38,466 nt of DNA from Ferrimicrobium sp. (GTDB lineage Bacteria; Actinomycetota; Acidimicrobiia; Acidimicrobiales; Acidimicrobiaceae). The stretch spans positions 1 to 38,466 of the forward strand of contig NZ_DAHXOI010000023.1 in the NCBI RefSeq assembly GCF_027364955.1. Reading direction: 5' to 3'. Under the pieces are notes generated by a model. That model was not told the DNA's origin, ran no database searches, and saw only the letters and a list, made by a program, of their open reading frames with translations. Position 1 is the first letter of the stretch; each line of letters begins with the position of its first letter. Positions 1-38,466 of the stretch are shown here, in pieces. The translations under genes were made by a program, and so were the position numbers.

Positions 1-124
1 ACCTTGGGACAGTGCCCACTCACGCAAGTTCACTATATGTAACTATAGCACATCTATACGTCAACTGTTGCTACCCTGTCCGACCGAAGCCGCCCGAAGG
101 TGGCGAAAGCTATGCTACTGGCGG

Positions 125-388
125 TCAATAACTCCGGTGGCACCTCTGCGCCGCGTCGCGGGAACGATGGTTGATGCTGCAATTGCCGTGGTGGTAGATC
201 GTCGCTGGAACACGGCGCTTCTTTGTGTTGAGGGAGCGAGTGACGGCGTAGGTAGCGTTGTCGATCGGATGCAGTGTTCGGCGGGCACGTTTGATTGCTC
301 GCGGGGTCAGCGCATTCTTGCTGGTGCGCACTGGGTGCGCTGCACGCCGCACGCTCCTTGGGACCAAAGCTCGCGATAAAAATCCCAT
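125..388 (-). CDS. Small basic protein of unknown function (87 aa)
   Basis: The start ATG at 388 is chosen because an excellent Shine-Dalgarno sequence (AAAGGAGG) lies 6 nt upstream; the open frame extends ten codons further but those would include the ribosome site. The product begins MGFLSRALVPRSVRRAAHP and is rich in Arg, Lys and His, with no membrane segment. The N-terminal pattern (MGF-S-x-x-x-PRSVRRA-HP, then repeated KxALTPRxxKRARR-like segments) resembles small basic proteins scattered through actinobacterial genomes whose role is unknown. It is read away from the next gene, a divergent membrane protein about 500 bases away. I cannot assign a function; nucleic-acid or envelope-phosphate binding would fit the charge but is only a guess. 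Confidence 0.55.
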   Translation of the reverse strand: MGFLSRALVPRSVRRAAHPVRTSKNALTPRAIKRARRTLHPIDNATYAVTRSLNTKKRRVPATIYHHGNCSINHRSRDAAQRCHRSY

Positions 389-876
389 CCGAATCCTCCT
401 TTGATGATAGGACAACACTACATCATCGTGCGATTCGAAGGCGGCATGAGTCAGGACCTATCTCGCGGTGGTGATGGCTCGGTGCTTTCTCCAAGCCAGT
501 ACGAGGTGCAAACAGGGGTTTTGCCGTTCAGGGGCCTCCTTGCGTGGAGTGAGGGGGCCGCAGCTCTCGGTTGGGTCCAGGTGACCGGTGCTCTCCCTCG
601 CAGGGCTTGGTGGGTCACTCCACATACAAGAGCCCCTGGCGTGATTCGCATGAACCCAAAGCCCTCTGGGTCGAAAAGCATTCTTGGGGACCGAAGAGGC
701 GATACGTGCGCGATCGTGGCGGACACCGCTGTATCCCTCCACCGCCAATCCCTCGATGTGGTCGCTGGCTGGAGACAACGTCCGTCCTCATACCGCGTGG
801 CTGGTTCAGATCGCTCGTGTAAATGATCAGCGTTGCGTGACGGCGACGGTCGTTAGTTGGCGATAGTGAAGACAGC
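389..876. other. Intergenic stretch without a convincing gene
   Basis: Several overlapping open frames exist on both strands, but none has a good ribosome-binding site, a recognisable motif or a plausible composition; their Arg/Pro/Ser-rich translations look like out-of-frame reading. The right end carries the promoter of the next gene. I see nothing else that can be supported here. Confidence 0.5.
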
Positions 877-882
877 TATACT
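877..882 (+). promoter_or_regulatory. -10 box of a probable leaderless promoter
   Basis: TATACT ends 6 nt before the ATG at 889, so transcription would start at or next to the start codon. No Shine-Dalgarno sequence is present in the gap. A clear -35 is lacking; TTAGTT at 853-858 is the nearest candidate with an 18-bp spacer. Confidence 0.5.
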
Positions 883-888
883 AGCTTC

Positions 889-1464
889 ATGACAGTCTCG
901 ACGGATTCAGTACCAGGTAGTCATGATGTGGCAGTGGACGATCGCCGTCGTGAGGAGCTCCTGTTTCGTGAAGCCCGACGGCGCCAACGGCGTAGGCGCC
1001 TGATCTGGGCGGGCTTCTTCGTCCTCGTGTTGGCGATGGTCGGCTATGGGGTCTATGGACAAGAACAGGCCCTTCATCGCAACCCGACGGCAAAGCACCT
1101 GGTAGCGACTCCAGTGGCAGATCGGTCCGTTGCAGTTTTGAACTGCAAGGATGTCGCGGTGGTGGAACCGAAGAACTTCGTGATCTCCTGTGCCGACGGC
1201 AATACCATGCTCACCAAAACCCGATGGATTCGGTGGAATCGAGGTGGTGCCACGGGGACGACGGACTTTGCGATTAATCTCTGTAACCCGAGCTGCTTCG
1301 CCTCGAAGATGTCGTTGTTCCCGCAGAGTACGGTTGTGCTCGCGCGTCCGATGAAGACACAACACGGGGTTTTGTTTTCGGAGTTGGTGGTCCGCTATCG
1401 TGCTGATGGGAAGCTATCGAAGTTCTCGATGAGTTGGAATGGTGACCCAGCTTTCCGGAGGTAA
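889..1464 (+). CDS. Single-pass membrane protein, unknown function (191 aa)
   Basis: The N-terminal 35 residues are charged and highly Arg-rich (a REARRRQRRRR segment), followed by one hydrophobic helix at about residues 41-56 (GFFVLVLAMVGYGVYG). This predicts a cytoplasmic N-terminus and an extracytoplasmic C-terminal domain of about 130 residues. That domain has five cysteines, including two close pairs (around residues 83-103 and 140-144), which may form disulfides outside the cell. No domain is recognised. The ATG is immediately preceded by a -10 box, which fits leaderless translation. The gene stands alone, about 100 bases from the convergent GntR gene. Confidence 0.65.
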   Translation: MTVSTDSVPGSHDVAVDDRRREELLFREARRRQRRRRLIWAGFFVLVLAMVGYGVYGQEQALHRNPTAKHLVATPVADRSVAVLNCKDVAVVEPKNFVISCADGNTMLTKTRWIRWNRGGATGTTDFAINLCNPSCFASKMSLFPQSTVVLARPMKTQHGVLFSELVVRYRADGKLSKFSMSWNGDPAFRR

Positions 1465-1565
1465 AACGCAGGCCGGAGGAGCCTTGGCCGTCGGCCCTTT
1501 GGGTGTCGCCCGCGTGTAAACCTGCGTGGCGTTCCATGGTTAAGTATCGATTGGCACCGCAGTGG

Positions 1566-1964
1566 CTAGGCAAGTGAGCTCAGCATTGCGATCAGCTCGT
1601 CGCGCTCGTAACCCTGTTTGCGGGCAAACGCAAGGAGTTCTACTGTGCGGGTAAGCACGAGGGAGCGTTCTTGGGTGCCTGCGACTTTAATGGAACGTCC
1701 GCGACCCATCTCAATGAGTCCTTCATCGCGTAGCATTCTCAGCGCTCGGAGTACGGTATTGGGATTGACGCCAAGTTCGGCCGCTAAGTCTCGTGCCTGT
1801 GGAATGCGCTGGCCAGGTTTGGCCTCGCCCTCCGCGATGGCGCGCCGTATCTCTGCGGCAACCTGTTCGTGGAGTGCAGTTGGCTTTGCCCGCGAGACGG
1901 GAGGAAGGCTGAGGGCCGCTTTAGGGACTGCGTGTGTCTGGTCAACGTCAGGAGTGGAAGTCAT
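1566..1964 (-). CDS. GntR-family transcriptional regulator, short YtrA-like type
   Basis: The protein is 132 aa. Residues about 24-95 form a GntR winged helix: LHEQVAAEIRRAIAEGEAKPGQRIP, then RDLAAELGVNPNTVLRALRMLRDEGLIEMGRGR, which is the classic helix-turn-helix and wing. The remaining C-terminus is only about 35 residues, too short for a FadR, HutC or MocR effector domain, so it belongs to the short YtrA-like class that usually represses small-molecule exporters or envelope operons. The open frame runs on upstream to 2183, but the ATG at 1964 is preferred: a perfect inverted repeat and a -10 element lie directly before it and the extra residues are not GntR-like. No ABC transporter sits next to it, so only autoregulation can be read from context. 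Confidence 0.85.
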   Translation of the reverse strand: MTSTPDVDQTHAVPKAALSLPPVSRAKPTALHEQVAAEIRRAIAEGEAKPGQRIPQARDLAAELGVNPNTVLRALRMLRDEGLIEMGRGRSIKVAGTQERSLVLTRTVELLAFARKQGYERDELIAMLSSLA

Positions 1965-1967
1965 AAC

Positions 1968-1982
1968 GCTAACTATGTTAGC
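1968..1982. promoter_or_regulatory. Probable autoregulatory operator of the GntR gene
   Basis: GCTAAC-TAT-GTTAGC is a perfect inverted repeat with 6-bp arms and a 3-bp centre. It ends 3 bp before the regulator's ATG and lies just downstream of a TACAAT -10 box (1986-1991, minus strand). Bound repressor would cover the transcription start. Small AT-rich palindromes of this size are usual for YtrA-type GntR dimers. Confidence 0.6.
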
Positions 1983-1985
1983 TTC

Positions 1986-1991
1986 ATTGTA
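1986..1991 (-). promoter_or_regulatory. -10 box of the GntR gene promoter
   Basis: On the minus strand this reads TACAAT, 21 nt upstream of the ATG, so the transcript would start inside the palindrome at 1968-1982 with a leader of about 10-15 nt and no Shine-Dalgarno sequence. The -35 region is not conserved. Confidence 0.45.
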
Positions 1992-2255
1992 GCAGTCTGG
2001 GTGCGGGCCACTCATCGAGCCCGAGCCGAGCGAAGGCCCATAGACGCTCTGACCGGTCACGGATTGATCGAGGGTTCTCGCGCATGGACGTGGTTGCAGG
2101 TCTGAACTTTGAGTATCGGCGATGGCGCGCTGGCGTCCACGGTGCGATCGCGATAGCGCTTGGTAGCATGGACACAAGGCCAACTGGCTAGCTGCCGCGC
2201 CAACGAGGAGGTGTCTTAACTGTTATCGCATACCGCAACCAGTCTGGCCAAGGCC

Positions 2256-5200
2256 ATGGCACTTCAGTGGGGATTGACGACGAAAAAGCTGAGCTATGAG
2301 GTGCTTGATTCGATGGTCCGCGCTGGCATCGTGGATGGCCCGATCACCAAGACCAAATCGGATGCCGCATGGATAGAGCTCGATGTGGCTGGCTATCTGC
2401 TATCGGACCGTGTGGCAGGCTATGCAAAAATCGCCGGCGAACTCGGCAACGATCTGTACTTTGAGCTGGTCGAGACGGTTCATCACTCGGAACTCGTTGG
2501 GGTGCTACGGAGTGCCGGTTACCGCGCCTATGCATTGGATCGGTATCTCGACATCGGTCGACTTCGTCTGAACGCGATGCGGCGGCCCGGATCAGCCAAT
2601 GAACACTCTCGGTACGCAATGCATGGTCTGGAGGCTGACGAGCTACGGGAGGCGTTCTTTGATCGTTTCGATCCTCGCCTCTTTGAGAACTTGGCACCAG
2701 AGTGGGGCGAGCTCGTTGCCGCTCAAGCGTTGGCAAGTCACCTCTGGGACTTCGACGTCTCGGTGATCGATATGGTGCAAGTCCTATTAGATCAGGAGTT
2801 TGTCGACCCCCAGCTCCATTTGGCGCTGGCCCAAGTGCTCTTCCTCCGAGGACAGGTTGATCAGGTGCAATCCTATATCGGCGATGAACTGGGATTGTAT
2901 ACTCCATTCTTCGATGCCTTGGAGCTGATCCGGTCTGGGGAGTACGCATTGGGGGCCCAGACCTACGCTAGCGCCATGGCTGGCTATACCAAGGTGACCC
3001 GTACCCGCTCTGCACCACTGTATCCGGTGACGGAATTCTGGTATCCAATGGCGTTGCTAGCCTCCGGCACTGCCGCCGATCTGGAACGAGCTCTCAAGTA
3101 CTGCATCGCCAGCTCTCACTCGAAAAACCCTCCCCGGTTCTCTCTCTTTGGTAAGTGGGCACATGCGATCCGTGTGCGGCTCGGACGAGAGGGACTCGAC
3201 CCCGACGTCTTTGTCCAGCCGTATTCCCGTGGTCTAGATGCACTGTCCGATCTCTTGTTGATCAACTGGTTAGCACCTGAACTGGAGTCGGTACGATCCA
3301 AAACGGGTGAACATCTCCAGCGTGCACACGATCGAGCGCTGGCGGTCTTCGCACCCTGTGGCTTTGTTCGATTAGTCGAATTGACTACAACGGCCTTTGT
3401 GCATGCCACCGGGGGAGAGGATGCTGCCCCCTTCTTTGTCGGTGCGCCCCAACCCCACTGGCAACTGGTGCTCGACTCCCTCCGTGCTCTTGGAGAGGAG
3501 GCGCCCGAGCGTATAAGTCGTTATGTTTGGATGATCAACCAAACTGGGAATGGACATCTCCGTTCCGTCGAACCGTGTCTTCAAACTAAGGGAGTCCGTG
3601 GATGGGGTAAGCCCAAGACTGTGAGCTTGGCACGCTTGGTATCTGACAGTGAGCTTCCTGGCGAAGACGCTCGGGTGCTGCGTTCAATCCGCAAACTCTC
3701 CGGCAGTGGCGGCGGTCGTTATGAACTGGATCTCGGTGCGGCCATGATGAGCCTGATTGGACACCCTCGGGTTGTCTTGAACACCGACCCGGATCGGTTC
3801 ATCGAGGTCGTGGAGGGTCGCCCGGAAATAGTGGTGGCACGCACCGATGATGGACTCGAGGTGAGAGTCGAACCGCCGTCGCTCGCCGATCTGGTGGATC
3901 AAGCCAACGCGACAAGCTGGGGTCGGGCCCCAGATGCAGAGATTTTACGGGTGATGGTGGAGCCTCCCTCTCGGCTCGTGGTGATCCGGCTCTCGAAGGC
4001 CCAACGGCAGGCGATTCAGCTGATGGGCAAGCGCTTTCAGGTCCCTCGTGAAGCTGTTCGAGATATGGACTCGACGTTAGCGGCTCTAAGCGCCCACTTC
4101 GAGATCCAGTCTGACGAGGTTGTCACGGGGCGAGTGGTCGACACGGCCTCGAAGCTGCGCTGTGAACTCAAACCACAGGGAGAGGGAATCACCATGCGTA
4201 TTGTGGCCGCGCCACTCGGGCCGCAGGGGCCGAGATTGGTCCCCGGTGTCGGGCGTGCCAAAGTAGTCGCAAGGATCGACGCAGAGACGGTGGCGACGAC
4301 TCGTGATCTCGATTGGGAGGCAGAGCTCGCCGGCAGAGTCGTTGAGGCACTGGGGGTCGCTCACGGGGATATTGCGAATGAGATTGACTTCCCTACTGCA
4401 GACGAGGCGCTTGACGCGCTCGAGACGCTCAACGCTTTTCTTGACGAGCTCGATCTTGACTGGCCCAAGGGCAAGGCGATTCAGGTGCTCTCGCCTGGTC
4501 TAGGTGCACTACGGGTCGCGGTGTCGAGTCAGAAGGACTGGTTGGCGGTCAGGGGTGGGATAGCGCTGGACGACGAGAAGGTGTTTGCGCTCAAAGAGCT
4601 GATGGCTGCTGCCACCAGTGGTGCGAAGTTCGTGACGCTTAAGGAGGGTCAGTACCTCGCTTTAACCGGATCGTTAAAGGAGAGGGTCCTTGAACTCGCG
4701 GCAATTACCGACAGCTCTGGCAAGGAGATCAAAGCCTCCAAGTTAGCAATCGGTGCCCTTGAGGAGCTCACCGATGGGGCCACGGCGACGTTTGATACGA
4801 GTGCGGCGCAGCTGATCGAGCGGCTGCACCTGGCCCAGAAGTTGGTTCCTGTTGTTCCTTCAACCCTCGAAGCGGAACTACGACCCTACCAACGTGAGGG
4901 TTTTGCCTGGGCGATTCGTCTGGCTGAGGCAGGGTTTGGTGCGTGTCTCGCCGATGACATGGGATTGGGCAAGACGCTCCAGGCGCTGGCGGTGGCGCTT
5001 GCACGGGTGCGAAGCGACGGGGACCCGACGCTGGTAGTCTGTCCGACCTCGGTGGTGGACAACTGGATCAACGAGACGTTGCGTTTTGCCCCTACGCTCA
5101 ACCCGATCAACTTCGCTCGGGCAGATCGATCGAGGGTGGTTGCCGATGCGAGCGGTCACGATGTCGTCGTCGTCTCGTACAGCGTGTTGATCCAAGACGA

Positions 5201-6260
5201 GGATCTACTGTCCTCGCGCCACTGGAGGACGCTCATCGTCGATGAGGCCCAGGCGATTAAAAACATCGCTGCAAAGCGTACGCAAGCGCTGAGTGGTCTC
5301 GATGCAGACTTCAAGATGGCGCTGTCGGGTACACCGATTGAAAACCATTTGACCGAACTCTATTCGATCGTGAATTTCCTCAACCCAGGGCTGTTAGGGA
5401 CCCCTACACAGTTTGGGAGACGATTCGTGACGCCAGTGGAGCGCGATAAGGACCAAAATGCACGGCGGCGGCTTCGAAAAATAGTCGGCCCCTTCGTGCT
5501 GCGGCGCTTGAAGACCGATGTACTCACCGATTTGCCGCCGAGAACCGAACTCACGCTGACGGTAGAGCCGCGAGAAGATGAGGCACACTTCTACGAGGCG
5601 ATGCGCCTGCGTGCGATCGAGGCCGCCGAGGTGGCTCTTGAACATAACGAGGCCCAAGCCAGCTTCCATATCCTCGCAGAGCTCACGCGACTTCGTCGGG
5701 CCGCCTGTGATATACGATTGGCAGAACCCACCTTTGGTGCCGTAGGTTCGAAGGTGGAGGCGCTCTTGGAGCTTGCGAGTGAAATCCAAGATAACGGACA
5801 TCAGGCGCTTGTGTTCTCGCAGTTTGTTGACTTTCTCTCCCTCGTCCGCCAGGCCTTTGATACGGCGGGACTACGTTATCAGTACCTCGATGGGTCGACG
5901 CCGGCAAGTCAACGGGCGCGCGAGGTAGAAAGCTTCCAGTCAGGAAACGCGAACTTCTTCCTCATCAGCATCAAGGCGGGCGGGGTCGGCCTGAATCTCA
6001 CGGCGGCTGATTACGTGATCATCGCTGATCCGTGGTGGAACCCTGCGGTCGAGGAGCAGGCGATGGGCAGGGCACATCGTATCGGCCAGAGTCGACCAGT
6101 GACCTCGTATCGGCTGATTGCGCGGGGGACGATCGAAGAGACGATCACTGAACTGCATGCATCCAAGCTCGCCTTGGCCGAGGGAGTCCTTGGTGAGGAC
6201 GCATCGATGGGTGCGCTTCCGTCAGCTCGCGATCTCATCGAGTTGATGTACGAACGGTAA
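2256..6260 (+). CDS. SNF2-family DEAD/DEAH-box ATPase/helicase (1334 aa)
   Basis: This is a double-stranded-DNA translocase of the bacterial SNF2 type. The C-terminal third holds the motor: Walker A DDMGLGKT (residues 900-907), DEAQ box (996-999), SGTPIENHLTELYS (from 1024), then the helicase-C lobe with YLDGSTP, KAGGVGLNLT (about 1240) and the final WWNP...RAHRIGQ (about 1260-1281). The first 850 residues have no recognised catalytic motif; the GGRYELDLGAAMMSLIGHPRV segment near 490-510 is typical of long bacterial SNF2 proteins. It lacks the domains of RapA and is not next to a restriction or phage-defence gene. Start: the ATG at 2256 has only a weak ribosome site, whereas GAGGAGG ending at 2211 is well spaced for an in-frame CTG at 2220, so the real N-terminus may be 12 residues longer. 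Confidence 0.9.
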   Translation: MALQWGLTTKKLSYEVLDSMVRAGIVDGPITKTKSDAAWIELDVAGYLLSDRVAGYAKIAGELGNDLYFELVETVHHSELVGVLRSAGYRAYALDRYLDIGRLRLNAMRRPGSANEHSRYAMHGLEADELREAFFDRFDPRLFENLAPEWGELVAAQALASHLWDFDVSVIDMVQVLLDQEFVDPQLHLALAQVLFLRGQVDQVQSYIGDELGLYTPFFDALELIRSGEYALGAQTYASAMAGYTKVTRTRSAPLYPVTEFWYPMALLASGTAADLERALKYCIASSHSKNPPRFSLFGKWAHAIRVRLGREGLDPDVFVQPYSRGLDALSDLLLINWLAPELESVRSKTGEHLQRAHDRALAVFAPCGFVRLVELTTTAFVHATGGEDAAPFFVGAPQPHWQLVLDSLRALGEEAPERISRYVWMINQTGNGHLRSVEPCLQTKGVRGWGKPKTVSLARLVSDSELPGEDARVLRSIRKLSGSGGGRYELDLGAAMMSLIGHPRVVLNTDPDRFIEVVEGRPEIVVARTDDGLEVRVEPPSLADLVDQANATSWGRAPDAEILRVMVEPPSRLVVIRLSKAQRQAIQLMGKRFQVPREAVRDMDSTLAALSAHFEIQSDEVVTGRVVDTASKLRCELKPQGEGITMRIVAAPLGPQGPRLVPGVGRAKVVARIDAETVATTRDLDWEAELAGRVVEALGVAHGDIANEIDFPTADEALDALETLNAFLDELDLDWPKGKAIQVLSPGLGALRVAVSSQKDWLAVRGGIALDDEKVFALKELMAAATSGAKFVTLKEGQYLALTGSLKERVLELAAITDSSGKEIKASKLAIGALEELTDGATATFDTSAAQLIERLHLAQKLVPVVPSTLEAELRPYQREGFAWAIRLAEAGFGACLADDMGLGKTLQALAVALARVRSDGDPTLVVCPTSVVDNWINETLRFAPTLNPINFARADRSRVVADASGHDVVVVSYSVLIQDEDLLSSRHWRTLIVDEAQAIKNIAAKRTQALSGLDADFKMALSGTPIENHLTELYSIVNFLNPGLLGTPTQFGRRFVTPVERDKDQNARRRLRKIVGPFVLRRLKTDVLTDLPPRTELTLTVEPREDEAHFYEAMRLRAIEAAEVALEHNEAQASFHILAELTRLRRAACDIRLAEPTFGAVGSKVEALLELASEIQDNGHQALVFSQFVDFLSLVRQAFDTAGLRYQYLDGSTPASQRAREVESFQSGNANFFLISIKAGGVGLNLTAADYVIIADPWWNPAVEEQAMGRAHRIGQSRPVTSYRLIARGTIEETITELHASKLALAEGVLGEDASMGALPSARDLIELMYER

Positions 6261-6446
6261 GTCCAGTGTTGCCCGCGTTGGTCTCGGTCGGCCGCGCGGG
6301 AGGGATGCTCTATGAGAGGTGTGGTTCGTGTCGCCGACGCGTATCCTGGCTCCCTGGCCCTGCCCATAGTCGCCCTGACCCATCGTTCTGTCGATCACGG
6401 CTGTGTCTCGCTAGCGTGAGGACGTTGGAGGAGTGAGTTGGGGGAG

Positions 6447-7703
6447 CTATTGCGTCTCGGTGTAGGGGGTAGGAACTCGGCGAAAGATGCTGTAGATGAC
6501 GATATCGTAGGCTGCTTTGAGTCCGCCGGCTATGACGAAGGGATACGCAAAGAGTGAGGTACTCGAGAGAAAGACTCCCGCGATGAGTGGTGACGCTCCC
6601 GTTCCGAGACTCCGTGCGCCATTGGTTGTCGCGGCGAGGTACCCGCGATCCTCGGCATCGACGATCGCCATCGTATAGGCCTGGCGGGTGGGGACGTCCA
6701 TCTGCGACAGCATGTGACGTGCAAGCAGGACCACTGCGGCGAGGAGACCTGTCGGGGCAAAGGGTACCAGTGCGAGGAGAATGTTGGAGGGTAAGTGGGT
6801 GAAGACCATGGTGTTCAAGAGTCCAAACCGTTTGGAGATTGAGGCGGCCACCAAGGATGATAGTGCGGAGAAGAGGTTGGTACCAAAAAAGAGCAGCCCG
6901 ATCTGGGTGAGGTCAAAGCCAAACTTGACACGGAACCAGTAGACGAGGAGCCCTTGCACAATCAAACCTCCTCCAAAGGCGTCCACGGTGAACAGGGCGG
7001 TGAGTGTGCGGACCACCTTGCGGACCTGTGCTGTGGGGTGATGGCGGGGTTGAGGGTTCACGGCCTCGGAGTTGTTGAGGATCTGTTCCACCGAATTCGG
7101 AACCACCGCATAGAGAATGAGTTGGATCAGGGCGATTGCACTATAGGCGAGGACAACGACGCGAAACAGTCCAGTTGAGATCTCTGACGCGTGTCCTAGT
7201 TCGAAGCCGAGGAGGGCGGCGATCAGCGCACCAACCGCGGTGGCCGTGTAGCCAACCAAGGTGAACCAGGCATAGGTCTTCGTGCGGGCATGCCCCTTGA
7301 CAAGTTTCGACAGCATCGCCTGTTCGATACCGAGGAAGAGTCCGACCTCCTTGCCGGTTGGGGAGATACTGCCCAGGATGATGATGACGCCGAGGAGGAG
7401 CGGCTCCTTGGTCACCAGGAGGAAGGGAGCGGCGACGAACCAGAGGAACGAACTGAGCATGAGCAGCCGACGTCGGCCGAAGTGGTCGACGTAGCGACCA
7501 ATGAAGAGGGAGATCAATGACGACCCGAGTAGCGCGACGGTGAACAAGGCTCCAATCTCAAGTGCCGAGATATGTTGTTCGTGCCAGTAGAGCGGCAGAA
7601 TGATGGCAATCACACCAAAGCCCACTTCGCGTAGGGCCCGAGCGATCAACAGAAACCAGGCTGCTCGGTCCCTTGGCGTCGGCTCCTCGTTGTTCTTGGT
7701 CAT
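6447..7703 (-). CDS. Major facilitator superfamily transporter (418 aa)
   Basis: About 12 hydrophobic helices fill the length of the protein, the usual MFS size. MFS motif A is present between helices 2 and 3 as GRYVDHFGRRR (residues 69-79). The long cytoplasmic loop near residues 205-235 separates the two six-helix halves. The second half includes a SQMDVPTRQAYTMAIVDAEDRG segment, like drug/proton antiporters of unknown substrate. It is convergent with the SNF2 gene (186 bases apart) and divergent from the desaturase. The ATG at 7703 has only a weak ribosome site. Substrate cannot be predicted from sequence alone. Confidence 0.85.
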   Translation of the reverse strand: MTKNNEEPTPRDRAAWFLLIARALREVGFGVIAIILPLYWHEQHISALEIGALFTVALLGSSLISLFIGRYVDHFGRRRLLMLSSFLWFVAAPFLLVTKEPLLLGVIIILGSISPTGKEVGLFLGIEQAMLSKLVKGHARTKTYAWFTLVGYTATAVGALIAALLGFELGHASEISTGLFRVVVLAYSAIALIQLILYAVVPNSVEQILNNSEAVNPQPRHHPTAQVRKVVRTLTALFTVDAFGGGLIVQGLLVYWFRVKFGFDLTQIGLLFFGTNLFSALSSLVAASISKRFGLLNTMVFTHLPSNILLALVPFAPTGLLAAVVLLARHMLSQMDVPTRQAYTMAIVDAEDRGYLAATTNGARSLGTGASPLIAGVFLSSTSLFAYPFVIAGGLKAAYDIVIYSIFRRVPTPYTETQ

Positions 7704-7910
7704 GTTGTGGACTTTCTTGTTCGGGAGTGCCCTCTTTCTTTCCAGTACAACCTAGCCAACGTCACCGGAGGTTGTGTAGGCACCGAGGAGGTGTCCTGAT
7801 CGTGCGATCGTTGTCAGATGTGTCTGCTCGCGTGGCGGTCGTGGTTGATCAATGCCCTCGTTCGGTCGCTAAAAGCGCGTCGTGTGTTCGGAGAGAAGGA
7901 GTGGGGGAAA

Positions 7911-8069
7911 ATGATTGCAGTTACCAAGGAAATAGCAACCGATACCTACGCATTTCCTAAGGATTCGCATTCTAAGGACGGAATGAGCGTGCCAAGAGAA
8001 GTATGCTTAGCAGGGTGCTATTTGCCCTCATCTTTGCCTTCTTTATTACCCAGCTCTCGATCCTTTTGA
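7911..8069 (+). CDS. Possible short upstream ORF (52 aa) overlapping the desaturase start
   Basis: An ATG 9 nt after AAGGAG (7896-7901) opens a 52-codon frame beginning MIAVTKEIATDTYAFPKD. Its end overlaps the first 67 bases of the desaturase in another frame, so translation of one could affect the other. The last 20 codons read as out-of-frame desaturase (Pro/Ser/Leu-rich), which argues against a functional peptide. Within it, CATTTCCTAAGGA (7951) and CATTCTAAGGA (7968) form an imperfect direct repeat of unknown meaning. The 200 bases before it hold no recognisable gene. Confidence 0.22.
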   Translation: MIAVTKEIATDTYAFPKDSHSKDGMSVPREVCLAGCYLPSSLPSLLPSSRSF

Positions 8070-8731
8070 CAACGCTCTATTTACACCGGACACTCTCGCA
8101 TAAGGCGCTTAAGCTAGCTCCAGCGGTCGAGTTCGTAGTCCGGCTGTTGTTGTGGCTCACGACCGGGATTCAGCGTCGTGAGTGGGTTGGAGTCCATCGG
8201 ATCCATCACGCGCACACGGACGTCGCTGGAGACCCACACTCACCGATCGTTGAGAGCTACTGGAAGATCCAGCTCCTTAACCTCTTCTATTATCGGCGGG
8301 CCGCCAAAAATAGGGAAGCCATCGAGCGGGTTACCAAGGATCTCCAACCTGATCGCTGGGATCGTTATGTATTTTCGCACTCGTACCTGGGTCTTGGTCT
8401 CGGGGTTGGGATCTTGGTCGCGCTTTTTGGGGTTGAGTTAGCCGTTGTTATTTCTGTTGTCCATCTGGTGCTTTACCTCACCTTGAGTGCTGCGGTGAAT
8501 GCAATAGGCCATCGATTTGGCAAGAGGCCCTTCCAGAATTTGGCCACAAATAATCAGTGGCTTGCGCTCCTGACCTTCGGCGAAGGGCTGCATAATAATC
8601 ATCATGAGCTTCCTACTGCGGCAAAACTGGCCTTTCACGCACCCCAGGTAGACCTTGGCTGGTATGTGATCAGATCGCTTGAGCGGCTTCACCTGGCAAA
8701 AGTTAGGACGCTCAAACGCGGTCTTGTCTGA
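8003..8731 (+). CDS. Membrane fatty-acid (acyl-CoA/stearoyl-type) desaturase
   Basis: The three histidine boxes of the di-iron membrane desaturases are all present: HRTLSH (residues 28-33), HRIHH (65-69) and HNNHH (197-201). The NAIGHRFG segment between boxes two and three supplies the further conserved His. Hydrophobic helices lie at about residues 5-26, 42-55 and 128-158. The enzyme would introduce a double bond (probably delta-9) into a saturated acyl chain using O2 and a reductant, adjusting membrane fluidity. At 242 residues it is at the short end of the family, but no motif is missing. Start ATG 8003 follows AAGAGAAG. No ferredoxin or reductase gene is adjacent. A 259-base gap without recognisable features separates it from the convergent carboxypeptidase gene. 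Confidence 0.9.
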   Translation: MLSRVLFALIFAFFITQLSILLTTLYLHRTLSHKALKLAPAVEFVVRLLLWLTTGIQRREWVGVHRIHHAHTDVAGDPHSPIVESYWKIQLLNLFYYRRAAKNREAIERVTKDLQPDRWDRYVFSHSYLGLGLGVGILVALFGVELAVVISVVHLVLYLTLSAAVNAIGHRFGKRPFQNLATNNQWLALLTFGEGLHNNHHELPTAAKLAFHAPQVDLGWYVIRSLERLHLAKVRTLKRGLV

Positions 8732-8990
8732 CCCTGACGGCGTCGCGCTACTGGTAACGTGAGCCGGCGTTGGTGCCGTCTCGACCAGGTCGGTGACAGC
8801 GTGTGGATGGGCGGATGCGTGGCTAGGCCCCTCGTGACGTTCCTTGTGCCCCAGGCGACACGTACCCTTTAGGTGCTAGCCAAATCAGTACTGGCGAAAT
8901 GTACCCTCAAAGTAACATACTCCTCGGGAAGGGGCATCGTCGGTAGCTCGTTCGGGCACTGTTGGAGTCGTCGCCTCTACCCGTGCCGGT

Positions 8991-10244
8991 CTAGGCGTGT
9001 AGGAGTCGCCACCAACGGCTCGGCGGGGGTATCGCACCAGTGGTGACGATGGCAATGCGCTCGGTATGCATCGGCCAGCTGAGCACCAGATAGCCCGCGA
9101 CCGCCCCTGCAGGGCGGCCGATCAAATGGGTCGCGCTGGTGAGATGGGCATGATAGGTGATCGCTTGCCCAGGCCACAGGGCTACTTTGAGTGAGCGGGT
9201 GAGGGTGAGGTCGACGGACGATCCCACGCGCCCTAGCCAAGGAATGCGAAGGGAACCAATCCGTTGGTGAGCCCTCACCCCGTCAATGTGGACAACGCCC
9301 GCCCCAACCTCATCTGCGAGTTGCTCAGCGATGCTTGCTGCATGATGGAGTGAGGCCGGCCCCTGTTGGTTGAGGACGACGGCGATCGCCGGGAAGGAGC
9401 CGGAGGGGGACTGCTCCTCGGTGGCGATAGCGGCACAGCCGCCAGACCAAATGGTGTAGCCCGACTTGATGCCAACCACGTTGGCTGTGCCAATTCGGGC
9501 GACAATGTTGGTCAGGGTGCCAACCAGTGGCAGCGTGACCGTATGCTCGTCGACGATCTGATCGAAGACGGCGTTGCGCATGTCCATCGCGGCGATGGTT
9601 GCGACGGCTTGGGCGGTGGCTTTGGTTGCCGGGTTGAAGCCACTCGCGTCAGCAAAGTGGGTGTTGGTGAGGTCCAAGCGAGTCGCGGTTTGGTTCATCT
9701 GTGCCACAAAGGAGCGTTGAGAGCCAGCGACCCAGGATGCGAGCAGTTGGGCGACGTTGTTGGCTGAACGTGTGAGGAGCGCCTGTAGCAGCTGATATTC
9801 GCTCAGCTGTTCCCCGGCGGTCACCTCGACCGAAGACTGGTCCTCGGCGACGTCATCGTAGTATTGTTGCTCGTCCGCGGAGGTCATGGTGAGGGTCGGT
9901 CCTTGCGAACCGATGGCCAGTGGATAGCGCTCTAAGACGAGATAGGCGGTCATCAACTTTGCCAGGCTCGCAATGGGCACCGGATGTTGATTGGGGGTTG
10001 ACGCGAGAGCATTCGCGGCCAGCGAAGGGATGGCCACGGCGGCCTGCCCTTGGGTTGGCCAGTGGAACTCGGGCTGAGTGCCCGCTGCCACCAGCATGGT
10101 TGGCGGGTTGAGTGAGATCTTCAGCGGTGGGAGCGTCGCGTGCAAGCGAAACTCGAAGACGGTGCCGATGGTGAGGGCAAGAGCGCCCAAGGCGAGCATT
10201 GTGAGCAGAACCGTCCGGTGTCGTTGCAGGAAAGACGCATGCAT
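8991..10244 (-). CDS. D-alanyl-D-alanine carboxypeptidase, peptidase S11 (PBP5-like)
   Basis: A penicillin-binding serine peptidase that trims the terminal D-Ala from peptidoglycan stem peptides. The three active-site motifs are visible in order: SLAK (nucleophile S93, K96), SAN (160-162) and KSG (260-262, in place of the commoner KTG). A single membrane helix at about residues 13-30 anchors it with the catalytic domain outside. The C-terminal 130 residues (after about 285) would be the beta-rich PBP5-type extension; it includes a Gly/Pro-poor segment IGRPAGAVAGYLVLSWP. The gene is divergent from the DUF5318-rpsF operon and convergent with the desaturase. Confidence 0.9.
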   Translation of the reverse strand: MHASFLQRHRTVLLTMLALGALALTIGTVFEFRLHATLPPLKISLNPPTMLVAAGTQPEFHWPTQGQAAVAIPSLAANALASTPNQHPVPIASLAKLMTAYLVLERYPLAIGSQGPTLTMTSADEQQYYDDVAEDQSSVEVTAGEQLSEYQLLQALLTRSANNVAQLLASWVAGSQRSFVAQMNQTATRLDLTNTHFADASGFNPATKATAQAVATIAAMDMRNAVFDQIVDEHTVTLPLVGTLTNIVARIGTANVVGIKSGYTIWSGGCAAIATEEQSPSGSFPAIAVVLNQQGPASLHHAASIAEQLADEVGAGVVHIDGVRAHQRIGSLRIPWLGRVGSSVDLTLTRSLKVALWPGQAITYHAHLTSATHLIGRPAGAVAGYLVLSWPMHTERIAIVTTGAIPPPSRWWRLLHA

Positions 10245-10414
10245 TTGGGTGCCAAGGCTAGCATGCCCAACGATACGATTGGTGTCTCCTGGTTGTTGGT
10301 GAGCGTCGGGTCAATGGGCTAGCGTTACCGCGATGTGCGCCTGGTGGGTACCGAGGTTAAGACTTGTCCTCATTCGTATGACTAGAGTTGGGCCCATCGG
10401 GGTATGGTGGATCC

Positions 10415-10807
10415 ATGGGAGAAGCCGACCCACAGAGGTCTCGCCGGTCAAGCTTCGATGGTCCGTCACTGGATCTGCGGCTCCTGCGCGCACGTGTCCT
10501 TGGCGATCTGCGACGAGGGAGCCTTGGTCGTGTTGACGTGTGTGATGCCGATAGACAACTTCTTGATGCTGCTGCGAGCTTTGGCGTTGTCTTGCGCGAC
10601 GCGTGTCCGGTCTGTGATCAAGAGGCACTGCGTCACGTTGCGTACGGCTTTGGTAAAGGGCTGCCGGCCAGTGGCCAAGTGGTGGGTGGCCTGCTCAGCG
10701 ACTCCTCGATGCTCGGCGTGAGCGACCTTAACGTATGCATTGTTGAGGTCTGTATGGCCTGTCGTTGGAACTTCCTCATCGAACGAAGGTTCAAGCGAAC
10801 CAAATAG
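10415..10807 (+). CDS. DUF5318-family conserved actinobacterial protein (130 aa)
   Basis: The product ends with a two-pair cysteine arrangement, CPVC near residue 66 and CMACRWNFLIER near residue 115, which looks like a zinc ribbon and is the hallmark of a small family found upstream of rpsF in many actinobacteria. The ATG at 10415 is preferred over the upstream TTG because it begins MGEADPQRSRRSSFDG, the usual start of the folded part. It is the first gene of the rpsF-ssb-rpsR-rplI-dnaB cluster, 190 bases before rpsF. Function is unknown; position suggests a link to ribosome or replication. Confidence 0.75.
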   Translation: MGEADPQRSRRSSFDGPSLDLRLLRARVLGDLRRGSLGRVDVCDADRQLLDAAASFGVVLRDACPVCDQEALRHVAYGFGKGLPASGQVVGGLLSDSSMLGVSDLNVCIVEVCMACRWNFLIERRFKRTK

Positions 10808-10997
10808 GCGAGCGGCGCGCCAAGGGTGCAGTGCAGCCGAACCTGAACCACTAGTCTGTCTTCGATCGATTCCTGTTGTAGGGGTCGTTGTATTGCTTTC
10901 CTGCTCCTTGCACCATCCTTTGGTGGTGTGGTCACTTGGCAGTGTTGTCATCTGACAGAGGAGTCCTGGTGAAGAGCCTGGTCCATAGGAGGTACCT

Positions 10998-11333
10998 TTG
11001 AGAACATATGAGCTAGCCCTGATTACTGACTCCTCGCTTGAGGAGGCGGTTCGTGATGGCGTGACTGAACGAGTCGAGTCGATTATCACGACCGCTGGTG
11101 GGTCGATTGGCGAGAAGGCGACGTGGGGACGTCGGACCCTCATCTATCCCATCGCTCACCATCTTGAGGGATTCTATTCATTCCACCGGTTTCAAGCTGA
11201 ACCGGCGACGGTGACGGAACTCGATCGAGTTCTCTCTATTGCTGATGAGGTCCTCCGCTTCAAGATCGTTCGCCTTCCCGAGCGTGCGATAGAGTCAGGA
11301 AAGGCGCCGCTCCTCAAAGGAGCAGCGCGCTAA
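10998..11333 (+). CDS. rpsF: 30S ribosomal protein S6
   Basis: 111 residues, normal for S6. The sequence begins MRTYELALITDSSLEE and contains GRRTLIYPIAHHLEGFYSFHRF and EVLRFKIVRLPER, all diagnostic of S6. It binds S18 on the small-subunit platform. The start is a TTG at 10998, 5 nt after the strong site AGGAGG (10987-10992). It opens the run rpsF-ssb-rpsR-rplI-dnaB. The leader (10808-10997) contains a small hairpin TGTCA-TC-TGACA, but I do not recognise the S6:S18 autoregulatory leader motif with confidence. Confidence 0.97.
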   Translation: MRTYELALITDSSLEEAVRDGVTERVESIITTAGGSIGEKATWGRRTLIYPIAHHLEGFYSFHRFQAEPATVTELDRVLSIADEVLRFKIVRLPERAIESGKAPLLKGAAR

Positions 11334-11354
11334 GACACGAGGACAGGAGAAAAT

Positions 11355-11819
11355 ATGTCCGCCGGAAATACTGTTACCTTGATTGGCAATCTCACCAAGG
11401 AGCCAGAACTTCGTTTCACGTCGCAGGGTTTGGCTCAGACCACATTTTCCATCGCCGTCAACCGGCGTCGGATGAATCAGCAAACGCAGGATTGGGAGGA
11501 GTCCACCTCCTTTTTTGAGGTAGTTTGCTGGCGTGAACTCGCTGAGAATGTGGCCGAGAGTCTCGAAAAGGGATCTCGTGCCGTTGTCACTGGCCGCCTT
11601 GAACAGCGGACATGGGAGACCCCCGATGGTGACAAGCGATCCAAGATACAGGTCATAGCCGATGAGGTTGGTCCTTCGCTTCGGTGGGCGACCGCCCAGG
11701 TGACCAAGGCAGATCGGCGTACCGGAGGCGCTGGCGACGGTGGTGGCCGTAACGTGGCACAAGCGAGTGTGCCTGAGCCGTCGATTGGAAGTTTTAACTA
11801 CGATGAGGAGCCGTTTTAA
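11355..11819 (+). CDS. ssb: Single-stranded DNA-binding protein
   Basis: 154 residues. The OB fold occupies residues 1 to about 110: [66 protein letters not shown] short flexible linker of Gly/Ala/Arg follows, and the protein ends in the acidic tip DEEPF, the site that binds replication and repair partners. It protects single-stranded DNA at forks; the co-operonic DnaB helicase acts at the same place. It starts 21 bases after rpsF, with AGGAGA as ribosome site. Confidence 0.97.
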
Positions 11820-11821
11820 AA

Positions 11822-12232
11822 ATGGGTAAGAACGCGACGAAGAAGCGGCCGGTCCGCAAGGAGTCCGCTGATGCGCTCAAGAAATTTAAGAAAAAGCCAT
11901 GTAGTTTTTGTCTGAGCAAGACTGAATGGATCGACTATAAGGACGTGGAGTTACTCCGTCGCTACATCAGCGATCGCGCTAAGATTCGCGCGCGTCGAGT
12001 CACCGGCAACTGTACGCAGCACCAGGCCGAGGTGGCCAATGCCATCAAGGTGGCGCGCGAATTGGCCTTATTACCATATCTTGCCCGACCGACCAACGAC
12101 CGGGAGCGCGGTGCTGGCGGCGGTGGCCGCGGCCGCAACACTGACCGTCGTGTCCGTAATGAGGATGTCGATGACGTTGTCGATGTTGATGATGACACCC
12201 AAGAGGACGAGTCGCAAGAGGAGGAGGAGTAG
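11822..12232 (+). CDS. rpsR: 30S ribosomal protein S18 with long acidic C-terminal extension
   Basis: Residues about 18-92 are a normal S18 with the zinc-type ligands kept: C27 and C30 (CSFC), C64 and H67 (GNCTQHQ). S18 is usually about 75-85 residues, but this protein is 136. After the core (ending near LLPYLARP) come a Gly/Arg-rich linker and about 25 residues almost entirely Asp, Glu, Val and Gln ([22 protein letters not shown] within it). The reading frame is clean and the tail is followed directly by rplI, so this is not a sequencing frameshift into a neighbour. The GAG codons ending the tail also form the purine-rich site in front of rplI. The tail's role is unknown. Confidence 0.95.
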
Positions 12233-12234
12233 GC

Positions 12235-12684
12235 ATGGAGCTCATTCTCCGTCAACCAATCACCGGTCTCGGCCGACGAGGTGATCATGTCAGGGTCGCT
12301 GATGGGTACGCCCGCAACTATCTGCTCCCCAAAGGGTTGGCCCTGGTGGCCACACCAAAGGTAGCACAACAGGCAGAATCGATGCGCAAAGCCTCCGCCG
12401 AGAAGCATCAGCGCGAACTTGAGGCTGCATCAGAGCTGGCGTCGCAGCTGGTAGCCCTCGAGATCAGTGTTGCGAAGCGATCCTCACGAGATGGTAAGCT
12501 TTTTGGGTCCGTCACGACCGGCGAGATCGCTGAGAAGGTGACGGAACTCTCGGGTGTCAGCATCGATCGTCATCAGGTCAATATGTCGGAGCCAATCAAG
12601 ACGACGGGGACCTTCTCCGTTCCGATCCGGCTGCATCCTGAGGTCGAAGTGGCGATCAACGTCGAAGTCATCGCCGAATCATAG
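12235..12684 (+). CDS. rplI: 50S ribosomal protein L9
   Basis: 149 residues, the standard L9 length. The N-terminal rRNA-binding domain is clear: MELILRQPITGLGRRGDHVRVADGYARNYLLPKGLA. A long central helix (about residues 40-75) leads to the C-terminal domain with KLFGSVTTGEIAE. The ATG starts 2 nt after the S18 stop codon, and its Shine-Dalgarno sequence is the GAGGAGGAGGAG run that encodes the end of S18, so the two genes should be translationally coupled. Confidence 0.97.
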   Translation: MELILRQPITGLGRRGDHVRVADGYARNYLLPKGLALVATPKVAQQAESMRKASAEKHQRELEAASELASQLVALEISVAKRSSRDGKLFGSVTTGEIAEKVTELSGVSIDRHQVNMSEPIKTTGTFSVPIRLHPEVEVAINVEVIAES

Positions 12685-12696
12685 ACGAAGCATTCC

Positions 12697-14460
12697 ATGG
12701 CGGCGCGTGAGTCGAGAGCGATTAGTGAGACTCGGGTACCGCCACATAGCGTAGAGGCTGAGGACTCGCTCGTTGGGGCGATGCTGCTCTCGCGTGATGC
12801 GATTAGCGAAGCGGTCGAACTTGTCAAAGAAGATGATTTTTTTCAGCCTTCGCTGCATCATATCTTCGCTGCACTATGGCAGCTCTACACCGCTGGGGAT
12901 CCAACCGATGTGGTCTCTGTCTCGGATCAGCTCAAGCGTTCAGGGGTGCTCGAACAGGTAGGCGGGACGGAGAAGCTGTTGCTGCTACAGGCCTCGACGC
13001 CAGCCATTGCGAGCGCGGCACGCTACGCCCAGATTGTGCGTGACTACTCGCTCCTGCGACGGCTCATCGCTGCGGCCACCGAGATCGCTGAGCAGGCCTA
13101 TGCCTCACCTAACGATGTCCAGGAGATTGTAGACTACGCAGAGGCACGCATCTTTGATGTCGCCAAAGGGAATAATACCGACAATGCGGTGGTCATCCGC
13201 GATGTCCTGTGGGAGGCGCTCGAAGAGCTTGAGGAGCTTTACGCCCAAGGTGGGAACCAGACCAAGACGGCTTCCACAGGCTTTAGGGATCTCGATGAGA
13301 AGCTCTCCGGGCTCCATCGGTCGAACCTGATCATCGTAGGTGCTCGCCCTGGTATGGGAAAGACCTCTTTTGCGCTATCGATGGCCTCGAAGGTGGCGGA
13401 GAACTCGGAGGACCCGGTGCTGATCTTCTCACTCGAGATGAGTCGCATCGAGATCGGCCAACGTCTGCTGGCGGGAGAAGCGAGAGTCGACTCGATGAAG
13501 ATCCGTAGCGGGCGCCTCGTCGAGCGTGAGTGGGACCGTATCTCGCACGCTGCGGGCCGTTTGGCGGAGCGCAAGATCTTTATCGATGATGATCCCAATA
13601 TCACCGTGTTGGATATCCGCGCGCGATCGCGTCGACTGAAGGCTAATGAGGGGCTCTCACTGGTGATGATCGACTACCTCCAGCTCATGTCGTCCAGAAA
13701 GAACGTGGAGTCACGTCAGGTTGAGGTCTCCGAGATCTCGCGAGGGCTTAAGCTTCTCGCTCGAGAGCTCGATGTGCCGGTGATTGCGCTCTCTCAGCTC
13801 TCTCGTAACTTGGAGAGTCGTTCGGATAAGCGGCCGTTGTTGGCCGATCTGCGGGAGTCAGGTTGTCTGGCTTGGGATACGCACGTTCAGCTAGACGACG
13901 GCACCACGGAGACAATTGGGATGCTGTGGGCCAAAGGCACCCAGCAGTTTGGGCTGTTGTCCGCGACGCCAGGGGCCGAACCGTTGCATTCGGTTGCCAA
14001 ACGAGTGGTTGCCACTGGGGTCAAACCACTGGTCCGGATTGAGTTCGATGACGGCACCCACCTCGATGCCACCACCAATCATCCTCTCGCGACCCCGCAA
14101 GGATTTGTGCGTGTCAAGGCGCTGAAAGTCGGCGATCGGGTGATCGCTCTCGATGAGCGAGCGGCCACGATAACGAAGGTGATCGTTGCTCTTGCACCGT
14201 TACCGCCGGAGTTGGTCTTTGATATCGAGGTGCTCGAGAGTCACTGTTTCTACGCGAACGGTGCACTCGTGCATAACTCGCTGGAGCAGGACGCGGATAT
14301 CGTCATGTTTATCTATCGAGATGAGGCGTATCGTCCGGACAGCCCTGACCGTGGTGTCGCTGAGATTATCATCGCAAAGCACCGCAGCGGCCCTGTGGGA
14401 ACGGTACATCTCGCCTTTATGGAGAACTGGGCGCTTTTCGCCGATATCGCGCAAGGATAG
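12697..14460 (+). CDS. dnaB: Replicative DNA helicase DnaB, interrupted by an in-frame intein
   Basis: The spliced helicase would be 449 residues, normal for DnaB. The N-terminal DnaG-interacting domain begins at PPHSVEAEDSLVGAMLLS. The RecA-like motor has Walker A GARPGMGKT (215-223), the Walker B region VMIDYLQLM (about 324) and the ISRGLKLLARELDVPVIALSQLSR segment. At LLADLRESG the frame enters a 138-residue intein (residues 390-527) and returns at SLEQDADIVMFIYRDE, the conserved end of the ATPase core. DnaB loads on and unwinds the fork, so growth requires intein splicing. It is the last gene of the rpsF operon, 12 bases after rplI. Confidence 0.97.
   Translation: MAARESRAISETRVPPHSVEAEDSLVGAMLLSRDAISEAVELVKEDDFFQPSLHHIFAALWQLYTAGDPTDVVSVSDQLKRSGVLEQVGGTEKLLLLQASTPAIASAARYAQIVRDYSLLRRLIAAATEIAEQAYASPNDVQEIVDYAEARIFDVAKGNNTDNAVVIRDVLWEALEELEELYAQGGNQTKTASTGFRDLDEKLSGLHRSNLIIVGARPGMGKTSFALSMASKVAENSEDPVLIFSLEMSRIEIGQRLLAGEARVDSMKIRSGRLVEREWDRISHAAGRLAERKIFIDDDPNITVLDIRARSRRLKANEGLSLVMIDYLQLMSSRKNVESRQVEVSEISRGLKLLARELDVPVIALSQLSRNLESRSDKRPLLADLRESGCLAWDTHVQLDDGTTETIGMLWAKGTQQFGLLSATPGAEPLHSVAKRVVATGVKPLVRIEFDDGTHLDATTNHPLATPQGFVRVKALKVGDRVIALDERAATITKVIVALAPLPPELVFDIEVLESHCFYANGALVHNSLEQDADIVMFIYRDEAYRPDSPDRGVAEIIIAKHRSGPVGTVHLAFMENWALFADIAQG
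13864..14277 (+). mobile_element. DnaB mini-intein (138 aa, no homing endonuclease)
   Basis: The intein begins with Cys1 (CLAWDTHVQLDDG, block A), has block B with the T-x-x-H signature (TTNHPLATPQGF), block F (LVFDIEVLESHCFYANG) and ends VHN, followed by Ser as the +1 extein residue. All catalytic residues for splicing (Cys1, block-B His, penultimate His, terminal Asn, +1 Ser) are present. Blocks C-E and H of a LAGLIDADG endonuclease are missing and the gap between the splicing halves is short, so this is a naturally minimal intein that cannot home on its own. It sits between RESG and SLEQDAD, the same site used by the cyanobacterial Ssp DnaB intein. Codon use looks like that of the host gene. 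Confidence 0.95.
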
Positions 14461-14516
14461 GCGACCCGGTGGCGCTATGGACTACGCTGCGGGACTGTGT
14501 GATGCGCGCCGGTTGA

Positions 14517-15212
14517 TCAGTTGCAGGCCTGGTGCTGGCCGATACGGTCTTGGTTGATACGGTCTTGGCCGATGCGGTGCTGGCGTTCACTCGTCGTCCT
14601 CGCTATGGCAGGGCGCAGCGTGGTGCTTGGGGCCTGTCCATCTCCGAACGCAGAACCGGTCAACAGCTCGGAGAGTGAGTAGATGAGCAGAATCGCAAAG
14701 CCAAACTGAAAGAGCACCTCGCCAGGCATCAAGACGTTGATGCCGTTGTCGGGCAGTGAGAACATCGCTAGGAGACCACCGACAAACTGGATGACGATCA
14801 TTGCCCAGTTCAGCCAGCTATGGACGTAGCGCAGCGTAATCCAGATGGAAAGGCCGAGCTGGACCAAGAAGAGGGCAGCCCCAAAGGTCATGTGCGCCCA
14901 ATTAAAAAAGGTGTTCCAGGTGTAGGGGGTGAGCATGACGCCGGCCATCAGGATCCCAATCGCAAAAAAAGCTGCCCTCACGGTAGCCAACGGTTGGACC
15001 CCGCGAGGCAAGTGGTTGCCCAGGTGTACGACCAGCCAAATACAGATCAAGAAGCCGATCGCCAGCGGGAAGAAGGTCGCAAGGTGAACGAGGTAGTAAC
15101 TGATGCCGTAGACGTTGACTTCGTAAGTTGGCAAGATGATGCCATCGACCAGAAGGGCGCCAAAGAGAGCAAGGTAGGCGGCCATCAGAACTTTGATCGC
15201 GTGCTCTCTCAT
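14517..15212 (-). CDS. Multi-pass membrane protein, unknown function (231 aa)
   Basis: About six hydrophobic helices: residues 8-25, 37-62, 73-95, 108-126, 135-153 and 163-180. The rest is a polar C-terminal tail of about 50 residues ending in a short repeated motif (RIGQDRINQDRIGQ). The ATG at 15212 is preferred because GGAGGT lies just upstream; the open frame extends 22 codons further without support. The pattern of short loops and paired aromatic/His residues (YYLVHLATFF, WNTFFNWAHMTFG) might suit a cofactor-binding membrane protein, but no family is recognised. It is convergent with dnaB. Confidence 0.65.
   Translation of the reverse strand: MREHAIKVLMAAYLALFGALLVDGIILPTYEVNVYGISYYLVHLATFFPLAIGFLICIWLVVHLGNHLPRGVQPLATVRAAFFAIGILMAGVMLTPYTWNTFFNWAHMTFGAALFLVQLGLSIWITLRYVHSWLNWAMIVIQFVGGLLAMFSLPDNGINVLMPGEVLFQFGFAILLIYSLSELLTGSAFGDGQAPSTTLRPAIARTTSERQHRIGQDRINQDRIGQHQACN
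14531..14585. repeat. 15-bp tandem repeat, about 3.7 copies, in coding DNA
   Basis: Units GGTGCTGGCCGATAC, GGTCTTGGTTGATAC and GGTCTTGGCCGATGC follow one another, then a partial copy. They lie in frame near the 3' end of the membrane-protein gene and encode Arg-Ile-(Gly/Asn)-Gln-(Asp/His) units. Such in-frame repeats can change copy number by slippage without breaking the gene. Confidence 0.75.
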
Positions 15213-15414
15213 CGTACCTCCTGTCCTTGGGTCTACAACCCCACGTCCTCGCCCCCCGTATCTAATTGTACTATACAACCACTATACCACAAGCAAGCGA
15301 CTGGTGTCATTTACGCGCGGTGAGCGAGTCGGCTGGGGAGCATGAGAGCTGCCATGCGGCCATAACTTGGCAACGTGGCGACCTCGGCTAGACTGGCGTT
15401 CCGGAGGATGCTAC

Positions 15415-15846
15415 TTGAGAGTCATTTGGGAGAGGTTGAGAACTGAGGATCGAGTCCTCTCGGTCTGCGTGGTAGCTATCGCGATCACCCTGTTCCTTCC
15501 TTGGCATACGTACGCGATTCTGAGCATCACTGGTACGACCGATGGCTTTCATAGTTGGGGATTCCTGACGGCGCTTGGAGTGCTGTTGCTCGCATTTGTG
15601 CTCACCTCAGATGGCGAGTTCTTTACTCGGCACACCCCTCGGATATCGCTTGGTTCGTGGAGGGTGATCGGGGCGGCGTTGATGTTCGGTGGGGCTGCGC
15701 TGTACCTGACGATTGGACCTGGATCGTATCACTCGACTGAGGTTCCGGTGGCGTATGGGCCCTCCTACGGGGTTTATTTGGCATTCTTAATAGGGTTGGC
15801 GGCGTTGTTGTTGACGTTCCGCCAGGGAAGGAAATCGATATCTTGA
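15415..15846 (+). CDS. Four-helix membrane protein, unknown function (143 aa)
   Basis: Start TTG at 15415 is chosen for GGAGG (15403-15407) 7 nt upstream; an earlier in-frame TTG at 15367 lacks a ribosome site and sits where the promoter may be. Four hydrophobic segments are visible: residues about 13-32, 45-63, 78-96 and 113-130. The first loop contains WHTYAILSITGTTDGFHSWG, the sort of extracytoplasmic loop seen in small uncharacterised actinobacterial membrane proteins. The stop codon overlaps the start of the lipoprotein gene (TTGA), so the two are very likely co-translated and work together at the membrane. Confidence 0.65.
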   Translation: MRVIWERLRTEDRVLSVCVVAIAITLFLPWHTYAILSITGTTDGFHSWGFLTALGVLLLAFVLTSDGEFFTRHTPRISLGSWRVIGAALMFGGAALYLTIGPGSYHSTEVPVAYGPSYGVYLAFLIGLAALLLTFRQGRKSIS

Positions 15847-16550
15847 AGAAGTTGCTTTTAGCGATCCCTCTAGGGGGACTTTTACTCGCAGCCTGCGGCT
15901 CGACCAGTACGAGCAATCCGGTGAGTGCCGGTGCGGCGACGTTAACGAACCAGGAGGTTCACTTCTGTTTCGTCACCCAGGCCACGAGTGGCGCTGATAG
16001 CACGCAGCTTCAGGGTTGTGGCGATCAGAACTACGACGCCCACCTCGCCTCGGCAAACCTGACAAGTTCAGTCAGTCTCTCTGGCCAGAGCCAGAGCGAG
16101 AAGGTTGGAGTGGAACGTATCGGCACGACCGAGTGGGTCTACTTCAAGAAGAAGTGGTACGCGCAGAAGGAGCCATTCCCAGCATCATCGCCAGGTTCGA
16201 TCTCTTCGCTGCTGCGCGCCACGCCGAGCGTAAAGAAGGTTGCAGGTATCAAAGTCCTGGGGCAGTCGACCACCGGTTACCAGGGAGTCTTTACCGCCGC
16301 TGACTTCAAGGCGCATAAGAAGGCGCTCACTTCGTCGATGGCGACCTCGTTAACTGGCCTCAAGAGCGATACCTTCACCGCGTATGTCAATAACAAAGGC
16401 CAGGTTGTTCAAGTGAACCAGACGGAGTTGGTGACCTCGTCGAGCACGAAGGTAACAGTAACCTCCACCGTTCAGTTCTCCCACTTTGGCGAGAAGGTAG
16501 CGATCAAAAAGCCGTCTGCGAGCGAGATCTCGAAGGGTTCACCGACCTAG
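15843..16550 (+). CDS. Secreted lipoprotein, LppX/LolA-like shape (235 aa)
   Basis: A classic lipoprotein signal (KKLLLAIPLGGLLLAACGS) places the lipid-modified cysteine at about residue 18. The mature part has alternating short beta-like segments (VGVERIGTTEWVYFKKKWYA; TFTAYVNNKGQVVQVNQTEL; VTVTSTVQFSHFGEKVAIKKP), like the half-barrel of LppX/LprG or LolA proteins that carry lipids or sense the envelope. That likeness is by pattern only. Start TTG overlaps the upstream stop by 4 bases. The 3' end overlaps the convergent antiporter gene by 12 bases. Confidence 0.75.
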   Translation: MKKLLLAIPLGGLLLAACGSTSTSNPVSAGAATLTNQEVHFCFVTQATSGADSTQLQGCGDQNYDAHLASANLTSSVSLSGQSQSEKVGVERIGTTEWVYFKKKWYAQKEPFPASSPGSISSLLRATPSVKKVAGIKVLGQSTTGYQGVFTAADFKAHKKALTSSMATSLTGLKSDTFTAYVNNKGQVVQVNQTELVTSSSTKVTVTSTVQFSHFGEKVAIKKPSASEISKGSPT

Positions 16551-17612
16551 GCGATTGAGTCGTAGCGCAAGTCCTGAGAGCAGCGTCGAGCCGAGGACGA
16601 CGGCCATGAGAATGGCGTAGTCGGTGTTGGACAAGACGCCTGACTGCAAGAAGACGAGGGCCATAGCGATGGTGACCTCGCCCCTGGCGAGCATGCCTGC
16701 CCCTACAGCTATTCGTACGTGGAGGTCTCCTGGGGTAGCGGCGCCAATGGCAAGACGAGAGATGAGCAGCGCGACCAGGATCAGGCTTGCGGATAGGAGA
16801 ACGTTGGCATAAACGAGCAGCGGTAGTCGGATGTCGTAGCCCGCGACCATGAAGAACACGGTTGGTAGTAGTCGCTCCAGGAAGGGCAACCAACGTCTGG
16901 CGGGTGCCCCAAGGTGAGCGGCGATTTCGTGACCATCGAAGACGCCAAGCAAGGCAGCGGAGACGCCACTGATGACCCCACCGATGGTGAGCACCACAAC
17001 TTTCGTGAAGATCAAGGCACTCGCCTTTGGCCGTATGAGGAGCATGGCACCCACAATCACGAGGGAGGCCGCCAAGGCGATGGTTGGGCTACCGGTCAGG
17101 CCAAAGGTAGCACCGGCCGCAAACAGTGGTGCGAGCACCAAGAGAGCGATGCCAAAAAAGTCGTCGGCGACGGCGGCGGAGATGATGATCGGATAACCAC
17201 TGCCCTCACCGGTTCCATGGGGTCGCAGCAGCCGTGCCGCGATACCCGCCGACGTGGGAATCGCGCTCAGGATGAGGGCAAGTTCCGCTAACCCGGCTGA
17301 TCGCTGCCAAGCCAGCATGGCAAAGCCAAGAGCGCCCAAAACGGTTGCGCCGATTGAGGCTAAGCCCAATCCTCGTGGCGTGAGCGGGCGGTGGCCGAGA
17401 TCGGCGAGCTCTACTCCAACGCCAAAGAGCAGTGCGAAGAGACCGATGTAGGCGACGATGCTCAAGCTCGCCGCATTCGCGTTGGCTCCAAGTGTGGATC
17501 GCATGAGTGCACCGACCACCAGGAGCACGATGGGCTCAGGGATGCGAAGCCAGCGCTGTGGGATCGTGCCAATGACGAGACCCACCACCACGATCATCAC
17601 CGTCTCGGTCAC
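16539..17612 (-). CDS. Monovalent cation:proton antiporter, CPA2 (NapA/KefB-like) transmembrane domain
   Basis: About 11-12 helices in 357 residues, which is the bare membrane domain without a KTN nucleotide-binding domain. The ion-binding double aspartate is present in helix 5 (IISAAVADDFFGIALLV). The conserved helix-10 signature appears as GMLARGEVTIAMA, and LLFGVGVELADL corresponds to the LFLxGLE signature of helix 3. It would exchange Na+ or K+ for H+, useful for pH homeostasis in an acid habitat. It overlaps the convergent lipoprotein gene by 12 bases. The ATG at 17612 has only a poor ribosome site. Confidence 0.85.
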   Translation of the reverse strand: MTETVMIVVVGLVIGTIPQRWLRIPEPIVLLVVGALMRSTLGANANAASLSIVAYIGLFALLFGVGVELADLGHRPLTPRGLGLASIGATVLGALGFAMLAWQRSAGLAELALILSAIPTSAGIAARLLRPHGTGEGSGYPIIISAAVADDFFGIALLVLAPLFAAGATFGLTGSPTIALAASLVIVGAMLLIRPKASALIFTKVVVLTIGGVISGVSAALLGVFDGHEIAAHLGAPARRWLPFLERLLPTVFFMVAGYDIRLPLLVYANVLLSASLILVALLISRLAIGAATPGDLHVRIAVGAGMLARGEVTIAMALVFLQSGVLSNTDYAILMAVVLGSTLLSGLALRLNRLGR

Positions 17613-17700
17613 CCGGCCTAACTCGCTTTCCCTTGGTGTCTACTGAGTGCTGAACTCCGCCGTCGTGACTGCGGAGGGCTTATTCCCCACCACTCCGGTT

Positions 17701-17706
17701 TAGCCT
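17701..17706 (+). promoter_or_regulatory. -10 box of a probable leaderless promoter
   Basis: TAGCCT (TANNNT) ends 7 nt before the ATG at 17714 and no Shine-Dalgarno sequence lies between. A weak -35-like CTTATT is at 17679-17684. Confidence 0.35.
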
Positions 17707-17713
17707 AGTAGCC

Positions 17714-18391
17714 ATGTTGGTTGTGGGAAAGTTGTTGCGCGGTGTCGCAGTGGTCGGTGTGCTCGGGGTCGTGCTTTCGGCGTGTCACTTTTCGAATGGA
17801 GATTACGGGCCGGCTTCTGCTGGGGCGTCGCTGCCGCCGACGAATGGGCCGGCCGGTGCATCGAGTTCAGGTAATAGCGCGACGGCCAAGCTCCTCGGTG
17901 GTGGTCTTACTGTACCGAAGACGGCGTCGACCTATGACGGAGCAGGATTTCCGATCCCGGACTATGGGCCGGTAAGCTACCATAACTACGTCAACGGTGA
18001 TCCAAAGTACCCCGCGACGATTGGTGTGAGAAACACGGCGTATGGGCAGATCCTGACGACCGAGAGCGGATATACCCTCTACGTCAGGTTGGGCGATGAG
18101 TTCCGAGACAGCAAGTGTTTTAAGATCTGCCTCGATGCCTTCCCTCCGGAGCTCACCAACGGTGCTCCACAGGCGGCGCCGGGTATCCTGGCTGCGGACC
18201 TTGGTGTCCTAACCGCGAATAACTCGTGGGAACAGGTCTCTTACGGAGGACGGCCCCTCTATCGATATCGGCTCGATACTAAGCCGGGCGAGATCAACGC
18301 AGAAGGCAAGGGGGGAATCTGGTACGTGGTCGGGGTCAATGGCCTCCCGATCACCAAACCCCTCGCTAAGTCCAGTGCGGCCAAGAGCTAA
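17714..18391 (+). CDS. Secreted lipoprotein with COG4315-type repeat (225 aa)
   Basis: The signal [12 protein letters not shown] gives a lipobox with cysteine near residue 24. After a Gly/Ser/Ala-rich linker, residues about 105-215 match the secreted-repeat lipoproteins: [19 protein letters not shown], a Cys pair ([13 protein letters not shown]), then [22 protein letters not shown] and GIWYVV. In better-known members this fold carries two copies of the Y-x(4)-D pattern; its function is unknown, and redox or metal roles have been suggested by context. Here the neighbour is a membrane Fe-S oxidoreductase, with which the 3' end overlaps by 4 bases on the opposite strand. Confidence 0.8.
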
Positions 18392-20388
18392 AGCGAACTC
18401 GTAAGGATCTGGGCGACATCTAGGACCTGCTTGCTCGGGTCAGCGGTACCCTCGGCTTGGCGGGCCTTCATGGCATCATCGAGCATGATCATGCAAAATG
18501 GACAGGCTGTTGAGACCACATCTGCACCTGTCTCAAGGGCCTGATCGGTGCGCTCGAGGTTGATTCGTTTCCCTATATTCTCTTCGAGCCACATGCGAGC
18601 GCCTCCTGCGCCGCAGCAGAACCCCTTCTCGCGACAGCGATGCATCTCCTTGGACTCGACACCAGGGATCGCTTCAAGCACCGAACGAGGCTCATCGTAG
18701 ACATGATTGTGACGGCCAAGGTAGCACGGATCGTGGTAGGTAACGCTCTTCTCAACTGGTTTGGTGGGGGTAATTCTCTGATCGGCGATGAGGCGGCTCA
18801 ACAGTTGGGAATGGTGAACGACCTCGTAGTTCCCGCCAAGTGCCGGGTATTCATTGGCGATCGAGTTGAAGCAATGTGGGCAGGAGACGATGACCTTGCG
18901 AGCGCCGACACTATTGAGCGTCTCGATGTTGGCCTGCGCTTGGGTCTGGTAGAGATACTCGTTGCCGATCCGTCTGGCGGGATCCCCGGTGCAGCTTTCG
19001 CGCGGGCCAAGGACGGCGAAGTTCACGCCTGCGTTGTGGAGCAGGGTGGCAATGGAACGGGTGACACGTTGTGCCCGCTCGTCGAGCGCGCCCGCACAAC
19101 CGACCCAGAAGAGATACTCGGTATCGGCACCGATGGTGTCTGCGACGACAGGGACCTCGAAATCGAGACCCTGCATCCAGTCAGCGCGATGACTGGCTCC
19201 TAGTCCCCATGGATCACCCTGGTTCTCGATGTTTCTGAGCATTGAGTTCGCCTCGGAAGGGAAACTCGACTCCATCAGCACCTGATATCGGCGAATGTCG
19301 ACGATCGTGTCAACGTGTTCGATGTCGACCGGACATGCTTGTACACACGCGCCACAAGTCGTGCAAGACCAAAGTACATCAGGATCGATCACGTCTGGGA
19401 CGAGGTTGTCGTCCAAGGAGGACCCTGAGAGCATCTTTTCCCGCAGACTCATGATGAGCAGTTTGGGAGAGAGGGGTTTGCCGGTTCCCCAGGCAGGACA
19501 CTGTTCTTGGCATCGACCACACTCGGTGCAGGCCAGCAGGTCGAGTCGTTGCTTCCATGTGGTCTGCTCGATCGTGCCAACGCCGAAGACGTCCTCCTCA
19601 GAGAGCGTCTCTGGATCCATGTTAGGGGTGGTCGCCAGCGCGCCGAGGGCGATGGGTCGTCGTGCAAAGGCGACGTTTAACGGCGCGGTGAAGATGTGGA
19701 GATGCTTCGAGTGGACGACGAAGATTAAGAAGCTGAAGATCACGGCGATGTTGAGTACGAGGAAGATGGACTCAAGGACGTAGTTGGTGTGTGCGCCCAT
19801 GTGGCGGAAGGGGATCGAAAGTACGTGAGACATGAAGGCAAAGTCCGAGTAGGGAAAGTCGCCGGTGTTGACTTGGAAAGCCCGATAGGCCAGGAGCGTG
19901 ATGATGACCGCGGCGATCCAGCCCAGCGTGATCCAGGCGGTCTTGGTGTGAGAACCGTAGAATCGTGAGTCGCGGTGCCGCTGTTCCGGGGCCTCACGAA
20001 TGCGAATGACGCTAAAGACACACACCGCCACTAAGACGGCGAGTGCAAAGAAGTCCTCAAGGAAACCCAACCAGCTATCGTGACCAATGAGGGGGATTGC
20101 AAAACGGCGGTCAAAGAGCAGACCAATCGCTTCGATGATGGTGGCGAGGAGAGTGGTAAAACCCCAGAAGGTGAAGAAGTGGGCGATACCGGGGACGGTT
20201 TTCGTCAGCAGCTTGCGCTGGCCGAGCACCTCAACAGCTTCCGCCTTGACTCCTTGCTCGGCGGTCGTGCGCCCACGCTCGACCTTTTTCCCGGCGCGGA
20301 CCACTCCAAAGAGGTACAGTCCACGCCGTGCAACCAGTGCAAGCGAGACCACGATGATCACTAGGCCGACGATGAGACGGTCGTCCAT
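18388..20388 (-). CDS. Membrane Fe-S oxidoreductase, fused NarI-like/HdrD (GlpC)-like protein (666 aa)
   Basis: Residues 1 to about 230 form a NarI-type cytochrome b domain with several helices and candidate heme ligands (H70, H196, H200, H226 and H229 region HSKHLH). Then come two 4Fe-4S motifs: C287/C290/C293/C297 ([12 protein letters not shown]) and C342/C345/C348/C352 ([12 protein letters not shown]). The C-terminal half has two CCG domains: [14 protein letters not shown] and [15 protein letters not shown]...GFCCGAGG. This is the architecture of actinobacterial HdrD-like proteins (Mycobacterium Rv0338c type), thought to pass electrons between quinone and a soluble donor such as ETF. Start ATG 20388 follows the strong site GAGGAGGAAGA. 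No ETF gene is adjacent in this window. Confidence 0.88.
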
Positions 20389-20439
20389 TCTTCCTCCTCT
20401 AGTTGCCGTAGCGGCACCGTTACCAAGCTGATCACTATA

Positions 20440-20453
20440 TTACCCGTCGGTAA
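20440..20453. promoter_or_regulatory. Palindromic operator candidate before the Fe-S oxidoreductase gene
   Basis: TTACC-CGTC-GGTAA is a perfect inverted repeat (5-bp arms, 4-bp centre). A further GTTACC at 20419-20424 pairs with GGTAAC at 20449-20454 over a longer distance. It overlaps the likely -10 region (TAATAT/TATAGT on the minus strand) about 50-65 bases upstream of the ATG. The shape is that of a TetR-type operator; the regulator is not identifiable here. Confidence 0.4.
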
Positions 20454-20472
20454 CATCAATCACAAGCCTGCA

Positions 20473-21033
20473 CTATAGGTCGAGCTGATATCGGCTTGGC
20501 GTGGGGCCATCCTGACCTTGGTACTTACTCGCCAAACCATCCGATCCATAAGGATTATCGGCCGGAGTCGTCATCTCTAGGAACGAGATCTGCCCGATCT
20601 TCATACCTGGGTAGATTTTGATGGGTAGGTTGGCTACATTCGAGAGCTCTAGCGTGATGGTGCCCGAGAAGCCTGGATCGATGAAGCCAGCGGTCGAGTG
20701 GATAAGGAGCCCAAGTCGTCCGAGTGATGACTTGCCCTCCAGTCGACCGACGAGGTCGGGCCCAATGGAGACTCGCTCAACCGTCGCGCCCAAGACGAAT
20801 TCATTTGGATGGAGCATCAAGGCTCCATCCTGATCGACCTCGAGCAGCTCTGTCAGATCGTCGAGGGGTTCACGGACATCGATGAGGCCTTTCGAATAGT
20901 TTCGAAAGACCCGGAATTTGTTTCCAATTCGTAGATCGACGGAGGAAGGTTGGATGGCGTTCTCTGCCAGAGGGTCAATAAGAACCCGCTCGGTCTCAAG
21001 AGCTGCGATGATGGATCGATCGGACAAAATCAT
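20473..21033 (-). CDS. dcd: dCTP deaminase, probably the bifunctional dUMP-forming type
   Basis: 186 residues, starting MILSDRSI. Key regions: QPSSVDLRIGNKFRVF, HPNEFVLGATVERVSI, RLEGKSSLGRLGLLIHSTAGFIDPGFSGTITLELSN, PGMKIGQISFLEM and the C-terminal lid SKYQGQDGPTPSRYQLDL. The catalytic Glu lies in the TITLELSN strand. The sequence is closest by eye to the mycobacterial enzyme that both deaminates dCTP and hydrolyses dUTP to dUMP, feeding thymidylate synthesis. GGAG lies right before the ATG and a TAGTGT -10-like box 9 nt before it. It faces away from the downstream tRNA-Gly. Confidence 0.95.
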   Translation of the reverse strand: MILSDRSIIAALETERVLIDPLAENAIQPSSVDLRIGNKFRVFRNYSKGLIDVREPLDDLTELLEVDQDGALMLHPNEFVLGATVERVSIGPDLVGRLEGKSSLGRLGLLIHSTAGFIDPGFSGTITLELSNVANLPIKIYPGMKIGQISFLEMTTPADNPYGSDGLASKYQGQDGPTPSRYQLDL

Positions 21034-21109
21034 ACTCCAATTACACTAACCCTTAGCGATTGACCCTACCGACGTCCATTTGGGGGTAGTTTGGGGAATT
21101 CGCAAAATT

Positions 21110-21183
21110 GCGGGCGTAGTTCAGCGGCAGAACATCAGCTTCCCAAGCTGAGAACGCGGGTTCGATTCCCGTCGCCCGCTCCA
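21110..21183 (+). tRNA. tRNA-Gly (anticodon CCC)
   Basis: Acceptor stem GCGGGCG pairs with CGCCCGC (21173-21179), discriminator T, then encoded CCA. The anticodon arm is TCAGC-TTCCCAA-GCTGA, giving anticodon CCC. The D arm GTTCAGCGGCAGAAC and T arm CGGGTTCGATTCCCG are complete. The 3' half is the attachment site for the integrated element that follows; the gene is intact despite integration. Confidence 0.96.
21146..21181 (+). other. attL: tRNA-Gly 3' half
   Basis: AGCTGAGAACGCG followed by GGTTCGATTCCC and the acceptor 3' strand through base C21181. It matches 25472-25507 at 35 of 36 positions, and covers the anticodon-stem 3' strand to the acceptor end, a standard tyrosine-integrase crossover region. 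Confidence 0.85.
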
Positions 21184-21407
21184 GACAACAGGACTGTTCA
21201 GTGGTTGTTTTAGACGCCAAGCCAATTCATATCGCTTCTGAAGGCTATCCTCAGACCACATTTGGACCACATTGCATACGTTTTTACGGACAGAGTAGGG
21301 ACAGCAGAGCCGCGGGCTCGGCATCAGATGCGAACTGCCAAACCTTGTCGAAAACTCGATTCGGATAGCTGGTCAGGCCAACTATCCGATTCAATCGGTG
21401 GTTCAGT

Positions 21408-22124
21408 TTACTTCTGTTGGTCGGATGGTGGGCTGCTACGCCCAATGTGCACAACCTCCGTAGATTCGACAAGGCTCGACAGTGCAGCTGCTGTCGCCCT
21501 ATCTCTGTCCTCAGCAGCGTGTTGGTATATCAGAGCCGCCCTGGGCGAAGCATGTCCCATTCGAGCCATCAGTTCTCTCGTGCTCGCACCAGTTGCCCCA
21601 GCCCAGGTGTTCCCTGAATGACGGAGGCCATGGAGGTGTAGGTCGCTCCTACCGATGCTTCGACGCGCTTGATCCCAGAACTTCTGCAGAACATGGACAC
21701 GTAGTGGACCACCTTGGACCCCTGTGAGTAGTAATGCATCTGGTTCCGGCGAGACATAGCAATCCAAATGCTTTACGAGCGCAAGTGTGATGTGAGGTGG
21801 CACTGCAACTGTCCGGAGTCCAGCCTGTGACTTTGGCGGTCCGACAACTGTCGACCCATCTCAGAGCTGTTGACGAGTGGTTTCAACGCGGACGGTCCCG
21901 TGCTTTAGGTCAACGTCTTTGCGTCGGAGTCCGAAAAGCTCGCCGCGACGTAGTCCGCACCAGGCCGCCAAGAGCACTAGCGCCATCAACCGCACTGGCA
22001 TCGCCTGAGTCAAGGCGTCAACCTCTGCAATCGTAGCTGTCGGGCGTTCCGCAGCCCGCTCCACTCCTGCTTGGAAACACTTGCCTGGACGCTGAAGGCC
22101 TGGTGTGCCTTGCTCGCACCTATC
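21408..22124 (-). pseudogene. Tyrosine-recombinase integrase, 5' truncated and broken by one stop
   Basis: Two open segments in the same frame are separated by a single TGA at 21861-21863; sequence on both sides of the stop continues the family pattern (VRVETTRQQL-stop-DGSTVVGPPKSQAGLRTV). The catalytic set is present: first Arg in CGLRRGELFG, H-x-x-R in HGLRHSGNTW, and final His and Tyr in MGHASPRAALIYQHA. The N-terminal SAM-like domain is missing: recognisable sequence fades near 22124, about 60 bases before the IS3 end. The gene reads toward attL, as integrases of tRNA islands do. Function is lost unless the stop is suppressed. Confidence 0.85.
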
Positions 22125-22184
22125 TCACCTCGCTGGGCCAACAAGCACAATATGGAGCGTCAGCTTCTGTTGGGGATTGAGTTT

Positions 22185-23507
22185 TGGACTTCCTCACCAA
22201 ATGGGACACTGAACTCCGCTTACCTATGCAGCCTGTAGCGTAGCGGCTTGTTCGAACGCCAAACGGCAATACATAATCGATGCCTGAGAAAGCCTCTTCC
22301 GGTTGTACCACTCAGTTTCTGATCAACGATCGGAGAACGTGGGCCCTCTCAGGTGCTACAAGTCGGTTTGGCAGACGAGCGCTGTTTTGAGTGACGCCCA
22401 CAACGATTGGCGCCATTTGCGTTGTCATAACTTCTCCCCAGCGTTCGGCATCGATTGGGGCATTTCCGAGAGCTTTAGGATCTCTCGGAAGTCGTCACTG
22501 GTGTATTGTGACCCGAGGCTGGAATGGGAAATAGTCGTCGGCAACAGTGCTCCGCCCCGAACGGCTTGTGCCCGGTTCAAGGCATCAAGGAACAATGGAG
22601 TGTCCATCGTGTCGCTCATCTTGCAACCAAGCATCCTCTTCGAACACGCATCCATAACGGTGACCAGAGAGCCAGCCCTCCCTCAGTTCGCATGAAAGGG
22701 TGCCGATGTAGGTCACATCGCTAACGACATGAGCTTGTCAATCGCATCAACGGGGAACTTGCTCTTCAGAAAGATCATCACTCTTCTTGGCATGACGATC
22801 AGGCCTCGTCTCCGATGGTCTTGGCGCGTCCCACTTGCTCCCTCAGATGCCGAGCTCATCCATCAGGCGACCTACGGTGGCAACCGAGACCTCGACGCCA
22901 CGGGCCCGAGAGCTCGCGTGTGAGCCCCATAGATGCTCCGGTTGACCCGAAAGGCCTCCAGGACGTGCTTGCTTCGCACGCTTCACGGGCCATACACGCC
23001 GTCTCGTAGACCTTGCGCCCTTCGGCGTTCCAGCGGTAATGCGCTGACCATGAGACGCATAAGACTCGACAAAGGATAGCTACTGGAAATTCGGCCGCAC
23101 TCGTATCGATGAAGCAGATAGATCAGTTCTGCGTCAGTCTCCTTGACTCGGGAAGGTCCGAAAATCGTTGGAAGATTTCGCGTCCCACTCTGAGCTGCTC
23201 GTTGTCTTTACTAATCCTACGGTTCTCTGCAGCAAGATCCGGGGTCACCCCCCCCACATCTCGCCGTTCCTTGCGAGCCTTGTCAACCTAGTTCGAGAGG
23301 GTTGCCTTCGAGATGCCAAGATCCTCGGCTACCTGCTGGACCGACAAGTTCCCGCTCTCGGAAAGTCTGACCACACCTTTTTGCATTCGTCGTCAAAATT
23401 ATCGACGAGTCTTCTCTTTCCTAGTTTTGGAGTTCTTGGCGTTTCTCCCATACCTCTATTCTCCTCGTTCTGAGGGAGAACCGTGTCCCGTATCGTGAGT
23501 AGTTTCA
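22185..23507 (-). mobile_element. Degenerate IS3-family insertion sequence with recognisable ends (1323 bp)
   Basis: Terminal inverted repeats are readable: TGGACTTCCTCACCAAATGG (start of the 27 bases at 22185-22211) against the reverse complement of 23481-23507, which starts TGAAACTACTCACGATACGG. They agree at 19 of 27 positions and both begin TG, as IS3 elements do. The length is normal for the family. The interior encodes OrfA then OrfB on the minus strand with many frameshifts. No clear target duplication remains, so the insertion is old. Confidence 0.75.
22224..23451 (-). pseudogene. IS3-family transposase OrfA/OrfB, multiply frameshifted
   Basis: OrfA starts at ATG 23451 (MGETPRTPKLGKRRLVDNFD), shifts frame, continues as an HTH-like segment (LSVQQVAEDLGISKATLSN) and later RISKDNEQLRVGREIFQRF. 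OrfB fragments follow: AAEFPVAILCRVLCVSWSAHY, RVNRSIYGAH, VSVATVGRLMDELGI, SDVTYIGT, then MLGCKMSDTMDTPLFLDAL and HSSLGSQYTSDDF with the catalytic-core region, and the end WYNRKRLSQASIMYCRLAF before the TAG at 22224. At least five frame changes or stops are visible, so no active enzyme can be made. Confidence 0.82.
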
Positions 23508-23810
23508 GGATCGTGTCACAGAAAGTGTTCTCTTTGAGTGGTAGTTTCGGATGCTTTGTTAATCCTATTTTACCAGGTCAGGGGGCACTTTCTTCAGTTT
23601 TGGGAGGACCAATTCTAGAAGTCGGTCGGTACTTCTAGGCTTAAATAGTAGATTCGTGTCAAATGGATGTACCCCCTGTCGGTATGCGGTGGATATGTAG
23701 ATCGCCGGATGCGCGTGCGATGCAACTGTGGGACATGCACGCTGGACCGAATTCTAGCTTGACGCGGTGGCCGCAAGCGTCGGAATGGGTACAACGAGGG
23801 TCATAAAAAC
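23508..23810. other. Non-coding stretch with a second IS-end-like sequence
   Basis: No gene is recognisable. At 23525-23549 a sequence ending GGTAGTTTC resembles the IS3 end at 23483-23507 (15 of 25 positions, including the 8-base GTAGTTTC), so an older nested or related insertion end may lie here. The missing N-terminal part of the integrase is not found on this side of the IS. Confidence 0.35.
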
Positions 23811-24092
23811 TCACGCCAATTCCAACTCCACATGAACCTGCCGACCGCTAGCCGTGGCAATGTTTACTAACGCATCAAGGGAGAAACGCGATACTCGACC
23901 ACGGAGAAGATCGTTCATCCTCGGTTGAGTAACGCCACAGTGTTTGGCCGCTTCTGCTTGTGTCCATCCACTTTCTTCCACGATGGCTGCAATTTTTTGC
24001 ATGAGTTCTGCTCGTGCACGTAGATTTGCCGCTTGCTCTGGCGTATCCGCAATCGCATCCCACACGCTTTCGTAGTTATCGGTCTTTGTCAT
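23811..24092 (-). CDS. Antitoxin, XRE-type helix-turn-helix (HigA-like, 93 aa)
   Basis: A Cro/C1-type HTH occupies about residues 38-90: IVEESGWTQAEAAKHCGVTQPRMNDLLRGRVSRFSLDALVNIATASG. This is the COG5606-like family whose members neutralise and co-repress with Gp49-like toxins. Its start overlaps the toxin end by 17 bases, so the two are co-translated from one transcript, toxin first. The full frame is intact although genes around it are decayed. Confidence 0.88.
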   Translation of the reverse strand: MTKTDNYESVWDAIADTPEQAANLRARAELMQKIAAIVEESGWTQAEAAKHCGVTQPRMNDLLRGRVSRFSLDALVNIATASGRQVHVELELA

Positions 24093-24420
24093 TTTTATCT
24101 CCCATCAGTTCATTGAACCGTCTCTTGGCTACATCTATGTCTCGCATAGATGTAGCTTGTGTCTTTTTAGCAAAAACGTGAAGAACTACCACCCTGTCAA
24201 TGAGGCGAGCTGTGTAGATTACCCGATACGCGCCGGTGTCATCACGCACTCTGATTTCTTCGACACCCTTGCCAACTGAAGGCATCGGTTTGAAATCGTC
24301 GGGCTGCTCTCCATGTTGCACCTTGTCTATCTGATAGCCAGCATCCATCCGGACATCTTCTGGAAAGTCTCGTAGACGCTTCAGCGAGTCACCAAGAAAC
24401 TGTACGGCTTCACTTTTCAA
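24076..24420 (-). CDS. Toxin, RelE/HigB superfamily (phage Gp49-like, 114 aa)
   Basis: The pattern AVQFLGDSLKRLRDFPEDVRMDAGYQIDKVQHG, then DFKPMPSVGKGVEEIRVRDDTGAYRVIYTAR and VVVLHVFAKKTQATSMRDIDVAKRR, is the Gp49-like HigB family (COG4679). These are mRNA interferases that cut translated mRNA on the ribosome; the basic and aromatic residues of the family (RVIYTAR, FAKKTQ) are kept. The start is a TTG at 24420, which gives the usual family length; it directly abuts a palindromic promoter. Order toxin-antitoxin is that of HigBA systems. Confidence 0.88.
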   Translation of the reverse strand: MKSEAVQFLGDSLKRLRDFPEDVRMDAGYQIDKVQHGEQPDDFKPMPSVGKGVEEIRVRDDTGAYRVIYTARLIDRVVVLHVFAKKTQATSMRDIDVAKRRFNELMGDKNDKDR

Positions 24421-24440
24421 GTATATCAGTATGGATATAC
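24421..24440. promoter_or_regulatory. Promoter/operator palindrome of the toxin-antitoxin operon
   Basis: GTATAT-CAGTATGG-ATATAC is a perfect inverted repeat with 6-bp arms and an 8-bp centre. On the minus strand the centre holds CATACT (24428-24433), a -10 box 7 nt before the TTG start of the toxin. A bound antitoxin dimer would block the promoter; the transcript would be leaderless. Confidence 0.65.
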
Positions 24441-24779
24441 TTCGCCGGCAGGTCCACCTGTCTCGAGTTCGTGTTCCACCTTCTCGTTGCCGTCAGACCT
24501 GTTCGGTGCATAAATAGATGACATGCCAACTCTTCGGATTTAACGGTCAATTTTGGTTGACGGGTGAGCTAAGCCTGGAATCGGTTCGAGAGTGGTACAA
24601 GGGCTCTGCCAGAATGGGATTACGAAAATCCTAGCCCCGGAGAGCCTGCGAGGAAGAACCTCATGCTCAAATAGCGTAGATCTTCACTTGGCGACTGCGA
24701 CGTCACTTTGATCGGTATTGACGATCCAACAGCTATCCCGACTTGGATTCTGCTGCGTTTTCACGTAGAGTGTCGCGCC
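24441..24779. other. Non-coding stretch inside the element
   Basis: No gene, repeat or motif that I can support. Open frames here are short and lack ribosome sites. It lies between the toxin promoter and the ISL3 fragment. Confidence 0.4.
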
Positions 24780-25081
24780 GCACTGCATGAGAAGGGTGAA
24801 CCCGCACCCGGGACGAGCCCGGGTAAACGCAACCAGGTGATCAGGAATACCTGGCATTCGAAGAAGTCCTGATGTCGCCAGCTCTTCTCTATCGTGTCGT
24901 GCGCTAGACAGGCCGACTTGCAATATCCCTCGATGGGGCATGCGAAGCGCGATCCGCGTGGAAAGTCGCGACCGATCTGGAGCATTCCAACTTCTCTGGC
25001 AAAATCTACCGAGGTCACCTGCCACGGCGGTGCGAGTCCCAACGCTGGTCCAAACATCGAAACCTGGATTGTCTCATTCAT
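24780..25081 (-). pseudogene. ISL3-family transposase, N-terminal fragment with frameshift
   Basis: From ATG 25081: MNETIQVSMFGPALGL-PPW-VTSVDF, then IGRDFPRGSRFACPIEG, CLAHDTIEKSWRHQDFFE, the pattern of the ISL3 transposase N-terminal zinc-finger region. A frameshift near 24860 moves to the frame reading RMPGIPDHLVAFTRARPGCGFTLLMQ, which matches the next ISL3 block. The DDE catalytic domain is absent. The cysteine set of the zinc finger is already altered. This is a dead fragment within the tRNA-Gly element. Confidence 0.7.
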
Positions 25082-25105
25082 CTCCTTCTTGACCACTCGA
25101 GCCAC

Positions 25106-25471
25106 AGTGCCAGAACCAGGTCATAATGTCATAAATTATCGGGGCTATCCACATGATCTAGCGAGGAGCCCGACATCACACCGGAGCCGCTCACAAACGA
25201 ATCCGAGGTCGCATCTGTGGATTCGGATTGCCAGACGTAAGAGCCGTATTCTCAATAGCTTGTCAGCTATCTGTTGGATCGATGCACTGATCATAGACCG
25301 GGACTTGCCATGGGGAAAGCAAAGCCTTCCATGGTAGCCGCCTAAATCAGACCACAAAATAGTGGCTTGCAACGAATACTAGTGGACTATCCATTCCCTG
25401 CCTCACCAGGATATCTCCTGAAAACATGCCGGTCGGAGGTGTACGTAAATTGTGCCCATATCAGCGCCCTG
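25106..25471. other. Non-coding stretch between ISL3 fragment and attR
   Basis: No gene recognised on either strand; the open frames here have no family resemblance and no ribosome sites. Confidence 0.4.
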
Positions 25472-25507
25472 AGCTGAGAACGCTGGTTCGATTCCCGTCG
25501 CCCGCTC
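25472..25507 (+). other. attR: copy of the tRNA-Gly 3' half
   Basis: The 36 bases match the tRNA-Gly 3' half at 35 positions; the single change (T for G at 25484) breaks a T-stem pair. No 5' half (acceptor, D arm) precedes it, so it is not a second tRNA gene but the far attachment site of the integrated element. Confidence 0.85.
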
Positions 25508-25672
25508 TCCGGGCCGCGTCGCTTTTCGTTGCATACTGCTCTGAAAATTCGTAACTGTTGCGAACTGAGCCTGCTCTTGCCGATCCCATGCGATGCTTCA
25601 TTCGCCGCCTCTAGCCTGCCGGGTCAGTGTCGTGGGGATCGAGGATTGGCAATTCTTCCCCTATGCAGGAGT

Positions 25673-26113
25673 TCATGATGGTGGGAGCGGACGCGGTGGT
25701 GGATAGCCGAGGAGTTCCTGCGTCCAGGTTTGTGCGTTCCAGCTTCCTGGTGGCCTGACGCGATGGACTCGACCCTCCTTATGAAAGAGTACTTCGAAGT
25801 CATCGCCGAGGGCTTCTTGGACACGAAGAGCTAACTCCTGCCCCTGGTCCTCGAGTTCAGAGGCAGATTTTGCCGTGTCGAGATCGCCCATCAATTCGTC
25901 CATCACCTCGTCGTTCCATCGATGCAGTTGTTCGCGGAGCTCGTCCGGGAGTGGTAGAGGGTTTGATGTAGGTACCTGGTCGTGGCGCGGAGGTTCCCCG
26001 CTCCAGTAGCCGGGAGGAGCTGGAGCAATCATCTCTTCGGCGGTGAGGCACCACCAGATGCCTACCGCTCCCCAATCGGCTTCGATGATTACTCGCCTTG
26101 GTTTGCTCGACAT
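25673..26113 (-). CDS. Hypothetical protein, 146 aa, possible conserved actinobacterial family
   Basis: The sequence begins MSSKPRRVIIEADWGAVGIWW, has a middle helix-rich part (LPDELREQLHRWNDEVMDELMG and ALRVQEALGDDFEVLFH) and ends in a Pro-rich tail. The opening VIIEADWGAxGIW plus a later LxxWNDE and GQELALRVQEALG pattern is found in small actinobacterial proteins without known function. The ATG at 26113 lies 7 nt after a TAGGCT -10 box (26121-26126), fitting a leaderless message. It lies just outside attR and is probably part of the original chromosome. Confidence 0.65.
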   Translation of the reverse strand: MSSKPRRVIIEADWGAVGIWWCLTAEEMIAPAPPGYWSGEPPRHDQVPTSNPLPLPDELREQLHRWNDEVMDELMGDLDTAKSASELEDQGQELALRVQEALGDDFEVLFHKEGRVHRVRPPGSWNAQTWTQELLGYPPPRPLPPS

Positions 26114-26126
26114 AGAGCGAAGCCTA

Positions 26127-26890
26127 GCAGACGCAGCGATGACGACAATGTCTAGGCGAGTCCATGCTGCACTCGTCGCTGTCGCTGCGTAGCTGGATGG
26201 GTGCGAACCCGGGCCACCTTCGACCTCGTTCGCTTTGAAGCAAGGACGGAGGGCTGCAATTTCTCTAGTTATTAAGGAGCGTCATGATCAGGTCCTTGAC
26301 GTCATCCGGGGACGCGTGTTCCCAACAGCCAGACTCGAAGGAGAGCATCACCGGAGAGATGCCGACACCTGGCAGAGCAGGTATCCAAATCGTCGATGGT
26401 CAGCCCACCATGGGATCGGCGAGCTTCTCGTACTAGAGGGTATGTTTGAATCGCCAGCTTTCAGATCAAGCCCTGAACCGAACGTATGGGAGTCGTATCC
26501 GAGCACCTATTACGTGGCAAGATCTAGGGCGGAGGCGTGGCGTCTTGGTGCTTCCGTGAACGACGTGCGAGCTCAATGGAATGACTCGCTACGGTGTGGC
26601 GAGGCTGCGGCAGGAGGAGGACCACGGTAACTGTTGCACCGGTGTGTGCATCTCGCGGTTCGACTAGTGATCAGCGAACTCGGGTTAGTTGCATCTGGAC
26701 TATCCGCAGGACACATCTGCGACTTCTGGCATCTGGAAGAACGGGTCTTTGCACTGATACTTCGCTGTCGCCACGTCTGAGTTCTTGAGGCTCGTACTGA
26801 CGCTACACGGCTTCGCTTTCTGTTCGCGTACCAATCATTGACCGCCCCATTGCAGTTTTGTGCGCCGACCGATCTATGCTCCTGGGTGTG
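26127..26890. other. Long stretch without a supportable gene
   Basis: An open frame of 131 codons at 26235-26630 on the plus strand has no ribosome site and no recognised motif; composition gives no strong support. It could be a gene relic. The only clear signals are the flanking promoter elements at both ends. Confidence 0.4.
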
Positions 26891-26907
26891 GGCTAATATG
26901 ATTAGCC
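26891..26907. promoter_or_regulatory. Probable operator of the hydrolase-TetR operon
   Basis: GGCTAAT-ATG-ATTAGCC is a perfect 17-bp inverted repeat with 7-bp arms. A further half-like GCTAAT follows at 26913-26918. It lies 52 bases before the hydrolase ATG, in a region with -10-like TAATAG. The second gene of the operon is a TetR repressor, so this is the natural candidate for its autoregulatory site. Confidence 0.6.
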
Positions 26908-26959
26908 ATATCGCTAATAGACATCGCCATTGGAATCAGCTAGGTTTTAAGGGGAAAGC

Positions 26960-27796
26960 ATGACAGATGAGTTCATGATCGCGAACAGAACTATTGTCTA
27001 TGAAGAGAGCGGCGAGGGACCTCTTGTCCTACTTGCACACGGGATTGGGGATAGCAGACACTCGTACCGCTTTATTGCGCCAGCTCTAACGGCCGCCGGC
27101 TATCGTGTGGTGAACATCGACCTCCGTGGCTGTGGCGACTCGAGCCTTGGTTGGGGTAGCTACAGCCGCTCGGCTATCGCTTCCGACCTGGTTTCCCTCG
27201 TTCGCCACCTCGGCGGTCCCGCGGTGATTATCGGACATTCCATCAGTGGTGGCGCGGCAACCATTAGTGCCGCGACGGCCCCTGATGTGATTGCTGGCCT
27301 CATTGAGCTGGCGCCGTTTACTCGGGTGCAGTCATTGCCTCTCAGAGCTCTCGCACAGGCAAGACGGTACCGGAGGGGGACTATCTACTTAGTCAAAACC
27401 ATTGCGATGGGGAGCTTAACGAGCTGGAGGAGGTACCTCGAACTGGCCTACCCAACCAAGCCCCACGATTGGGAGTACGAATTAGCTCGAATCGAAGCCA
27501 AGCTGAGTGAGCCGGGCCGCATGCGGGTACTGCGGGCGATGGGCAGGTCGAATCCTAGCGATGCTGGGGAGCAGCTGGCACGGGTGCGCTGTCCTGTACT
27601 CGTGATCGAGGGCAGCGCTGACCCCGATTGGAGTGATCCAGGCGTTGAGGGCAAGCGAATCATTGATGCACTGCCCGATGGCATCGGTGAGCTTGTGGTT
27701 TTGGAAGGGAGGGGTCACTATCTACACGCAGAGGCTCCCGATCAAGTCCTTCAGTTGGCCTTGCCCTTTCTGGCCAGGGTGTTATCCCGTGCCTAG
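26960..27796 (+). CDS. Alpha/beta-fold hydrolase (278 aa)
   Basis: The catalytic triad can be placed: nucleophile S94 in GHSISGG, an acid at D221 or D223 (EGSADPDW) and H253 (EGRGHYLHAEAPDQV). The oxyanion region is LLAHGIGDSRHSYRF. The family covers esterases, haloperoxidase-like and epoxide hydrolases, so the substrate is open. ATG 26960 follows AAGGGGA with 6-nt spacing. The gene ends by overlapping the TetR start by 8 bases. The adjacent TetR may respond to the hydrolase's substrate or product. Confidence 0.88.
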   Translation: MTDEFMIANRTIVYEESGEGPLVLLAHGIGDSRHSYRFIAPALTAAGYRVVNIDLRGCGDSSLGWGSYSRSAIASDLVSLVRHLGGPAVIIGHSISGGAATISAATAPDVIAGLIELAPFTRVQSLPLRALAQARRYRRGTIYLVKTIAMGSLTSWRRYLELAYPTKPHDWEYELARIEAKLSEPGRMRVLRAMGRSNPSDAGEQLARVRCPVLVIEGSADPDWSDPGVEGKRIIDALPDGIGELVVLEGRGHYLHAEAPDQVLQLALPFLARVLSRA

Positions 27797-28385
27797 AGCG
27801 AGACTTGGATCAGCCGCGGTTACTGAGGCAGGCGCCAGTTTGGCCGATGAGATCGGAGTCGGGCAGCTCAGCATGGGGCTCGTGGCAGAGCGTGTTGGAG
27901 TGAAGACTCCATCGCTCTACAAACACGTTGGCGGTCTCGCTGATCTGACGTACCGGATCGCCGTTCTTGCAATGGGCGAGCTTGGTGACTGCGTGCGCGA
28001 TGCAGCCCAAGGCAGAGCTGGAACAGACGCACTGATCGCTGTTGCGCGCGCCATGCGCATGTACGTCAAGGAACATCCGGGCCGCTATCGGGCCACCAAC
28101 ATCGTGACGCCAGGCGGACCAGAAGACCCCTTTGTCGTGGCAAGTGACCGGTTGTTGCGTTCATTGGCGGCCGTTTTGCACGGATACCGAATCAGTCCTG
28201 CCGAGGAGATTCATGCACTTCGCATGTTGCGAAGCATGTTGCATGGATTTGTAACCTTGGAGCTTGAGGACGGCTTCCGACTCGGAGTCGACGCAAGCGA
28301 GAGTTTTGACTGGATGATCAACACGATTGATCACGCGTTACGGTTCACATATGATCGCGATGGTAGACCGTCTCGATTGAAGTAA
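27789..28385 (+). CDS. TetR-family transcriptional regulator (198 aa)
   Basis: Start GTG at 27789, inside the end of the hydrolase gene (8-base overlap), gives MPRARLGSAAVTEAGASLAD. The HTH is LSMGLVAERVGVKTPSLYKHVGGLADL (about residues 28-54). The C-terminal ligand domain with ARAMRMYVKEHPGRYRATN and RMLRSMLHGFVTLELEDGF is the WHG-type TetR C-terminal domain (TetR_C_33). The longer frame starting at 27633 is not used, since it would repeat hydrolase codons in another frame. It probably represses its own operon through the palindrome at 26891. Confidence 0.85.
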   Translation: MPRARLGSAAVTEAGASLADEIGVGQLSMGLVAERVGVKTPSLYKHVGGLADLTYRIAVLAMGELGDCVRDAAQGRAGTDALIAVARAMRMYVKEHPGRYRATNIVTPGGPEDPFVVASDRLLRSLAAVLHGYRISPAEEIHALRMLRSMLHGFVTLELEDGFRLGVDASESFDWMINTIDHALRFTYDRDGRPSRLK

Positions 28386-28441
28386 ATGAAACGTATGTCC
28401 CCGATAGTTGTTCGTAACAATCAGTGAAAGCCTTACAAGGT

Positions 28442-28457
28442 GCTGGGATAACCCAGC
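28442..28457. terminator. Small hairpin between convergent genes
   Basis: GCTGGG-ATAA-CCCAGC forms a perfect 6-bp stem with a 4-base loop, touching the stop codon of the minus-strand regulator gene. There is no T-run on either side, so it would be at best a weak or factor-assisted terminator for both genes. Confidence 0.35.
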
Positions 28458-29146
28458 TATGAAGCATCCCTCGTGATGGGATCAACAACAAGGAGGGCAG
28501 CGGATTTGGCGTCGAGGGTGACGGAGTGCCCTAGGTGGTCTATGGTGAGTGTGCGTGCATCCTGACGATGAACGCAGAGCTCACTTCCCGGGAAAATCTG
28601 GTTGTCGACGAGGGTTGCCATGAGGACCTCGTCCTCCTCTAACTCCTCGGTGATGCGTTGGAGCTTGAGTGGCACCCCGATGTCGGCTTCGTTGAGGCGG
28701 ATGCCAGGCGCCGAGATGGTGAGGCTAGTGCCTGTTCCGTAGGGAATCGGGTTGCCATGGGGACAACGAAGAGGGTTGCCGAGCAGCGTCGTGATCAGGG
28801 TTTCAACCTCATCGGAAATGGCGTGCTCCCAACGGCCAGCTTCAATGTGCAGCTTCACGTAGGAAAGGCCAATCACTTGGTAGAGCAGGCATTCGGCGAG
28901 TCGATGCTTGCGCACGACTCCCTCGGCAAGTTTTTGTCCTTGCTGGGTGAATTCGAGCTGCTTGCCGGAGGGACGAGCGAGATAACCTTCGGCGACTAAA
29001 CGATCGAGCCGTTGGGTGACCGTGGGAAGAGAGCGCCCAAGACGTTCGGCGAGGCGCGTCGGAATCACTTCGATCGAGTCTTCTCTCAAGTACCAGATGG
29101 TCTCAAGATACTCTTCTAGAGGAGGGTGGGACTCGATGGTCATCAC
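28457..29146 (-). CDS. DtxR/MntR-family metal-dependent repressor (229 aa)
   Basis: Order: winged HTH (EEYLETIWYL...PTRLAERLGRSLPTVTQRLDRLVAEGYL, residues 11-56), dimerisation domain (RKHRLAECLL...SDEVE) and a C-terminal FeoA/SH3-like domain (about 145-225). Against DtxR, site-1 ligands are kept (H81, E85, H100) and so are E107 and H108 of site 2, but DtxR Met10 is Glu (E12) and Cys102 is Gly (G104). Acidic residue at the first place is as in MntR (Asp8), suggesting Mn(II) or broader sensing. Its metal site is thus a hybrid. Start is GTG or the next ATG, after a TAATAA box 6 nt upstream. The transporter gene is divergent, 630 bases away. Confidence 0.88.
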   Translation of the reverse strand: MMTIESHPPLEEYLETIWYLREDSIEVIPTRLAERLGRSLPTVTQRLDRLVAEGYLARPSGKQLEFTQQGQKLAEGVVRKHRLAECLLYQVIGLSYVKLHIEAGRWEHAISDEVETLITTLLGNPLRCPHGNPIPYGTGTSLTISAPGIRLNEADIGVPLKLQRITEELEEDEVLMATLVDNQIFPGSELCVHRQDARTLTIDHLGHSVTLDAKSAALLVVDPITRDAS

Positions 29147-29186
29147 TGTACTTTATTAGCGCCAACCATGACGTGCTGCTTTAACC

Positions 29187-29213
29187 GTGCGAGCCACCGA
29201 TAGTGGCTCGCAC
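29187..29213. repeat. Perfect 11-bp hairpin upstream of the DtxR-type gene
   Basis: GTGCGAGCCAC-CGATA-GTGGCTCGCAC. It starts 41 bases before the regulator's start codon and has no flanking T-run. It could be a structured leader, a terminator of a lost gene, or a protein-binding palindrome. Confidence 0.55.
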
Positions 29214-29340
29214 TCGCCGCTTGAGCAGAAGAAGATCTCGATCGTTGCTGGGGATATGTTTGGGTTGACCGCTACATACGGTTGTCACTTTGGCTGGTTA
29301 CGGGGTTACAAGACTTGCGTGGAGTCAGGTAAGGGTTAAC

Positions 29341-29367
29341 GGACGACCGCAACGTGAGTAGTTTCAG
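29341..29367. repeat. Orphan IS3-type end
   Basis: CGTGAGTAGTTTCA (29353-29366) is identical to the outer end of the IS3 terminal repeat at 23494-23507; over 27 aligned positions about 20 agree. No transposase sequence is recognisable beside it. Confidence 0.35.
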
Positions 29368-29545
29368 CCTGTTGGGTGGGCTGCAAGCCGTGTTCCCTTC
29401 CCACCCTGGAAAAGCGACAGTACGCAGTGCAGAGCTTTCGCTATCTCCTCGAGTCAAGTCATTGTGTGCTAGGCGTGCGTCAGATACCCAGTTTAATCCA
29501 CCTTGCTGGCAAAATGTGAAGCCTTGTCGTCCGCATCGCGATTGT

Positions 29546-29606
29546 TGGCTGCCGACGGCCAGTGATGTCATCGACGAGTCCATACTTGGCCGCTCGTCGG
29601 CAGCCA
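29546..29606. repeat. Long hairpin, 12-bp perfect arms
   Basis: TGGCTGCCGACG (29546-29557) and CGTCGGCAGCCA (29595-29606) are exact inverted copies, 37 bases apart, and inner GGCC pairs could extend the stem after a small bulge. Purpose unknown; it may mark ends of a lost small element. Confidence 0.5.
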
Positions 29607-29757
29607 GCTAGTGATTGAAAGGCTCCAGCAGAGCTCCTTGCACTTGGGGAGCTGCTAGCATCCTACGTCTTGACAGACGTCATGTGACGGGAGCCGAGGG
29701 ATCGCCAAAAGTGCCAAGAGCTGTGAGGTGGAGACGAGCATGTGGCCGGTGGTAAAC

Positions 29758-29776
29758 TTAGGATAGGCTAACCTAA
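29758..29776. promoter_or_regulatory. DtxR/IdeR-type operator before the NRAMP-related gene
   Basis: TTAGGATAGGCTAACCTAA matches the DtxR/IdeR consensus TTAGGTTAGGCTAACCTAA at 18 of 19 positions. It ends 4 bases before the ATG at 29781 and covers the likely -10 (TAAACT at 29753 or TAGGCT at 29764), so repressor binding would shut the promoter. No Shine-Dalgarno sequence lies between box and start codon. Confidence 0.88.
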
Positions 29777-29780
29777 GTCT

Positions 29781-31052
29781 ATGAAATTCGCTGAGGGCGC
29801 CTCTCCGTATGTATCTCGAAGAAGCAACTTTTGGCATCGGAATCTGTGGATTGGATTTCTTGTCGTGTGGGGTCCCGGCCTTCTTGTTATGCTTGCTGAC
29901 ACTGATGTTGGCAGTCTTGTAACAGCTGCGCAGTCCGGTACCCAATTTGGCTACAGGATGGTACTACCGAATCTGATTCTTATGCCGATTCTCTATTTTG
30001 TACAGGAGATCACCGTTCGGCTGGGAATCGTCACTGGCAAGGGGCATGGTGCGCTGATTCGTGAGCGTTTTGGCAAGAGATGGGCGTTACTTTCAGCTGG
30101 TACGCTCTTTCTGACTGCAGTAGGTGCGCTACTGACAGAGTTTGTTGGTGTTGCTGGGGTAGGGGACCTTTTTGGGGTTTCACGCGTCATCTCTGTCCCG
30201 GTCGCTGCAGCCTTTCTCATTGGAATTGCAATGACAGGCAAGTACCCAAGGGCGGAACGCGTTGGTATCGCCCTGGGTCTTGCTGAGCTCGTCTTTATTC
30301 CAGTGATGGTCATGGCACACCCTAGCTTTGCGGCCATTGCCGATGGTTTTGGGCAAATGCCGCTTCACAATGGCGGATTTATCTTGCTCTTGGCCGCAAA
30401 TGTCGGTGCGGTCATCATGCCATGGATGATCTTCTATCAGCAAGGTGCGATGGTCGACAAAGGCTTGACGCGAGCCCACATTGCGGCCGCTCGGAGAGAC
30501 ACGGCCTTTGGTTCAGTGCTGACCCAGCTCATCATGGTGGTGATGGTCGTGACATTCGCAGCGACCATCGGTATCGCACACCCCGGGACGGCATTGAACA
30601 CAATCGGTGAGATGTCGTTGGCGCTCCGTCCGTATGTGGGGGTGGTGGGAGGCGAGGTGCTCCTTGGCATCGCTATGCTCGGTGCTGGGCTCGTTGCTGC
30701 TCTCGTGGCGTCGCTGGCTGGTGCTTGGGGCTTGAGCGAAGCATTTGGTTGGAAGCACACGCTCAATGCCAAACCCGATCGTGATTCAGCGAAGTTCTAC
30801 ACCACGTACACTCTGGCCCATGTGTTTGGAGCCATCATTGTGCTGCTGAGCCTCGATCTGATCAGGTTAGTGATCTACGTGGAGGTGATGAACGCGCTGC
30901 TCTTGCCGATCGTGTTGGGATTTCTGCTGGCACTGGAGGCAAAAGCGTTACCGGACGCATTCAGAATGCGCGGCCTGTACCGTTTGGTGGTCACGGCTCT
31001 CTGTGTCATCGTGATGGGATTTGGACTCTACGTCATTCGAACACTTGTATAG
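29781..31052 (+). CDS. NRAMP (SLC11)-related divalent metal transporter (423 aa)
   Basis: About 11 hydrophobic helices. Helix 1 carries ADTDVGSLVTAAQSG, aligned with the NRAMP signature DPGNFATNIQAG: the first Asp is kept (D42), Pro becomes Val and the metal-binding Asn becomes Ser (S45). Helix 6 carries IMPWMIFYQQ (M213-M216) where canonical NRAMPs have MPHN: the ligand Met is kept and His becomes Trp. The conserved loop ITVRLGIVTGKGHG is strong. It therefore belongs to a NRAMP-related branch whose metal preference cannot be assumed to be Mn/Fe. The DtxR-type operator in front indicates induction under metal limitation. Confidence 0.88.
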   Translation: MKFAEGASPYVSRRSNFWHRNLWIGFLVVWGPGLLVMLADTDVGSLVTAAQSGTQFGYRMVLPNLILMPILYFVQEITVRLGIVTGKGHGALIRERFGKRWALLSAGTLFLTAVGALLTEFVGVAGVGDLFGVSRVISVPVAAAFLIGIAMTGKYPRAERVGIALGLAELVFIPVMVMAHPSFAAIADGFGQMPLHNGGFILLLAANVGAVIMPWMIFYQQGAMVDKGLTRAHIAAARRDTAFGSVLTQLIMVVMVVTFAATIGIAHPGTALNTIGEMSLALRPYVGVVGGEVLLGIAMLGAGLVAALVASLAGAWGLSEAFGWKHTLNAKPDRDSAKFYTTYTLAHVFGAIIVLLSLDLIRLVIYVEVMNALLLPIVLGFLLALEAKALPDAFRMRGLYRLVVTALCVIVMGFGLYVIRTLV

Positions 31053-31053
31053 G

Positions 31054-31082
31054 CTACCCATCGTGGTATAAGCACTGGGTAG
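31054..31082. terminator. Bidirectional hairpin terminator
   Basis: CTACCCA pairs with TGGGTAG (7 bp), with inner GTG/CAC pairs after a two-base bulge. On the plus strand TTAATTGA follows. It sits in the 30 bases between the convergent transporter and NlpC/P60 genes. Confidence 0.5.
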
Positions 31083-32285
31083 TTAATTGATCGCTCCGAA
31101 CTGAACGGGGGTGCCGGACCAGGTGATTGGATCGAGCGATACAGGGCGGCCCGGGTTGGTGGCCTCCACAACCTGTCCGTTGCCAACGTAGATCGCTACG
31201 TGATCGATGCTCGTGGCGCCCTCGGTATCGTAGAATACCAAATCTCCCGGCTGGAGCTGAGAGTAGGAAACCGGGGTTGTGTCGTTGGCCTGATCCGCTG
31301 CCGAATGAGGAAAGTCGACTCCCAGTTTGGCGTAGATAAACATTACGAGCCCCGAACAATCGAAGATCTGCACTCCATTTTCCCATTGACCAGCACCTCC
31401 CCACACATAGGTGGTGTCGTTAGCGTTCACTATCTGAAGAGCCATTTGTGCCGCTTGTGCTGTCACGGCCGTAGCAGAATTCGGACTAGGAGCCGGTGTG
31501 GGGCTAGGAGTGCTGGCCGGATTCGGTTGAGTCGCGTTCGGTGGTGAGCCGCCGACCGCCGCCTGTGCCTGTGCCGCCGCCTGTGCCTGTTCGGCGGCAA
31601 GAACGGCAGTCGCCTGGGCTTCGCGTTGTTGGATGACTGCTTGTTGTTGCTGATAAACCAATTGTTGAATCTGCTGATTGACTTGACTGAGCGTGCTGAC
31701 AGCCTGCGCCTGCGCCGATTGCGCACGGTTACGATCTGTACCGAGCAGAGCGACTGTTGTGGCTTCTTGTCGGTTTTGTGTGCTCAACTCCTTCTCTTGC
31801 TGCTGGAGCCCTTGTTGAGCAGCCTGATACTGTTGGACATCTTGTTCCTGGACATCGGTTGCGGTATTGATTTCTTCTTGCGTGAGTGCGGTGGCATCAG
31901 GATTGGTCTGCACAAGCGTGACGAAGTTGCTGTTTGTCCCGCCTTGCATGAATAGCGTGTCAGCTTCGGTGATCACCTCTGCGTGCAGGACCTTCAGATG
32001 TTCTTGTTCGGCTGCGATTGCACGCTTCGTAGTGATCACTGAGCTCTGCAGTTGCCCCAGCTTGGTCTGGGCTTGGTCGTACTCTTCTGCATAGACCTGC
32101 ACTTGATTATCGAGACTACTGATCTGGTTGGCAATTGTCTTGGCTTGCGCTTGGGCGGTCTGCAATGAATCTGCAAAGGCCACAGGGGGGAGAGCAATGT
32201 CGGCACCGGTGACGACGAGTACTATCGCGACCACACCGATGAACGCAGCGCACGTCCGTTGCCTGATCATCGGAGGCTTCGACAT
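31083..32285 (-). CDS. Secreted NlpC/P60 peptidoglycan hydrolase with N-terminal coiled coil (400 aa)
   Basis: A signal sequence (CAAFIGVVAIVLVVTGADIAL, about residues 11-32) is followed by about 210 residues of Gln/Ala-rich coiled coil (QTAQAQAKTIANQISSLDNQ onward), a Pro/Ser/Thr linker and a C-terminal NlpC/P60 domain. Catalytic Cys is C310 (FDCSGL), His is H362 (IDHVAIYVG), with the third polar residue near ATNPGRPV. This is the layout of RipA/CwlO-type D,L-endopeptidases that cut peptidoglycan stems in cell separation; the coiled coil is usually autoinhibitory or binds FtsEX. A DtxR-like box lies 28 bases upstream of the ATG, suggesting metal-dependent control. Confidence 0.9.
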   Translation of the reverse strand: MSKPPMIRQRTCAAFIGVVAIVLVVTGADIALPPVAFADSLQTAQAQAKTIANQISSLDNQVQVYAEEYDQAQTKLGQLQSSVITTKRAIAAEQEHLKVLHAEVITEADTLFMQGGTNSNFVTLVQTNPDATALTQEEINTATDVQEQDVQQYQAAQQGLQQQEKELSTQNRQEATTVALLGTDRNRAQSAQAQAVSTLSQVNQQIQQLVYQQQQAVIQQREAQATAVLAAEQAQAAAQAQAAVGGSPPNATQPNPASTPSPTPAPSPNSATAVTAQAAQMALQIVNANDTTYVWGGAGQWENGVQIFDCSGLVMFIYAKLGVDFPHSAADQANDTTPVSYSQLQPGDLVFYDTEGATSIDHVAIYVGNGQVVEATNPGRPVSLDPITWSGTPVQFGAIN

Positions 32286-32312
32286 GAATTTTGCATCGGC
32301 ATCTTCACCTGC

Positions 32313-32331
32313 TTAGTTTAGGCTTTCCTAA
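32313..32331. promoter_or_regulatory. DtxR-type operator candidate before the NlpC/P60 gene
   Basis: TTAGTTTAGGCTTTCCTAA agrees with the DtxR/IdeR consensus at 16 of 19 positions and keeps the central TTAGGCT and outer CCTAA. It overlaps a TAAACT -10 box on the minus strand (32315-32320), 28 bases upstream of the hydrolase start. Confidence 0.6.
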
Positions 32332-32834
32332 GAAACTAATCGGAGAGGATGTGGCTGAGGTCGTTTGCGGTGGTGTTTTGGCAGAAGTTACCTGAGTTGG
32401 CTGCTCAATGGCAAACTCCTATCTCCTCGTGGGTGGGAGTCCTCTGTGGTGCAGTTGTTCCTGTGGGGACCGCTAGGCGCCGTTGCGTTGTCAGCCACGG
32501 ACGAACTGTGATAAAACGCACGTTGGCAACCAAGCTTTGCGAACGTTACCGCTTATTTCCGAAGATCCTCTTTGCTTCGCAGGCAAAAGTGCTTCTGGCT
32601 TTGTGATGCCGGGCACGGTCTATGGGTGCAACGAAAGAGCGAGTGCAGGTTTGCTAATGCGTACCCGATGAAAAGGTTGGTCACGATAGGGCCGAAGGAT
32701 TGTCACTCCATGAACATGCTGAGCGGGTGGCCGCCGAACCTGGCTAACATCGGCAGACGTAGGTGATAGCTGCGTGAGCATCGCTCGCGTCTGTCTTCGC
32801 TGAAGCCACCGGCAAAGCCCTAGGCTAGGGGATA
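32332..32834. other. Intergenic region between divergent genes
   Basis: No gene recognised; open frames are short and lack ribosome sites. Near the right end TAGGCT (32821-32826) may be the -10 box of the following gene. Confidence 0.45.
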
Positions 32835-33428
32835 GTGCGCAGTAGGTTCCAAAGAGAGAGCAGCGGCGTTAAGCAGCTTGACTCGCCGCGGTGGCGGGGC
32901 TTGCCCGGTTTCACGGGACGCCACGCGTTGCGCGGTTCCCTCGCTGTGTTAGGCCTGCTCTTCGCCTGGTGGGAAGGCTCTCATCCCTGGCCGAGTGAAG
33001 CAGCCCATTTGAGTATCATTGCCGCCATAGGCGTCATATTCGCATTGGCGATCATGGAGGGTCGTCACCGCCAACGTCTATCCAACCGGGCCTGGCTGTC
33101 ACGAATATGGGCTGGAATCAGACGACCAACACAACGCTCATGGTGCTTTCTCTTTGGCGCGGTGGTGTGGGTGATCCTTGTGTTGGCGGTCGCCGGCTGG
33201 GATTTCCGTAGCTTTCTCTTGGAGGTACCTTCGTTGCCGACGTTGAGCTATCTGATCGGACGGGTGAGCCGCTTTGCAACGGGCCGGTCACTTCTCGTTG
33301 CTGCTTGGCTGGCTCTCGGTGTCTTCTTTGTCCTGGCAAATCGTGTGCATATCACCCGAAACGATAAGAGGACATCCGCGAATCTAGATGATCAATCACT
33401 TCCCCCAAGCCGAGGACAGCTGCCATGA
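32835..33428 (+). CDS. Membrane protein, unknown function (197 aa)
   Basis: Four to five hydrophobic helices: about residues 33-45, 58-73, 101-120, 131-142 and 153-168, with a basic loop (EGRHRQRLSNRAWLSRIWAGIRR) between the second and third, and a polar C-terminal tail. The GTG at 32835 follows TAGGCT by 8 nt and could be leaderless; a later start near residue 25 cannot be excluded. Its last bases overlap the next small membrane-protein gene (ATGA), so the two are coupled. Confidence 0.6.
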   Translation: MRSRFQRESSGVKQLDSPRWRGLPGFTGRHALRGSLAVLGLLFAWWEGSHPWPSEAAHLSIIAAIGVIFALAIMEGRHRQRLSNRAWLSRIWAGIRRPTQRSWCFLFGAVVWVILVLAVAGWDFRSFLLEVPSLPTLSYLIGRVSRFATGRSLLVAAWLALGVFFVLANRVHITRNDKRTSANLDDQSLPPSRGQLP

Positions 33429-33622
33429 ATATCGGACAAATAGTATGGCTCAGCTTGGCGGCAACGGTCCTTGCCTGGCTCATCGTGACCGAGGTGTGGT
33501 CGGATCGACTGCCGACTCTGAAATCGATCGCCTTTGGCTTTCTTGACTCCTGGCTGGGACGGGCTCTTTTGTTGTGCGGTTGGGCGGAGATGGGTTGGCA
33601 TCTGTTTTGCCAGCATCCCTGA
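33425..33622 (+). CDS. Small membrane protein, DUF6186-like (65 aa)
   Basis: Two hydrophobic helices: IGQIVWLSLAATVLAWLIVTE at the N-terminus and ALLLCGWAEMGWHLF near the C-terminus, separated by a polar segment SDRLPTLKSIAFGFLDS. The layout (IVWL...E...W, then GRALLL..W...GWHLF) resembles a widespread actinobacterial two-helix family of unknown function. It overlaps the previous gene by 4 bases. A small hairpin CATCCC-TGAG-GGGATG at 33614-33629 covers the stop codon and may help end transcription. Confidence 0.6.
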   Translation: MNIGQIVWLSLAATVLAWLIVTEVWSDRLPTLKSIAFGFLDSWLGRALLLCGWAEMGWHLFCQHP

Positions 33623-33747
33623 GGGGATGTAGCCAACCTGTTCAGGTGCGATGACGGCTTCGGACGATTGATGACAACAACGGTGGGATTAGCATGGCCA
33701 GTCGCTTGGTCGCGAATCGCGAACGCCAAGTCGTCGGGATTGACCTG

Positions 33748-34818
33748 TTATGTTAGGTGACCCCGTGCGTCGATCCTGATTGGATCAGAGTCCAGTGCGA
33801 TAAATTGGTCATAGAGATTGACAACGGTGCAGACATGGTTGGGAAGCACGTGGAGCAGCGTGCCCTCGGGTGGTGGTTTGCCTTGGTAGGAGACGATACC
33901 GTGATGTTCCGATACTCTCGTCACGATCGCACCCTCGAGTTCTCGCACGGAGCCAAAACCCTCGACGAGAGAACTCGACTCGGCGGTGAGTGCTTTACTG
34001 CCGGCATCCACGACAAACTGACCGGGTACGGCGGTACTCATCACCCGTGTGGCCACGACGGCAGCCACCTGGTCGGGCGTGGCGACCCCCAAGGCAATTT
34101 GCTGGCGATCGTTCAGAAGATAGGTGCCAGGGCGGGCCTCGGTGACGACTCCACCGAGCTTGCGTGCCGTTGGGGAGGATCCGGCACTGAGGACTGTTAC
34201 TGCGATTCCGTGATCGCAGAGGCTCAAACTCGCGACCGCAAGAGCCTCACTCTCTTGTGTTGCCGTACGGCTGGTCGCTTCGGCGCCAGCATAACTATGC
34301 CCACCATGGGTAAAGATGCCTGCGACGCGTAGCCCGAGGGATCGGCAGCGGGCGGCGAGGGGGCCAGCCTGATCTGGTTGAACACCGGTGCGATGTTGCC
34401 CGCTGTCGATCTCTACCATAACCTCGACCTTGTCTGGGGTATGCAACTGTTCGGCCAGGTTTTGGGCGCCACGCGCTGAATCGATACCAATGCGAAGCTT
34501 GGCAGAGAGGGAGAGCCGGTCTAGTTGTGCGGCGGACTGGGGCGTGATCCAAAGCGGAAGTGCGATGAATACGTCATCGAAGCCAGCGGCAATAAACACT
34601 TCTGCTTCTCCGACCGTGGCGACGGTGATCCCATTAGCACCTAGCGCTCGCTGTAGCCGTCCAAGGCTGGTGGATTTATGGGTTTTGACGTGCGGGCGCA
34701 GTGAGATGCCACGATGGTGAAGCGTATCAGCCATAGCCTTGGCGTTTGTCTTGACGACATCGAGATCGATAAGGAGATATGGCGTCGCGATATGCTGTGG
34801 TTCCTGAGCGGTTCGCAT
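33748..34818 (-). CDS. D-threonine aldolase / D-serine dehydratase-like PLP enzyme (DSD1 family)
   Basis: Fold-type III PLP enzyme (alanine-racemase N-terminal barrel plus D-Ser-dehydratase C-terminal domain, COG3616). The PLP lysine is in LRPHVKTHK near residue 47. HRTGV and the FTHGGHSY loop belong to the PLP barrel. The metal-binding His and Cys of the family are in LPNHVCTVVN near the C-terminus. It would cleave D-threonine-type beta-hydroxy D-amino acids or dehydrate D-serine. Start ATG 34818 is preferred over 34851 since GAAAGGTC precedes it at good distance. Confidence 0.88.
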   Translation of the reverse strand: MRTAQEPQHIATPYLLIDLDVVKTNAKAMADTLHHRGISLRPHVKTHKSTSLGRLQRALGANGITVATVGEAEVFIAAGFDDVFIALPLWITPQSAAQLDRLSLSAKLRIGIDSARGAQNLAEQLHTPDKVEVMVEIDSGQHRTGVQPDQAGPLAARCRSLGLRVAGIFTHGGHSYAGAEATSRTATQESEALAVASLSLCDHGIAVTVLSAGSSPTARKLGGVVTEARPGTYLLNDRQQIALGVATPDQVAAVVATRVMSTAVPGQFVVDAGSKALTAESSSLVEGFGSVRELEGAIVTRVSEHHGIVSYQGKPPPEGTLLHVLPNHVCTVVNLYDQFIALDSDPIRIDARGHLT

Positions 34819-35461
34819 GTACTTGACCTTTCGGTGCCAGAGTCCGATCATAGTCTCAGTGATGAGCCACTCAATGCTGGGACGGCAACCTAACTTTCAT
34901 CGCGGTGCGATGTCGTAGTTGTCTCCTCACAAGGCAAGACCATCGCGATGGAGGGAAAATCCATGATGAACCGGCTCTGCGGACCCTGAAGGCAGGCAGC
35001 CCCCCAAACGGTGAAGTCCGATCGGTGATACGGTCTTGTCGTGGTGGAGTAGTAGGCAAGGACCAATCTTCCCGGCATGGATAGTGACGCAAGCTGGCGG
35101 CGGATCAGCTAGCTGATGCTTCGAGAGATGCGACGGGCTCGCTGATACGAGGAGAGTCGCTGACAGGCATTGTCCTCGGTGGCGAACCAGGAGCGAGGTT
35201 CAGCGAGAACAGTGCCAAGCGAGTAGCGGTGTAGCACGTGGCACTAACGAGGCTGAGTGAGAGGTTGTGGCATCCGGCACTGCTCTTAAGGCGTAGTGAT
35301 GCCGTCGTGTAATCCTCGCTTTTCGCTGAGGATAACGAGTGCGAGTCGGATCGAGGCGCACATCGCAACACAATATATGCGCTCCCTTGTCGGGTCGGTG
35401 GCATCATGAAGCTCTCGGATGGCGCCACCATGCTGGCTCGCGGGCCTAGAGGAAGGCGCTG
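34819..35461. other. Intergenic region of about 640 bases
   Basis: Open frames exist but have no ribosome sites, motifs or family resemblance. I see no RNA gene or repeat I can support. Confidence 0.45.
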
Positions 35462-35899
35462 CTAATCGGCAATTACCTCCGGGTCGGGACTCCGCTGTCG
35501 ATCTGAGCCATCCTGTTGTAGCTCCAGCACATGCTTTCTGAGCCGAGTGACCTCGGTGAGAAGATCTGCAACTTGGCCGGTGGTCGTCGTGATCCATTGC
35601 TCGGATGGATCGCTTACCCCATGGCGTTTGTGAACGACCCATGCGTAGTGAGCCTGTGCATTCTCGCACTCCCGCAAGGCTTCGCGCCACCACTGCGTGA
35701 GCGCGAGGGTACGACAGTTCTTCGCCTCGAAGACGTGATCAGGCGCAAGCTCCACCTTGACATCTCCCTTGTCGTGCGATCCCTGCAGTCCTAGGCGGTG
35801 GGCGGAGAGGCCATGTTGCCGAAAGACCTCGACGAGGTCGTTCTCTAACGACCTGCCAGCCGCCTTTGCTGCGGCTTTTGAGCGCTTTCTAGCCTCCAT
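35462..35899 (-). CDS. PD-(D/E)XK nuclease, phage Holliday-junction-resolvase-like (145 aa)
   Basis: Opens with RSKAAAKAAGRSLENDLVEVFRQHG, the family's first helix with its conserved Glu, then the core QGSHDKGDVKVELAPDHVFEAKNC: Asp in KGD and E-x-K in FEAKN are the nuclease motif. Then LALTQWWREALRECENAQAHYAWVVHKRHGVSDPSEQW matches the region after the active site. Such enzymes occur in actinophages and plasmids, where they process branched DNA. Here it is alone, without phage neighbours. ATG 35899 follows GGAAGGGAG. The C-terminus has a short leucine-rich coil. Confidence 0.75.
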   Translation of the reverse strand: MEARKRSKAAAKAAGRSLENDLVEVFRQHGLSAHRLGLQGSHDKGDVKVELAPDHVFEAKNCRTLALTQWWREALRECENAQAHYAWVVHKRHGVSDPSEQWITTTTGQVADLLTEVTRLRKHVLELQQDGSDRQRSPDPEVIAD

Positions 35900-36142
35900 T
35901 TGGCGAACTCCCTTCCTGTTTGTCCTGCAAGCTACCTGAACGAAGTCCCGTTTTGGTGGAACTTGTTAGCAGTGAGACGTACCTGCTCGTAGCGTTTCTC
36001 TTGACCCGGCGACGTAGCGCATCGAAAACGAAGAAGAGATGGTGACCCGGTCATCATCTATCCAGAACGTGTTGGTCGTGTCCGCTACGACCACTGTTCG
36101 CCTTTCGGTAAATGGAACCCATTATTAGATCGTATATCGGTA
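35900..36142. other. Upstream region of the CoA-disulfide reductase gene
   Basis: No gene recognised. With the leader to 36210 it makes a gap of 311 bases that ends in a DosR-like palindrome and a hairpin. Confidence 0.4.
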
Positions 36143-36156
36143 GGGACTAAAGTCCT
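36143..36156. promoter_or_regulatory. DosR/DevR-like palindrome
   Basis: GGGACTAAAGTCCT matches the DosR core GGGACTWWAGTCCC at 13 of 14 positions. The outer bases of the 20-bp consensus are not kept. It lies 54 bases before the chosen ATG at 36211. In mycobacteria DosR activates genes under hypoxia or NO. Confidence 0.45.
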
Positions 36157-36172
36157 TTGTCTAGTGGGAAGC

Positions 36173-36194
36173 GACGCCCCCTCAATCGGGCGTC
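36173..36194. repeat. 7-bp hairpin directly upstream of the start codon
   Basis: GACGCCC and GGGCGTC are exact inverted copies with an 8-base loop, followed by TACTCT (36198-36203), a -10-like box 7 nt before ATG 36211. It may be an operator overlapping the -35 to -10 spacer, or a leader hairpin if transcription starts at the upstream site. Confidence 0.5.
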
Positions 36195-36210
36195 AGATAC
36201 TCTAGGGGGT

Positions 36211-37902
36211 ATGGAAAAACGCTTGCAGCAATCCAGTTTAACTACGCCCTCACCGCGAAAAGTCATCGTCATCGGTGGCGTGGCCGGCGGTATGTCAGCG
36301 GCGACTCGGTTACGGCGTCTTGACGGACATGCTTCGATTACCGTGCTCGAACGTTCGGGTCACGTATCGTATGCCAACTGCGGACTGCCATATTTTGTTG
36401 GCGCTGTGATCGAGGAGGAAGAGGAACTGCTACTGCAGACACCTGAGCGGTTGCATGATCGATTTCGACTCGATGTACGCGTTGGTAATGAAGTGGTTGG
36501 CATTGACCGAGAACGTCACCAGGTTCGGGTGCGGTCAACGGGTGGAGGTGATCCTGAGGTTCTTGAGTACGATAAATTGATCCTCAGCCCAGGAGCGTCG
36601 CCGATACGGTTGAACATTCCAGGAGCCGAACGGATGCGCGTGTTGCGCACAGTCGAGGATGCTCAGCGCATCGTTGGCGATGTCGCCAAGACGCCAGGAA
36701 CAGCGGTTGTCGTCGGCGCGGGTTTCGTTGGGCTGGAGACCGCTGAAAATCTTTCGCGTCATGGCATTGCCGTTACCGTTGTTGAGGCAGCTCCGCAGGT
36801 GCTGCCGGCACTTGACCCTGAGCTGGCGGTGCTGGTGGAGGAGGAGTTGACCCGCCATCACATCACCGTCATCACCGGTGCCTCGGTTGTAGAGGTGCAT
36901 GCTTGGGGCGTCACGCTCAGCGATGGTCGCGAAGTCGAGGGTGAGTTGGTAGTGGCGTCGGTTGGCGTGCGACCCGATGTGAGACTTGCGAAGTTGGCTG
37001 GGCTTGCCATCGGACCCCATGGCGGCATCGTGGTCGACGAGTCGAACGTGACAAGTGATCCAGATATCTATGCCGTTGGCGATGCGGTCGAGAAGTTCGA
37101 CAGTGTCAGTGAGGGGCCATCGTTGATTGCGCTGGCCAACGTGGCCAATCGCCATGGGCGCAGAGTTGCCGATCATATCTGTGGGCTCAGTGCTCGTCAC
37201 GTGCCATCGATCGGGACCGCCGTTGTGCGGGTCTTTGAGACCGTAGCTGCGACCACCGGTTGGAATGAGCGTCGTCTCCGGGAGGCAGGGAGGCCATATC
37301 AAGTGGTGCGTGCGCATCCAATGAACCACGCTAGTTATTACCCAGGCGCCGAACCGATGTCGCTGAAGTTGCTCTTTGATCCCCAGAACGGCATGATTCT
37401 TGGTGCACAGGCCGTTGGTGGAGGAGGGGTCGACAAGCGTATTGATGTGTTGGCGACGGCGATGTCTGCGGGCCTGCCAGTTGAGGAGCTTGCGAATCTC
37501 GAACTCGCCTATGCTCCACCCTTCTCATCTGCGAAGGATCCGGTCAACATGCTCGGCTATATTGCCGAAAATGTCCGATTTGGCGACTGTGATGTTGTGG
37601 AACCAGACGAGGTGCAATCCTTGGTGGAAGCTGGCTGGACCCTGCTCGATGTACGAACCCCAGCAGAGCATCTATCTGGTTCTGTTCCGGGCAGTGTCTC
37701 TGCCCCGGTTGATGAGCTGAGAGGTACCATCGATCATCTTGGCGATGGTCCATTCCTCGTCTATTGTGCGGTGGGGCTTCGTGGTCATGTTGCCACCATG
37801 TTGCTTGGCGAACTCGGTTATCAGGCTCGCAACCTCAACGGTGGTTACCGCACCTACACCGCCTTTCATGCCGCTCGTCGGGTCGAGTCGGCACTAGCCT
37901 GA
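36211..37902 (+). CDS. CoA-disulfide reductase / NADH-dependent persulfide reductase with C-terminal rhodanese domain
   Basis: Pyridine-nucleotide-disulfide oxidoreductase of the CoADR-RHD type, 563 residues. FAD site VIVIGGVAGGMSAATRLRR (18-36), catalytic single Cys C57 (YANCGLPYFVG), NADH-binding VVVGAGFVGLETAENL and a second FAD motif IYAVGDAVE. The C-terminal dimer domain continues into a rhodanese domain (about 475-560): LLDVRTPAEH and the loop YCAVGLRGH with C519. In this family the rhodanese Cys takes up sulfane sulfur and C57 reduces the persulfide, so it may reduce CoA-persulfides or polysulfide. Start is uncertain: 36211 ATG has AGGGGG too close; an upstream TTG at 36157 would add 18 residues. 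Confidence 0.92.
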   Translation: MEKRLQQSSLTTPSPRKVIVIGGVAGGMSAATRLRRLDGHASITVLERSGHVSYANCGLPYFVGAVIEEEEELLLQTPERLHDRFRLDVRVGNEVVGIDRERHQVRVRSTGGGDPEVLEYDKLILSPGASPIRLNIPGAERMRVLRTVEDAQRIVGDVAKTPGTAVVVGAGFVGLETAENLSRHGIAVTVVEAAPQVLPALDPELAVLVEEELTRHHITVITGASVVEVHAWGVTLSDGREVEGELVVASVGVRPDVRLAKLAGLAIGPHGGIVVDESNVTSDPDIYAVGDAVEKFDSVSEGPSLIALANVANRHGRRVADHICGLSARHVPSIGTAVVRVFETVAATTGWNERRLREAGRPYQVVRAHPMNHASYYPGAEPMSLKLLFDPQNGMILGAQAVGGGGVDKRIDVLATAMSAGLPVEELANLELAYAPPFSSAKDPVNMLGYIAENVRFGDCDVVEPDEVQSLVEAGWTLLDVRTPAEHLSGSVPGSVSAPVDELRGTIDHLGDGPFLVYCAVGLRGHVATMLLGELGYQARNLNGGYRTYTAFHAARRVESALA

Positions 37903-38466
37903 TACTGGGCGAGGGTTTCCCAGTGAGCCCCCCCAGCGGCGTGGCTTTGCTCTTGAGCCAGCCCAGCCGTTTTCGTCTCTGAGGTGGGCTCGTATAGGAG
38001 GGGGTGGGCTCCCGTTCTGGAGTTCCGTGGCCTTCCTGGCTTGATGGTTCTATAATGTCTGCCGGTCGTTGGACGTCTTTGATGCTGATCCTTTGTATGA
38101 ATGCACGGATCCGTGGTTGCCCGAATGGAAGCTGATAGCAGTACCCATGATGCGATGGAGAGTGGCGTGGTGACTCCATCCCTACAGGGTTTGCATGTTT
38201 ATGAGTCCTTTCGAGGACGGTCTCTTCTTAGTCATGGTGTGATCGCCTCCGAAGGAATTCCGCATCGGATCGATCGACCTGGTCCGTAGAGACGAGGTCG
38301 TTCCCTAGGGTTTGCTTGGGGGTCAAAGGCGAACGTCGAAGACTGGCGTCGAAGATTGGGCGCTGCGATGGTCAGCTGTACCGGCATTAAGGACGCAAGC
38401 AATAATAACCTGAACAGTTATGGGGCAGGCTGCTGGTTCCGCGGTCTCAGTCGGTAGTTCCATTCG
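37903..38466. other. End region without a supportable gene
   Basis: Begins with a weak hairpin (ACTGGG/CCCAGT, 37904-37924) after the stop codon, possibly terminating the upstream gene but without T-run. A TATAAT at 38051-38056 looks like a -10 box on the plus strand but lacks a good -35. The short frame 38101-38289 has no ribosome site or motif. Confidence 0.4.
38051..38056 (+). promoter_or_regulatory. Perfect -10 hexamer, gene unknown
   Basis: TATAAT matches the consensus exactly. The bases 17-19 upstream are not -35-like, and no supportable gene starts within the rest of the window. Confidence 0.25.

Follow-up and report, generated by a model that had tools for sequence, protein, structure and literature searches.

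A gene-encoded acidic tail on ribosomal protein bS18 in one clade of the Acidimicrobiia

It is uncommon for a core ribosomal protein to differ in architecture throughout a whole class. In Escherichia coli the C-terminal tail of S6, the partner of S18, is acidic, and in gamma-proteobacteria the bS6 tail is glutamylated by RimK. According to the accessible portions of two reports on Pseudomonas, the C-terminal glutamates of S6 affect the proteome and colonisation (PMC4741518, PMC7343187). Extensions of other ribosomal proteins are described from Cutibacterium acnes, where uL22, uL4, bS16 and uS5 carry solvent-exposed C-terminal additions (PMC10085706, accessible text), and in the Bacteroidia a pocket on the platform, composed of bS21, bS18 and bS6, hides the anti-Shine-Dalgarno (anti-SD) sequence (PMC9976891, accessible text). 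For the acidic S18 tail of the clade treated here, no description was found in the open-licence literature.

The S18 locus and its tail

The locus lies in a stretch of 38,466 nucleotides from Ferrimicrobium sp. (assembly GCF_027364955.1, contig NZ_DAHXOI010000023.1, positions 1 to 38,466, forward strand), the whole of which is referred to as the window; its features are collected in Table 1. The open reading frame, as read from the sequence, runs from an ATG at 11822 to a TAG stop at 12230-12232 and encodes a genuine bS18 in the operon context of that protein, the gene order being rpsF-ssb-rpsR-rplI followed by dnaB. The Pfam family PF01084 covers residues 34-84 (80.1 bits, cut-off 21) and the NCBIfam family TIGR00165 covers residues 21-87 (93 bits, cut-off 38.75). 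A CxxC motif plus C/H ligands place the protein by sequence in the C+ (zinc) form of bS18, metal binding being predicted only, and S18 is single-copy at E<=0.001 in this 3.08-Mb genome (estimated 97.6% complete). S18 proteins without the CxxC zinc ligands (C- form) occur in several tailed families (L050, L053, L043, L052, L141, L144). Elsewhere in the window, dnaB (12697-14460) contains an apparent mini-intein at about residues 390-528, with weak intein profile matches, and a tRNA gene is found at 21110-21180 (Rfam RF00005).

Table 1. Features of the S18 locus, with positions in the window
Feature	Position	Strand	Basis
rpsF (bS6, partner of bS18); C-terminal extension past the core, without acidic tail	10998..11333	+	ORF and profile matches
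ssb (single-strand binding protein), between rpsF and rpsR	11355..11819	+	ORF and profile matches
rpsR (bS18 with C-terminal extension, 136 aa)	11822..12232	+	Frame including stop; profile matches
bS18 core, residues 1-91, with zinc-ligand-like C27, C30, C64, H67	11822..12094	+	Sequence and profiles
Basic R/G-rich linker, residues 92-113	12095..12160	+	Composition
Acidic end, residues 114-136, predicted disordered	12161..12229	+	15 D/E of 23 residues, 0 K/R
rplI Shine-Dalgarno sequence in the last Glu codons of rpsR	12219..12227	+	Two AGGAGG
rplI (bL9), start 2 nt past the S18 stop	12235..12684	+	ORF and profile matches

The homologous part of bS18 stops at the motif LLPY plus about five residues, and bS18 proteins habitually end soon afterwards; here 50 residues follow LLPY. 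As this shortness is a habit of length with no curated cut-off, the protein remains a bS18. Solved S18 sequences are at most 104 aa long among the matches listed (60 of 72). Past LLPY come a few residues like those of a normal C-terminus, then an Arg/Gly linker and then the acidic end, so that the acidic tail behind a Gly/Arg linker read by the initial annotation is real. Sequencing error and absence from near relatives, named there as possible objections, find no support: the tail stands at the same place in all six same-genus genomes searched, which counts against a frameshift or a misplaced stop, and throughout the order as set out below.

The 81 tails of the order contain 567 Arg and 39 Lys residues and lack Cys. 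The stretch of 22 residues at positions 5-26 past LLPY has a net positive charge in 66 of 81 tailed sequences of the order and in 30 of 32 from the rest of the class, and the last 20 residues are free of K and R in 66 of the 81 order tails; as a whole, 78 of these tails are net negative and three are not. Tail acidity falls with genomic GC (r -0.48), and the two loci of lowest GC have low values of 0.15 and 0.25. An AlphaFold2 model built from 29 aligned sequences (mean pLDDT 64) gave pLDDT values, in blocks of ten residues, of 71-88 at residues 21-90 as against 41-48 at residues 101-136; the tail therefore has no predicted fold and is predicted to be disordered.

The end of the tail also carries the translation signal of the next gene. 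AGGAGG occurs twice, at 12219-12224 and 12222-12227, placed 10 and 7 nt ahead of the rplI ATG. The suggestion of the initial annotation that the terminal Glu codons double as the rplI Shine-Dalgarno (SD) sequence applies clade-wide, since that SD lies wholly within S18 in 101 of 112 tailed loci but in only 2 of the 42 loci of the class that lack a tail. Among these 42, any rplI SD is present in 5, and the rplI start typically overlaps the S18 stop (median gap -4); in other classes an rplI SD is present at 17 of 38 loci, never inside S18. SD sequences ahead of rpsF, ssb and rpsR are used alike with the tail (101/107, 91/110 and 90/113) and without it (41/41, 33/42 and 36/40 in the tail-less class), and the change is therefore local to the S18-L9 junction. 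Within the tailed loci Glu makes up 44% of the last five codons, where E/(D+E) is 0.85 and GAG 80%, versus 17-19% Glu and E/(D+E) of 0.52-0.55 in the 25 codons before them. The SD therefore shapes the tip of the tail alone; it accounts for about the last five Glu-rich codons and no others.

Distribution, origin and sequence evolution

The comparison of S18 across the Acidimicrobiia that the initial annotation had proposed, with S18 ends measured by alignment to the S18 core, places the tail in one clade. Within the same order, 83 loci were read and a tail of 33-98 aa past LLPY is present in 81 of 81 complete S18 genes (the count excludes the contig-end loci L118 and L133, a split gene in G027, and G020 and G024, which gave no S18 match). 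Among 75 loci from the rest of the class, the residues past LLPY number 52-104 in 32, 15-29 in two and 14 or fewer in 41. These represent 75 of 85 genomes with a match, the other ten all belonging to family f32 with open frames of 96-108 aa; two further genomes of the class gave no S18 match. In the phylum's other classes 134 genomes gave a match, of which 42 were read, namely the 22 best-scoring loci and 20 chosen one per family, some of the latter picked for a long open frame; one has a long tail (L231, itself such a pick), three have 15-29 residues and 38 have 14 or fewer.

A tree of 194 of the 198 closed rows, including 112 of the 113 tailed rows of the class, was computed from S6, the S18 core, SSB and L9 with the tail columns excluded (a quick tree under a simple model, with SH-aLRT as its sole measure of support). 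It unites the 112 tailed rows in a single clade (SH-aLRT 92), with one change of state and the tail-less family f31 as sister, and no loss of the tail is seen among these rows and their many families. The tail is thus most simply explained by a single gain at the root of one clade within the class. Given a single origin, the tailed genomes together amount to one evolutionary event, and the co-occurrence with features of uL22 and S6 described below counts as one correlated gain. In the sister family, locus L185 has a 24-aa basic RG extension of S18 with no acidic end, a possible intermediate state. The tail of L231 (family f67) is acidic and 74 aa long, and this locus, which stands outside the tree, is probably a separate gain.

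The tail codons were compared in 16 disjoint pairs. Pooled, they differ by 265.7 synonymous changes over 565.5 sites and by 306.3 replacements over 1777.5 sites, which gives a pN/pS of 0.367 (Fisher p=6e-43); two of the 16 pairs have tail values of 0.75 and 0.90. Within the same genus, where the pairs are not independent, the core has a pooled pN/pS of 0.033 and the tail one of 0.233. Single-step tail replacements in the 16 disjoint pairs alter the charge class in 26 of 99 cases versus 48% expected, and the tail is retained at locus GC from 0.40 to 0.75. The substitution pattern shows that the tail codons are under purifying selection, and together with the conservation of charge it shows that the tail is translated and selected for its charge, which is kept while the letters drift.

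A second charged tail accompanies that of S18. A long uL22 tail is present in 29 of 29 S18-tailed genomes read and in none of 31 from tail-less families, the sister f31 included (several rows were read by eye, 30 of the 37 genomes of one set were covered, and the S18 state of the 31 tail-less rows was partly taken from the family). The last 30 residues of the uL22 tails are net negative in 26 of 29, and the other three (L351, L352, L367) end lysine-rich; some of the tails contain His-Asp repeats. In the Ferrimicrobium genome itself the uL22 tail (L250:18584-19339, contig 8) is 135 aa long, basic and then acidic, and none of 18 other ribosomal proteins recognised by eye in the main ribosomal protein cluster carries an acidic tail. 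The charged S18 and uL22 tails have not been lost in any genome read of the clade. The uL22-rpsC junction was considered as a second tail-born SD and rejected, as an SD overlaps uL22 in 23 of 29 tailed and 23 of 31 tail-less loci.

The S6 of this locus ends ...ESGKAPLLKGAAR, and the bS6 tail of the RimK system is absent from it. Across loci the C-terminal extension of S6 has a median of 19 aa with an S18 tail (n=108) versus 3 aa without (n=42), and an acidic tail on S6, taken as 20 aa or more with a net charge of -4 or below, occurs in only 3 of the 108 S18-tailed loci. Outside the clade, ten loci have an acidic S6 tail, and their S18 ends are 3-20 aa long and not acidic. A strict either/or between acidic S6 and S18 tails fails on the three loci with both, and exclusion is therefore claimed as a tendency only. 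RimK, considered as a partner of the tail, shows no association with it: the RimK family TIGR00768 exceeds its cut-off in the Ferrimicrobium genome, and across the sample in 5 of 19 genomes with the tail and 12 of 21 without it (the S18 state of four of the 21 being taken from the family), with weaker matches in all 40 genomes searched. In genome G000 two adjoining RimK-like ATP-grasp matches lie at 257968-259364 of contig 1, and they are paired in G012 as well.

Possible functions of the tail

The function considered best, with a likelihood somewhat short of even, is that of an electrostatic shield or brush. The tail would act by electrostatics: its basic linker would lie against rRNA or S18/S6, and its acidic end would be a tethered polyanion in competition with RNA. 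During assembly it might shield the basic S18 from non-specific RNA contacts, and on the 30S subunit it would form a negatively charged brush over the solvent face of the platform. In its favour count the clade-wide distribution and single-clade tree, the charge-conserving replacements, the predicted disorder, the uL22 and S6 extensions, the lack of acidic tails on the 18 other proteins and the Pseudomonas findings on S6; against it count the three order tails without net negative charge, the relation of acidity to GC, the three lysine-rich uL22 ends, the weight of a single origin and the 29-sequence basis of the model. The similar tail on uL22, a protein of the large subunit in published structures (PMC10085706, accessible text), suggests a general job in the same clade and speaks against a function confined to mRNA leaders. 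The latter had been the idea of the initial annotation, in which the tail could affect leader selection; the ribosome would then favour or disfavour leaderless or SD-led mRNAs. A tail near the platform and mRNA exit fits the accessible accounts of the S6/S18 region (PMC9976891, PMC10085706), and bS21, the usual platform neighbour, has no match at E<=0.001 in any of 120 genomes of the class (positive in 6 of 14 controls). The location thus favours an effect on leaders, and so might a missing bS21; but replacement of bS21 was rejected as the cause of the tail, because it is missing with and without the tail across the class sample and cannot explain presence or absence. The leaderless-type signal is, moreover, no higher in tailed genomes. 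In a rough, low-powered test of 13 genomes (seven tailed and six tail-less, with 400 kb of the Ferrimicrobium genome and 100 kb of each other, a home-made gene finder and 43-302 scored genes per genome) the TANNNT excess at -11 to -15 ahead of run-first genes had a median of 0.11 in tailed (range 0.00-0.18) versus 0.23 in tail-less genomes (-0.02 to 0.38), a difference in the opposite direction (p=0.15), and SD excess did not differ (p=0.53), the tailed sample G154 having no SD excess at all. The 19-base pattern of the 16S 3′-end that holds the anti-SD is found once, unchanged, in the Ferrimicrobium genome (7 of 16 genomes matched), and SD use elsewhere in the operon is alike in both groups. 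A link to leader selection was therefore not borne out, and is now very unlikely.

The remaining explanations bear on single parts of the evidence. An acidic end that is mainly a by-product of the rplI SD, with GAG kept for AGGAGG and the remainder tolerated, would account for the position of the SD inside S18 and for the Glu-rich tip, but an SD needs about three codons against tails of 33-104 residues, Asp codons give no SD and yet are about as frequent as Glu at residues 6-30 from the end, and tail replacements conserve charge; this is improbable. Neutral drift of the C-terminus once a stop codon had been lost would suit the wide variation in tail sequence and length and the two pairs of high pN/pS, but absence of loss in 112 rows, the pooled pN/pS with conserved charge and retention at locus GC from 0.40 to 0.75 leave it the least credible of the explanations. 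An RNA-mimicking tail could also alter the binding of S6-S18 to its own operon leader; in E. coli the S6-S18 pair represses its operon through a leader motif (PMC10931766, accessible text), but no Rfam leader family reaches the gathering score in the window, upstream of rpsF included, and the uL22 tail would be left unexplained, so the probability of such a change in autoregulation is slight. More weight, though it is still unlikely, falls on the acidic S18 tail as a counterpart of the RimK-glutamylated bS6 tail, acting to tune the binding of S1 and the choice of mRNA. S18 pairs with S6, mobile S6 and S18 tails are reported to touch S1 in E. coli (PMC7343187, citing Loveland and Korostelev; accessible text), and the S6 of E. 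coli is extended at its C-terminus by 40 aa, which lie at the 30S solvent side (PMC10085706, accessible text), the PDB chains named as unmodified and fully modified bS6 isoforms measuring 131 and 135 aa. S1-domain matches are present in 21 of 21 genomes, including a 422-aa frame with four of them in the Ferrimicrobium genome, and the tendency of acidic S6 and S18 tails to exclude each other points the same way. Against this stand the comparable tail on a large-subunit protein, RimK-family matches that do not track the tail, and most tail-less relatives, which have neither tail. Taken with the results against the leader idea, the uL22 tail therefore favours the shield or brush over the S6-tail counterpart.

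Comparison with described systems

The single gain kept clade-wide, the embedded start signal and the uL22 tail together make this clade a clean natural experiment on charged ribosomal tails, and they show that a protein tail and the translation signal of the next gene can evolve together. Ferrimicrobium belongs to the Acidimicrobiia, and as the clade includes a Ferrimicrobium-named relative, the ribosomes of a cultured member may be within reach of mass spectrometry.

Acidic tails on the same pair of proteins occur in loci of Chloroflexi name, where three (L099, L100, L107) have giant acidic S6 tails of 143-190 aa and a 12-aa S18 end, and three others (L110-L112) have acidic S18 tails and an S6 without one (L111 being cut at a contig end and L112 partly masked). 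They share an acidic tail with the present clade but differ in sequence build, and as they belong to another phylum they are most likely separate gains. The anti-SD pocket of the Bacteroidia involves the same neighbourhood, S18 and S6 included; here, by contrast, bS21 has no match, SDs are common in the operon and there is no sign of anti-SD hiding. In PDB entry 8crx, which we take to be the C. acnes ribosome, S18 measures 79 aa. The extensions reported from that species resemble the S18 tail in being lineage-specific, terminal and often disordered, but that of uL22 is 43 aa long as against 135 aa in this genome, and the accessible text names no bS18 extension among them (PMC10085706). A close likeness is also seen to the RimK/bS6 tail of E. 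coli and Pseudomonas, which is flexible, acidic and C-terminal, ends in Glu and belongs to the S6-S18 pair of the 30S platform. The tail differs in residing on S18, in being wholly gene-encoded and in its R/G linker, the S6 extension of the clade being rarely acidic. A broader proposal, offered as a speculation with a limited chance of being right, is that the ribosome of this class once gained charged disordered brushes, on S18 at the platform and on uL22 at the solvent side of the 50S subunit, with the longer S6 C-terminus as companion; such built-in electrostatic control of assembly, or of crowding between ribosome and RNA, would amount to a gene-encoded and permanent analogue of polyglutamylation by RimK.
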